Origin: an uncultured Arenicella sp.
GTDB taxonomy: Bacteria; Pseudomonadota; Gammaproteobacteria; Arenicellales; Arenicellaceae
DNA: 47,042 bases
Assembly (NCBI GenBank): GCA_937918955.1
Contig: CAKZRZ010000163.1
Location: 1-47,042 of the forward strand
Direction: 5' to 3'
Part shown: piece after piece, positions 1-47,042 of the stretch
How the letters are laid out: the number at the start of each line of letters is the position of its first letter
How positions within the stretch are numbered: position 1 is the stretch's first letter
Notes under the pieces: model-generated
Told to the model about the DNA's origin: nothing
The model's input: only the letters and a program-made list of their open reading frames with translations
Databases searched by the model: none
Program-made: the position numbers and the translations under genes

Positions 1-152
1 CCTGAGCGCTCCATACCTTTACCAACCGCTTTTGCGACCAGTCTGACGATGAAGCGGCCAATGATAAAAATGGCGAGTGCTTTAGCGAAGTTTACTCCGT
101 AAAGTAGGACGTTATCCTTAAGAATGGGTAGGTAGTGTTCAATAGTCTCCAT
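1..152 (-). CDS. mscS: MscS-family mechanosensitive channel, N-terminal part (runs off window)
   Basis: Only the first 50 codons are in the window, read leftward from the ATG at 152-150. The peptide starts METIEHYLPIL and continues into one hydrophobic helix (about residues 19-40) containing FAKALAIFIIGRFIVRLVAKA. This matches the first transmembrane helix of small-conductance mechanosensitive channels, which release solutes during hypo-osmotic shock. A GGAG motif lies 6 bases before the ATG, which supports this start. The pore helix and the beta domain lie outside the window, so the family call rests on TM1 alone. Another MscS-superfamily member with the same short N-terminus is possible. 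Confidence 0.6.
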   Translation of the reverse strand, partial: METIEHYLPILKDNVLLYGVNFAKALAIFIIGRFIVRLVAKAVGKGMERS

Positions 153-415
153 GTGGTCTCCGTGATGAAATGATTAATAGGACTCTACTTGATAGCAGTT
201 TTTATACACTATAAAGGTCCATTAATGATTTTTTACAGGGATAAGTAACACTTTTTAATATTTTCTTAGGAAATTTCTAGTTAACCCTAGCTGTTACGCA
301 ATCTTGTAAACAAAAGGACTATTCCTGCGCAATTTTCTAGCTATTTGGAGCTCTTGGTTCTGTCGGTTGTTATTGTAGTCGCGATCATGGTGGTTAATTC
401 AATTTTTGACCCAGC

Positions 416-964
416 CTAAGTCAGTCTTTTCAATAAGTATAAAATTGGCGCGCTAGGCTTAGGTGATGCCGCAAGGTGGGTTTCAACCTTCCAATCATGC
501 TCGATTGAATTGATATGGTTGAGTATTGCTTTATGTTCTATTTCTCCTACTTCAGTGCCGGGGTAGCACATTAGGGAGATAATGCCTTGCCGGCTCAATA
601 GAGTGCATGCCGATTGAATTGCCACGAGGCTGCTGGCGCTTTCGGTGGTAATGTTCTTGTTGGCGCTTGGAAGGTATCCGAAATTGAACATGACACAACA
701 TACGGGCTCTTTAATGTGCTCGGCTAGATTTTCGTGCCCATCGAGGATAAGGCTTACATTATCAATGTTCAAAGTCTCTAGACGCTTTTTGCTGGATTCG
801 ATCGCACGCTCTTGAATGTCGAAACCGAGCACCTTAGTGAAACCCAAACTCGCCAAAAACGAAGTATCGTTACCATTGCCACAGGTTGCATCGATGGCAA
901 TGCGCTTTTCCTTATCTCGAAAGTGCTCATCGATTAATCGATGAGCTTCATCTGTTAAAGCCAT
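416..964 (-). CDS. mnmM: YtqB/MnmM-like class I SAM-dependent tRNA methyltransferase
   Basis: This 182-residue protein is a single Rossmann methyltransferase domain of the family formerly called rRNA_methylase (YtqB type). Visible motifs are DATCGNGNDT (residues 25-34, SAM-binding loop), LGFDIQERAIE (46-56) and the family motif NFGYLP (94-99), followed by MCYPG. In Gram-positive bacteria the YtqB enzyme (MnmM) methylates 5-aminomethyl-2-thiouridine at tRNA wobble position 34, the step done by the MnmC2 domain in E. coli. The ATG (964-962) lies 10 bp inside the upstream flavoprotein gene, so the two are probably translationally coupled. Family membership is well supported by the motifs; the exact tRNA substrate is inferred from the family. 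Confidence 0.8.
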   Translation of the reverse strand: MALTDEAHRLIDEHFRDKEKRIAIDATCGNGNDTSFLASLGFTKVLGFDIQERAIESSKKRLETLNIDNVSLILDGHENLAEHIKEPVCCVMFNFGYLPSANKNITTESASSLVAIQSACTLLSRQGIISLMCYPGTEVGEIEHKAILNHINSIEHDWKVETHLAASPKPSAPILYLLKRLT

Positions 965-1995
965 TTAGTGAGTTTCTCCGGCAAAGGCCTATCATTGAGC
1001 ATATGTTCGCAGAGTAGCTCTGCGTGATAAGGAATAGTTAAACAGCCTTTGCTGCCAAAACCGTTAAAGCAGTATGCATTTTTTAGCCCACTAATACGGC
1101 CTAAAAATGCGTTTCGATCGGTGGTGGTAGGCCGCACTCCGACTTCGTGTTTGATGATTATGGCCGCTTGAATATATGTGTGTAATTCTAGACTACCAAG
1201 CAGTTTTTGTTTCACTGTGTCAGAAGGGTTAAGGCTCGTATCGTTCCAATCGTAGCTCGAGCCGAGCTTATAAGATTTGTTTTTACCCGGCACTAGCCAG
1301 TTGCCCCAGCTGAGCATTGATTCAGGCGCGTTTTTCGCTTCTACGGTTAGCACTTCACCTTTCGCCAGTTTGAACGGTAAACTTTTTAGCCACGGATTAT
1401 TTGTTGCCTGGTATCCTTCGCAGAAAATTAGTTTGGCTGCTTTAGCACCTCTATATTCGATCTCGTTTTCGCCGAAATTTATTTCTGAATACTCAATCTT
1501 TGCCTGCAAATAAGCATCTTGGTTTTGTAGCCATTTACGGCTTAGGCTTAATAAAGATTTGCTATCAACTAACGACGTTTTTTTGATCGTCGCGCAGCCA
1601 AACTCATTTTGTTTAAACGAGGAGTTCTCTCCGCTGACCTCTAAAAAGCTCTGGTAGTTGAGTTCGTTTAAACGTTCATCAAAGTAGTTGGCTTGTCCTT
1701 GGTTCTTTATCAGTCGGGACTGCTCAATTTCTGAAATGAAAGATTCATCTAAAATACGTTCAGCATATAAATAAAACTGTTTCGCAGATTGGAAATAATC
1801 GACGAAACCCTCAGTTAAATTGAGTCTATGACCTGTAATTGGGTTGATAATCCCCGCGGCTACCTTGCTTGAGCTGCCTTTATGGGCATTATCTATCACC
1901 ATTACTGACAGCCCCCGTTTGATTAGTTCGATAGCGAGTATCGAGCCTGCCAGGCCTTGGCCAATAATTATAAAGTCGCGTTCTGAGGCTGGCAT
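955..1995 (-). CDS. DAO-family FAD-dependent oxidoreductase, possibly the MnmC1-like partner of the methyltransferase
   Basis: This 346-residue protein begins with an FAD-binding Rossmann loop, IIIGQGLAGS (residues 9-18), followed by the acidic end of beta-2 (VMVID). A SSKVAAGIINPITG stretch follows and a C-terminal FAD motif, NGFGSKG, closes the fold as in glycine/D-amino-acid oxidases. In E. coli the DAO domain of MnmC removes the carboxymethyl group of cmnm5U34 to give nm5U34. The overlap with an MnmM-like methyltransferase makes the same role plausible here, carried by a separate polypeptide. Direct sequence evidence supports only a DAO-family oxidase; glycine oxidase or another amine oxidase remains possible. 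The ATG (1995-1993) has no clear Shine-Dalgarno sequence. Confidence 0.75.
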   Translation of the reverse strand: MPASERDFIIIGQGLAGSILAIELIKRGLSVMVIDNAHKGSSSKVAAGIINPITGHRLNLTEGFVDYFQSAKQFYLYAERILDESFISEIEQSRLIKNQGQANYFDERLNELNYQSFLEVSGENSSFKQNEFGCATIKKTSLVDSKSLLSLSRKWLQNQDAYLQAKIEYSEINFGENEIEYRGAKAAKLIFCEGYQATNNPWLKSLPFKLAKGEVLTVEAKNAPESMLSWGNWLVPGKNKSYKLGSSYDWNDTSLNPSDTVKQKLLGSLELHTYIQAAIIIKHEVGVRPTTTDRNAFLGRISGLKNAYCFNGFGSKGCLTIPYHAELLCEHMLNDRPLPEKLTKWL

Positions 1996-2042
1996 GGCAA
2001 TGTTTGGGGTTGGTTGTGGTACTCTTTTTGGTATACAGGATA

Positions 2043-2050
2043 ATTATAAC
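2043..2050. promoter_or_regulatory. Overlapping divergent -10 elements between the DAO gene and lplT-plsC
   Basis: The 81-bp gap between divergent start codons contains TATAAT on the minus strand (2048-2043) and TATAAC on the plus strand (2045-2050). Good -35 hexamers are not visible at the right spacing for either direction. This is a sequence-only promoter guess; the two -10 boxes overlap, so polymerases could compete. Confidence 0.3.
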
Positions 2051-2076
2051 AAAGCAATCCCACTTTTTCGCACACC

Positions 2077-3933
2077 ATGGCAAAGCATTTAATGACACAG
2101 CGGCGTTTTTTGCCGTACTTTTGCACGCAGTTTTTGGGTGCGTTTAACGACAATGTTTATCGATATGCTTTCGCGATTTTAATTACCTATTTTCTTGCTG
2201 CCGAGCATCGTGTTGTTTATTTAAATTTAGCCTTAGTGGCGTTTATATTACCGTTTTTCTTGTTCGGTGCTATTACTGGCCAGCTCGCAGATAAGTATGA
2301 AAAAGCGTGGTTGATTCAACAAATTAAATTGGCCGAAATAGTTATCATGCTATGCGGCTGCGTTGCTCTGTACTTTCAAAATGTGCCAGGCATGCTCGCC
2401 ATATTGTTTGCATTAGGATCGCAATCGGCTTTTTTTGGCCCGATTAAATACAGCATATTGCCGCAACACGTTAAGTCTAATGAGATCCTCAGTGCGAATG
2501 GCTATGTTGAGGCTGGGACGTTTATCGCGATTCTATTGGGCCAAGTTCTTGGTGTTGCGCTGAGTGAGGAACAATCGTATTTACCTTACTTGATGGCCGC
2601 ATTGGTTGGTTTCGCGGTATTGGGTTGGTTTACTGCGAGAATGATTCCCGACGCTCCCGCAGCTTCGCCTGATTTGCAAATGTCCTTCAATATTTTCACC
2701 AAGACAGCTGAAATTGTTAGGATGGCTCGCGAAGATCATGGCGTGTTCCAATCAATTCTTGCCAATTCGTGGTTTTGGTTTATTGGTGCCTTGGTGCTGA
2801 CCTTGTTCCCTGATTTTGCAGTTAAAGTGCTCAATGGGTCACCAAAGGCTGCGATCCTTCTGCTAACCACTTTTACTGTTGGTATTGCTCTTGGGTCGCT
2901 CGCGTGTTCAAAGCTCTCGTCAGGTCGAGTCGAACTGGGTTTAGTGCCGATTGGCGCCTTAGGCATAAGTTTGTTTACATGGAATTTAGGCTCAGCAGTT
3001 ATTCCGCCTAGTGACGAAATTAGAGATGTCGCCCAAGTCTTGGCGACGCCGGGAGTGATGGGGGCTTTGGTTAGCTTATTTATGATCACTTTTTTTGCCG
3101 GTCTTTTTATTGTGCCGCTTTACACTTACATGCAGACCAATAGCAATGAATCTAAGCGTTCGAGAATTATCGCGGTTAACAATATTATTAATTCTCTATT
3201 TATGGTTTTCGCAGGCATCTTGGGAATTGTGCTCGATAAACTAGGTTTTAGTGTTATGGAGATTTTTAAAATCCTAGCGATACTTAACTTACTTGCCGCA
3301 CTTTATATATTGTCGAAAATTCCTGAATATTTTTTACGCTTATTAAGTTGGTTGTTAGCGCACTGCGTCTACCGAATTAGAAAAGAAGACTTAGACAAAA
3401 TACCTGAAACCGGACCCGCGCTACTGGTGTGTAATCATGTGAGCTTCTTCGACCCGCCGATTCTACTAGGCATTCTGCCAAGGCCCGCACGTTTTGTGAT
3501 GTGGTATGGTTTTTATGAACTGCCAGTTGTTGGCAACCTATTTAGATGGCTTAAATCGATCCCGATTAGCAATCGACGTGAACGCCCTGAATTAGTGTCT
3601 CAAGCTTTTGATACGATCGCCGAAGAACTCGAGGCGGGGCGCTTAGTCGTGGTTTTCCCTGAGGGGGCCATCACTCGCGATGGTGAGATAAGTAAGTTCC
3701 AACCTGGCATTGATGAGATCGTTAAGCGAACTCCTGTGCCTGTTGTACCTCTGGCACTAAGAGGCCTTTGGGGTACCTGGGCCAGCCGAAAAAAAGGGCG
3801 CGCGCTTAAAGGCTTTCCAATCAGTTTTATGAAAAAGCTGACGGTGGTCGCGGGCGATCCGTTAACACCTGAAGAGGCTACCCGATTAACTATGCACGAT
3901 AAGGTTTCGGCGCTCAGAGGTGAAGAAAAGTAA
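2077..3933 (+). CDS. Fused lysophospholipid transporter (LplT-like MFS) and 1-acylglycerol-3-phosphate acyltransferase (PlsC-like)
   Basis: This 618-residue protein has two parts. Residues 1 to about 410 form an MFS domain with about 12 helices, starting RRFLPYFCTQFLGAFNDNVYR, which is typical of LplT lysophospholipid flippases. Residues about 425-618 form a PlsC-type acyltransferase with the catalytic HX4D motif at H454/D459 (NHVSFFDPP) and the FPEG motif at 527-530. In E. coli LplT brings lysophosphatidylethanolamine in and the separate Aas protein re-acylates it. Here transport and acylation are fused, but the AMP-ligase domain of Aas is absent, so acyl-ACP must come from elsewhere. Its stop overlaps the next start (TAATG), indicating coupling with tag. 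Confidence 0.88.
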   Translation: MAKHLMTQRRFLPYFCTQFLGAFNDNVYRYAFAILITYFLAAEHRVVYLNLALVAFILPFFLFGAITGQLADKYEKAWLIQQIKLAEIVIMLCGCVALYFQNVPGMLAILFALGSQSAFFGPIKYSILPQHVKSNEILSANGYVEAGTFIAILLGQVLGVALSEEQSYLPYLMAALVGFAVLGWFTARMIPDAPAASPDLQMSFNIFTKTAEIVRMAREDHGVFQSILANSWFWFIGALVLTLFPDFAVKVLNGSPKAAILLLTTFTVGIALGSLACSKLSSGRVELGLVPIGALGISLFTWNLGSAVIPPSDEIRDVAQVLATPGVMGALVSLFMITFFAGLFIVPLYTYMQTNSNESKRSRIIAVNNIINSLFMVFAGILGIVLDKLGFSVMEIFKILAILNLLAALYILSKIPEYFLRLLSWLLAHCVYRIRKEDLDKIPETGPALLVCNHVSFFDPPILLGILPRPARFVMWYGFYELPVVGNLFRWLKSIPISNRRERPELVSQAFDTIAEELEAGRLVVVFPEGAITRDGEISKFQPGIDEIVKRTPVPVVPLALRGLWGTWASRKKGRALKGFPISFMKKLTVVAGDPLTPEEATRLTMHDKVSALRGEEK

Positions 3934-4514
3934 TGAGTGATATTATCCGTTGTCAATGGTGCTCTAACGACGAATTGTACCAGCAGTATCATGACCAAGA
4001 GTGGGGCGTGCCGGTTTATGATGACCGCGAGCTATTTGAAATGCTTAACCTTGAAGGCGCACAAGCGGGTTTGAGTTGGATCACAGTATTAAAGAAACGA
4101 GCCCATTACCGTAAGGCATTTGATGGTTTCGATCCAAAGAAAATTGCCAAGTACGATCAAGCAAAGCGCGAAGAGCTCTTGGCAGATCCAGGCATTATTC
4201 GCAATAAGCTTAAAGTCAATGCGTTCATCGTCAACGCTCAGCTTTATCTTGATATGCAGGCTGATAAGGACAGCCCGAATTTTTCTGAGTATCTATGGTC
4301 GTTTGTTGATGGCGCGCCAATAGTTAATGCGCGTAAAACACTTGCTGATGTTCCTGCGACAACAGCCCAGTCAGATGCGATGAGTAAATCGCTTAAAAAG
4401 AAAGGATTTAAGTTTGTAGGCAGCACCATTTGTTACGCGTTTATGCAGGCCACGGGCATGGTCAATGACCATACAATTGACTGTGCATACTACTCAGGGC
4501 CTGCTAAGCCGTGA
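3933..4514 (+). CDS. tag: DNA-3-methyladenine glycosylase I
   Basis: This 193-residue protein has the normal length and the full motif set of Tag, the constitutive glycosylase that removes 3-methyladenine from alkylated DNA in base-excision repair. Visible landmarks are RCQWC at the N-terminus, YHDQEWGVP, LEGAQAGLSWITVLKKR, GFKFVGSTICYAFMQA and VNDHTIDC. The four residues expected to hold the structural zinc are present with the E. coli spacing: C7, H20, H180 and C184. The start overlaps the stop of the transporter-acyltransferase gene by one base, so it is probably co-transcribed. No oddity is seen. Confidence 0.97.
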   Translation: MSDIIRCQWCSNDELYQQYHDQEWGVPVYDDRELFEMLNLEGAQAGLSWITVLKKRAHYRKAFDGFDPKKIAKYDQAKREELLADPGIIRNKLKVNAFIVNAQLYLDMQADKDSPNFSEYLWSFVDGAPIVNARKTLADVPATTAQSDAMSKSLKKKGFKFVGSTICYAFMQATGMVNDHTIDCAYYSGPAKP

Positions 4515-4527
4515 TATTGCCCTTAAA

Positions 4528-4549
4528 CTTGAGATTATTCGTTCTCAAG
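4528..4549 (+). terminator. Hairpin after tag (weak terminator)
   Basis: CTTGAGA (4528-4534) and TCTCAAG (4543-4549) form a perfect 7-bp stem with an 8-nt loop just after the tag stop. There is no T-tract, so it may be an mRNA 3'-end hairpin rather than a full intrinsic terminator. Confidence 0.35.
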
Positions 4550-4551
4550 GC

Positions 4552-4581
4552 TTAGTCTGAGTCGTCGAATGTGGATATAAT
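4552..4581 (+). promoter_or_regulatory. Possible sigma-70 promoter for the GtrA-like gene
   Basis: A perfect TATAAT lies at 4576-4581, about 31 bases before the ATG at 4613. The -35 region (TTAGTC, 4552-4557) is poor. The box overlaps an in-frame GTG at 4571, which argues that translation starts at the ATG rather than the GTG. Confidence 0.35.
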
Positions 4582-4612
4582 CCGCGTCGATATTTCACAG
4601 AGTCCATACCCC

Positions 4613-5023
4613 ATGTACTTCGACTTCTTGATCAAATTTTTGCGATACGGCGGCGGCAGCGTAATAGCGCTCGGCGTTGATGTCGGCATGCTGCTGTTGG
4701 TAGCGTATGCTACTCCTGCGCCCTACTTAGTTGCTGCGGCTACGGGTTTCGTTTTTGGCTGTTTTGCGAAGTATGCGGTGTCTACATACTTTGTCTATGA
4801 AGATAACCGAGATGACGATAAAACGTTGAGTATTGTCTGGTTTATCGCGATCGCGCTTTGCGGCTTAGCACTGAATCACTTGATTATCTATTTCGGCGTG
4901 GAGCATTTTGGGCTCAACTTATTCTTCTCAAAAGTGATCTCAGCAGGTTGCGTGTTCGTTATGAACTTTTTCTTAATCGGCATGATCGTGTTTAAAGACC
5001 CGATCATACCTAAGCGCGATTAA
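4613..5023 (+). CDS. GtrA-like family membrane protein
   Basis: From the ATG at 4613 the protein has 136 residues and four hydrophobic helices. It opens with FLIKFLRYGGGSVIALGVD, the usual N-terminus of the GtrA/DPMS-like family, and contains the F.KYAVSTYFVY segment between helices 2 and 3. GtrA-like proteins are thought to help move undecaprenyl-linked sugars across the inner membrane or to partner with glycosyltransferases. An in-frame GTG at 4571 would add 14 residues, but it sits inside a TATAAT box, so the ATG is preferred. No glycosyltransferase is adjacent; YfhO-like and flippase-like genes lie 10-16 kb downstream. Substrate unknown. Confidence 0.85.
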   Translation: MYFDFLIKFLRYGGGSVIALGVDVGMLLLVAYATPAPYLVAAATGFVFGCFAKYAVSTYFVYEDNRDDDKTLSIVWFIAIALCGLALNHLIIYFGVEHFGLNLFFSKVISAGCVFVMNFFLIGMIVFKDPIIPKRD

Positions 5024-5036
5024 CTTTCGTCAACTG

Positions 5037-5660
5037 CTAAAGCCAGCCATTTTCACGCGCGATTCTTGACGCTTCTATTCGGTTGTTTGCCCCAAGTTTT
5101 TGCGTTGCCTCGGCCAAATAGTTTCTTACTGTACCTGCCGATAAATGAAGTGCATCGGCTCTTTCTTTATTGGTTCTGCCTTTTTCAGCGAGTCGCAAAA
5201 TATCGCGTTCGCGATCACTCAGTGGGTCTGGTGATGCCCACGCTGATTCCGCTAGGCCTTGTTCTATTACTAACTGACCTTTGGCTACCTTGCGCAATGA
5301 TTCTGCTAGTGATTCGCTAGGGGCGTCTTTTAAAACATAGCCCATAACTCCAGCCGAACGAGCGCGTTCTAAATAGCCTGGTCGGGCAAAGGTGGTGACG
5401 ATCATCACTTTAGTTTTTGATTCAGATTGTTTTAGTTGCATCGCCACGTCTATACCAGAAGCGTTCGGCATTTCGATGTCGGTGAGCAATATGTCTGGCT
5501 CGTGTTGTTTGACTAAATCAATTGCTTCAAGACCATCGCTTGCTTGGCCCAATACCTCAGTATCGTTCTCTATAGATAATAAAGTGGCAATAGCACCTCG
5601 CAAGAGCGACTGATCTTCAGCGATCACAATTCTAATCATCTTGCTTGTTTCAGTTGTCAT
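5037..5660 (-). CDS. NarL/DesR-type response regulator
   Basis: This 207-residue protein has an N-terminal receiver domain and a C-terminal LuxR-type helix-turn-helix. Receiver residues are intact: acidic pocket E15/D16, phospho-acceptor D61 (LLTDIEMP), T89 and K111 (VLKDAP). The HTH covers about 145-200 (LSDRERDILRLAEKGRTNKE, then LHLSAGTVRNYLAEATQKLG). It is the last gene of the ABC transporter/amidohydrolase/kinase operon, 23 bp after the kinase, so it should be the kinase's partner. Regulators of this type often control a linked transporter operon; the palindrome at 10413-10428 is a candidate binding site. A second ATG at codon 8 is an alternative start. Confidence 0.93.
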   Translation of the reverse strand: MTTETSKMIRIVIAEDQSLLRGAIATLLSIENDTEVLGQASDGLEAIDLVKQHEPDILLTDIEMPNASGIDVAMQLKQSESKTKVMIVTTFARPGYLERARSAGVMGYVLKDAPSESLAESLRKVAKGQLVIEQGLAESAWASPDPLSDRERDILRLAEKGRTNKERADALHLSAGTVRNYLAEATQKLGANNRIEASRIARENGWL

Positions 5661-5683
5661 GAATAATCTCGGTATTGTTTGCG

Positions 5684-6508
5684 CTAGTCGACAATAAGCG
5701 TAGCAGGGAGGTGGATCGAAATGCTGAAACCTGTTTGCTTTTCGAAGGTGGTGCGGCCGACCTCAGTCTCGCCGCCGAGTTGACTCACGCGTTTGCGTAA
5801 GCCGCGTAAGCCTGAGCCCTCAACAATAATATGCGGTTGGCCGTTGTCGAATATTAAGACACTGATTGCATTATTTTTATCATCGCGATCTAGTTTTAAA
5901 GTGACTTGGTCTGCGTTGGAATGACGCGCAATATTTGTCACCGCCTCGCGAAATGCTAAGCCGACAACTCGATCTGCTTGGCTATTGAATGTGGGAAGCT
6001 TGCCTGTCATCGAAAAACGAATATTAGCTGATCCAAGTATAGATCTTGCTCGCTTTAACTCTGCTACCAAGCTTGTTGTATTCATTCCGGCCACCGCATC
6101 TCGCACATCTTTAAGGGCTACTTGCGCGGCTTTTCTAATCTCAACGATTTCTTGTTTAGCCTGCGCTGGCTCACGTTCGAACAGCTTTTCAGTAACCTCA
6201 GATTTGAGTGCTACCATGGTTAGGGTTTGGCCCAATAGGTCATGTAAATCTTGCGCTATTCGTTCACGCTCTGATTCAGTTGCGAGCTGTCTTTTAAGCT
6301 CTTGCTCTCGTAGCATCTGATCGGTTTGTGATAAGCGCCTAGACGTAGCGAATGAGCCAATTGCTGTCATGGTGCCGATAAAAATTGGGAAACCCCAATC
6401 CCACCATTCCTGCTGAGTAAGCCATGCGAAGAGCCCAAACAAAAATACCAAGGTGACTATCGTGATCTTTGCATGTCGCTCATTGGCAATGAAACCGGCT
6501 AACGCCAT
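5684..6508 (-). CDS. DesK-type sensor histidine kinase, C-terminal part after a frameshift
   Basis: This reading frame carries the last membrane helix or helices (about 14-31 and 40-55), a HisKA_3 dimerisation domain with phospho-acceptor H89 in the motif RIAQDLHDLLGQTLT, and an HATPase domain (FREAVTNIARHSNA, FDNGQ, GSGLRGLRKRV). Kinases of this class are about 350-380 residues with four to six N-terminal helices. The missing N-terminal helices are encoded just upstream in another frame (6499-6798). Read back past its ATG, this frame continues as IFGSHGVFFIYA, exactly what the family has there. The gene is therefore split by a one-base change near 6539-6543. All catalytic motifs are present, so the fragment might still dimerise, but sensing is probably lost unless both frames are joined. 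Confidence 0.8.
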   Translation of the reverse strand: MALAGFIANERHAKITIVTLVFLFGLFAWLTQQEWWDWGFPIFIGTMTAIGSFATSRRLSQTDQMLREQELKRQLATESERERIAQDLHDLLGQTLTMVALKSEVTEKLFEREPAQAKQEIVEIRKAAQVALKDVRDAVAGMNTTSLVAELKRARSILGSANIRFSMTGKLPTFNSQADRVVGLAFREAVTNIARHSNADQVTLKLDRDDKNNAISVLIFDNGQPHIIVEGSGLRGLRKRVSQLGGETEVGRTTFEKQTGFSISIHLPATLIVD

Positions 6509-6798
6509 GGCGTATATAAAAAATACGCCGTGTGAGCCAAAAATGGCGAGACGGCAAAACTAATCAGCAATAAGCCTGCTATATGTATCAGGCGAAGCAA
6601 GCCTGTTTGAGTTGCGCCCTTAAGGTAAATCGGCAGGAATACAGCGATCGCTACGACTGCTGCAATAACGTCATTAGTTGTTGGCGATCGAAATATCCAT
6701 GGAAAGAAGTAAAACAGCAGATATATCAGATAAAAATTTGGGTTCTCGCCCAATTGCATCGCTTTTGGCGTTGGTGTTTTGTTTTCGAGAGGTTTCAT
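6499..6798 (-). CDS. N-terminal membrane segment of the frameshifted DesK-type kinase
   Basis: These 99 residues begin a DesK-type kinase: a polar lead, then NPNFYLIYLLFYFFPWIF, a typical first helix of the family, and two more helices to about residue 90. After SFAVSPF the frame runs into a short tail and a stop at 6499, overlapping the start of the kinase part. Its ATG overlaps the TGA of the amidohydrolase (ATGA, 6795-6798), so it is translationally coupled to that gene. It is best read as the 5' half of one gene spanning 5684-6798, broken by a base loss in a T-run of the coding strand. Confidence 0.7.
   Translation of the reverse strand: MKPLENKTPTPKAMQLGENPNFYLIYLLFYFFPWIFRSPTTNDVIAAVVAIAVFLPIYLKGATQTGLLRLIHIAGLLLISFAVSPFLAHTAYFLYTPWR
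6539..6543 (-). other. Frameshift site in the histidine kinase (run of 5 A on + strand)
   Basis: On the coding strand the sequence is CCATTTTTGGC. With five T the upstream frame reads P-F-L-A and soon stops; with six T it would read P-F-F-G-S-H-G-V-F-F-I-Y-A and run straight into the kinase frame. A single base missing from this homopolymer therefore explains the split gene. Real mutation, phase variation and assembly error cannot be told apart from one sequence. Confidence 0.7.
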
Positions 6799-8603
6799 TG
6801 GTCTGTCAGCTTAACACCATCGAGCTCATACTTGAATTCGCCATGGGCCGGGCCAGCAACAATCGCTAAGCCAATGAAGTCAGATGTGTTAAAGCCTTTA
6901 AAATCGCTCATGTCGAGCTTGATGGTTGCCCAGTCTTCGCTGTCTTTAACAAAGAAATTTTGTGATGGTGGTGGCCCTGTTAGCTGGCTTGAAAACAGCA
7001 TTACTTGATAGCTTCCAGGATCACCTTTGAAGCTGAATTCAAGGTGAGAAAAGTGGCTTATGTCCCAAACCTTTTCGCCGAACACGCTGGCGCCTGCCCA
7101 AGGAAACATAAAGCCCGATTTCACATGTGCTTGAACTGAAAGCAAAGGTTGTTGGTGCTCTATAGATGCAGTCGAAAGGCCGTCAACCATGGAGTCATCA
7201 GTTTTTGTCCATCGAAGATTACCCGCGTTGGCGCTTAGGCCATTTTCAAAATCGCTTAGCTCGCCGCTGAGCAATTTTGAGGTGCTATTAGATGTCTCTT
7301 TAGGTGTTTTCTTGCGGGCTATTTGTTTTCCGTTTTTGAAGATGGCAGCTATGCTTCGACTAGAATTTGCCGAAATTTCGCTACCCTCGAGCAATACTAA
7401 ATCTGCGCGTGCGCCTATTTTGATAAGGCCCCGTCCTTCTAGGTCAAAATGCTCAGCGATGGTTCCAGTGGCGGCGCTCAATGCTTGCTCCGCATTCAAA
7501 CCCGCTGCGGTTAAGAGTTCAATCTCTTGATGTAATGAGGCTCCGTAGCTTGTTCCGGGGTTTGGTGCGTCTGAGCCGGCTAAGATTGGTACGCCGGCTT
7601 GGGCTAGCAACTCGATGTTTTTAAGTGCTACTTCAAGTTCGAAGCCAGGTAGTTTTTGACTGCCTATATTTGCAGCAAGCTGTTGCGCTTGCCCTGCCTG
7701 TAAATATGGTTTGACTGCGCTGTCTTCGGATAGTGCGCGGCCATGATCGTGGTGTGCTGCACTGCTTATGACTGATAGTGTTGGAATCACGAATACTCTT
7801 TGTTGTTTAGCTTGTTCAATAAATTCGGTACTAGCGATCTCGTCAGCAAAAATGTGAACGAAACCGTCTATGCCATCGTCGAGTAATTCTTGGGCGGCAG
7901 CAAAACTGGATACATGAGCTAACACCTTCAGGTTTTTATTATGTGCTTGCTTGATGATCGCCGCAGCGGTGGCTCGATCTATGCTTTTGAAGTAGCTCGA
8001 ATAGGGCATGTAAACAAGTTTAATAAAGTCAGACCCTTCTTCGAGCCGCTTAGCAACCCATTTTTCGGCTTGTTCGGGAGAATTGATGGTCTGGATTGGA
8101 ATGCCAAATTGAGTTCCATGGCCGCCATCGATGGTAGCTAGCATGCCAGCGCTGAAGAGATCAGCTTGCTCGGTATAGTCAAGCGAAGCACGCTGCTCAT
8201 GCATATCGTTGATCAACTCGTTTGGTGAAAACATATCGATGTTGCTGGTCACCCCAAAGTTCAAACTTAAGGTTAGGGCGTCGCCAAATGAATGCGTATG
8301 CGCGTCAATCAGTCCTGGGATTAGCACTCGATTTTGCGCGTCGATAACGTTGTGATCCTCAGCCTCTATGTTGTGGCCAATACTCGTTATTAGCCCCTCT
8401 CTGAGTTCAACGTCTCTTTGACCGATTAGAGTCATGCCATCAAAAACTGAGGCGTTTTTGATTAAGGTTAAATCATTGTCTCTGAAGGGTGATTTTCTTT
8501 GTGAATTAGCCTCGCTAACAGTTGGAGTAGGTAAGTTTAGTAACACCGCTAATACAATCGCGGTGCTCACTATTAAGGCGAAATAAAATGACTTTTGTAA
8601 CAT
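6795..8603 (-). CDS. Membrane-anchored or exported amidohydrolase with C-terminal CIA30-like domain
   Basis: This 602-residue protein starts with an uncleaved-looking signal helix (about residues 7-24). An imidazolonepropionase-like amidohydrolase domain follows to about 430. Metal-site residues are visible: H102 and H104 in DAHTH, K195 (likely carbamylated lysine, DFIKLVYMP), H230, H250 and D345 (AGSDAPNPG). The C-terminal 150 residues (about 445-602) resemble a CIA30-type jelly roll (FPWAGA, FSFKGDPGSYQVMLF), often fused to such hydrolases. The family cleaves cyclic amides or dipeptides; the substrate here is unknown. Its position between an ABC exporter and a two-component system suggests processing or degrading a peptide-like compound. 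It overlaps the kinase start by 4 bp. Confidence 0.85.
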   Translation of the reverse strand: MLQKSFYFALIVSTAIVLAVLLNLPTPTVSEANSQRKSPFRDNDLTLIKNASVFDGMTLIGQRDVELREGLITSIGHNIEAEDHNVIDAQNRVLIPGLIDAHTHSFGDALTLSLNFGVTSNIDMFSPNELINDMHEQRASLDYTEQADLFSAGMLATIDGGHGTQFGIPIQTINSPEQAEKWVAKRLEEGSDFIKLVYMPYSSYFKSIDRATAAAIIKQAHNKNLKVLAHVSSFAAAQELLDDGIDGFVHIFADEIASTEFIEQAKQQRVFVIPTLSVISSAAHHDHGRALSEDSAVKPYLQAGQAQQLAANIGSQKLPGFELEVALKNIELLAQAGVPILAGSDAPNPGTSYGASLHQEIELLTAAGLNAEQALSAATGTIAEHFDLEGRGLIKIGARADLVLLEGSEISANSSRSIAAIFKNGKQIARKKTPKETSNSTSKLLSGELSDFENGLSANAGNLRWTKTDDSMVDGLSTASIEHQQPLLSVQAHVKSGFMFPWAGASVFGEKVWDISHFSHLEFSFKGDPGSYQVMLFSSQLTGPPPSQNFFVKDSEDWATIKLDMSDFKGFNTSDFIGLAIVAGPAHGEFKYELDGVKLTDQ

Positions 8604-8648
8604 GGTTATTTCCGTTTTAAGCTGTTTTATACGATGTGCACTAGGTCT

Positions 8649-9380
8649 TTATAGGGAGCGCTGGCGTAGCCAAGCGAAAATAGCCAGTGCTAAAAATCCA
8701 AGAGTCATCACGAAAATTGTCAGGGTGTGATAGCCGATTGCGCACTCTTTGCTGGTATCAACAATTGATAGTGCAAGCTCAGCTAAGTGAAATGACGGCA
8801 TGAAGTTCGCTAACGTTTGCATGAACTCTGGGAATAGAAATACTGGAAACCAAAGACCGCCTAAGATGGCTAGGCTTAAAAACACAATGTTTGATAATGC
8901 AACAGCTCCACCAGAATTAAGACTGAAACCCAGCGCGACGCCGATGAGTACGAATGGAATTGTGGCACACAAGTGAATTGCAAAAAGTGAGAACCAGTCG
9001 CCGCGAGCCAATTCAACATTGCCGCCGAAACCAGCGATTAAATAGATTGGCATTAACGCAATTGCGGTAAACATCAGAGTGGTCAACAGCTTTGCTAGAA
9101 TGTAGCTATACGACGGCGACGGGAGCGCTCGTTTAAGCTCAAGCCATCCCCGTTCGCGTTCGCTTGCAACCCCAGTTCCAAACCCGAATATTGCCGGCCC
9201 CATTACCGCGAATACGCCATAGGTGGCTAGCAGGTAGACAGCGCTATTGCCGCCCTTGTTTAAAACCACGCCAAAGATTGTGTAAAACAATGACGGCATG
9301 AAAATTGTTGGGAGGATGAATTCAGGTGCGCGAACGGCTTTGAGTATTTCAGCGCCAGTTTCTTTTGCGAGTATGCTCAT
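8649..9380 (-). CDS. ABC-2 type transporter permease
   Basis: This 243-residue protein has six hydrophobic helices. The conserved ABC-2 central region reads GFGTGVASERERGWLELKRALP, in which the ERE.G and charged coupling helix are typical. It lies 39 bp downstream of the ATPase gene 9420-10331 and must form the membrane half of that exporter. ABC-2 exporters move drugs, peptides, lipids or polysaccharides outward. With a linked DesK/DesR pair, antibiotic or peptide export is a reasonable inference, but the substrate cannot be read from the sequence. Confidence 0.9.
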   Translation of the reverse strand: MSILAKETGAEILKAVRAPEFILPTIFMPSLFYTIFGVVLNKGGNSAVYLLATYGVFAVMGPAIFGFGTGVASERERGWLELKRALPSPSYSYILAKLLTTLMFTAIALMPIYLIAGFGGNVELARGDWFSLFAIHLCATIPFVLIGVALGFSLNSGGAVALSNIVFLSLAILGGLWFPVFLFPEFMQTLANFMPSFHLAELALSIVDTSKECAIGYHTLTIFVMTLGFLALAIFAWLRQRSL

Positions 9381-9419
9381 AATGATTCCTAATTAGTTCT
9401 GTTGCTGTCGGTGCGTTCG

Positions 9420-10331
9420 TTACGCGTTTCGGTTAAGTTCAACAAACGCGTCTTCTAAGCTTGATTTGCTTACTGTCAAATTGCTTAGAGATGGGTCGAG
9501 CTCAAATAGCTTCTTCAAACTCTTGCTTGCATCGGCGCTGCGTATTTCAAGATTCTTTCCGTGGTGATCCACTGACTTAACATGCTCTACCGAGGCAACG
9601 ATTTGCGCGTCGAGTACGGTTGAACATCGAATTACCGCACCGCCTGCAGATGCTCTAATTTGTTCGGTGGGCGCGTCGGCAATTACTTGGCCATTACTCA
9701 TTACGATAGTGTGGTCGGCCAGCGAATCAGCCTCTTCGAGGTAATGCGTCGTGAGCACTACCGCTGTGCCGCTTTTTGATAATCTGCGAATGGTTTCCCA
9801 CACCGTTTTTCGTGCCGAAATATCCAAGCCGGTGGTAGGTTCATCAAGGAATACAATCTTAGGCTGGCCTAAAATTGAGAGAGCAAATTGCACACGACGC
9901 TTCTGCCCCCCTGAGAGCTTTTTGTAGCGTTGATCAATAAACGATTCGAGATCGCAGAGTTCACTCAATTGGCTTATCGAAAGGGGGTTGCGATAGTAGC
10001 TCTGAAATAGCTCTATGTGTTCTCGGGCACTGAGTAAATCGGGTAGGTTGGTGTCTTGCAGCATTACACCAATTAGTTGTTTAGTCTCAGCGAGGCCCGG
10101 GGCTTTGCCGAAGAGTCTGATACGGCCCGAGTTCGGTTTGAGTAAACCAAGAGCGCAGTTGATTAAGGTGGTTTTACCCGCGCCATTGGCGCCAAGTATC
10201 GCGGTAACCCCTGAGTTTGGTATGCTTAAAGAGAGGCGGTCAAGAGCCGTTTTGTCGCCAAAGCGTTTAACTACCTCGCTGCATAATAGCGGCGTGGAGC
10301 GTTGAGTGTTGCTTGAATTGATTGATGTCAT
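9420..10331 (-). CDS. ABC transporter ATP-binding protein (CcmA/BcrA type)
   Basis: This 303-residue ATPase has all motifs intact: Walker A GANGAGKTT (47-55), Q-loop Q92, signature LSGGQ (139-143), Walker B IVFLDEP (159-165), D-loop TGLD and switch H196. The C-terminal extension (about 230-303) is the usual tail of exporters of the multidrug/ABC-2 class. First gene of the operon that continues with permease, amidohydrolase, kinase and regulator. The upstream gap (10332-10445) contains a palindrome that may be the operon's operator. Confidence 0.95.
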   Translation of the reverse strand: MTSINSSNTQRSTPLLCSEVVKRFGDKTALDRLSLSIPNSGVTAILGANGAGKTTLINCALGLLKPNSGRIRLFGKAPGLAETKQLIGVMLQDTNLPDLLSAREHIELFQSYYRNPLSISQLSELCDLESFIDQRYKKLSGGQKRRVQFALSILGQPKIVFLDEPTTGLDISARKTVWETIRRLSKSGTAVVLTTHYLEEADSLADHTIVMSNGQVIADAPTEQIRASAGGAVIRCSTVLDAQIVASVEHVKSVDHHGKNLEIRSADASKSLKKLFELDPSLSNLTVSKSSLEDAFVELNRNA

Positions 10332-10412
10332 GTGGTGTCTTCATTGCTTAGATACCACTCTAATTTATCGTTTCGCCGGCAATGCCGACATTGACGGCCA
10401 TCATCAATCTGC

Positions 10413-10428
10413 AGTGACAAATGTCACT
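10413..10428. promoter_or_regulatory. Palindromic candidate operator AGTGACA-AA-TGTCACT
   Basis: AGTGACAAATGTCACT has perfect 7-bp arms around AA. It lies between the CinA-like gene stop and the ABC ATPase start, about 50 bp upstream of a GATAAA element (10369-10364, minus strand) that could be a -10 box with no good -35. That distance suits a class-I activator site. Binding by the operon's own DesR-type regulator is inferred from position and symmetry. Confidence 0.5.
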
Positions 10429-10445
10429 TTTTGTCTTAGCTAGCC

Positions 10446-11204
10446 TTAGACTTTAATTGCGTCATAACCGCCGTTAGCGCAGGCTTGCAGTATTTCGTCG
10501 CAAGTTTGTTCTAGTTCGTCTTTATTAGTTCCTTTGGCCACAAAAATAACTCGGTACTCGCTGAGTGACGAGCCCTTGTCTTGTGGGTAGCTGCCAATAT
10601 CGACATCAGGGTGTTGATTTTGAATTTCTTCTAGGGCCGCGGCTATTTCTCCTTCGCCGACGTTGGCGTGCACATAGGCATTGTGTATGGCGAAGCCTGT
10701 CTCCAGATGCTCTATGATCCCATCCAGCATCATTCGCATAATACGAGGCACACCAGCCATTACGAACACGTTGCCAATGCGATAGCCGGGGATGATCGAA
10801 TGATCTGTATTGATCATTTGGGCGCCTTCTGGAGCATGCGCCATGCGTTGTGCGGCCGGCGTAAATTCGACCCCTTTGCTATTTAGATAAGTTTGAATTG
10901 TGTCAAAAACGTCTTGGACCAATACATTTTTAACACCAAATGCGGCCGCGATGGAATCGGACGTAATGTCGTCATGAGTAGGGCCGATGCCTCCAGTAGT
11001 AAAAACATAGTCATGTTTCGCGCGCAGCGTATTTACAGTCTCGACAATTTCGTTTTCGATATCTGGAATTATTCTGGTTTCACGTACTCGAATCCCTCGC
11101 ACTTCTAGCGTTTTCGCGATGTGGCTTAGGTTCTTATCTTCGATACTGCCAGAAAGAAGTTCATTGCCGATAAGAATAACGGCGGCCGTTAGGGTATTTT
11201 TCAT
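10446..11204 (-). CDS. CinA N-terminal-like protein (MoaB/Mog fold)
   Basis: This 252-residue protein is the molybdopterin-binding-like (MoCF) half of CinA. It opens with AAVILIGNELLSGSIEDKN and carries the family signature TTGGIGPTHDDITSDSIA (about 69-86), followed by VMAGVPRIMRMML. The C-terminal nicotinamide-nucleotide amidase domain of full CinA is absent, as in the shorter YfaY-type and stand-alone family members. Family members have been linked to NAD-related pyrophosphatase activity; the actual reaction here is uncertain. It is a single gene between the ABC operon and tatD, separated by about 110 bp on each side. Confidence 0.88.
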   Translation of the reverse strand: MKNTLTAAVILIGNELLSGSIEDKNLSHIAKTLEVRGIRVRETRIIPDIENEIVETVNTLRAKHDYVFTTGGIGPTHDDITSDSIAAAFGVKNVLVQDVFDTIQTYLNSKGVEFTPAAQRMAHAPEGAQMINTDHSIIPGYRIGNVFVMAGVPRIMRMMLDGIIEHLETGFAIHNAYVHANVGEGEIAAALEEIQNQHPDVDIGSYPQDKGSSLSEYRVIFVAKGTNKDELEQTCDEILQACANGGYDAIKV

Positions 11205-11310
11205 GCTAGTTAGAGCGAGAATTCTGGTTCAAAATGAGTTTAACGCGTTGATGTGACAAATACATAGTCTATCTATTGAGAATACGCATTAGGATGTTAC
11301 GTTCAGTGTA

Positions 11311-12078
11311 TTAAATGCCCAGTACGCGTTTGGCATTTTCGCTAGTCACGCGTGCGATTGCATCGGGGTCGAGCTGCTTAATTTCTGCTAAAGCCTGCTG
11401 TATAAAAGGCAAGTACTCTGGGCTATTACGTTCGCCTTTATGTTGCGCTACGGTCATGTCTGGTGCGTCGGTTTCAAGTACGATTGACTCGAGTGGAATG
11501 TGTTTAGCTAAATCGCGCAGCTTCGACGATCGATCGAAGGTCAGCATGCCACCAAAACCGAGTACAAAGCCAAGCTCAAGGTATTTATGAGCTTGTTGAA
11601 TACTGCCATTAAAGGCGTGAATAATGCCGCCATGAGAGCCAACTTGTTGCAATAAATCAATGCACTGGTCGTGAGCTTTACGGTTATGAATAATGAGGGG
11701 CAACTTGTGTTGTTTTGCTATAATAAGTTGCTTAGTAAAGAACACAGTTTGTTTTTCTTTGAGCTCGTCGCCGGTTAAATCGGCTTGAAAGAAGTCTAAG
11801 CCAATTTCGCCAACAGCAATCGGCTTATGCTGAGAAATTAACTCGTCGAGCTCGTTTAAGTCTTGCGGCTGGTGCTCGTTGATAAAAATCGGGTGCAAGC
11901 CAAGCGCTAGTTCAAGCTCTGAGTATTGCTGGTAAACCTTGATGGTCTGCTTAAAGGTCGCAGCACTGACCGCGGGTACCACAATTTGTGTTACTCCGTT
12001 TAACTTGCAGCGTTCGAGCACCGCTGCGCGGTCTTGCTCAAATGCTTGAAAATCTAGATGGCAGTGAGTATCGATCAT
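11311..12078 (-). CDS. TatD-family metal-dependent deoxyribonuclease (YjjV/TatD-like)
   Basis: This 255-residue TIM-barrel hydrolase opens with MIDTHCHLDF, whose H5 and H7 bind the first metal. E91 (VGEIGLDFF), H131 (IIHNRKA), H154 (IIHAFNG) and D204 (LETDAPD) complete the site. Length and motifs fit TatD/YcfH/YjjV nucleases, which act as 3'-5' exonucleases or AP-site repair enzymes. I cannot separate the paralogues by eye; the GLHPIF and AFNGS motifs lean to YjjV. It is divergent from tcdA, and the 61-bp gap consists mostly of three 18-bp repeats. Confidence 0.93.
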   Translation of the reverse strand: MIDTHCHLDFQAFEQDRAAVLERCKLNGVTQIVVPAVSAATFKQTIKVYQQYSELELALGLHPIFINEHQPQDLNELDELISQHKPIAVGEIGLDFFQADLTGDELKEKQTVFFTKQLIIAKQHKLPLIIHNRKAHDQCIDLLQQVGSHGGIIHAFNGSIQQAHKYLELGFVLGFGGMLTFDRSSKLRDLAKHIPLESIVLETDAPDMTVAQHKGERNSPEYLPFIQQALAEIKQLDPDAIARVTSENAKRVLGI

Positions 12079-12087
12079 TGATCCAAG

Positions 12088-12141
12088 TTTACACTCGATT
12101 AAAAGTTTACACCCGATTAAAAATTCACACCCGATTAAAAT
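12088..12141 (+). repeat. Three tandem 18-bp repeats between tatD and tcdA
   Basis: Copies are TTTACACTCGATTAAAAG (12088-12105), TTTACACCCGATTAAAAA (12106-12123) and TTCACACCCGATTAAAAT (12124-12141). They differ at one to three positions. The third copy runs into the tcdA ATG (12140-12142), so the array fills the divergent promoter space and replaces any Shine-Dalgarno sequence of tcdA. Confidence 0.9.
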
Positions 12142-12964
12142 GTCTCAATCAGAACCCAACAGCCCTACGCAGAACTTACAGCGACGCTTTGGCGGCATCG
12201 CTCGGCTTTATGGCGACCATGGTTTGGCCAAACTTTCGCAAGCTCATGTTTGTGTGATCGGTATTGGCGGAGTCGGTTCTTGGGTTGCTGAAAGTCTCGC
12301 GCGGAGTGCCGTTGGTACAATCAGTCTGATTGATCTCGATGTTGTGTCTGAATCAAATATTAATCGACAATTAGTTGCTACAAGCGACGCTATTGGCCGC
12401 GACAAGGTATTAGTGATGCGAGATCGAATAGCGCAAATCAATGCCGATTGTACCGTACACGCAGTTGACGAATTTATCACGCGCGAGAATGTTTCCGAGC
12501 TCATACGGCCTGAATTCGATTACGTGATCGATTGTATTGATGATTTTCGAACTAAAGCGGCTCTTATTAATTATTGCCGTAAGAAAAAAATAAAGATTTT
12601 AACGCTTGGTGGTGCTGGCGGACAGCGAGACCCGTTGAAGATTAAACAGGTCGATTTGAGCCGCACAAAGCAAGATGTATTGCTGGCGCGCACTCGAAAA
12701 CTTCTGCGTCAAGACTACGGATTCGCACGTAATTTAAAGCGCAGTTTCGGCGTACCCTGCGTATATTCCGATGAGCAGTTAGTTTACCCTGACGGTTCTG
12801 GTGGCGTTGGGCCTCAGCGTCCAGTAAATGACCCCGATGAGGCGACCATTAGCAACGCGCTAAACTGCGCTGGTGGCATGGGGTCGATCACGCACGTAAC
12901 CGGAACCTTCGCTTTTGTAGCGGCAGGCTTTGTGTTATCGCAAATTGCCGAAAACAAGGCTTAA
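12140..12964 (+). CDS. tcdA: tRNA threonylcarbamoyladenosine dehydratase
   Basis: This 274-residue E1-like enzyme has the TcdA (CsdL) layout: QRRFGGIARLYG at the N-terminus, ATP-binding GIGGVGS (41-47), the acidic LIDLDVVSESNINRQ segment, TLGGAGGQRDP, and GVPCVYSDE near the C-terminus. TcdA uses ATP to cyclise t6A37 of ANN-decoding tRNAs to the hydantoin form ct6A, normally helped by CsdA/CsdE. The ATG lies in the last copy of the 18-bp repeat and has no visible Shine-Dalgarno, so initiation may be leaderless or weak. The next gene follows after 21 bp. Confidence 0.95.
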   Translation: MSQSEPNSPTQNLQRRFGGIARLYGDHGLAKLSQAHVCVIGIGGVGSWVAESLARSAVGTISLIDLDVVSESNINRQLVATSDAIGRDKVLVMRDRIAQINADCTVHAVDEFITRENVSELIRPEFDYVIDCIDDFRTKAALINYCRKKKIKILTLGGAGGQRDPLKIKQVDLSRTKQDVLLARTRKLLRQDYGFARNLKRSFGVPCVYSDEQLVYPDGSGGVGPQRPVNDPDEATISNALNCAGGMGSITHVTGTFAFVAAGFVLSQIAENKA

Positions 12965-12985
12965 GCCAACATCTTGTCAAATAAA

Positions 12986-14593
12986 ATGCCATCTAGCACT
13001 GCTAAATATTCTATCGCCAGCCCAACTGCCCCACAGTTTGACGTGGTTTTATCCACGCTCAATGCGCGGTATATCCACAGTGCTTTTGGTTTGCGATATT
13101 TAAAAGCCAATTTGGGTGAATTAGAGCATCGCTGCGAGATCCAGGAGTTCACTTTAGAGTCGCGCCCTGAAGATATTGTAGAGCAACTGCTCAGCCGTCA
13201 GCCTCGAGTTATTGGTTTTGGCGTATATATTTGGAATGTGGTGCAAACTGAGAAAGTAGTAGCATTACTAAAAGCCGTGGCTCCTGGAGTCATCGTTGTG
13301 CTAGGCGGGCCTGAGGTTAGCTATGAGAACCAAGATCAAGCGATTGTAAATTTGAGCGATCACGTCATTACCGGCTGGGGCGAGACCAGTTTTCGTGAGC
13401 TTTTAGAAGAACTACTAGACGAGAGTTTAGATAAGTCTTCGACAGATTTAAGCCAGTTGTCGATTAGCGCGAACAAAATTATTGCCGGCAAGCAGCCCAA
13501 GCTTGAGCATATTGGTATGCCGTATTATTTGTATACTGATGATGATATTGAGAATCGGGTGCTGTATGTCGAAGCATCGCGAGGTTGCCCGTTTAAATGT
13601 GAGTTTTGCCTATCAGCACTGGATAAGACCGCATGGCCTTTTGACTTAGATGCTTTTTTGCAGCAGATGGATATTCTGCATCAGCGAGGGGCTCGTCATT
13701 TTAAGTTTGTTGATCGCACTTTTAATCTCAAAATTAAGAATAGCTTACGTATTCTCGAGTTCTTTCTTGAACGAATGAGTGACGATTTGTTTCTCCATTT
13801 TGAGGTCGTGCCTGATCACTTACCAGAGGCGCTCAAAGAAATGATTTGCAGGTTCCCGGCGGGCAGCTTGCAGTTTGAGATTGGCATTCAAACCTTTAAC
13901 CCCGATGTTCAGAGCCGCATTAGTCGTCGGCAAGACAACGAGAAAGCCAAGGAGAATATCAGTTGGATACGAGACAATACTGAAGCTTATATCCATGCTG
14001 ACCTAATTTTCGGCTTGCCTGGTGAGAGTTTAGAGAGCTTTGCTGCCAGTTTTGATCAATTGTATGGTTTAAGGCCGCATGAGGTTCAGGTAGGCATTTT
14101 AAAAAGATTAAAGGGTTCGCCGATCATTCGTCACACCCAAGAGCATGAATTGGTATTTAATCCAAACCCGCCGTTTAGCATTTTAAGCAGTGATACGGTT
14201 GATTATTCTACAGTACAATTTGTAAACCGCTTTGCTCGATATTGGGATTTGGTGGGCAATTCAGGGCGTTTTAAGAAGTCTTTACCAATGTTGTTAGGCG
14301 ATGCACCGTTTGATCGATTTGCCTTGTTTACACAGGCCCTATTTGAGACAACCGGGCAAACTCACAAAATTTCCTTGTTACGATTCTATGACCTTGTGTT
14401 TCAAATAGGCAGTGAAGAATTAGGTTTGGACGCCGAGGTTTTGTTAAACGCGATTGCCGCTGACCATGCTAACTCCGGCTTGAAGTCCTCGCCGAAGTGC
14501 TTGAATTCGGCTTCGAGAGTTAAGCCTAAAAATCAGCAATCGATGGTGAAAACCAAAGCTAAATCACATAATAGTCGCCAAGCTAGGCACTAA
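12986..14593 (+). CDS. B12-binding-domain radical SAM protein (DUF4080 type)
   Basis: From the ATG at 12986 the protein has 535 residues (an in-frame TTG at 12974 adds four). Numbering from the TTG, residues about 20-150 form a cobalamin-binding-like Rossmann domain (VLSTLNARYIHSAFGLRYLK, GFGVYIWN, VLGGPEVS). The radical SAM core has its 4Fe-4S cysteines C205, C209 and C212 in SRGCPFKCEFCLS, and later LIFGLPGES. The C-terminal part carries the helical domain common to DUF4080 family members. The usual DXHXXG cobalamin motif is not evident, so B12 use is uncertain. Substrate unknown. The last 40 residues are low complexity and basic. Confidence 0.85.
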   Translation: MPSSTAKYSIASPTAPQFDVVLSTLNARYIHSAFGLRYLKANLGELEHRCEIQEFTLESRPEDIVEQLLSRQPRVIGFGVYIWNVVQTEKVVALLKAVAPGVIVVLGGPEVSYENQDQAIVNLSDHVITGWGETSFRELLEELLDESLDKSSTDLSQLSISANKIIAGKQPKLEHIGMPYYLYTDDDIENRVLYVEASRGCPFKCEFCLSALDKTAWPFDLDAFLQQMDILHQRGARHFKFVDRTFNLKIKNSLRILEFFLERMSDDLFLHFEVVPDHLPEALKEMICRFPAGSLQFEIGIQTFNPDVQSRISRRQDNEKAKENISWIRDNTEAYIHADLIFGLPGESLESFAASFDQLYGLRPHEVQVGILKRLKGSPIIRHTQEHELVFNPNPPFSILSSDTVDYSTVQFVNRFARYWDLVGNSGRFKKSLPMLLGDAPFDRFALFTQALFETTGQTHKISLLRFYDLVFQIGSEELGLDAEVLLNAIAADHANSGLKSSPKCLNSASRVKPKNQQSMVKTKAKSHNSRQARH

Positions 14594-14610
14594 TTTCTGC
14601 AAAACAGCAA

Positions 14611-14657
14611 TTGTCACCGCGCTGACAACATCTGCTTGTCTTTGACATTAATTGTCA
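14611..14657. repeat. Cluster of TTGTCA/TGACAA inverted repeats
   Basis: TTGTCA (14611-14616) faces TGACAA (14623-14628), and TGACA (14643-14647) faces TGTCA (14653-14657). Read on the minus strand the block resembles the sequence at 17972-18008 upstream of the YfhO gene, sharing ACAATTAATG, AGACAA and GTTGTC in order. Together they make imperfect inverted repeats flanking that gene. Confidence 0.45.
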
Positions 14658-14727
14658 CGTTTTTTAGTTATTTATTTTCAATGGTTTATGGATTTTTTTG
14701 GCTAAATGTAAAGTATTGAAAAACGAA

Positions 14728-14756
14728 TTGAATTGACCCTTGGAGCTGAGTATAAA
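14728..14756 (+). promoter_or_regulatory. Sigma-70-like promoter for a candidate small RNA
   Basis: TTGAAT (14728-14733), a 17-bp spacer and TATAAA (14751-14756) form a reasonable promoter with four and five of six consensus bases. It faces into the gap between two converging genes, where no protein gene follows, so the transcript would be non-coding. Confidence 0.45.
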
Positions 14757-14762
14757 TAACTC

Positions 14763-14888
14763 ATCGGCAGTACAGAACTTCTCTGTTAGCCTTGAGTGAG
14801 TAGAGTAGGGTCCAAAGCTCAGGGCGTTGTGGTGGGGTAGCCTAATTACGAAATATCTTTGCCCATTTGATATTTCGTATTAGGTTTT
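14763..14888 (+). ncRNA. Candidate small RNA of about 125 nt in a convergent gap
   Basis: Downstream of the promoter-like sequence are three successive hairpins. The first has arms ACAGA/TCTGT (14772-14786). The second pairs GCCTTGAG (14789-14796) with CTCAGGGC (14818-14825). The third is a long 16-bp stem with one bulge (14841-14857 with 14869-14884) followed by TTTT. I recognise no known RNA family. Some short blocks recall the c-di-GMP-I aptamer, but the first half of that aptamer and a downstream gene are missing. The 331-bp gap 14594-14924 holds this and the repeats listed above; no protein gene is seen. Confidence 0.42.
14841..14888 (+). terminator. Strong intrinsic terminator-like stem
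   Basis: CCTAATTACGAAATATC pairs with GATATTTCGTATTAGG (one bulged T), loop 11 nt, followed by TTTT on the plus strand only. It could end the candidate sRNA, the radical SAM transcript, or both. Confidence 0.6.
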
Positions 14889-14924
14889 CTCCTTCCGCCG
14901 AACAAGCCTTCCTAAAGCTCTATT

Positions 14925-17813
14925 TCACCTTTTTTCTTTTCGACTGACAAGTCGAACCATTAGAACTAAAACCAATATTCCGAATACCAGCAATCCATAG
15001 ACCCAGCTCAGCCAGAACGGTTTGTAGGCCATTATTACTTGATAATCTCGAGATTCAGGTAGGTAGACACTTCGACCATTAGTATTGGCGCGTTGCATGT
15101 CTAAGTCGATATGCTCGCCTTGCTGATTTACTTCATACGCAGACCAACCCGGATAATACGTATCGTTTAGCTGTAATAATGCTGGGCCTTTGATGGTTTC
15201 AAAGCGCATTTCAGTGGGGTTGTCATCTAAAATGGCTACCCGTTTAAGGCTGTTTGAATACGTTTTACAAGGCACAGCGCTTGGCGCATTAATCGCTGGA
15301 AAAATCACAGTGCCTTTTGAAACTGCATCGCTTTTGCGGTACCAAAAGAACTCTTCTTCGATGGTTTCAGCTTCTAGGCATTCGGCCGCAATGTAAGCGC
15401 GTGGAAGAGCCGATTTGTCGAAATAGAAGTGACGTGTTCCTGAAGCATTCGCTGCCAGTAGCTCTAAGCTCTGGGAGGCGATGGCCTGAGGGTCTTCTCG
15501 ATTAAGATTAAGCGTTGTTTTAGGGCTATCGGCATAGGTCGAGGTCGCTCGATCAACTTGGCGAAGCGTCACCAAGTACGAATCATAGTGAAGCCACTCG
15601 GCAGGCATGCGAACTCGCCATTTAGTATCTATTAGTTCGCGCCCATTCTTTGAGCCCGCTTTGCTTTGACTGGCAACGTTTGCCTTAATCCAAAATTCTG
15701 TTTCAGGCGGTGATGCCTCATTTTCATATTTCGCTAGATCATTTGCTTTGAAATGCAGCCATATGCTTACTCCATCAAATTTCGCGATGTTGGCGCTAGA
15801 TCGACCCTGAAAGTAAAGCGGATTTGTAAGGGCTAGTTCGCCGTTGGGCCATTGAGTCAGCTGAGACTCGATTTTCGTATCTTGCTTTAGCTCATTCCAG
15901 TTTTTATCGAGCTTTGGTGTTGCGTGAACCGAAACTAGGTTTGTTGAAACCGATTGATAAGACCATGGGGTTATCGGGCCCTTTAAAGCTAGGTATCCTC
16001 CATAAGGTGCGTTGAATAGCGCTATACGAAGCCGGCGAGTCTCTGGCGGCAGCATGGCTGAGACGCCGTTGTCGAGAGTTGCTAAACCAAGGCTAACAAA
16101 GTCGCCATCTTGGTTAGCACCACGAAGCTCGTGCTTGGGATAAGGTGCTTTAGCAAACGTCTGCTGAATCGTTTCTTGCGCATCTTGCGAGATAGTCAGC
16201 GACATGAAATCGCGTTTGAAATGCACTTTGGAGACGGTACCACTAACCTCAAAAACTAGTAAAGCCAGAATTGCCACTGCGGTGGCTTTAGCGCGTAAGT
16301 CACTATTTAAGCGGCTCAAATGAGTGAGCTTGATGTTGATTAGCTGAAGTACCAAAATGCCAATGGCTGCGATTAGAAAGGTTTTAAGCGTGGTTAGCGA
16401 TGGCTTGCTAAGTATTGCGTTAAGCGCTTCACTCGGTGGTGTGTCGTGGAAATGCCTTAGCGCTAAGAGGCTTAGCCCCAACACGGTCAATATTCCAAGT
16501 ATTGTCGAAACAATTGAAACCGCTTTGTCTATAGGTTTTGGTTTTCGGTCGATGTTTTTTTGAACTATTAGGAAGTCGTGCAAGCCAATTGCTGCAAAAA
16601 TCGCAAAGCAAATGAAAAAGAGCGGCGAGAAGTACAAAGGAAAATGGCTCTCGGCTAAAATTGGTGTTGCGATAAAAGCTTGCTTAACTAACTCTGATAG
16701 GCCGAACGCTTTTGCTACAAATAAGCTCATTGAAGCGATTGCGGCACAAACAATGGCAGTGAGTCGAATGTTTGATGCGCGATTGAAGCTGCCTGTTAGC
16801 AAGCTAATAAGTCCGCGAATGGCAAAGAATAGTCCCCATAGGCCCATTGAAAAAGTCAGCAGACTTTGATGTGCTGTGCTTGGGCCAAAGCTGGATAGCT
16901 GAGCGAGCGTGTACGGATATAGGTCTTCAGGCTTGTAGCTGCCGCCTGCATAGCCTGAGCGAAGCTCTAGAGCGGCTGAAAAATCAATATATTCGAGTAG
17001 AGCGAATATTTGAATCGCGCTCAGGCTTAAGCCCACTAAATGGCAACCGATCAGCAAACCTAAAATTGGCATTAATCGGGGTTTTATTGCATGCCATTTG
17101 TTAATCACAAAACCAATAAATAGAATGCCGAATAGCAAGGCCGCCATCGCCGCAGCTTCTGGAAAGCCGGTGGTGATCATTGCAAAAACACCCATGCTAA
17201 AACCGATGATCGCGAGCGTTTTCTGCTTGGCTGTGTCGGCTAAGCAAATGCGACACGCAAAGTAGAAATACCAAATGCCGGCTAATAGACCGTTGCTGGT
17301 AGGATGGTTGATCCAGCGCAGTGTATTTATATTGAAGCCAATCAACAACGCGAAGAATAGGCTAGCCGCAAATGATAGGCCCAAGAGGCGGCGAGCGATC
17401 ATAAAGCAGCCCAAGCCAATCAGAATAATTCGGCTTATTGGCATTACGGACCAGTACAGGCTATCCGGCAAGGGCAGTAAGGCTAGGTTTAGAGGAAAGA
17501 GTGGTGCGCCCTGCACGGTGTTGCCCAATATGGGTTGACCCATACCCCTAAGGTTTGACCACAATAAATTGCCGTGTTCTAGGAGTTCGTATCGAAAATC
17601 TCTAAATGCCGGCATGAACGCTGACCAACTGACCGTTGGATCTTTCAGCGTTAGCGGGTTGCCGCCCATCGGCGATCGCTTTAAAAAGAACAGTTCTGGA
17701 TATATGTAGGCAAAGGCGATGGTGAGCGTCAAGAGAGCAAAAAGTATTTCAATGCGATGTGCCGGCTGCTCGAGGAGGCTACGACTGTTAAAACCACGCA
17801 GTTTGCTGTTCAT
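14925..17813 (-). CDS. YfhO-family polytopic membrane protein (GT-C-like)
   Basis: This 962-residue protein has about twelve or more N-terminal helices (residues about 22-530), a large soluble region (about 540-930) and a final helix (about 937-955) followed by a basic tail. The first loop contains LKDPTVSWSAFMPAFRDFRY and LLWSNLRGMGQPILGN, which fits the acidic/aromatic periplasmic loop of YfhO proteins. YfhO-family proteins are relatives of GT-C glycosyltransferases and modify lipoteichoic acid or other envelope glycans in Firmicutes; in gammaproteobacteria the role is not established. It stands alone between imperfect inverted repeats. Neighbouring genes (UDP-galactopyranose-mutase-like, flippase-like) suggest an envelope-polysaccharide context. 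Confidence 0.75.
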   Translation of the reverse strand: MNSKLRGFNSRSLLEQPAHRIEILFALLTLTIAFAYIYPELFFLKRSPMGGNPLTLKDPTVSWSAFMPAFRDFRYELLEHGNLLWSNLRGMGQPILGNTVQGAPLFPLNLALLPLPDSLYWSVMPISRIILIGLGCFMIARRLLGLSFAASLFFALLIGFNINTLRWINHPTSNGLLAGIWYFYFACRICLADTAKQKTLAIIGFSMGVFAMITTGFPEAAAMAALLFGILFIGFVINKWHAIKPRLMPILGLLIGCHLVGLSLSAIQIFALLEYIDFSAALELRSGYAGGSYKPEDLYPYTLAQLSSFGPSTAHQSLLTFSMGLWGLFFAIRGLISLLTGSFNRASNIRLTAIVCAAIASMSLFVAKAFGLSELVKQAFIATPILAESHFPLYFSPLFFICFAIFAAIGLHDFLIVQKNIDRKPKPIDKAVSIVSTILGILTVLGLSLLALRHFHDTPPSEALNAILSKPSLTTLKTFLIAAIGILVLQLINIKLTHLSRLNSDLRAKATAVAILALLVFEVSGTVSKVHFKRDFMSLTISQDAQETIQQTFAKAPYPKHELRGANQDGDFVSLGLATLDNGVSAMLPPETRRLRIALFNAPYGGYLALKGPITPWSYQSVSTNLVSVHATPKLDKNWNELKQDTKIESQLTQWPNGELALTNPLYFQGRSSANIAKFDGVSIWLHFKANDLAKYENEASPPETEFWIKANVASQSKAGSKNGRELIDTKWRVRMPAEWLHYDSYLVTLRQVDRATSTYADSPKTTLNLNREDPQAIASQSLELLAANASGTRHFYFDKSALPRAYIAAECLEAETIEEEFFWYRKSDAVSKGTVIFPAINAPSAVPCKTYSNSLKRVAILDDNPTEMRFETIKGPALLQLNDTYYPGWSAYEVNQQGEHIDLDMQRANTNGRSVYLPESRDYQVIMAYKPFWLSWVYGLLVFGILVLVLMVRLVSRKEKR

Positions 17814-17971
17814 AGTAAAAATTGGCTTAATCGTTTTGTTTCTTTGATGGCGCCGAAAAGGCTGGCTAATAGGCTTCGGCGATTAATGGCACGATAATAT
17901 ACGCAAGCCTTCCTTAAATCAGTTTAATTTTACGTGCCCTGACGGTATGATTGCGGCTTTCGTGTTATCAA

Positions 17972-18008
17972 CGGTGCGACAATTAATGGCGCAGACAATT
18001 GTTGTCGC
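17972..18008 (+). repeat. Inverted-repeat block upstream of the YfhO gene
   Basis: GCGACAATT and AATTGTTGTCGC form an imperfect hairpin between the YfhO start and the divergent flavoprotein gene. The block also matches, in inverted orientation, the TTGTCA cluster at 14611-14657 beyond the other end of the YfhO gene. Nothing else is evident in the 290-bp gap 17814-18103. Confidence 0.4.
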
Positions 18009-18103
18009 TCAGCGTTGCTTTGTGATCGTTGATAGCGACTAATTCGATTGCTGGGATTTACCTCAACGTTACTCGGGCACTCAAACCATATTCCCCTAAC
18101 ATT

Positions 18104-19699
18104 ATGACTGATCAAGCCAAAAATATAATCATTGCTGGCGCAGGCCCAGCCGGCTTAACGCTGGCCTACGAGGTGCTACAGCAATCTGATACTGGCACTT
18201 ATACTCCAAAACTTTTTGAGCAAGATGTTCAAGTTGGTGGTATTTCTAAAACGGTGAATTACAAAGGCAACCGCATGGACATTGGCGGCCACCGTTTTTT
18301 CTCTAAGTCTGATTGGGTTATGGACTGGTGGGCATCGCATATGTCCTATGACTTTGCCGAAGAAACCGAGATTTCGTATCAAAACAAAACCCGTGTTATT
18401 GGCGGCTCTGATGATCAATCCAGCGACGATGCCAATGATGGCCTGATGGGCAAAATGTTGTTGCGTAATCGCTTGTCTCGCATCTATTTTTTACGCAAGT
18501 TCTTTGACTATCCAGTTAGCCTAAGCCTAGAGACGATTGTAAATCTTGGCCCAATTCGCATGGTTCGTATTGGTGTTGCTTATGTGTGGTCGAATATATT
18601 CCCAATTCGTGAAGAGAAAAATCTGGAAGACTTTCTGATCAACCGTTTTGGTAAAACGCTATACAAAACCTTTTTCAAAGACTACACCGAAAAAGTTTGG
18701 GGCATTGAATGCGACCAAATCAGCGCCGAATGGGGCGCTCAGCGAATCAAAGGCTTGTCGATTATTTCGGCATTGAAGCACGCTCTGTTCTCGCGCTTTC
18801 AGACTAATTCTTTCCGCCAAAAAGGCGTTGAAACTAGTCTGATCGAAAAATTCTTATACCCCCAGTTTGGCCCTGGACAAATGTGGGAGATCGTCGCCAG
18901 TAAAGTTCAAAACCAAGGCGGAAGCATCACGCTGCAACAGCGTGTCACTGACCTAGAAGTTGACTACGATAATAAACGAATCACCAAAGTCGAAATTGAA
19001 GATGTTCAGTCGGGCGACAGGCACTGGCAAGACTGTGACTACTTTGTCTCGACCATGCCAATGAAATTTTTAACACGCATGATGGATCAAGCACCAGAGG
19101 AAGTTAAAGAAGTTTCTGAGGGCTTGGTATATCGCGATTTCATTACTCTTGGTGTCTTGCTTAAGAAGCTCAAGAAGTCTAAGTACACTGATGATAGTGG
19201 TGTAAATATGCTGCCTGACAATTGGATTTACATCCAAGAGCCCGATGTTCAGTTGGGGCGTTTGCAGATATTTAACAACTGGTCACCGCATTTAGTTGCC
19301 GATGAAAATACAGTTTGGTTAGGCCTTGAATATTTCTGTAATGAAGAAGACGACTTGTGGACAATGAGCGAAGAGGATTTTACCAAACTTGCTATTAGCG
19401 AGTTAGAGTCAATTGGCTTAATCGACGCTGAAGACGTGCTTGATCATACAGTGCATAAAGTTGAAAAGACTTACCCTGCCTACTTTGGCAGTTTCGATAA
19501 GTTTCATGTGCTTAGAGACTATTTTGATGGATTTGAAAACCTATTCTTAGTCGGCCGAAACGGTATGCATCGCTACAATAATCAAGATCACTCAATGTTG
19601 ACTGCTCGATATGCCGCTGAAGCAATTGTTAGTGGCGAGATTGATCGTGACAAAATCTGGGACGTAAACGTCGACGACGATTATCACGAAGAGAAATAG
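18104..19699 (+). CDS. NAD(P)/FAD-dependent oxidoreductase related to UDP-galactopyranose mutase / HemY-type flavoproteins
   Basis: From the ATG at 18104 the protein has 531 residues; an upstream in-frame start at 18029 adds 25 residues that do not look like a domain and are not preferred. The FAD loop is [16 protein letters not shown] (8-23), then QVGGISKTV and [13 protein letters not shown], the arrangement of amine-oxidase/UDP-galactopyranose-mutase-like proteins. The C-terminal FAD contact is [21 protein letters not shown] central segment ([21 protein letters not shown]) is shared with flavoproteins annotated as protoporphyrinogen-oxidase-like in polysaccharide loci. The substrate is unknown. 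An envelope sugar role is inferred from the nearby YfhO-like, GtrA-like and flippase-like genes. Confidence 0.82.
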
Positions 19700-19863
19700 C
19701 CCAATTCATTAAATTGGCGCATTCAGTAGAGCGAATGCCCTTCAAATTAGAGCCTGTTTTGCTGCTGTGCGATGTTATTCGCTCACCAGAGCAGGCATAA
19801 TCCCCGTTTTATTCACGCGCACTGGCGAGTATCTGCGAATCAGTGGCATAACAGGCATTACCC

Positions 19864-20346
19864 ATGATTAAACAGAACTCAGTAGTAACAATGCACTATG
19901 AACTTAAAGATTCAGAAGGCGAAGTTTTAGACTCATCAAAAGGCCAAGACCCATTAGTTTACTTGCACGGAGCAGGAAATATTATTGTTGGTCTAGAAGA
20001 GCAGTTACTTGGCAAAGCCGTTGGCGACACGGTTGATGCTGTTGTTGCGCCTGAAAAAGGCTACGGTATGCCAGTTGACGCCTTGATTCAAACGGTACCT
20101 AAAGAAGCCTTTGGTGAAGAAATTGATAAGGTAGAAGTTGGAATGCGTTTTCAAGCTGAGACTGAGCAAGGCCCAGTGCCCGTCGTTGTTACTGCAATGG
20201 ATGACGCTACGGTAACGGTAGATGGCAATCATCCACTGGCAGGTAAAGAGTTACATTTTCATGTGAGCATCGCCGAAATCCGTGACGCCTCGGCTGAAGA
20301 GGTTGAGCATGGTCATGTACATGGCCCCGGTGGTCATCAGCACTAA
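19864..20346 (+). CDS. slyD: FKBP-type peptidyl-prolyl isomerase, SlyD type
   Basis: This 160-residue protein has the FKBP fold interrupted by an IF (insert-in-flap) chaperone domain, as in SlyD. Visible are VVTMHYELKDSEGEVLDSSKG, GLEEQLLGKAVGD and APEKGYG; the inserted region runs from about 70 to 120; NHPLAGKELHFHV closes the fold. SlyD catalyses proline isomerisation, has chaperone activity and in E. coli helps insert nickel into hydrogenase. The C-terminal tail (EHGHVHGPGGHQH) is short but histidine-rich, so some metal binding is likely. It is followed by a clear terminator and is probably monocistronic. Confidence 0.93.
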   Translation: MIKQNSVVTMHYELKDSEGEVLDSSKGQDPLVYLHGAGNIIVGLEEQLLGKAVGDTVDAVVAPEKGYGMPVDALIQTVPKEAFGEEIDKVEVGMRFQAETEQGPVPVVVTAMDDATVTVDGNHPLAGKELHFHVSIAEIRDASAEEVEHGHVHGPGGHQH

Positions 20347-20413
20347 TCGCTGATTTACTATGAGTATGCTTGAGCTTAGTTATGCTTAAAGTTAGCTTAG
20401 TTTGGCACTCTTT

Positions 20414-20457
20414 AAACGCCTCAAAGCCAATTGGTTTTGGGGCGTTTTGTTTTTTTA
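20414..20457 (+). terminator. Intrinsic terminator after slyD
   Basis: AAACGCC (20414-20420) pairs with GGCGTTT (20441-20447), extended inward by CAAA.CCAATTGG.TTTG, and is followed by TGTTTTTTT. Stem and T-tract face the plus strand. Confidence 0.9.
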
Positions 20458-20543
20458 GTCGTTACAATTCGTGTTAACAAATAGCACCTCTGGCTCGTGC
20501 TGACCTATTATAGGCTTATGGATTCGCCAATTTCATTCTGCTC

Positions 20544-22721
20544 ATGAACCAATCGTGGTTTCGCTCGCTAATCAAGTTTGCGCTGTCTATCGGCATGTCA
20601 CTGCTTATCTTAGCGCTACTGTTGCAGCTTTTTACCAGTGGTGTATCTGACAGTCAGCGCCCCGCAGTTCTACCACTGCTGAAATCAACTTCCATCAGTC
20701 TTTTTACTGCGTATCTTGCGCTCTACGTCGTCAGCCTTTTTGTACGCGCCTATCGCTATCGATTGTTAATCGGCCTCGCGGGGGAGGCCTCATTGCCCTC
20801 TATGCATCAGATGATGTTGGTGACCGGCATTCGAAACATGGTTGTCGATATGCTTCCAGCAAGGCTCGGTGAGCTTGGCTATGTCGGTCTATTGAATCGT
20901 GGTTACGGCGTTAAATTACAACACTGTATTAGTTCGCTTTCTTTAAGTATTGCGTTGGATTTTATTGCTCTATTCGCGATTGTTGTCGCGATTATTGCGA
21001 GCCAATTTTTAGGTGGCACGGTTTCTTCTTGGGCCATCGGCGCGCTTTTCGTCGCGACAGTATTAGTTTGTTTCGCGTGGGCTGGTTTATTCCTAATTCT
21101 GCCTTGGCTTGTGCCGCTATTATCTCGACGTTACGCCGAGAGCGCACGGCCGATTATCGTTAAGGGATTGCGATTACTCATCGACTTTAACACTAGCCTC
21201 CAATCTGTGTATCATTCGGGGCGAGCTTTGAGTGTGATCTCATGGTCAATTTTGATTCGCGTGCTTAAGTACTCAGGGTTCTATTTGCTATTTTTGGCGG
21301 TAACCAAAGCCAACTTTCCAGAGCTGGCCGCTTTGCCTGTTAATCAAGTGATCAGCGCATTGATCGGAGGCGAGGTTGCGGCAAGTCTGCCTATTCCAGC
21401 ATTTATGAGCTTCGGTGTTTATGAGGCAGGTAGTGTATTGGTTTTCAAAATGTTGGGCGTTGCTGAGCTCGGTACAGTCTTAATTGTGATGCTGTGTGTG
21501 CATATATTGAGTCAGCTTATCGAGTATGTTTTAGGTGGTTTTCTGGCCACGGTTTTTGTCTGGCGGTCACGCAAACTAAATCGAGGTAGCGACACCGCTG
21601 ACTCTCAAAGTAATAGTATCTATGGGGGTGTGGCTAAGGAGCTTAGGTTTAATCAAGCATTGCGGTCCAGCGCAGATCAAAGTCGCTTCGTGAGGCCTTG
21701 GTTAATTATTTCAGCGATACTGTTTACTCTTTCAGCAAGTTTGTTTTTTGCCTATCAAGTGTGGAGTTCGAGCAAGCTCGGTTCTTTGAATGCTCCAGCA
21801 TCTGGTGAGTCAATTGCCAGCGCGAAAACCGCGACTAATTTGGATGGTGTGAAAGGCTTTGTTGTCTTTAGTTCAAATAGATCTGGAAATCACGATATTT
21901 ATCTGCGTGATCTAGAGAGCGCTGAGCTTAAGCGCGTCACCACACATCGGAACACAGAGACGTATCCGCGGATATCGCCTGACGGTCGATTTTTAGTTTT
22001 CTCTAGAGCGCATCAGGTTTGGGTGTCTCAACGTAATATCGTTGCCTGGGATGTATTTTTACTTGAATTGGCGACAGGCGCTGAGCGTAAGATCGCTGAG
22101 AACAGTACTGCTCCAGCGTGGCTAAATGAGAACAAGATTACGGTATTACGAGACGGCTACATTGTCGAGAAAATAGATGTCGATAGCCTAGAGCGAAGCA
22201 TAGTGTTCGAGAGCGGTGTCGATAATCAAATGCCTAAACGTACTAAGTTGCATAACCCTAAGCTTAATCCCGTCAGTCGACAACTTGTATTTACCGCAAG
22301 ACAAAGCGCGATTGGCAGTAATACGGGCCATTGGGGTACTGCAATTGATAGCAATGGCTCGCACAAAGCTGTGTACAACGGTTGTGAGTTGAGTTGGAGT
22401 ACTGATGGTCGGCGGTTATTTCAGGTAGCGCTTGATGGTAGCGATGGTACTAATCGCTTTGTAGAAGTTGATCCAGAGACTTTACAGGTATCAACACTGC
22501 TAAATTTGAGCGGTGAATTTACTCATGAATACTGGCCTAAAGAATCAAATAATGGCAACTACCTTGTATTTGGTGCGAGCCGCGGACAGCAGTTTCACGA
22601 ACACGACACTCAAGATTACGAAATCTTTTTGTGGAAACGTGGATCTGATCCATCCAAAGCGCACCGAATAACTTTTCATACCGGCAACGATAATTGGCCC
22701 GATGTGTATATTGAGCGGTAA
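20544..22721 (+). CDS. Flippase-like (LPG-synthase TM / UPF0104) domain fused to a TolB-like beta-propeller
   Basis: This 725-residue protein joins two modules. Residues 1 to about 345 form the polytopic lysylphosphatidylglycerol-synthase-TM/flippase-like domain (YRYRLLIGLAGEA, MVVDMLPARLGELGYVGLL, SLPIPAFMSFGVYEAG). A further helix lies near 390-412. Residues about 430-725 form a repeat propeller with PD40/TolB-type blades: VVFSSNRSGNHDIYLRD, YPRISPDGRFLVFSR, LSWSTDGRRLFQVAL, YLVFGASRG, DNWPDVYIER. The first module usually moves lipids or lipid-linked sugars; TolB-like propellers are normally periplasmic. The combination suggests a transporter with a large extracytoplasmic sensor or scaffold. 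I do not know this architecture as a named family. It probably has its own promoter, being preceded by the slyD terminator. Confidence 0.8.
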   Translation: MNQSWFRSLIKFALSIGMSLLILALLLQLFTSGVSDSQRPAVLPLLKSTSISLFTAYLALYVVSLFVRAYRYRLLIGLAGEASLPSMHQMMLVTGIRNMVVDMLPARLGELGYVGLLNRGYGVKLQHCISSLSLSIALDFIALFAIVVAIIASQFLGGTVSSWAIGALFVATVLVCFAWAGLFLILPWLVPLLSRRYAESARPIIVKGLRLLIDFNTSLQSVYHSGRALSVISWSILIRVLKYSGFYLLFLAVTKANFPELAALPVNQVISALIGGEVAASLPIPAFMSFGVYEAGSVLVFKMLGVAELGTVLIVMLCVHILSQLIEYVLGGFLATVFVWRSRKLNRGSDTADSQSNSIYGGVAKELRFNQALRSSADQSRFVRPWLIISAILFTLSASLFFAYQVWSSSKLGSLNAPASGESIASAKTATNLDGVKGFVVFSSNRSGNHDIYLRDLESAELKRVTTHRNTETYPRISPDGRFLVFSRAHQVWVSQRNIVAWDVFLLELATGAERKIAENSTAPAWLNENKITVLRDGYIVEKIDVDSLERSIVFESGVDNQMPKRTKLHNPKLNPVSRQLVFTARQSAIGSNTGHWGTAIDSNGSHKAVYNGCELSWSTDGRRLFQVALDGSDGTNRFVEVDPETLQVSTLLNLSGEFTHEYWPKESNNGNYLVFGASRGQQFHEHDTQDYEIFLWKRGSDPSKAHRITFHTGNDNWPDVYIER

Positions 22722-22740
22722 GAAAAAGTTTGAATAAATA

Positions 22741-22768
22741 AAAAGGGCGCTCGTATGAGCGCCCTTTA
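22741..22768. terminator. Bidirectional terminator between the flippase-propeller gene and the cyclophilin gene
   Basis: AAAGGGCGCTC and GAGCGCCCTTT form a perfect 11-bp stem around GTAT. A-rich and T-containing flanks on both sides suit termination of the two converging transcripts. Confidence 0.85.
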
Positions 22769-22791
22769 AGGTCTAAGCAGTCGCTCTAACC

Positions 22792-23415
22792 TTATTCGTC
22801 GATAGTTGCCGATTCGATCACAACAGGTTCCATTGGAACATCGCCATACGGCCCAACTTGGCCAGTACGAACGCCTTCAATTTTATCGACTACATCAGTA
22901 CCTGCAACAACTTTGCCAAATACTGCATAGCCCCAACCGCTTGGAGTCTCAGATTTAAAGTTTAAAAAGTCGTTATCTTTAGTATTGATAAAGAACTGAG
23001 CCGAAGCTGAATGTGGGTCGTTAGTGCGTGCCATTGCTAGCGTGTACTTGTCGTTCTTTAAACCGTTATTGGCTTCGTTAACCACTGGGCCACGAGTTGG
23101 TTTTTGGTTCATGTCTGCGTCAAAGCCACCGCCTTGCACCATAAAATTAGAAATAACACGGTGAAAAATCACGCCATCATAATGACCGTCCTTCACATAC
23201 TGCAGAAAGTTCTCTACTGAGTGTGGTGCTTTTTCAGCATTCAATTCAATTTGGATGTCGCCGTGTGAGGTTTTGAGTGTAACCATAGTCGTGCCTGTTT
23301 CAGTGGTAGCCTTAGTTGATTTGTCTTTTTTAGCATGTTCATGAGCCAAAGCGTTACTGCTGATTAAGCTCAACGCCAAAAGGCTGCTCGCCAATAATTT
23401 TGCTAGTGATTTCAT
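22792..23415 (-). CDS. Exported cyclophilin-type peptidyl-prolyl isomerase
   Basis: From the ATG at 23415 the protein has 207 residues. It starts [19 protein letters not shown] and has a cleavage site after SNALA, so it should be periplasmic. An upstream in-frame ATG at 23466 would put 17 polar residues before the signal and is rejected. The cyclophilin core is complete: [29 protein letters not shown] (catalytic arginine and phenylalanine region), [16 protein letters not shown] and [10 protein letters not shown] histidine/lysine-rich linker (HEHAKKDKS) follows the signal peptide. It most resembles PpiA of Gram-negatives. It lies 13 bp after the cyclo-ligase gene and is probably in one operon with it. 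Confidence 0.93.
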
Positions 23416-23428
23416 AGTTTTTGATTCG

Positions 23429-24007
23429 CTAAATAACAATATATTCGTGATCGGTGAGTATAGCATCTAAGGGAACATCCCACGATTCACGTGCGAGCGA
23501 GGTAATTTCTTGAAAATGATGTGCTACGCCTACCAAATAGGGTCTAGTGCTCGGTTGATGGGCAAGAGCGTGCATTGCGCGATCGTAATATCCGGCGCCC
23601 ATACCAATGCGCGTGCCGCTGCGATCAAACGCGACTAATGGTATTAATATGATGTCAAACGCGTTTGCTGGCCATGGTGAGCCGTTTGCGATTGGCTCCT
23701 CGATGCCATATTTATTCTGCGTACTTATCTGCTTCGCCGAATAAAATCGCATTTGGCTTAAGCCAAAATTAGTGATCTTTGGGTAGTAAACAGTTTGGCA
23801 TGAAAGCTTGCTAACTAGGGTTTTAGGAGAAATTTCACCAGCGAATGGAGAGTAGCTTAGAACACGTTTGGCTTTTAGTAGGCGGTTTGATGATCTGGCG
23901 TTTTTCGCTAGGTTTTTTTCGGCTATAGCTAGTTCTTGGCTTGTTAGATTTGATCTTTGTTGGCGTAGGGATCGTCTTAGCTCTTTTTTATTTGGTGTCT
24001 GATTCAT
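23429..24007 (-). CDS. ygfA: 5-formyltetrahydrofolate cyclo-ligase
   Basis: This 192-residue protein is the normal length for 5-FTHF cyclo-ligase (Fau/YgfA), which uses ATP to return 5-formyl-THF to the active folate pool as methenyl-THF. Motifs: [12 protein letters not shown] at the N-terminus (nucleotide/folate site), [31 protein letters not shown] and LDAILTD. Its position downstream of zapA and 6S RNA, on the same strand, is the classic gammaproteobacterial order. In E. coli the gene is co-transcribed with 6S; here 0.55 kb of repeats separates them. Confidence 0.95.
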
Positions 24008-24134
24008 TACAACTGTGCTTATTCATAGTATTCGCCGAAGCTAGAGAAACTTATTGTGCGCTGAATTGTTGAATAGTACAGCTCAACTCTTGGAGTTCTT
24101 AGCTAGATCTGCCACTCGCCGTGGCGGGCGTTCA

Positions 24135-24202
24135 TTCTTTTGACGCAAAAGAACGGAACCAAGAAAACATCGGCTGTCGTAACTTCGTTACGCCTTTAGG
24201 CG
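24135..24202. repeat. Run of perfect short hairpins at the ygfA side of the repeat region
   Basis: TTCTTTTG-ACG-CAAAAGAA (24135-24153), CGTAAC-TTC-GTTACG (24178-24192) and CGCC-TTTA-GGCG (24191-24202) follow each other. The first, with its GGAACCAAGAAAA continuation, recalls intergenic repeats I associate with many proteobacterial genomes, though I cannot confirm this without a search. Translation gives only short basic ORFs. This and the 41-bp array occupy most of 24119-24560. Confidence 0.55.
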
Positions 24203-24314
24203 GGAAAGCGGCGTGCTGGCCCTGCAGGCTATGCACCGATGGTTTGGTGGTGGTTTTACTCGAAAGCCTCGAGCAAAAACGAAATACTTTTCTCGCTTTC
24301 GAAAAAGCCACAGC

Positions 24315-24560
24315 CATGAGCCTAAGCGTGCCAAAGCACGCGCCGAATAAATAGCCCTGAGCCTAAGCTCGCTAAGACGAGCGCCGAATAAACAGCCCTG
24401 AGCCCAAGCTCGCTAAGGCGAGCGCCGAATAAACAGTCCTGAGCCCAAGCTCGCAAAGGCGAGCGCCGAATAAACAGTCCTGAGCCCAAACGTGCCAAAG
24501 CACGTGTCGGCTAAAAAGCCCCGAGCCCAAGTGCGCTAAAGCGCACGCCGAATAAAAAGC
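24315..24560 (-). repeat. Six tandem 41-bp hairpin repeats directly 3' of 6S RNA
   Basis: Units start at 24315, 24356, 24397, 24438, 24479 and 24520, each exactly 41 bp. Each has conserved flanks (CTGAGCCCAA and CGAATAAACAG on the plus strand) around a 6-bp stem with a 4-nt loop (CAAA, TAAG, AAAG or TAAA). Stem sequences change with compensation: GCGTGC/GCACGC, GCTCGC/GCGAGC, ACGTGC/GCACGT, GTGCGC/GCGCAC. Unit 2 has one mismatch. The same family, reading on the opposite strand, occurs at 43686-43815. Contiguous units and palindromic cores exclude CRISPR. Confidence 0.92.
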
Positions 24561-24764
24561 AGAACGTTACCCATATGTGCCGTAAATTCTTGGTGCCTTG
24601 AACCAATGGTTCAAGTGGGAATCTACAGGTCGCATCAGGTGCGCTCGTGGAATAGAACTAGCCTACTCTAACGAGTGCTCACAACAGCGACGTGGTCTGA
24701 TACCCGGGTAAAAATACTAGGTTCTAAGGGATTAGAAGAATCTACGAACACCACAGGCAACGTC
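24561..24764 (-). ncRNA. ssrS: 6S RNA
   Basis: The locus lies between zapA and the 5-FTHF cyclo-ligase gene on the same strand, the standard position of ssrS. Read leftward it contains CACTTGAACCATTGG followed by TTCAAGGC, the strongly conserved 3' hairpin of gammaproteobacterial 6S RNAs. The ends pair: ACGTTGCC (from 24763) with GGGTAACGT near 24570, extended by GTG/CAC, giving the closing stem of a long rod with a central bubble. Length is about 200 nt, against 184 nt in E. coli. 6S RNA mimics an open promoter and sequesters sigma-70 holoenzyme in stationary phase. Exact ends are approximate. The 3' end abuts the 41-bp array. Confidence 0.88.
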
Positions 24765-24771
24765 AATACCA

Positions 24772-24777
24772 ATTATA
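24772..24777 (-). promoter_or_regulatory. -10 box of the 6S RNA promoter
   Basis: TATAAT on the minus strand ends 7-8 bases before the predicted 6S 5' end (about 24764). The -35 region at about 24795-24800 (ACTTAC) is weak. A small GC stem (CGCGA/TCGCG, about 24822-24835) separates it from the zapA stop. Confidence 0.6.
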
Positions 24778-24849
24778 GCAGCGCTGCTAAGTGCGTAAGT
24801 GAAAAAAAGATTAATAAATTTTCGCGAGGCGTCGCGGGTGTGAACAGAC

Positions 24850-25161
24850 TTATAGTGTTTCAGCGTCTCTAAGTACTTCGTCGATGCGTTCTTGTAGTGA
24901 GTCTAAACGTGCCTGCACCTGATCTTGGCCAGCGGTTGAGCGGCGCAACTGCAGTAAGTCGTTAGTGATATTCAAGGCCGCCATGATGGCACAGCGCTCA
25001 GCGCCGATAATCTTGCCGGTTTTTTGAATTTCTTTCATATTTTTGTCGAGATAGCGCGCAGCGTCCATCAAGTCTTCTTGCTCTTCAGGAGGGCAGGCCA
25101 CGGAAAAGTCGCGGCCCATGATGGAAATGTTGATGCCTTTTGATTGCATGGAACTCGACAT
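24850..25161 (-). CDS. zapA: Cell division protein ZapA
   Basis: This 103-residue protein has the ZapA layout: an N-terminal globular part (INISIMGRDFSVACPPEEQEDL, then AARYLDKNM) and a C-terminal coiled coil (about 60-100, MAALNITNDLLQLRR, LDSLQERIDEVLRDAE). ZapA binds and cross-links FtsZ filaments at the septum. It sits between the coiled-coil protein gene 25243-25446 upstream and 6S RNA downstream, as in other gammaproteobacteria. A second ATG at codon 5 is possible. Confidence 0.93.
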   Translation of the reverse strand: MSSSMQSKGINISIMGRDFSVACPPEEQEDLMDAARYLDKNMKEIQKTGKIIGAERCAIMAALNITNDLLQLRRSTAGQDQVQARLDSLQERIDEVLRDAETL

Positions 25162-25242
25162 AATAGGTTAGTGTTTTATTAGGGGGCTGGCTGAGTGTGT
25201 TTGGTCGGTTAAACTAAATCGATGATGCTTATTGATCTTCAC

Positions 25243-25446
25243 TTATTGGTCTTCAAGAGTACGAAGTTTTTCAACGATCTTTTCAAGTCGACTGCAGGCG
25301 AGACGGTTCTTCTCTTTGAGCTGAGTTTTCTCAGTCATCAACGAGTGTTGCTCAGTTTTCAACGTTCGATTTTCACTGCTCAAGCGTCTGCATTCGCCGA
25401 TTAGGGTTTCAATGCGTTGCTCTAGGCCGATTATGTTGGCTTCCAT
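25243..25446 (-). CDS. Small coiled-coil protein (TIGR02449 family, ZapB-like)
   Basis: This 67-residue protein is almost entirely one predicted coiled coil, with heptad-spaced leucines and isoleucines (IGLEQRIETLIGECRRL, ENRTLKTEQ, LEKIVEKLRTLE). Its size and position just upstream of zapA match the TIGR02449 family seen beside zapA in many gammaproteobacteria. A role in division together with ZapA is inferred from context; the family has no settled function known to me. An 81-bp gap separates it from zapA. Confidence 0.8.
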   Translation of the reverse strand: MEANIIGLEQRIETLIGECRRLSSENRTLKTEQHSLMTEKTQLKEKNRLACSRLEKIVEKLRTLEDQ

Positions 25447-25750
25447 TCGAGATGCCCCTTATTTTTATTGCGTCACGCTATATTAGGCGTGCAACCAAAC
25501 CGCGTCAACTCACGCGAGCAGCTTGGCTAGAAGAAAACGGTGTTTTGTACAAATTTCTGCGCTTGTAGGGGCTTGTGGCCTCGTTATTAATAAAAAGACT
25601 CATGGTAAAGAGTGAGATCTTCGCAGGACAAACAGGTAGAATTGACCTCAACCAATTTTATGATGGCGGTGCTTACTTTTGGGCTGTCCTCCCGCCCATA
25701 TAGGCATTCAATAGGCATTCAAGTAGTTTGCCAATATAACGAGTTTTACT
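25447..25750. other. Divergent intergenic region between the zapA and ygfB operons
   Basis: These 304 bp must hold promoters for both directions. I see an 11-bp direct duplication, ATAGGCATTCA, at 25700-25710 and 25711-25721. A long-range pair AGGACA (about 25624) / TGTCCT (about 25685) is also present, and TATAAC lies close to the ygfB start. No convincing full sigma-70 promoter or RNA gene is recognised. Confidence 0.5.
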
Positions 25751-26395
25751 ATGAGCAATTTAACTGACCGATTCACCCAGATTGAAGCCACGCTTAACCT
25801 GGCGTCTATCGAAGAACTTACTCCGAGTGAGTTTCATGGCACTATCGTTGGCGCCATGTGCAATCATATGAAGTCTGGAATGACCCCTGATTTATTGAAG
25901 CTCATAGAGCCGAGTGCCGATGCCAATGATGGCCGGTTTACTCAAGTGACAGCCTTGCTTTACGAGCTGTATCGTGAAACGAGTGAATTGTTGATTGAGA
26001 CAAAGGATGGTTTTGATTTGATCTTGCCGAGCGATGACGAGTCAATCGAAATTCGTGTCGAGGGTGTTGCAACCTGGTGCAAAGGTTTCATCTTGGGCTT
26101 ACTATACAATGATGCGTTTAGTATTGATCAGTTGCCTGAAAGCGGTGCCGAAATAGCGCGCGACTTAATGGAAATTGCTGAAGCCGCAGCAGGCGCAGGT
26201 GATGAGCAGGAAGAAGACTGGGCCTTAGCTGAGCTGCACGAGTATATAAAGGTGGGTTCGCAATTAATTTTTGAGTTTATTTACTCCGAAAGCTCGGAGG
26301 ATCAAGAAGTCGCAGCTGAAGGCTCTTCTTCCGCTGAAGGCACTTCTTCCGCTGAAGGCACTTCTTCCGCGGATGGCTCTCAACCCATACATTAG
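25751..26395 (+). CDS. ygfB: UPF0149 family protein YgfB
   Basis: This 214-residue acidic protein has the YgfB/UPF0149 fold: LTPSEFHGTIVGAMC near the N-terminus, VEGVATWCKGFILGLLY in the middle and EEDWALAELHEYIKVGSQLIFE near the end. In Pseudomonas aeruginosa YgfB modulates ampD expression and beta-lactam tolerance; elsewhere its role is unknown. It is the first gene of the conserved ygfB-pepP-ubiquinone hydroxylase cluster. The last 30 residues are a low-complexity tail made of three AEGSSS/AEGTSS repeats, which is not part of the usual family. Confidence 0.9.
   Translation: MSNLTDRFTQIEATLNLASIEELTPSEFHGTIVGAMCNHMKSGMTPDLLKLIEPSADANDGRFTQVTALLYELYRETSELLIETKDGFDLILPSDDESIEIRVEGVATWCKGFILGLLYNDAFSIDQLPESGAEIARDLMEIAEAAAGAGDEQEEDWALAELHEYIKVGSQLIFEFIYSESSEDQEVAAEGSSSAEGTSSAEGTSSADGSQPIH
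26315..26368 (+). repeat. Three tandem 18-bp repeats inside the ygfB 3' end
   Basis: GCTGAAGGCTCTTCTTCC is followed by two copies of GCTGAAGGCACTTCTTCC and a decayed fourth start (GCGGATGGC). The unit is in frame and encodes AEG-S/T-SS, so gain or loss of copies would lengthen or shorten the YgfB tail without a frameshift. Confidence 0.9.
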
Positions 26396-26466
26396 GTTTA
26401 TCTGGCTTTCGATAAACTCGAGGTCGGTCACAATTCGAGATCAAAACAAAACCAATATTACTATCG

Positions 26467-27771
26467 ATGAACGCTGAAACTTACGCACGCAGACGCTCTG
26501 AGCTTATTGAGCAAATTGGTGACAATGACATTGTTATTGTCGCCACATCTCCGATTAAATCTCGCAATAGTGATGTTGAGTATCAGTTTCGCCCAGACAG
26601 TGATTTCCATTACCTAAGCGGTTTCTCTGAACCTGAAGCGGTACTCGTTATCAGTCCATCAAGAGCCCAAGGCCAGTACGTGGTTTTTTGCCGCGAAAAA
26701 GATCGCCTTCGAGAAATGTGGGACGGCAGACGAACTGGGCTAGACGGAGTTATCGAGCAATATGGCGCCGACGATGCATTTCCGATAGAAGACCTTAACG
26801 ACATTCTTCCTGGCATGATGGAGGAGAAAGAAAAGGTGTTCACCACGGTTGGTCGTTATCCTGAATTTGATGCTCAATTACTCGGATGGATGAACAAAAT
26901 TAAAGAGGACAAGCGCCCAGGTAAGCATGCGCCGTATGAGTTTGTTGATTTGAATCATATCTTGCACGAGCAACGCTTATTTAAACGTCAGGATGAAATC
27001 GCACTCATGCGCAAAGCTGGCAAAATGTCGGTGGCTGGACACAATCGCGCGATGCAAGTATGCCGTCCAGGAATGTATGAATATCAAGTGCAGGCTGAGA
27101 TGGAATGCGAGTTTCGTAAAGCGGGCAGCCCTTATAACGCCTACCCGTCGATTGTCGCCGGTGGTGAGAACGCTTGTATTTTGCATTACACTGAAAACCA
27201 AGACATGCTTAAAAATGGAGATCTTCTGCTAATAGATGCGGGCGCAGAATATGGCTGTTACGCGTCTGATATAAGTCGAACATTTCCCGTAAATGGCCGG
27301 TTTAGTCCAGAGCAGCGCGCTCTGTACGATATTGTTTTAGCCGCGCAAGCCGCCGCCTTTGAAGTTTGCTCTGCTGGCCACGGGTGGAACGAGTCACACG
27401 ATGAAGCGGTAAAGGTTATCTCTCAAGGTTTGCTCGACGAGGGCTTACTTCGAGGTTCACTCGAGCAAGTATTAGAAACTCAAAGTTACACACAGTTTTA
27501 CATGCACCGCACCGGTCATTGGTTGGGCATGGACGTGCATGATGTTGGCGACTATCAAGTGGACGAAGTGTGGCGAGAATTAGAACCTGGAATGGTTTTC
27601 ACGGTAGAGCCAGGTATCTATGTCAACCCGGCTGATGACGTTGATGAGCGCTTTCACCATATTGGTATTCGCATTGAAGATAATGTGTTAGTTCGTCGAG
27701 ATGGGTATGAAGTATTGACCGAAGCGGCAGTCAAAAAACCGGATGATATTGAAGCCCTTATGCGGGGCTAG
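26467..27771 (+). CDS. pepP: Xaa-Pro aminopeptidase
   Basis: This 434-residue enzyme has the N-terminal creatinase-like domain (about 1-165, YQFRPDSDFHYLSGFSEPEA) and the C-terminal pita-bread metallopeptidase domain. The dinuclear manganese ligands are all visible: D257 (LLIDAG), D268 (ASDISR), H351 (RTGHWLGMDVHD), E381 (TVEPGIY) and E404 (IRIEDNV). PepP removes N-terminal residues that precede proline in the cytoplasm. It follows ygfB after 71 bp and precedes the ubiquinone hydroxylase gene by 48 bp, the conserved order. Confidence 0.97.
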   Translation: MNAETYARRRSELIEQIGDNDIVIVATSPIKSRNSDVEYQFRPDSDFHYLSGFSEPEAVLVISPSRAQGQYVVFCREKDRLREMWDGRRTGLDGVIEQYGADDAFPIEDLNDILPGMMEEKEKVFTTVGRYPEFDAQLLGWMNKIKEDKRPGKHAPYEFVDLNHILHEQRLFKRQDEIALMRKAGKMSVAGHNRAMQVCRPGMYEYQVQAEMECEFRKAGSPYNAYPSIVAGGENACILHYTENQDMLKNGDLLLIDAGAEYGCYASDISRTFPVNGRFSPEQRALYDIVLAAQAAAFEVCSAGHGWNESHDEAVKVISQGLLDEGLLRGSLEQVLETQSYTQFYMHRTGHWLGMDVHDVGDYQVDEVWRELEPGMVFTVEPGIYVNPADDVDERFHHIGIRIEDNVLVRRDGYEVLTEAAVKKPDDIEALMRG

Positions 27772-27819
27772 GGAGCTAGCTAAGATTGACTCAGCCAAGT
27801 AATTTTCAGATGTTGACCA

Positions 27820-28995
27820 ATGGCGTCTAGATTCGATATTGGCATAGTGGGCGCGGGCCTAATTGGCTCAGCACTCGCGCTTTGGCTAAACAAGCATAGC
27901 GATTTCTCGGTGTGTTTGATTGAGAGACAACCTGTCTTAAACGAGCCTGAAATTGACAATCAACGAGTTGTAGCGCTCGGCGCGTTGGCGCACGATTTTC
28001 TTGATTCTATTGGCGTATTTCAAACGCTAGGCCCAGACCATGCTCATCCATACAGCACAATGCATGTCTGGGATGAAAACTCTGATGGAGAGCTGAATTT
28101 TGAGGCCGATTCGCTCAATCAAGCAAATTTAGGTCACATGGTCGACAGCCCGATGTGCAATTACAAGTTGCAGCAGGCTTTGTTAAGCAGCAACGTTTCT
28201 TGTTACTTTAATAGCAGTGTTGCAAGTATCGGGTATCAGTCAAAACGGGCCAAGCTCGAGATAGAAACAGCCGGTGCCTTAGATTCCCTTAGTTGTAACT
28301 TACTTATTGCTGCGGACGGTGCGCGTTCGTGGCTACGGCAGCAAGCTAAGATATTTGCCAATACTCAGGCATATGGTCAAAAAGGCATTGTCGCAACAAT
28401 TGAGACCGAGCTTTCACATCAAGATTGTGCATGGCAAGGCTTTTTAGAAACTGGTCCGGTGGCAGTGCTGCCGTTGGCGAACAACCAAAGCTCGATTGTC
28501 TGGAGCGCAGACGACTTGCGCGCTGAAGAGCTTTTGAGTTTAGGTGAAAGAGACTTCGAAACCGCACTATCTCAGGCTCTGAAAAACCGACTAGGTCGAG
28601 TGAGTTTGCGTTCTAAAAGGTTGAGTTTTCCGCTAAAGAGCGTACAGGCTGAACGCTATTTTGCAGGCAATATTGTATTGGTAGGTGACGCCGCGCACAG
28701 TATTCACCCGATGGCCGGTCAAGGAGCAAATTTGGGGTTCAAAGACGCTCTCGCGCTAGGGCGATTGTTGATTTCGGCCGACAAGTCGAGTATTGCTAGC
28801 CCAAGGCTGCTAAGTAAATATCAAAGGCAACGCCAAAGCGACAACCGCCAAACCGACGCTCTGATGACCGTGCTTCATCATGCATACCGTGTCGATGTTG
28901 CCGCTTTTATGCTTGCTCGTGGGGCTGGTATGAATCTACTCAATGCCTTGCCCCTGTTGAGAAAGGCACTTACGGCCCAAGCAATGGGCATCTAG
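27820..28995 (+). CDS. FAD-dependent ubiquinone biosynthesis hydroxylase, UbiI/UbiH type
   Basis: This 391-residue flavin monooxygenase has FAD loop IGIVGAGLIGSALA (8-21), the DG motif LLIAADGARSWLRQQA and the GD motif VLVGDAAHSIHPMAGQGANLG (D290). The segment MHVWDENSDGELNF with GHMVDSPMCNYKLQQAL looks closest to UbiI (VisC, C5 hydroxylation), but UbiH and UbiF share these motifs. In many gammaproteobacteria pepP is followed by both ubiH and ubiI; here only one hydroxylase gene follows. Either the other is elsewhere or this enzyme has broader regioselectivity. Confidence 0.88.
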   Translation: MASRFDIGIVGAGLIGSALALWLNKHSDFSVCLIERQPVLNEPEIDNQRVVALGALAHDFLDSIGVFQTLGPDHAHPYSTMHVWDENSDGELNFEADSLNQANLGHMVDSPMCNYKLQQALLSSNVSCYFNSSVASIGYQSKRAKLEIETAGALDSLSCNLLIAADGARSWLRQQAKIFANTQAYGQKGIVATIETELSHQDCAWQGFLETGPVAVLPLANNQSSIVWSADDLRAEELLSLGERDFETALSQALKNRLGRVSLRSKRLSFPLKSVQAERYFAGNIVLVGDAAHSIHPMAGQGANLGFKDALALGRLLISADKSSIASPRLLSKYQRQRQSDNRQTDALMTVLHHAYRVDVAAFMLARGAGMNLLNALPLLRKALTAQAMGI

Positions 28996-29119
28996 GCTTA
29001 GTTTTTTGTATTAAATTTGATCACATTATGGATACTCTTTGTTGAAAGTTAACCTGACTTTCGCAAAGCTGTTAAACTACGATACATAGCAATACCGAAT
29101 CATACTTTAGGAAATCACC

Positions 29120-29539
29120 ATGCCTTCTAGCCAAGAACTTAAAGACGCTGGCCTTAAAACCACCTTGCCGCGCTTGCGCATCCTATCGGTGTTAGAAGAA
29201 GGCAAGGGCCGCCACTACACAGCCGAAGACGTTTACAAGGAACTCCTTGATGCGGGCGAAGAAATTGCCTTTGCAACAGTTTATCGAGTGCTCACTCAGT
29301 TTGAGAGTGCAGGCTTAGTGCTGCGACACAATTTTGAAGGCGGTCGTTCGGTATTTGAACTAGATGATGGCCAACACCATGATCATATGGTCTGCGCTAA
29401 GTGCAATAAGGTAACAGAGTTCTTCGATGCAGAGATTGAGGAACGCCAGCGCCTAGTTGCCGAGAAGTACAATTTCAAGCTCGAAGATCATTCTTTGTAT
29501 ATGTACGGAATCTGTTCGGACTGCCAAAAAGACGGCTAA
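29120..29539 (+). CDS. fur: Ferric uptake regulator
   Basis: This 139-residue protein is a canonical Fur: winged-helix DNA-binding domain (GLKTTLPRLRILSVLEE, AFATVYRVLTQFESAGLV) and metal-binding dimerisation domain. The HHDH motif (86-89) and zinc cysteines C92/C95 and C132/C135 are present. Fur-Fe(II) represses iron uptake genes. It converges on an iron(III) ABC transporter whose promoter carries a Fur box (32343-32361), so a regulator and a target are adjacent. No Fur box is evident upstream of fur itself. Confidence 0.97.
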   Translation: MPSSQELKDAGLKTTLPRLRILSVLEEGKGRHYTAEDVYKELLDAGEEIAFATVYRVLTQFESAGLVLRHNFEGGRSVFELDDGQHHDHMVCAKCNKVTEFFDAEIEERQRLVAEKYNFKLEDHSLYMYGICSDCQKDG

Positions 29540-29559
29540 GCTAGATATATTTATCTAGC
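29540..29559. terminator. Hairpin between convergent fur and the iron permease gene
   Basis: GCTAGATA-TATT-TATCTAGC is a perfect 8-bp stem immediately after the fur stop. No T-tract follows on either strand, so termination strength is uncertain. Confidence 0.5.
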
Positions 29560-29581
29560 GCCGCTTAAGCTCTTAACGAAA

Positions 29582-31210
29582 TTACGAAGTGTGTTTTGAG
29601 CTGCGACTTAAGCGGCTTAAGACAATAACAGGAATTAAGCCAGCTAATACGATTGCAATGGACGGCAATGCAGCATCCGCCAGCCGTTCATCTGATGCCA
29701 ACTCATAGGCGCGAACGGCCAGTGTATTAAAATTGAATGGCTTGAGAACAAGGGTAGCTGGCAATTCCTTCATTACATCGACAAACACAATTAGCAAACC
29801 TGTAAAGAGACTGCTGCGCATTAAGGGTAAGTGAATCTGTTTGAGTACCTTAATCGGTGATAGACCTAGTGAGCGAGCCGCTTGATCCATATTGAGTCGA
29901 ACACTGTCTAAGCCTGATTCTACTGAATTCAAAGCTACAGCCAAAAAGCGAACTAGATATGCGATTACGAGTGCAAGCAAAGTTCCACTTATCAGCAAGC
30001 CAGTAGAAAAACCAGCGTTAGAACGCATCCAAGCATCTAGACTATTATCAAAATAGGCTAAGGGTATTAGAGTGCCGACGGCAATTACTATGCCAGGGAT
30101 CGCATAACCCAAACCAACAATACGTTTTGCAAACTTAGTGAACCGAGATTGGTTTAGTCTGTGAGCGTAGGCAACTAATATTGCCAAGCTTAACGCCACC
30201 ACCGCGGTTATACCTGCGAGCATGACGGTGTTCCATAGCAATTGCCAAAAGGCGGGTTCTAAGAAATCAGAGGCGTTTTCGGCCGCCCAAATTACTAATT
30301 GAGCTGACGGAATTACAAACCCTAGTAGCAGTGGCAAGCTAACAAGACCGATTGCAATGAGTTGCTTGGTGCCACTAAGCGTTATTCGTTGAGCTGGGGC
30401 AGACGTTTTTTTATCATGGTAAGCGGCGCGTTTGCGCGATGACGTTTCGAGCGCCAACAGGACCACCACAAAGCCTAAAAGTAAAAGCGCAAGTTGTGCT
30501 GCGCCTTCAACATTATCTAGCCCATACCAGGTTCGAAAAATACCCGTGGTGAACGAGTTAACGCCAAAATAGCTTACCGCGCCGAAGTCCGCTAGAGTCT
30601 CCATTAAGGCCAGCGACAGACCAGCAATGATGGCTGGTCGAGCTATTGGCAGATTGATCCTAAAAAACGCTTTGGTGCGACTGTAGCCAAGCAGCTGGGC
30701 AACGTCTCGTAAGTGTTGCGACTGCTCCATAAACGATGACCGTGCCATCAAAAAAACATAAGGATAGAGCACGAAGGAGAGTACAAATATAGCTCCGCCC
30801 AATGAGCGTATTTCGGGAAACCAATAATCGCCGTAGCTCAAAGAGAATGTATCTCTTATATGGGATTGGATCGGTCCAGCAACATCTAGTAACCCAGTAT
30901 AAGAGTAGGCTGTGATATAGGCTGGCATTGCGAGCGGTAATAGCAATGCCCAATAAAAAAAGCGAACACATCTAAATTCATATTGAGTCACTAAATACGC
31001 CGAGCCAATACCGAGCAACAAACTCAATACCGCGACTCCCAGCATCAGCGCTAAAGAACTCAGAATATAGTCGCCGAGTACCGTGCTGGCCAAATGAGAC
31101 CAAAGTGCTTGGTTCGACTGCAAGCTCAACCATCCTAGCGTGAGTAAGGGCAGTAGTACTATCGACGCAATTAGGCCGCTAGTGAATTCCCAGCGAAACG
31201 ACCGAATCAT
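29582..31210 (-). CDS. fbpB: Iron(III) ABC transporter permease (FbpB-like, double permease domain)
   Basis: This 542-residue protein has about twelve helices and two BPD_transp_1 permease modules (about residues 50-250 and 325-535). EAA-type loops are seen at LLGYSRTKAFFRINLPIARPA and SLGLSPIKVLKQIHLPLMRSS. This fused layout is typical of FbpB/SfuB/HitB ferric-ion permeases. It lies 46 bp downstream of the binding-protein gene 31257-32282, so one operon under the Fur box is expected. The cognate ATPase (FbpC) is not next to it and must be encoded elsewhere. Confidence 0.92.
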   Translation of the reverse strand: MIRSFRWEFTSGLIASIVLLPLLTLGWLSLQSNQALWSHLASTVLGDYILSSLALMLGVAVLSLLLGIGSAYLVTQYEFRCVRFFYWALLLPLAMPAYITAYSYTGLLDVAGPIQSHIRDTFSLSYGDYWFPEIRSLGGAIFVLSFVLYPYVFLMARSSFMEQSQHLRDVAQLLGYSRTKAFFRINLPIARPAIIAGLSLALMETLADFGAVSYFGVNSFTTGIFRTWYGLDNVEGAAQLALLLLGFVVVLLALETSSRKRAAYHDKKTSAPAQRITLSGTKQLIAIGLVSLPLLLGFVIPSAQLVIWAAENASDFLEPAFWQLLWNTVMLAGITAVVALSLAILVAYAHRLNQSRFTKFAKRIVGLGYAIPGIVIAVGTLIPLAYFDNSLDAWMRSNAGFSTGLLISGTLLALVIAYLVRFLAVALNSVESGLDSVRLNMDQAARSLGLSPIKVLKQIHLPLMRSSLFTGLLIVFVDVMKELPATLVLKPFNFNTLAVRAYELASDERLADAALPSIAIVLAGLIPVIVLSRLSRSSKHTS

Positions 31211-31256
31211 GCTTGAGTATGGTTTGAAGAGATGTCTGAGAGCCGGTGGTTATTGC

Positions 31257-32282
31257 TTACTTCCAGCCAGCACGATCCATCAATTGAACCGCGGCGGCAT
31301 TGTTCTCGCCGAGCTTACTAAGCTCCACAGAATCAGCCTTGAATTCGCCCCATGATTTTAGAATTGGATGCAATTCAATACCGTCTTTTACTGGAAACTC
31401 ATAGTTGAGTTCCGCATACATTTTTTGTGCCGTGTCTGATGCTAAGAATTCGATTAGCTTTAGTGCATTAGCGCTATTTTTGGCGGTTTTTAAGATGCCT
31501 GCGCCACTAACGTTGACATGTGTACCGCGGTCTTCCTGATTTGGCCAAACTACTGTCATTTTTGATGCCGCTTGAAAGTCATCGGTTTTGTCTTTATCAG
31601 CTAGCATGTTGGCAAGATAATAGGTGTTGGCGATTACTATTGAACACTGACCTGCCGCCGCTGCGCGAATTTGATCTCGGTCACCACCTTGTGGCTTGCG
31701 TGCAAAGTTGGCAACAAGGCCTTTAGCCCAGTTTTCTGTCTCGGCTTCTCCAAGCGCTTCAATGCTGGCGGCAATCAATGATTGGTTGTAGATATTGCCA
31801 GAAGAACGCACACATATTTGGCCTTCGAGTGAAGGGTCTACCAAGTCTTGATACCGAGTAATTTCCATTTGAGTCGATGCCGGCGTCAACATGATTGGCC
31901 GCGCTCGCAGCGAAAGGCCAACCCATTGGTCGTCAGAATCGCGATACTGCGAGGGAATAGTAGAGCTCAGCAACGATGAATTCAAGGTGCTGAAAATGCC
32001 TGCTGACTTTGCTCGATGCAAGCGCCCAGCGTCGGTGGTAAGCAATACATCGGCAGGGCTATTAATGCCTTCGCTCTCGATACGAGTTAACAAAGCGTCT
32101 GCTTTGCCGCTAATTATGTTCACCGAAATACCTGTTTCAGCAGTAAACGCCTCTAATAGCGGAGCCATTAATGCTTCTTTGCGAGCCGAATACAGGTTAA
32201 CTTCTTCGGCAGACTTCTTTTCACATGCGCTTAACAGGAAAGAAGTGGCGATTAACAAGACGAGGGTGGTGGTCTTTTTCAT
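31257..32282 (-). CDS. fbpA: Iron(III) ABC transporter substrate-binding lipoprotein (FbpA-like)
   Basis: This 341-residue protein begins with a lipoprotein signal ending in the lipobox LLSAC (cysteine at about 20), so it should be anchored to a membrane. The mature part opens with VNLYSARKEALMAPLLEAF, typical of ferric-binding proteins of the FbpA/FutA family. It carries the tandem tyrosines in NTYYLANML that usually ligate iron. It also has DVLLTTDAGRLHRAKSAGIF and VSGAGILKTAKN. It is first in the operon with the permease, and a Fur box lies about 60-80 bp upstream. Confidence 0.93.
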   Translation of the reverse strand: MKKTTTLVLLIATSFLLSACEKKSAEEVNLYSARKEALMAPLLEAFTAETGISVNIISGKADALLTRIESEGINSPADVLLTTDAGRLHRAKSAGIFSTLNSSLLSSTIPSQYRDSDDQWVGLSLRARPIMLTPASTQMEITRYQDLVDPSLEGQICVRSSGNIYNQSLIAASIEALGEAETENWAKGLVANFARKPQGGDRDQIRAAAAGQCSIVIANTYYLANMLADKDKTDDFQAASKMTVVWPNQEDRGTHVNVSGAGILKTAKNSANALKLIEFLASDTAQKMYAELNYEFPVKDGIELHPILKSWGEFKADSVELSKLGENNAAAVQLMDRAGWK

Positions 32283-32342
32283 AGTCTGAATATTGGTAGT
32301 TTTGGACGTATTAAGCGAGTTAACGCACGTTTAGAAATCATA

Positions 32343-32361
32343 AATGAGAATCATTCTCATT
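32343..32361. promoter_or_regulatory. Fur box upstream of fbpAB
   Basis: AATGAGAATCATTCTCATT is a perfect 9-1-9 palindrome and closely follows the Fur consensus built from GATAAT/ATTATC hexamers. It lies upstream of the iron-binding protein gene, which is read leftward, and could also affect the divergent gcvH promoter about 200 bp away. Confidence 0.88.
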
Positions 32362-32557
32362 TTCTTCGATGGACGAGGATTTTGCAAGTATTGATTCGCG
32401 TCTATTTTTGCAAATTGACCCTACGCAAGCCTTAATTGCTTCGCGCTTTGCTTTATACTACTGAACGTTTTGTAGCGATTAATTCACGCTCTCGTTTTGG
32501 CGTGCTGGCCAGTGTTTAAGAGCTACTCGATTAGAATACGATTTTTTGGAGAAAAGC

Positions 32558-32944
32558 ATGAGCGAAACCCCTAATGAATTAAAATATGCCGCCTCACACG
32601 AATGGGCGCGTTTGTTGGACGATAGCGTTGTAGAAGTAGGCATTTCTGATTATGCCCAAGAAGCTTTAGGCGACGTAGTGTATGTAGAGTTGCCTGAGAT
32701 TGGCGCGTCGGTCGATGCCGGCGAAGAGTGTTGTGCTGTAGAGTCTGTTAAAGCGGCGTCTGATATTTATGCCCCGGTTTCTGGTGAAATTGTTGCAGTT
32801 AACGAGGAGCTAGATGGCGAGCCTGAGCTTTTAAATGAGGAACCTTATGTTCGCGGCTGGATGTTTCGAATTAAGGCCAACGATATAAGTGAGCTCGAAG
32901 GCATGCTATCTGCTGAAGACTATCTCACTCAAGTAGAAGAATAA
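32558..32944 (+). CDS. gcvH: Glycine cleavage system H protein
   Basis: From the ATG at 32558 the protein has 128 residues, the usual length. It starts after TTTTGGAGAAAAGC, a good Shine-Dalgarno; the in-frame TTG at 32546 overlaps that motif and is rejected. The fold signature is complete: [40 protein letters not shown], and the lipoylated lysine K65 in [16 protein letters not shown]. GcvH shuttles the aminomethyl group between the P, T and L proteins. No other gcv genes and no glycine riboswitch are seen here. Confidence 0.96.
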
Positions 32945-33093
32945 GTAAAAGATTTGCTGATTTCTTTATTTGGGTCAGCAAGCAGCTTTAGGTGCTAGTG
33001 GTTCTCGAAAATTCAATGTCGGCGAAACATTAGAACATCGCCACTAGACTCGCACTAACAACTCACTACTAATAGATTACTAAAGTAACTAAT

Positions 33094-34026
33094 ATGAATA
33101 CGCTGATTACCGGTTCAATGGCTTATGACACCATCATGGTGTTCGAAGACCAGTTTAAAAACCACATCTTGCCTGAGCAAACCCACATTTTGAACGTGGC
33201 GTTTCTAGTACCCCAAATGACACGCCATCTTGGCGGTTGCGCTGGCAACATAGCGTATAACCTAAAATTGCTTGGTGGTTCGCCGGTGATTATGGCCACA
33301 GTTGGTGAAGATTTTGGCCCCTATTATCGTTATCTAGAAGAGCAGGGCTTAAGTGCCGAGCATGTAACAAAAGTTGAAGATACTTTCACAGCTCAGGCGT
33401 TTATTACTACCGACATCGATAATAACCAAATTATTGCTTTCCACCCAGGTGCGATGAACTTCGCTCATCAAAATAAAATTGGTGATGCTAAAAATATTGA
33501 GTTGGGCATTGTCGGCCCTGATGGTCGCGATGCGATGATAGAGCATGCGCAGCAGTTTGCTGAATTAGAAATCCCTTTTATTTTTGACCCAGGCCAAGGC
33601 TTGCCCATGTTCTCAGGCGACGAGCTAGTTACGTTTTTGGATCAAGCAAACTACGCAATCGTAAACGATTACGAAAGCCAAATGCTGCTTGATAAAACTG
33701 GGCTTTCACTTGAGCAGCTTGCTGACAAAGTTGAAGCGCTTATCGTGACTCGCGGCGGCGAAGGCTCTGAAATTTATAATGCTGGCCAAATGATTAAAGT
33801 TGCCAGTGCACCAATAAGCGCGGCTGTTGACCCTACCGGTTGTGGCGATGCTTATAGAGCTGGAGTAATGCATGGAATCACAACTGGTCGCGATTGGAAA
33901 ACATGCGGCCAGCTTGGTGCATTGTGTGGCGCTATAAAAATTGAGCACTCAGGTACTCAAAACCATACTTTTACACCCGAGAGTTTCGCTGAGAGATATC
34001 AGCGAGCCTTTGGTGAGACACTGTAA
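33094..34026 (+). CDS. PfkB-family carbohydrate/nucleoside kinase (adenosine-kinase-like)
   Basis: This 310-residue protein has both PfkB signatures: HLGGCAGNIAYNLKLLGG in the N-terminal half and AAVDPTGCGDAYRAGVMHG with catalytic base D252 near the C-terminus. The GGCAGNIA and DPTGCGD variants (cysteines in place of the more usual alanine or glycine) are frequent in the bacterial adenosine-kinase-like subgroup. ATP-dependent phosphorylation of adenosine or a sugar is likely; the substrate cannot be fixed from motifs. It stands between gcvH and lgt with about 150 bp on each side. Confidence 0.88.
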   Translation: MNTLITGSMAYDTIMVFEDQFKNHILPEQTHILNVAFLVPQMTRHLGGCAGNIAYNLKLLGGSPVIMATVGEDFGPYYRYLEEQGLSAEHVTKVEDTFTAQAFITTDIDNNQIIAFHPGAMNFAHQNKIGDAKNIELGIVGPDGRDAMIEHAQQFAELEIPFIFDPGQGLPMFSGDELVTFLDQANYAIVNDYESQMLLDKTGLSLEQLADKVEALIVTRGGEGSEIYNAGQMIKVASAPISAAVDPTGCGDAYRAGVMHGITTGRDWKTCGQLGALCGAIKIEHSGTQNHTFTPESFAERYQRAFGETL

Positions 34027-34175
34027 ACTATTGTTAAGCATCGGGTTTTCTGAGCGTCTCGTGGCCGTTATTCAGCCGCTGTTCAGTAAGTTCTGCTTTA
34101 ATAGTTCAGCAACAATAGCTCGGCAACTTTGCTCACGCTAACAGCGATTGAATAACCTATGAGGGCCATTAAACA

Positions 34176-34961
34176 ATGCTAGTTCACCCCAACTTTGACC
34201 CTGTTGCGGTTTCGATCTTTGGGTTTGACATTCATTGGTATGGCTTAACCTACGTTGCGGGCTTTCTTAGCGTATATTTCCTTTGGGTGTATCGAGTTAA
34301 ACGCTATCCTGAGTTGGTAGAGTCTAAATGGAACTCTGAGCTAATCTCCGATCTAATATTCTACGGCGCCATTGGTGCTGTAGTCGGCGGTCGACTTGGC
34401 TACGTTTTGTTTTATAAACCCGATTACTATTTAAGCAACTTAGGCGAAGTGTTTTTCCTTCAACAAGGCGGCATGTCGTTTCATGGTGGTTTGGCCGGTG
34501 TTATTGCCGGGATTTACCTATTTAGCCGTAAAATAAAGCTAAGCTTTATGGCCGTGGCCGACTTTGTCGCTCCAGTGGCGCCAATAGGTTTGTTTTTTGG
34601 CCGCATGGGTAATTTTATCAATCAAGAGCTGTGGGGCAAGGTTACTGATGTACCATGGGGCATGGTTTTCACTAATGGTGGACCACTGCCAAGGCATCCT
34701 TCAATGCTATACGAGGCATTTTTGGAAGGTTTGGTATTGATGGCGGTTTTGTGGATTGTTGCCAGAAAGCCTCGTACCTTAGGCACACTGTCGGGCTTAT
34801 TTTTGATAGGTTATGCCAGTGCGCGTATCTTCGTAGAGTTTTTTAGAGTACCAGACGAGCATCTGAACTATTTGTTGTTTGACTGGGTGACGATGGGGCA
34901 AATCTTAAGTTTGCCGATGTTTCTATTAGGCCTGTATCTGATCATCAAGGCGAAGCGTTAA
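34176..34961 (+). CDS. lgt: Prolipoprotein diacylglyceryl transferase
   Basis: This 261-residue inner-membrane enzyme has seven predicted helices and the Lgt signatures. H103 lies in GGMSFHGGLAG and R143 in FFGRMGNFINQELWG, both at the positions of the essential E. coli residues, with YASARIFVEFFRVPDE near the end. Lgt moves diacylglycerol from phosphatidylglycerol to the lipobox cysteine, the first step of lipoprotein maturation. Lnt, which does the last step, is encoded two genes downstream, so the region groups lipoprotein modification. Confidence 0.96.
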   Translation: MLVHPNFDPVAVSIFGFDIHWYGLTYVAGFLSVYFLWVYRVKRYPELVESKWNSELISDLIFYGAIGAVVGGRLGYVLFYKPDYYLSNLGEVFFLQQGGMSFHGGLAGVIAGIYLFSRKIKLSFMAVADFVAPVAPIGLFFGRMGNFINQELWGKVTDVPWGMVFTNGGPLPRHPSMLYEAFLEGLVLMAVLWIVARKPRTLGTLSGLFLIGYASARIFVEFFRVPDEHLNYLLFDWVTMGQILSLPMFLLGLYLIIKAKR

Positions 34962-35008
34962 ACAAACGAAGTTCGGTTTTGCAGTTAGATTATATAGTGA
35001 GAACAATT

Positions 35009-35608
35009 ATGAAAAAATTATTACTATTGACTACGTCACTTGCGTTGTTAGCAAGTTTGACTCCCGCTCATGCCATCAAAAAATGCCAAGACGCAGAGGG
35101 TAAATGGCACTATGGAGATATCGCGGTTCAACAGTGCAAAAAGTCGAAGGTGACTACGCTAAGCAAGCGCGGCTTTATCGAGAAAGAAAAAGAGGCTCCA
35201 AAGACCGAAGAGCAGTTACTTAAAGAGGAAGAAGAGTTGGCTGCTGTTGAAGCTGAGGCAGCGCGAGTTAGAGCTGAGGAAGATGAACGAATTCGAATCT
35301 TAAGTGTTTATGAAACGGAAGCCGATATTGACCGCCAACGTGATAATCAGATCAAGTCGGTTGAAGGGAGTATGGCGGTACACAAGGCCTACGTTAAATC
35401 CTTAACGGGCAAAATTGAACGTTTAGAGAAAAGTGGTGCTAATTTCGTAGGAAAGCGCAAAGAACTTCATGTTGCCAAAATTGAAGGGGAGCAGAAGAAA
35501 ATCGAAAATTCGAAATCAGAGCTCAAGAAACTTGAAAAGCAGAAGGAGTCAATTATGGCGCGCTTTGATAAGGAAAAACGTATCTATCGCGAAATTAAAA
35601 ACCGATAG
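35009..35608 (+). CDS. Exported DUF4124-domain protein with coiled coil
   Basis: From the ATG at 35009 the protein has 199 residues; the in-frame TTG at 34979 would put ten residues ahead of the signal and is rejected. A signal peptide (MKKLLLLTTSLALLASLTP, cut after AHA) is followed by a short DUF4124 domain (IKKCQDAEGKWHYGD). After that come long charged coiled-coil segments (about 60-110 and 120-195), rich in E and K. It should be periplasmic. Function unknown. Its position between lgt and lnt suggests an envelope role only by association. Confidence 0.82.
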   Translation: MKKLLLLTTSLALLASLTPAHAIKKCQDAEGKWHYGDIAVQQCKKSKVTTLSKRGFIEKEKEAPKTEEQLLKEEEELAAVEAEAARVRAEEDERIRILSVYETEADIDRQRDNQIKSVEGSMAVHKAYVKSLTGKIERLEKSGANFVGKRKELHVAKIEGEQKKIENSKSELKKLEKQKESIMARFDKEKRIYREIKNR

Positions 35609-35635
35609 TAAATCTAAGTTAGGCGTGTTTACGTT

Positions 35636-37213
35636 GTGAGCCTGGTTTTTCTTTTGGATAAGCAATTTCGCTTTCACGGTAAGGCGAGTAAGCTTTTGCT
35701 GTTTGCCGTTTGCTTAGGGCTTGGAGCCGTGCAAGTTCTTGCATTCGCTCCGTTTGAGTACTGGCCGGTCTCGTTTTTGAGTTTGGCTGCATTTTTTTCA
35801 CTGTTACCTCGTTTAAGTGCTAAGCAGGCTTTTAGAGCGGGCCTAGCTTATGGCTATGGAGTTTATGGCTTCGGAGTCTCTTGGGTATATGTCTCTCTCT
35901 CAACTTACGGCGGCATGCCTCTATGGATGGGCAGTATTGCCGTTTTAGGGTTTTCAGGTTTACTCGCTTTATTTATCGCCTCGACCGCGGCCGTCAGTGT
36001 GTTTGCGTTTCGTGGTAAGTACGTCTTGATTGGCATCCCTTTCGTTTGGTTAATCTTTGAATGGATGAAGAGCTGGGTATTAACGGGTTTTCCATGGCTT
36101 GACATTGGTTACACCCAAACGCCAACATGGCTAGTATCATGGGCCGCCATTGGCGGCGTCTATTTGGTTGGCTTGATTGTATGTATGACTGCGGTTTCGA
36201 TTGTACTCTTGTTTAGCGCAGTCTTGAGGTCTGAGTTTAAGCAAGTAGGTCTATGCGCGTCGGCGATCTGCTTAATCGCCTTATCTTCGTATTTAGTCTC
36301 GAAAGTAGAGTGGTCGCAAGTCAGTGGAGAGCCAGTTAAGGTCGGTGTTATTCAAGCGAATGTACCGATTAACGATAAATGGCAACCTGATGTGCGGTCT
36401 AAACTGATTAGTAATTATCAAACGCTAAGTCATCAATTAGCCCAAAGCCACAAGGTTGACCTACTTGTGTTACCTGAAACGGCTTTTCCACTTTATGCGC
36501 AGCAGACTGATCAGGAGTTTTGGAGCAATCTCACCCCGCCAGATACAGCCTTGCTGACTGGCATTATGGATAGCCCGAGTATTGCGATGGGCAATCTGGA
36601 TGAAAGTTACAATGCCGCAGTTTTAAGTTGTGATGGAGCAACGCAGATTTATCGAAAACGACACCTTGTGCCCTTCGGTGAATATTTACCGCTGAGATTC
36701 TTGTTTAATTGGGTGCTCGAGTATCTTGAATTGCCGATGAGCGATTTTTCATCATGGCAAGGCCAGCAACCGCTTAGCTGTGGCGATATTAATCTTGGCC
36801 TCTCGATTTGTTATGAGGACGCATTTGCCGCTGAGTATCGTGATCATGTAGGCGATGCCACGATGTTAGTCAATATTAGTGAGGATGCTTGGTTTGGTGA
36901 TTCATTCGCACCGCATCAACGACGTCAGATGGCTCAAATGCGGGCTGTAGAGTTATCGCGACCGATGGTGCGAAGCGCTAACTCTGGCCCATCCTTGTTT
37001 ATTGACCATAAAGGCAACTTGCTTGAAGCGAGTGGGCAGTTCATTGCCACAACCATGGTTAGAGATATTCAGCCGCATACTGGAGACACGCCTTTTAAAC
37101 GTTTCGGGAATTGGATAGTTTTCTTGTCACTATTGATAGCGGTTTTGCTTGGGGCAGCCTCACGTAGAAAAAATCAGAGAAAAGCCTCTATAGACTCAAT
37201 CGTTGAGTACTGA
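35636..37213 (+). CDS. lnt: Apolipoprotein N-acyltransferase
   Basis: This 525-residue protein starts at a GTG. It has about six helices (residues 15-225), then a nitrilase-like periplasmic domain and a final helix near 498-515. The catalytic triad is visible: E281 (VLPETAFPLY), K341 (YRKRHLVPFGEYLP) and C392 (LSICYEDAF). Lnt adds the third acyl chain to the N-terminal cysteine of lipoproteins, as needed before sorting by LolCDE. It converges on the GspC-like gene with only 3 bp between the stops. Confidence 0.96.
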   Translation: MSLVFLLDKQFRFHGKASKLLLFAVCLGLGAVQVLAFAPFEYWPVSFLSLAAFFSLLPRLSAKQAFRAGLAYGYGVYGFGVSWVYVSLSTYGGMPLWMGSIAVLGFSGLLALFIASTAAVSVFAFRGKYVLIGIPFVWLIFEWMKSWVLTGFPWLDIGYTQTPTWLVSWAAIGGVYLVGLIVCMTAVSIVLLFSAVLRSEFKQVGLCASAICLIALSSYLVSKVEWSQVSGEPVKVGVIQANVPINDKWQPDVRSKLISNYQTLSHQLAQSHKVDLLVLPETAFPLYAQQTDQEFWSNLTPPDTALLTGIMDSPSIAMGNLDESYNAAVLSCDGATQIYRKRHLVPFGEYLPLRFLFNWVLEYLELPMSDFSSWQGQQPLSCGDINLGLSICYEDAFAAEYRDHVGDATMLVNISEDAWFGDSFAPHQRRQMAQMRAVELSRPMVRSANSGPSLFIDHKGNLLEASGQFIATTMVRDIQPHTGDTPFKRFGNWIVFLSLLIAVLLGAASRRKNQRKASIDSIVEY

Positions 37214-37216
37214 CGC

Positions 37217-37921
37217 TTAGATTTCGCCCATCTTTTGTAAAGCCCGATCAAGCCCAGAGAAATTGGGCTTTTTGACTTTTCTTCGCTCGCCGTTTGCTGA
37301 TCTAGGGCGTGGTGTTGATCGGCTAATACCGGTCGACGCTCTAGCATTTGAGGCAAGCTCAGTATTTTGGCCCCCGCCCGCATTTCCCGAAGAGTAAGTA
37401 ATAATTGATGTATCGCCAGCCGAGGAGCCTTTACCTTTGACCAAAGGCAGGCTTTCAATTGCTCCACTGCGGTTTAGCAACACTTCACTCGCTCGGATTT
37501 CCTCAATCGAAACACCTGCACCTTTGATGGTTTCACCAATTGAATAAAGCTGAGATTTTTTTTTGCCTGACGTGATGATGGCACGCGCCATGTTCTCATC
37601 AGTAGCTGATAAGACGCCTTGCAAGGTAAGATCTAGTGTTGTTTTGGGTGCATTTTTTTGCACAACCTTGGCTGGGCTTGGATCTCCAAACAAATTTGCT
37701 CGAACGATATCGACCACTCGATAGCTCTCTTTTGCTTTCGTCTGAATAGGTGCGATTTTTTGAGGAGCGTAATTTTGTTCTTTTAGCTTGCTTTGACCAT
37801 TGGCATGCCAAACTACGCTGGCAAGTGATAGAACCAAGAGCACAATAGCCAATGAGTAGGCAATTTTAGTGCCATGCAGTGTCCAAGTACGACTGGTTGA
37901 AATGGTGTTTAGCAGTTTCAT
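37217..37921 (-). CDS. Orphan GspC-like (type II secretion protein C/N) protein
   Basis: This 234-residue protein has a short cytoplasmic lead, one helix (about 19-40, YSLAIVLLVLSLASVVW) and a periplasmic homology region with the GspC motif VVDIVRANLFG (about 69-79). LDLTLQGVLSATDENMARAII and LYSIGETIKGAGVSIEEI follow, typical of the HR domain that contacts the secretin GspD. The C-terminal PDZ or coiled-coil domain of full GspC is missing; instead there is a glycine/serine-rich basic tail. No other type II secretion gene is in the window, so it is an orphan or works with a distant gsp locus. Confidence 0.78.
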   Translation of the reverse strand: MKLLNTISTSRTWTLHGTKIAYSLAIVLLVLSLASVVWHANGQSKLKEQNYAPQKIAPIQTKAKESYRVVDIVRANLFGDPSPAKVVQKNAPKTTLDLTLQGVLSATDENMARAIITSGKKKSQLYSIGETIKGAGVSIEEIRASEVLLNRSGAIESLPLVKGKGSSAGDTSIITYSSGNAGGGQNTELASNARASTGISRSTPRPRSANGERRKVKKPNFSGLDRALQKMGEI

Positions 37922-38031
37922 GGCCTATAGTTTACCTCAAAGCAGGTAAAAGCCCTATTGAAAGAGTGAGCGGTTGAGCGCTGAAAAATAAAAGTTTTGT
38001 GTCGAAATGTCGTTTATATGAATTCTGTAAA

Positions 38032-38526
38032 ATGAAAAAAATCAAAGTAATTCAATATCTTAGCCTGGCTCAATGGGGCGCGATATGGAGTGCCTATTGG
38101 CGTTTATGGCCAATGCTGTTGAGGATTAAATTCAAGCAATTTAGCAAAGATACCAGTTGGATTACAAAAAATATCACTCTGGTTAATAGTGAGGCTTCAA
38201 ATCTAAGCTCGCAAAACATGCGTGCGGTTGACGGCCAGCCTGAGTCCGGTCGAGAATTTGAGCTTGCCGAGCAGCTTGAAATAGCTCAACAATTGCATGA
38301 ATCCGTTAGGCTCGCTGCTCGATTGCATTTTTTGCCAGCTCATTGCTTGCCTCGTTCGCTTGTGCTCTCAAACATGCTTGAGGCGCGCAACATCGAGGCC
38401 CGTGTGTACATAGGGGTGAGTAAAAAGGAGAATGGTTTTGCCAGTCATGCTTGGATCGAAGTTTGTAAGCAAATGATCGCTGAGCCTGAGGCGATTGAGC
38501 GCGATTTTACTCGTCTGCAGAGTTAG
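38032..38526 (+). CDS. Lasso-peptide-B2-like transglutaminase-fold protease homologue
   Basis: From the ATG at 38032 the protein has 164 residues; a GTG at 37999 is an alternative start. An N-terminal hydrophobic/basic stretch (about 8-35) is followed by the Transglut_core3 motifs: C105 in PAHCLPRSLVLSNML and H139 in FASHAWIEV. In lasso peptide clusters such B2 proteins cleave the leader peptide, but the family also occurs in loci without lasso genes. No precursor peptide, macrolactam synthetase or RRE protein is visible nearby, so its substrate is unknown. It is divergent from the GspC-like gene. Confidence 0.75.
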   Translation: MKKIKVIQYLSLAQWGAIWSAYWRLWPMLLRIKFKQFSKDTSWITKNITLVNSEASNLSSQNMRAVDGQPESGREFELAEQLEIAQQLHESVRLAARLHFLPAHCLPRSLVLSNMLEARNIEARVYIGVSKKENGFASHAWIEVCKQMIAEPEAIERDFTRLQS

Positions 38527-38626
38527 AGAAAGAAGTCGAACATCGCTTTCTATTGAGCAAGCAAGGAGCAAAAAAATCAAGGACTTAAATTAAGGCGTCC
38601 GTAGATGCGTTACCAACTAGGCTTTT

Positions 38627-39967
38627 CTACAATAGAATCAAAGTGGCGAGTCCTAGGACAGAGAAGTAACCAACAACATCGGTTACCGTGGTCAGTGCAA
38701 CGCCGCCGGCCAGAGCAGGGTCAATATTTATTTTGTCCAAGAAGATTGGAATACACACACCGGCAATCGCACCCATCACCAAATTAGCTGTCATTGCTGC
38801 GGCGATCACCAGGCCAAGTTGAATATTTTGAAACCAGACAGCAGCAATAATCGCGATCACCACCGCCCATATTAGACCGTTAAGTACTCCCACCATGGTT
38901 TCCTTTTTAAGCACAGCGCGTAAGTTATCGCGTGAAATAGTGCCTACGCTCATACCACGAATAACCACTGTGAGCGTTTGCGTCCCAGCATTACCGCCCA
39001 TGCTCGCAACAATAGGCATCAACACTGCGAGCGCAACTAATTGCTGAATTGACCCGTCAAATTGATCGATCACCCAAGAGCCGAGTAGTGCGGTTAGTAA
39101 GTTTACAGAAAGCCAAACCGTACGGTCTCTGGATGTTTTTGTTACCGGAGCAAAAATATCTTCGTCTTCTTTTAGGCCAGCCGCGGCCATGATGTCATGC
39201 TCAGCTTGGTCTCGGATTACGTCGACCACATCATCAATGGTAATGCGCCCAAGAAGAGCATTGTTTTCGTCGACAACTGGCGCTGAGATCAAATCGTAGT
39301 CAGCAAATGCTTTAGCGACATCCTCTTCATCATCGAGGCTTTGAAATGTCACAGACGTCTCAAGGGCGTGCGCAATTGCGGGGTCGCGGCCAGGCTGAGT
39401 AATCAAACGATCAAGCGGCAATATACCAGTGAGACGATTGTTTCGGTCTACTAGATAGATCGCATCAGTGTGTTCAGGAAGTTCGGATTTGAGTCTGAGG
39501 TAATGCAAGACCACGTCGAGAGAGATATTGTCTCGTACGGTGATCGCGTCGAGATTCATTAAACCGCCCGCGCTGTCTTCCGGGTAAGAAAGTACCTCGC
39601 CTAGATTGGCACGTGTTTCGTTATCGACAGCAAATAAGACATCCGCCAGTAGCGCTTCAGGCAAGTCGGGGATTAAATCTGCTAGTTCATCGATATCGAG
39701 AACCTTGATCGCGTTGACCAGTTCTCGGTTATCTAGCTCATGTGCTAGATTTTTAAATACACCTTCGCTCAGCTCAGCGAGCACTTCACCTTTCGCCTCT
39801 TTGGGGATGTGTATCCAAGCTGGAGGGCGGTTAGCGGGCGTTAACTGCTCAAGTGCGTCGGCGATGTCCGCGGGGTGAGCTTCAGCAAATAACTCGGCCA
39901 CAGCAGCGCCGTTGTCTGCGTTTAACAGCTCAACTAAGTTGCTTATCTGTGGTGTAGTTTGATGCAT
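38627..39967 (-). CDS. mgtE: Magnesium transporter MgtE
   Basis: From the ATG at 39967 the protein has 446 residues; a TTG at 39991 would add eight. Domain order is the MgtE N domain (about 20-120, AEAHPADIADALEQL), two CBS domains (about 130-250, MNLDAITVRDNISL, LLGRITIDDVVDVI) and a five-helix membrane domain (about 275-446). The pore motifs MPIVASMGGNAGTQT and GVALTTVTDVVGYF carry the conserved aspartate. MgtE is a Mg2+-gated Mg2+ channel. It ends the PTS/rpoN gene train on the same strand. Confidence 0.95.
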   Translation of the reverse strand: MHQTTPQISNLVELLNADNGAAVAELFAEAHPADIADALEQLTPANRPPAWIHIPKEAKGEVLAELSEGVFKNLAHELDNRELVNAIKVLDIDELADLIPDLPEALLADVLFAVDNETRANLGEVLSYPEDSAGGLMNLDAITVRDNISLDVVLHYLRLKSELPEHTDAIYLVDRNNRLTGILPLDRLITQPGRDPAIAHALETSVTFQSLDDEEDVAKAFADYDLISAPVVDENNALLGRITIDDVVDVIRDQAEHDIMAAAGLKEDEDIFAPVTKTSRDRTVWLSVNLLTALLGSWVIDQFDGSIQQLVALAVLMPIVASMGGNAGTQTLTVVIRGMSVGTISRDNLRAVLKKETMVGVLNGLIWAVVIAIIAAVWFQNIQLGLVIAAAMTANLVMGAIAGVCIPIFLDKINIDPALAGGVALTTVTDVVGYFSVLGLATLILL

Positions 39968-40095
39968 GATCCTTAGCCCCCAAGGCTGCAATCGAGTTAA
40001 ACTAGATCATTATAGCCTTCGAGGTCGATTTGCGCACCATTGATAATTGGGTATGAATAATTTAGTCGCGACCATTTAAGGACGGAGTCAGAGCA

Positions 40096-41829
40096 CTAAA
40101 TCTGATTCAGCTTAGTGAGCAAATCGCGCGCTTCACTTGGATTGTCTGAGCTCATTATTTTGCCTACCAAGTAGCGTAGCTTAGTGGTGTCAGCATTTAG
40201 AATTCGGTCCTTAACGTCGAGGAGGTAAGTCGCGTCCATACTGAAATTACGCAAACCAAGCCCGAGCAACAGTCTAGTGTATTGGACATTTCCCGCCATC
40301 TCGCCGCAAAGTGATACTGGGATATCCGCCTTTCTACCAGCTCGGATAACTTGTTTAATCAGCTGCAATACCGCCGGATGCATGGGGTCGTACAAATAGT
40401 TTACTGCGTCGTCTACACGGTCAATTGCGAGCGTGTATTGAATGAGGTCGTTGGTGCCAATCGACAGAAAGTCGAGTTTTTGTGCAAAAGCTTCGGCCAT
40501 TATAGCCGCTGCAGGTACTTCAATCATGCCGCCGACTTTAATTCTTGAGTCGTGCGAAATGCCTTCAGCTTTAAGCTCGGCTTTTGTTTGTTTAATGATA
40601 GTAAGAATTTGGTTGATTTCGTCGAAATTACTGACCATTGGGATCATGATCGACACCTTACCAAACGCCGAGGCTCGCAAGATTGCGCGAAGTTGTGGTT
40701 TGAAAATTTCGATGTGGCTCAAGCACATTCTTACCGCACGCAGACCAAGTGGAGATTCGCTAGATTGCTTGTTCGGGTAATTAAAGTCGAGTTGCTTATC
40801 GCCACCAATATCGAGCGTGCGAATAATCACCGGTTTGCCAACACTGCTGGCAATGCGTTTATATTCGCGAAACTGTTCGCTTTCATTGGGCGCCTGCTCA
40901 CGATTCATGAACAGATACTCTGTTCGGTATAACCCAACACCCGCGGCGTTAACTTTAGTCAGGGCTTTAACGTCTTTCGCGGTTTCGATATTACCAAGCA
41001 ATTGTATTCGTTGAGAGTCGGCGGTTTGGCTGCGCTTTTTAATCAGCGTGTTTAGTTCACGCTCGCGAGCGCGAATTTTGCTTTGGCGACTCTTGTACTC
41101 ACGAAGTACTTTAGAGCTTGGGTTGATGATGATAATGCCTCGCATGCCATCAACAATCAGCATGTCATTATCATTGATATAGCGCGTGCTACCGTGTAAG
41201 CCAACCACAGCGGGCATCTTCAGGCTGCGAGCAATAATGGCTGTATGAGATATTTGGCTGCCAAGGTCGGTGACGAAGGACGCTACTTTTCGGTCTTTGA
41301 TGAACATAGTCTCAGCGGGAGATAGGTCTTTACCAACAACAATCCGGCCGCCAAGATCTTCATCGTTAAATTCATCTAGATTGTGCGAAACAATGTTTAG
41401 TAGGCGCCGTAAAACACGATTAGCAACGTGCTGAACGTCGGCCTTTTTCGCGCGCAAATAGGCGTCTTCCATCTGCTCGAACACTTTTATCAAGGTATCT
41501 GCTTGAGTCTGAAGCGCGAACTCGGCATTGACCTGTTCTTTACGAATGATCTTGATCGACTCATCCATGATCATCGGGTCGCGCAGCATCAGCATATGCG
41601 CGTTAATAAAGGCCGCACTTTCTTTGGGTGCGTCCTTCGCTAAGCCTTTCAATAATGCTTTGTAGGTATTCTCTGTGGCGTTGATCGCGGCTCGAAAACG
41701 CTTTACCTCAGAATTTACTTGCGAGGCAGCTAGCGCTACATGTGGAATTTCTATGTCGCTGTTCTTTAGTACATACGCGGGGCCAATGGCAATGCCGCGA
41801 CCGATGCCTGAGCCAAATAGACTTAACAT
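40096..41829 (-). CDS. ptsI: Phosphoenolpyruvate-protein phosphotransferase (enzyme I)
   Basis: This 577-residue protein has the enzyme I layout without the N-terminal GAF domain of PtsP: an HPr-binding/phosphohistidine region with active H195 (GSQISHTAIIARSLKMP) and the C-terminal PEP-binding barrel (RTEYLFMN, RTLDIGGDKQLD, IGTNDLIQYTLAIDR, SLCGEMAGN with the catalytic cysteine). It follows the HPr gene by 3 bp and so must be its phosphodonor. With PtsN nearby and no sugar permease in sight, it most likely feeds the nitrogen-PTS regulatory relay. Confidence 0.95.
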   Translation of the reverse strand: MLSLFGSGIGRGIAIGPAYVLKNSDIEIPHVALAASQVNSEVKRFRAAINATENTYKALLKGLAKDAPKESAAFINAHMLMLRDPMIMDESIKIIRKEQVNAEFALQTQADTLIKVFEQMEDAYLRAKKADVQHVANRVLRRLLNIVSHNLDEFNDEDLGGRIVVGKDLSPAETMFIKDRKVASFVTDLGSQISHTAIIARSLKMPAVVGLHGSTRYINDNDMLIVDGMRGIIIINPSSKVLREYKSRQSKIRARERELNTLIKKRSQTADSQRIQLLGNIETAKDVKALTKVNAAGVGLYRTEYLFMNREQAPNESEQFREYKRIASSVGKPVIIRTLDIGGDKQLDFNYPNKQSSESPLGLRAVRMCLSHIEIFKPQLRAILRASAFGKVSIMIPMVSNFDEINQILTIIKQTKAELKAEGISHDSRIKVGGMIEVPAAAIMAEAFAQKLDFLSIGTNDLIQYTLAIDRVDDAVNYLYDPMHPAVLQLIKQVIRAGRKADIPVSLCGEMAGNVQYTRLLLGLGLRNFSMDATYLLDVKDRILNADTTKLRYLVGKIMSSDNPSEARDLLTKLNQI

Positions 41830-41832
41830 AGG

Positions 41833-42102
41833 CTACTCCTGCTCATCGAAATAGTTGTTGATCAAGCCACTAACCGCGTCCATGGCGGCTTGTTCATCGT
41901 CACCATCGGTCCTAATGGTGACTACGCTGCCAATCGATGCTGCCAGCATCATGACGGACATTATGCTTTTTGCGTCAGCAGTTTGTGAAGCAAATTCAAT
42001 TTCCACTCGAGATTTAAAGCGGGCTGCGGTGCTAACAAGTTTTGCTGAAGCGCGCGCATGAAGACCAAGTTTGTTGATGATTTCTATTTGTTGTTCAAGC
42101 AT
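41833..42102 (-). CDS. ptsH: HPr-family phosphocarrier protein (NPr/PtsH)
   Basis: This 89-residue HPr has the active-site histidine H15 in NKLGLHARASAKLV and the regulatory-serine loop DAKSIMSVMMLAAS. It accepts phosphate from enzyme I (next gene) and passes it to EIIA proteins, here PtsN. It lies between rapZ and enzyme I; the EIIA-mannose-type gene that often sits in this slot in related clusters is absent. Confidence 0.95.
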   Translation of the reverse strand: MLEQQIEIINKLGLHARASAKLVSTAARFKSRVEIEFASQTADAKSIMSVMMLAASIGSVVTIRTDGDDEQAAMDAVSGLINNYFDEQE

Positions 42103-42128
42103 CGTATTACTCTGTCTCGTTCTGTTTT

Positions 42129-43019
42129 CTACAGCCTTAGTTCGCGATGACGAACTAAGGTCTGAATGTTGTTGTGACCCGCGAAATGCTCTTGCAGCAA
42201 TGTAGTTAGGTAAACCGAGCGATGTTGCCCACCGGTGCAGCCAATGCCGACTGTAATGTAGTTGCGATTGTCATTGATGAAATGCGGTAGCCAGTGTTCT
42301 ACGAAGTCTCGAATCTGTTGATACATCTCAGTGCAAACCGATTTGTCGCTCAAGAAATCGCGCACTGCTTTATCTAGCCCTGTCAAAGGTTTCAGCTCTG
42401 GATCCCAGTGCGGGTTTGGTAGACAGCGAACATCAAACATAAAATCGACATCACTCGGGTTGCCATATTTAAAGCCGAATGATTGAAACAGTAGTGTTAA
42501 AGAGTGTTCGCTGTTTTGCTCGCTGTCGTCTCGGATGATAGAGCGCAACTCATGAGGTGTGGTTTTCGACGTATCTATCTTACGGTCTGCAATCGTCGCT
42601 AGGTGCTGCAGGATATCGCGTTCTTTGTGGATTGCCTCAATCAAAGAAGTGTTTTTGTCTGACAAAGGGTGCTTGCGACGAGTTTCGCTATAGCGCTTTA
42701 ATAATGTTTTATCGTCGGCATCGACAAAGATAACCCGAGTTTCAATTTGAAATGATTTCAGACTTTCAAAGCTCTCTTTTAAGTCTCCGATAAAGTCTTG
42801 GTTTCGCGAATCGATGCTGATCGCGCAATTGTGATGGGTCGTTTTATTACCTAATACGCGAGCGGCCATCTCGGGAACTAAAGACGCGGGTAAATTATCG
42901 ATGCAATAGAAACCGAGATCTTCAAGCACTTGAAGGGCAATTGTTTTACCCGAGCCTGATGTGCCACTGATGATAAAAAACTTTGGTGGGCTTTTCTTTT
43001 CTATCGAATCACTGTTCAT
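42129..43019 (-). CDS. rapZ: RNase adapter protein RapZ
   Basis: This 296-residue protein has the RapZ (YvcJ) layout: Walker A GTSGSGKT (19-26), DNLPASLVPEM, RRKHPLS, and the C-terminal RNA/metabolite-binding domain with FDVRCLPNPHWDPELKPLTG and GIGCTGGQHRSVY. In E. coli RapZ binds GlmZ/GlmY sRNAs and guides RNase E, and it senses glucosamine-6-phosphate. It sits between ptsN and the HPr gene, the usual rpoN-cluster order. Confidence 0.96.
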   Translation of the reverse strand: MNSDSIEKKSPPKFFIISGTSGSGKTIALQVLEDLGFYCIDNLPASLVPEMAARVLGNKTTHHNCAISIDSRNQDFIGDLKESFESLKSFQIETRVIFVDADDKTLLKRYSETRRKHPLSDKNTSLIEAIHKERDILQHLATIADRKIDTSKTTPHELRSIIRDDSEQNSEHSLTLLFQSFGFKYGNPSDVDFMFDVRCLPNPHWDPELKPLTGLDKAVRDFLSDKSVCTEMYQQIRDFVEHWLPHFINDNRNYITVGIGCTGGQHRSVYLTTLLQEHFAGHNNIQTLVRHRELRL

Positions 43020-43078
43020 TGTTCTTTTGGTTGAGGCCTGTTATCAGTGTGGAGTTATCTGTGTGCCAACGCGCTTGT

Positions 43079-43591
43079 TTAACTGGACCAGCTTTGGATC
43101 AAGCTGATCACTTGACTGGTCGATGTCGCCTTCACGAGCTTGTCTTTTTTACTGGGGTCAGACATTAATCGAGCGATGTCGGCTAATAAATTTAGGTGTT
43201 CTTGCGCAGCATTTTCCGGCACTAATAAGCCAAAGGCTAGGTCAACCCCGAGTTTGTCTGCGCTGTCATAATCGACGGGTGTCTCGAGTGTGATTATTGC
43301 TAATACGGCAGTCTCAGCTTGAGGGCTACGAGAATGTGGGATTGCGACGCCGTTACCAATGCCGGTATTGCCGAGTTTTTCGCGTTCCAATAGTTGATGA
43401 TAAATGTCTTTTTCTTTGGTTTCTTCATCAAGTGCGCTGGTTAAGATGCGCGCCATCTCTTCAAGCAGTTTTTTTGCGCTGCTAATCGGTGTTTGTACTT
43501 GAATTAAATCTGCGCTTAAGGTCTGTAGTAGTACGCCATTTGGCAGAGTGTTTGTGCTAGTCATTTGAATATCTAGATTGTAAAAATCCAT
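43079..43591 (-). CDS. ptsN: PTS IIA-like nitrogen-regulatory protein PtsN (EIIA-Ntr)
   Basis: This 170-residue EIIA of the fructose/nitrogen class has the phospho-acceptor H86 in NTGIGNGVAIPHSRSP, with LVPENAAQEHLNLLADIARL downstream. It is the output of the PTS-Ntr relay, known to affect potassium transport and sigma-54-linked functions. An internal ATG at 43564 would shorten it by nine residues; neither start has a good Shine-Dalgarno. The 280 bp upstream, before hpf, are filled by a 43-44-bp hairpin repeat array. Confidence 0.95.
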   Translation of the reverse strand: MDFYNLDIQMTSTNTLPNGVLLQTLSADLIQVQTPISSAKKLLEEMARILTSALDEETKEKDIYHQLLEREKLGNTGIGNGVAIPHSRSPQAETAVLAIITLETPVDYDSADKLGVDLAFGLLVPENAAQEHLNLLADIARLMSDPSKKDKLVKATSTSQVISLIQSWSS

Positions 43592-43667
43592 CGAAGCCTA
43601 GTTTGCGGTTGCCATATCATAGGCATTCGTAAACAGGTCGACGATGGACTATTTTTCTTTATCCTGC

Positions 43668-43845
43668 ACTAGCTTTAACGAGCTTTGGTTTTTTACCCGG
43701 CGCCCGCTTGAGCGGGCTTTGGCTCAGGGCTGCTTTTACCCGGCACTCGCTCTAGCGAGTTTGGGCTCAAGGCTGCTTTTTACTCGGAGCTCGTTCTAGC
43801 GAGTTTGGGCTCAGGGCTGTTTTTGTCTCGAGTTTGCTTTTGCAG
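43668..43845 (+). repeat. Second array of the 41-44-bp hairpin repeat family, between hpf and ptsN
   Basis: Three clear units (43686-43728, 43729-43771, 43772-43815; 43, 43 and 44 bp) have decayed units on each side. Shared flanks on the plus strand are GCTG-T-rich-CCCGG before and TTTGGGCTCAGG after the hairpin. Stems are GCCCGC/GCGGGC, ACTCGC/GCGAGT and GCTCGT/GCGAGT (two G-T pairs) with loops TTGA or TCTA. The orientation is opposite to hpf-ptsN transcription. Homologous to the 24315-24560 array in reverse complement. Confidence 0.88.
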
Positions 43846-43871
43846 GATAGAGTTTTTAAGTTGATTGTTGC

Positions 43872-44207
43872 TTAGGGTTTATCATCAAACACTTGGTCTT
43901 TTAATGCACCGCCGCTGCGATGATGATTGGTTATTTTTTCTTTGTGCTTGCGCACTTGAGAATCAAGTTTATCAGCTAAGTCATCAATTGTGGCGTACAT
44001 GTTGTCCGTTTCGGAGTGTGCATGCATGGTAATGCCCTTGGCATTGACCGTAGCTTCGGCCTTGTGATGAATTTTTTCTACGTGTAAGACTACGTCGATA
44101 CTATTCAAATGGTCAAAGTGACGTTCAATACGCTCCATCTTTTCGCCGATATAGTGCTTCATTGAATCGGTTAAATCGATTTGGTGACCTGAGATAGTTA
44201 ACTGCAT
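43872..44207 (-). CDS. hpf: Ribosome hibernation promoting factor (short HPF)
   Basis: This 111-residue protein is a short HPF: MQLTISGHQIDLTDSMKHYI, ERIERHFDHL, HKAEATVNAKG and MYATIDDLADKLDSQVRKHKEK. It dimerises or silences ribosomes in stationary phase. The start has a clear AGGAG seven bases upstream. It follows rpoN on the same strand, the standard order, with a 180-bp gap. Confidence 0.96.
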   Translation of the reverse strand: MQLTISGHQIDLTDSMKHYIGEKMERIERHFDHLNSIDVVLHVEKIHHKAEATVNAKGITMHAHSETDNMYATIDDLADKLDSQVRKHKEKITNHHRSGGALKDQVFDDKP

Positions 44208-44387
44208 AAGATTCTCCTGTTAGAGTTTGACGGGCTGCAATTAGCTCGCCGATTGTCATGCATATCGTCTTGGGCGCCGTGCGCGTTAAATAGGGCGAGA
44301 GCGGCAAACGGTATAAAATGTTTGTCACTGCGCAGCTAATCGCAGCCCTTCGAGCTAAATCATTTTCGGTGTGGTCTTGTGGCGTAT

Positions 44388-45899
44388 TTACACTAATGAT
44401 TTGCGTTGACTCGAAGGTGCAATGTGCATGCTCTCGCGGTATTTAGCCACGGTGCGTCTGGCAACGATATGCCCTTGTTGCTCTAGCTCTTTGGCGATTT
44501 TACTGTCGCTGAGCGGTTTTGCCTTGTTCTCGGCCTCAACCATGCTCTTGATCAACGAGCGTATTGCTGTTGAGCTAGAGGCAGCGCCATCGGTGTTGCT
44601 GAGGGCACTGGAAAAGAAAAATTTAAGTTCAAAAACACCACGCGGACAAAGTAAATATTTGCCTGATGTGGCGCGTGAGATGGTCGATTCATGCATTTCT
44701 AAGGTTTCAGCAATATCTTGCAGAACCATCGGTTGCATGCCTTGTTCGCCTTCTTCAAAGAAGCCTTGTTGGCGTTCAACAATGGCTTCAGTTACTAATA
44801 ATAGGGTGTCATAGCGGCTCATCAAGCCCTTGATGAACATTTTTGCTTCTAGCAAATTGTGTTGAATATAGTCGCTGCCTTCTTTATCTAAAAGTGTAGC
44901 CGATGTTTCGTCGCTATTTAGTAAATCCGAGTACGTTTTATTTACTCTAAGTTTCGTTTGGTTCTCTGGATTAAGCTTAGCTATCCATTTTCCCTCAATC
45001 TTTTTGACATAAACATCGGGAGTAATATAGTTCTCGGCATCGCTATCAAATTGTGAACCTATGCGAGGATTCAGTTGGGTTATCAAGCCTAAGGCGCCGG
45101 ACAGAGTAGTGTCGCTGATATCCAGTTCTTTTTTTAGTTTGGCGAGATTATGGGTGCCGACCAGATCAAGGTGTTGTTTAACGATGGATTTAGCAACCTT
45201 TAAGTGATGCTGATTTGTGTCGCTGGAACTCGCATCAAGCAGCATGCCTAGGCGTTCATTCAGGTCTCTCGCGCCAACGCCGAGTGGTTCTAAGCTTTTG
45301 ACCAGACTTAGCATTGCCGCAACTTCGTCTTCCTCAATCTCTGACTCTACCTCATCAGTCAGGGCTTTAGTGATATCCGAAAGCTCGTTCACCAGATAGC
45401 CGTCATCATCTAACGAATGCAAAATGGCTTGTGCGATTAGTTTGTCTTGCTGGCTTAAACTAGTCATTTGAATTTGCCAGTCGAGATGCTCAAACAGGGT
45501 TTCTTGTTTTACAGCGAACTGGGTATATTCAGTATCGCGGCCGATAGTTGTTGAGGCCGCTATAGTGCTAACTCGGTGTGTTTCAAACGACTCTTGCCAA
45601 TTCGCCGAGAGGTCTTGCTCGGCGGCCAAATGATCAGTTTGTTCTAGCTCGAAGCTTGGGTCGGCAGCTTCCGCAACTGGCTGCGGCACGCCGTTGTCTT
45701 GCATCTTCTCATGTTCTTGTATTTGCTCAACTTGAATTGTGTCTTGCTCAATACGCTCTAACAAAGGGTTTGAGTCTAAGATTTGTTGAATTTCGATCTC
45801 TAAATCTAAAGAAGGAAGTTGTAGCAGTTTAAGCGACTGCTTGAGTTGCGGGGTGAGAGTGAGTTGCTGTGAGAGCTTTAAGTTTAGGCTTTGTTTCAT
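44388..45899 (-). CDS. rpoN: RNA polymerase sigma-54 factor
   Basis: This 503-residue protein has all sigma-54 regions. Region I is glutamine/leucine-rich (LSQQLTLTPQLKQSLKLLQL), followed by an acidic region II (about 55-110), the core-binding and HTH region (QDIAETLEMHESTISRATSGKYL) and the RpoN box ARRTVAKYRE at 480-489. It directs activator-dependent transcription from -24/-12 promoters. It is preceded by lptB after a 235-bp gap and followed by hpf, ptsN and rapZ. Confidence 0.97.
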   Translation of the reverse strand: MKQSLNLKLSQQLTLTPQLKQSLKLLQLPSLDLEIEIQQILDSNPLLERIEQDTIQVEQIQEHEKMQDNGVPQPVAEAADPSFELEQTDHLAAEQDLSANWQESFETHRVSTIAASTTIGRDTEYTQFAVKQETLFEHLDWQIQMTSLSQQDKLIAQAILHSLDDDGYLVNELSDITKALTDEVESEIEEDEVAAMLSLVKSLEPLGVGARDLNERLGMLLDASSSDTNQHHLKVAKSIVKQHLDLVGTHNLAKLKKELDISDTTLSGALGLITQLNPRIGSQFDSDAENYITPDVYVKKIEGKWIAKLNPENQTKLRVNKTYSDLLNSDETSATLLDKEGSDYIQHNLLEAKMFIKGLMSRYDTLLLVTEAIVERQQGFFEEGEQGMQPMVLQDIAETLEMHESTISRATSGKYLLCPRGVFELKFFFSSALSNTDGAASSSTAIRSLIKSMVEAENKAKPLSDSKIAKELEQQGHIVARRTVAKYRESMHIAPSSQRKSLV

Positions 45900-46064
45900 C
45901 TACTGCTGGGGTTAAACGGCCGTGAGAAATTTACTAAGCTTGAGGCACTTAATAAGTGGTGGCCTCGGCCTAGAGCAAAACTTCCACTTGCCCGACGACT
46001 TAATGTCAGTCTATACCCATAATTGGCCGATTACCAATGAAAACGATCAACACTAAAACCTAAC

Positions 46065-46089
46065 GCACAATATTCTTTTTATATTGTGT
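46065..46089. other. AT-rich hairpin between lptB and rpoN
   Basis: CACAATAT (46066-46073) and ATATTGTG (46081-46088) form a perfect stem around TCTTTTT. It lies 45 bp past the lptB stop in transcript order and may slow or end lptAB transcription before rpoN. The rest of 45900-46134 shows nothing recognisable. Confidence 0.4.
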
Positions 46090-46134
46090 GCTGAGAAGTG
46101 TAAGTCCAGAGGGTTAATCGTCTTGCTCTAAGAT

Positions 46135-46860
46135 CTAGATTTTGAACTTGGAACCCAAGTAGACATCCCTTACGCCTTGGTGGCTCAATATTTGCTTGGC
46201 AGTTCCTTCGGTAAGCACTTTGCCTTCAGACAAGATGTAGGAATGATCGCAAATATCTAAGGTTTCGCGAACATTATGATCGGTAATGATAATGCCTATC
46301 CCAGAGTTACGAAGGTAGTCGATAATCTGTTGGATATCGCCTACAGAAATAGGGTCAATACCGGCAAATGGCTCGTCTAATAAAATGAAATAAGGTTTCA
46401 GGGCAATCGCCCGAGCGATCTCAGCTCGGCGACGTTCTCCACCTGAAAGCGAGATGCCGAGAGTGTCGCGTTTATGACCTATATTAAATTCTTCAAGAAG
46501 CTGTTCAACCCGGCGGCTGCGCTGTTGCGCCGACATAGTTTTGTCGGTTTCAAGTACCGCCATTAGGTTTTCGGCGACTGTAAGCTTGCGGAAAATCGAC
46601 GGTTCTTGAGGTAAGTAACCAATGCCTAGTTTCGCGCGCGAGTGCATTGGTAGATGGCTTATGTCTTGGCCATTTAACAAGATGCGACCACTATTACTGC
46701 GAACTAAGCCAACGACCATATAAAAGCTAGTGGTCTTTCCCGCGCCGTTTGGCCCGAGTAGGCCAACGACTTGGCCACTCTCTACTGATATGTTGATCTT
46801 TTTTACAACCTGTAAGCCTTTGTAGCTTTTACAAAGGTCTCTGGTTTCAAGAATACTCAT
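46135..46860 (-). CDS. lptB: LPS export ABC transporter ATP-binding protein
   Basis: This 241-residue ATPase has Walker A GPNGAGKT (36-43), [15 protein letters not shown], signature LSGGE (138-142, followed by RRR), Walker B FILLDEP (158-164) with FAGIDP, and switch H195. The LSGGERRR and [10 protein letters not shown] motifs are diagnostic of LptB, the motor of the LptB2FG complex that extracts LPS from the inner membrane. It starts 5 bp after the lptA stop, so the two are co-transcribed. Confidence 0.97.
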
Positions 46861-46865
46861 GAGCT

Positions 46866-47042
46866 CTAGTCTTTCTTCTTCGGCTGTAAAATGAGGCGTG
46901 ACCGGCCTGATTTTAGCGGCGCTGGTTCGGCGGTTTCAGGTTCTGTTTCTGTTTCGCTAACTGCCTTAGTGGCAGAGCTCTTAGCTGATTCTGCTACCGT
47001 CGACTTGCTGCTGCTCGAATTCGGGCTAGGAGCGTCGTCTTT
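46866..47042 (-). CDS. lptA: LptA, C-terminal end (runs off window)
   Basis: These 59 codons end at the TAG 46868-46866. The visible part is a low-complexity linker rich in S, T, E and A, followed by [14 protein letters not shown]. That is a typical tail of the periplasmic LPS bridge protein LptA. The OstA beta-jellyroll domain lies beyond the window edge, so the call depends on the tail and on lptB following directly. The long Ser/Thr/Glu-rich tail is unusual for LptA. Confidence 0.7.

Follow-up and report, generated by a model that had tools for sequence, protein, structure and literature searches.

A hairpin array beside the 6S RNA gene of an uncultured Arenicella may be one site of a dispersed family of tandem DNA repeats

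Rickettsia palindromic elements occur as in-frame copies in unrelated proteins, and the STAR elements of Staphylococcus aureus are intergenic tandem arrays of GC-rich units with a conserved core. In the available part of their description, REPs consist of a hairpin and a conserved unpaired flank, and lie mostly outside genes and sometimes inside them (PMC3733652). The double-hairpin and palindromic repeats of fungal mitochondria are, in the accessible portion of that paper, small palindromes thought to be mobile (PMC7218506). How does the array of hairpins next to the 6S RNA gene of an uncultured Arenicella sp. compare with these? I analyzed a stretch of 47,042 nucleotides (contig CAKZRZ010000163.1, hereafter the window) together with loci of related genomes.

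By general description, the likeness to STAR elements lies in the intergenic tandem GC-rich units and the conserved core, while the core sequence and the host differ. With REPs and the GTAG- and CGTC-tagged repeats, as far as the available parts of two papers go, the Arenicella family shares palindromes that are short and dispersed, have a conserved unpaired flank and are mostly extragenic (PMC3733652; PMC8266576). In contrast to these (again by the same parts of both papers), it lacks the tag, forms head-to-tail arrays of up to 12 units, and has palindromes that are optional and unrelated from site to site; no tie to a Y1 transposase was found. It shares with Rickettsia palindromic elements the in-frame copies in unrelated genes (also mentioned in the available part of PMC3733652), a feature that alone gives no membership, but it differs from them in its tandem arrays, shorter unit, sequence and host class, the Gammaproteobacteria. 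Small optional palindromes recall the fungal mitochondrial repeats by description (the accessible portion of PMC7218506), and no common sequence is claimed. In a literature survey with partial coverage of papers, no recognised description of this repeat family was found.

The array beside the 6S RNA gene

The features of the window are as follows.

24564..24762, minus strand: 6S RNA gene (RF00013, 61.9 bits, cut-off 46.4)
24522..24562, minus strand: hairpin unit 1, stem GTGCGC/GCGCAC, beginning within the T tract 3′ of 6S (model R1, 59.1 bits)
24481..24521, minus strand: hairpin unit 2, stem ACGTGC/GCACGT (model R1, 57.1 bits)
24440..24480, minus strand: hairpin unit 3, stem GCTCGC/GCGAGC (model R1, 61.3 bits)
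24399..24439, minus strand: hairpin unit 4, stem GCTCGC/GCGAGC (model R1, 63.4 bits)
24358..24398, minus strand: hairpin unit 5, stem GCTCGT/GCGAGC (model R1, 61.5 bits)
24317..24357, minus strand: hairpin unit 6, stem GCGTGC/GCACGC, with the linker extending to 24311 (model R1, 60.9 bits)
26315..26379, plus strand: third array, bare, 18-bp period, four GA/TC units, in frame at the C-terminus of a UPF0149 protein (TRF; sequence and frame; Pfam PF03695)
43686..43819, plus strand: second hairpin array, three units, between S30AE-family (hpf-like) and PTS EIIA (ptsN-like) genes and antisense to both (TRF and model matches; neighbours by Pfam)

The 6S-side array spans 24317-24562 on the minus strand, and its six units at an exact spacing of 41 bp, as originally predicted, were recovered both by TRF (24310-24560, 6.1 copies) and by a repeat search (five exact 41-base spacings). 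It had also been predicted to start at the 6S end; unit 1 begins at 24562, one base past the RF00013 match. The full-length match to this model stops at 24564, and a search of 24000-24900 with E up to 1 gave no other match. The array strand is better folded than its shuffles (z -2.66), and no minus-strand intrinsic terminator (a GC stem directly followed by a T run) was found inside 24311-24562. A blastn search of the array against plasmids and phages gave no match, a miss made weak by low-complexity filtering. In the second array, the hairpin units occupy 43686-43813 and are spaced by 43 and 44. Thus, the nine clear units of the original prediction are found as six at 6S and three here, but the 41-bp spacing does not extend to the latter.

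In these nine units, standard pairs fill 54/54 stem cells, and four of the six stem pairs have double changes. The covariation score is 0.630 against a shuffled mean of 0.298, as high in 0/500 shuffles, and only 13-56% of cells pair when the stem is slid. The predicted repeat family with conserved flanks and covarying stems is thus borne out. The covariance model R1, built from the nine, gave 13 matches in the host genome at E up to 0.013, including the nine themselves, and at E up to 0.1 it matched 11/41 genomes, host included, nine of which lie within the host genus (18 genomes). Further units are thus present in the host genome and genus, not only in the window. The host is Arenicella-like, and the best pepP relative found (97% identity) comes from an uncultured Arenicella. 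I chose 44 units of seven genomes from 76 model matches (E up to 1), omitting weak matches, redundant copies of L062 and everything from G010; 90.5% of their 253 stem cells pair, and covariation holds on this larger set (0.429 versus 0.173 shuffled). In a model-fitted alignment with the G010 units (50 distinct rows), 254/285 stem cells pair; by eye, the G010 units, which lie outside the 44-unit set, have lost the palindrome. Among non-Watson-Crick stem cells of the motif strand (the strand of 6S), G-U occurs 6 times versus 17 for A-C in A4 and 5 versus 20 in A5, small counts to which misalignment may contribute.

Is the hairpin kept where relatives have their 6S gene? A search of the window and of sixteen pepP loci located this gene in 15 of them, not in L092 and L097. 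Tandem linkers are present at 5/15 of these sites: with a GC-rich stem in the host and L086, with an unrelated palindrome (TTGTCAGC...GCTGACA) in L087 and L088, and without any hairpin in L089. By eye, L090 has a degenerate tandem and L091 an apparent single decayed unit, and no tandem linkers were seen at the remaining eight. The sites bear different palindromes or none, so that conservation applies to the linker but not to the hairpin. The defining part of the repeat is the linker with its 2-bp covarying mini-stem. The original prediction had attached the array specially to 6S RNA. This tie is not supported: besides the hairpin-free L089 site, the same linker occurs at numerous further sites, lies either way round relative to transcription, and is also present within open reading frames. 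The hairpin array is not a 6S accessory.

The linker and its pairing rule

The linker between hairpins is GGCTCARGGCTG, usually followed by a T-rich TTTA. It has 142 matches, versus 4 for the reversed pattern, in 15/18 genomes of the genus, and a longer 13-mer, GCTCARGGCTGTT, has 211 matches in 16/18 (control 0). Tandem linkers were found in 7/369 genomes of the class and in 9/398 of Pseudomonadota, two overlapping samples that both contain the host, with a reversed control of 0. All these matches are in Gammaproteobacteria, in several families; most genomes are incomplete, and counts per site are non-independent by descent. The bare array of L160 matched two plasmid records of Salinivibrio kushneri annotated as photolyase, and in the one inspected the tandem linkers lie near the photolyase C-terminus. 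No match was found for L160 in E. coli genomes or for two other bare arrays in plasmids, where low-complexity filtering again weakens the miss, and the bare tandem pattern had 0 occurrences in viral contigs.

The general form of the motif is GCY-xy-RGGC-y′x′, in which xy and y′x′ are complementary. This was noticed in tiles of 800 kb of G012 and 400 kb of G007 (1.2 Mb), on seven contigs chosen for length, all of which bore known linker matches. TRF reported 81 arrays of period 12-70 there, 18 of them with at least two CA/TG-like copies. In tandem clusters of at least three copies fitting GCN-xy-N-GGC-zw, zw is complementary to xy in 17/17 cases (CA/TG 7, GA/TC 5, AA/TT 3, GC/GC 2), although the rule was first counted in the same tiles in which it was noticed, and the clusters share ancestry, so that 17/17 is effectively four types. 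Non-tandem occurrences of the frame are non-complementary in 3107/3344 cases. Among all five-letter frames, GC..GGC gives the most clusters in both tiled genomes. Over 1.84 Mb of loci, tiles included, 59/61 distinct clusters are complementary, and the other two are different registers of one 14-bp array in L080. Another 400 kb of tiles, taken in G010 and G014 on contigs that likewise bore known linker matches, gave 4/5 fitting clusters; three of these four are known sites, and one of the two new clusters has only one of its two pairs. Within the 330 kb of loci retrieved for pepP and for the SLT gene, 4/4 clusters fit, or 5/6 with two copies allowed, mostly at known sites. The held-out support for the pairing rule is thus thin.

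A second mini-stem, joining positions 1-2 with 8-9, was considered and rejected; positions 2 and 8 covary in 0/22 cases in a set of 79 arrays. Outside that set, an open-frame array on the minus strand of L117 (~1958-2040) has four copies of GTTCAGGACTG and one of GCTCAGGGCTG, with T2/A8 in place of C2/G8, a double change unseen in the 79. A second linker class, GGCCGCAGGCGC or GGCTGCGGGCGC, occurs in L115, L080, L069, L215 and L249 and corresponds to GC/GC among the types of the pairing rule; in L115 it alternates with GGCTCAGGGCTG.

The third array of the window is a hairpin-free member of the wider family. Its units 1 and 4 are fully paired, and units 2 and 3 have one of two pairs. L086 carries an array of the same kind at the place matching host 26315-26379; there (~9869-9915) the frame ends before the array, whereas that of the host is in frame within the UPF0149 gene. 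Two more repeats were seen in the window: an 18-bp tandem repeat, AAGTTTACACCCGATTAA (3.1 copies, 12085-12140), which runs up to a ThiF-family start codon at 12140 and does not fit the motif, and two copies of a short 21-bp repeat at 25323-25364.

Array architecture and genomic neighbours

The architecture was examined in 52 arrays with 175 spacers, from loci fetched for motif or repeat matches. The arrays fall into two size classes, with periods of 16-28 (bare) and 37-61. Short-period spacers have no arm above 3 (an arm of at least 5 in 0/137, most being too short for one), while long-period spacers have an arm of at least 5 in 33/38, against shuffled means of 2.6-4.6. The five exceptions belong to the second window array, L059, L070 (two) and L113. 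The palindrome is usually placed between TTTA and the linker (GGCTC), and palindromes are unrelated in sequence from site to site. TTA or TTTA lies near the start of 34/38 long spacers versus 6.1 expected, and of 97/137 short ones versus 61 expected. A bare 18-mer, TTTATTGGCTCARGGCTG, is present in G004 and G014. The simplest reading is that a core unit gains inset palindromes or loses them. Spacers of equal length are 85-88% identical within arrays and 47-53% between them (excluding L136, a near-copy of L132). Spacers thus recur within an array and are not unique, and a CRISPR array was rejected; the original prediction had not recognised one either.

Arrays lie 3′ of the SRP RNA gene, two bases on in G000 and about 37 bases on in G009, and 3′ of a pnp-like gene. 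Units are present in the tRNA-Tyr/tRNA-Gly(tcc) spacer of four genomes and, by eye, after terminator-like stems; linkers also lie 3′ of tRNA genes at four further loci, at distances of no more than a few hundred bases. Relative to adjacent genes both orientations occur, the reversed one at hpf-ptsN and in the tRNA-Tyr/tRNA-Gly spacer.

In-frame arrays were found in abhydrolase, SLT/LysM, glycosyltransferase, halogenase, PfkB, AA-kinase, SbcD and YhdP genes; a Pfam scan of nine array-bearing frames found a family in eight. Fourteen of the 52 arrays were labelled coding, by frames of at least 140 codons, minus L139 (where the array seems to precede the start) and plus L182 (98 codons, cut by the contig end); the frame of L157 is uncertain, and L132 and L136 are near-copies. 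All 41 coding-labelled periods are multiples of 3 (38 of 18 and three of 21), compared with 53/134 elsewhere, though a label that rests on open frames is biased toward multiples of 3. The SLT/LysM gene is present in 18/18 genomes of the genus, while its array was found only in G010 among 15 readable N-termini (absent from 14 of 17 orthologues, those whose N-terminus was read); the linker varies freely there. In G010, the near-identical gene copies L132 and L136 (C2 and C80), close to contig starts, have 5 and 4 repeats in one count, perhaps an assembly or strain variation.

A DNA repeat family and its alternatives

Taken together, the array at 6S probably, though by no means securely, belongs to a DNA repeat family that is dispersed in Gammaproteobacteria and amplifies in tandem, and in which folding, not sequence, is conserved. 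Each site would start from one copy of the motif, and, judging from present-day arrays, local tandem duplication would enlarge the array and homogenise its units; within genes, only whole-codon duplications would survive. More speculatively, the motif and the palindromes may work in the form of single-stranded DNA folded on itself, as could happen in lagging-strand gaps; there, a putative nuclease or a polymerase template switch might duplicate the unit and keep the arms complementary. The position just after 6S and SRP RNA would then be due to a T-rich site that tolerates the repeats and would imply no role in either RNA. Palindromes can be corrected by template switching, and HUH-like nucleases act on single strands; by analogy, either is a possible mechanism. 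An analogy to the cleavage sites of IS608, TTAC and TCAA, was considered and set aside. Discounting an RNA role, a single protein site and REPs, as argued below, leaves a process of tandem duplication in which complementarity is either favoured or regenerated. It is conceivable, but unlikely, that these are self-amplifying repeats with base pairing as their heritable identity, in which varied complementary dinucleotides around an NGGC loop, and varied palindromes, would imply a dedicated system able to recognise single-stranded DNA in its folded state and to write copies in tandem.

A motif that is exact across sites and species while the spacers differ might be the site of a sequence-specific DNA-binding protein, multiplied since clusters bind better. 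I regard this as doubtful because the four motif types, all found in the G012 tiles, are all complementary, and one protein would hardly read four; in-frame copies within unrelated coding sequences also speak against it. It is a little more doubtful that the arrays are REPs or IS200/IS605-type palindromes moved by a Y1 transposase, here set head-to-tail. The hairpin with an unpaired flank, mostly outside and sometimes inside genes, is as in REPs (the available part of PMC3733652), and Y1_Tnp matches are present in 13/18 genomes. However, GTAG or CGTC on either strand occurs in 7/44 units versus 23.7 expected from shuffles, which agrees with the original remark that the GTAG head is missing. 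This lack of a tag and the arrays of G004, G009 (78% complete) and G014 without a Y1_Tnp match disfavour REPs, and bare arrays have no palindrome.

A role at the RNA level, in which the hairpin chain would be the 3′ part of the 6S or another transcript and stabilise, process or terminate it, appears improbable. The arrays 3′ of 6S, SRP RNA and the pnp-like gene and the folding of the array strand would fit such a role. DNA is preferred over RNA because arrays occur in both orientations (reversed at the tRNA and hpf-ptsN sites) and in open frames, because the L089 site is hairpin-free, and because G-U is rarer than A-C on the 6S strand, the wrong way for RNA pairing; nor does the array contain a minus-strand terminator-like site. 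Ordinary slippage minisatellites, whose common motif would be inherited or coincidental, are equally improbable. Slippage would account for local homogeneity, and tandem arrays are common (of the TRF arrays in the G012 tiles, 49/63 are without two CA/TG-like copies), but slippage alone explains neither the complementarity rule nor why one motif recurs at unrelated loci and in further families of the class.

If the reading as a dispersed DNA repeat family is true, a family defined by pairing settles beside stable RNA genes and inside enzymes in several families of Gammaproteobacteria. It would offer a tractable handle on the origin and the lasting perfection of tandem repeats and palindromes. 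It would also caution against taking covariation next to an RNA gene as proof of an RNA function.
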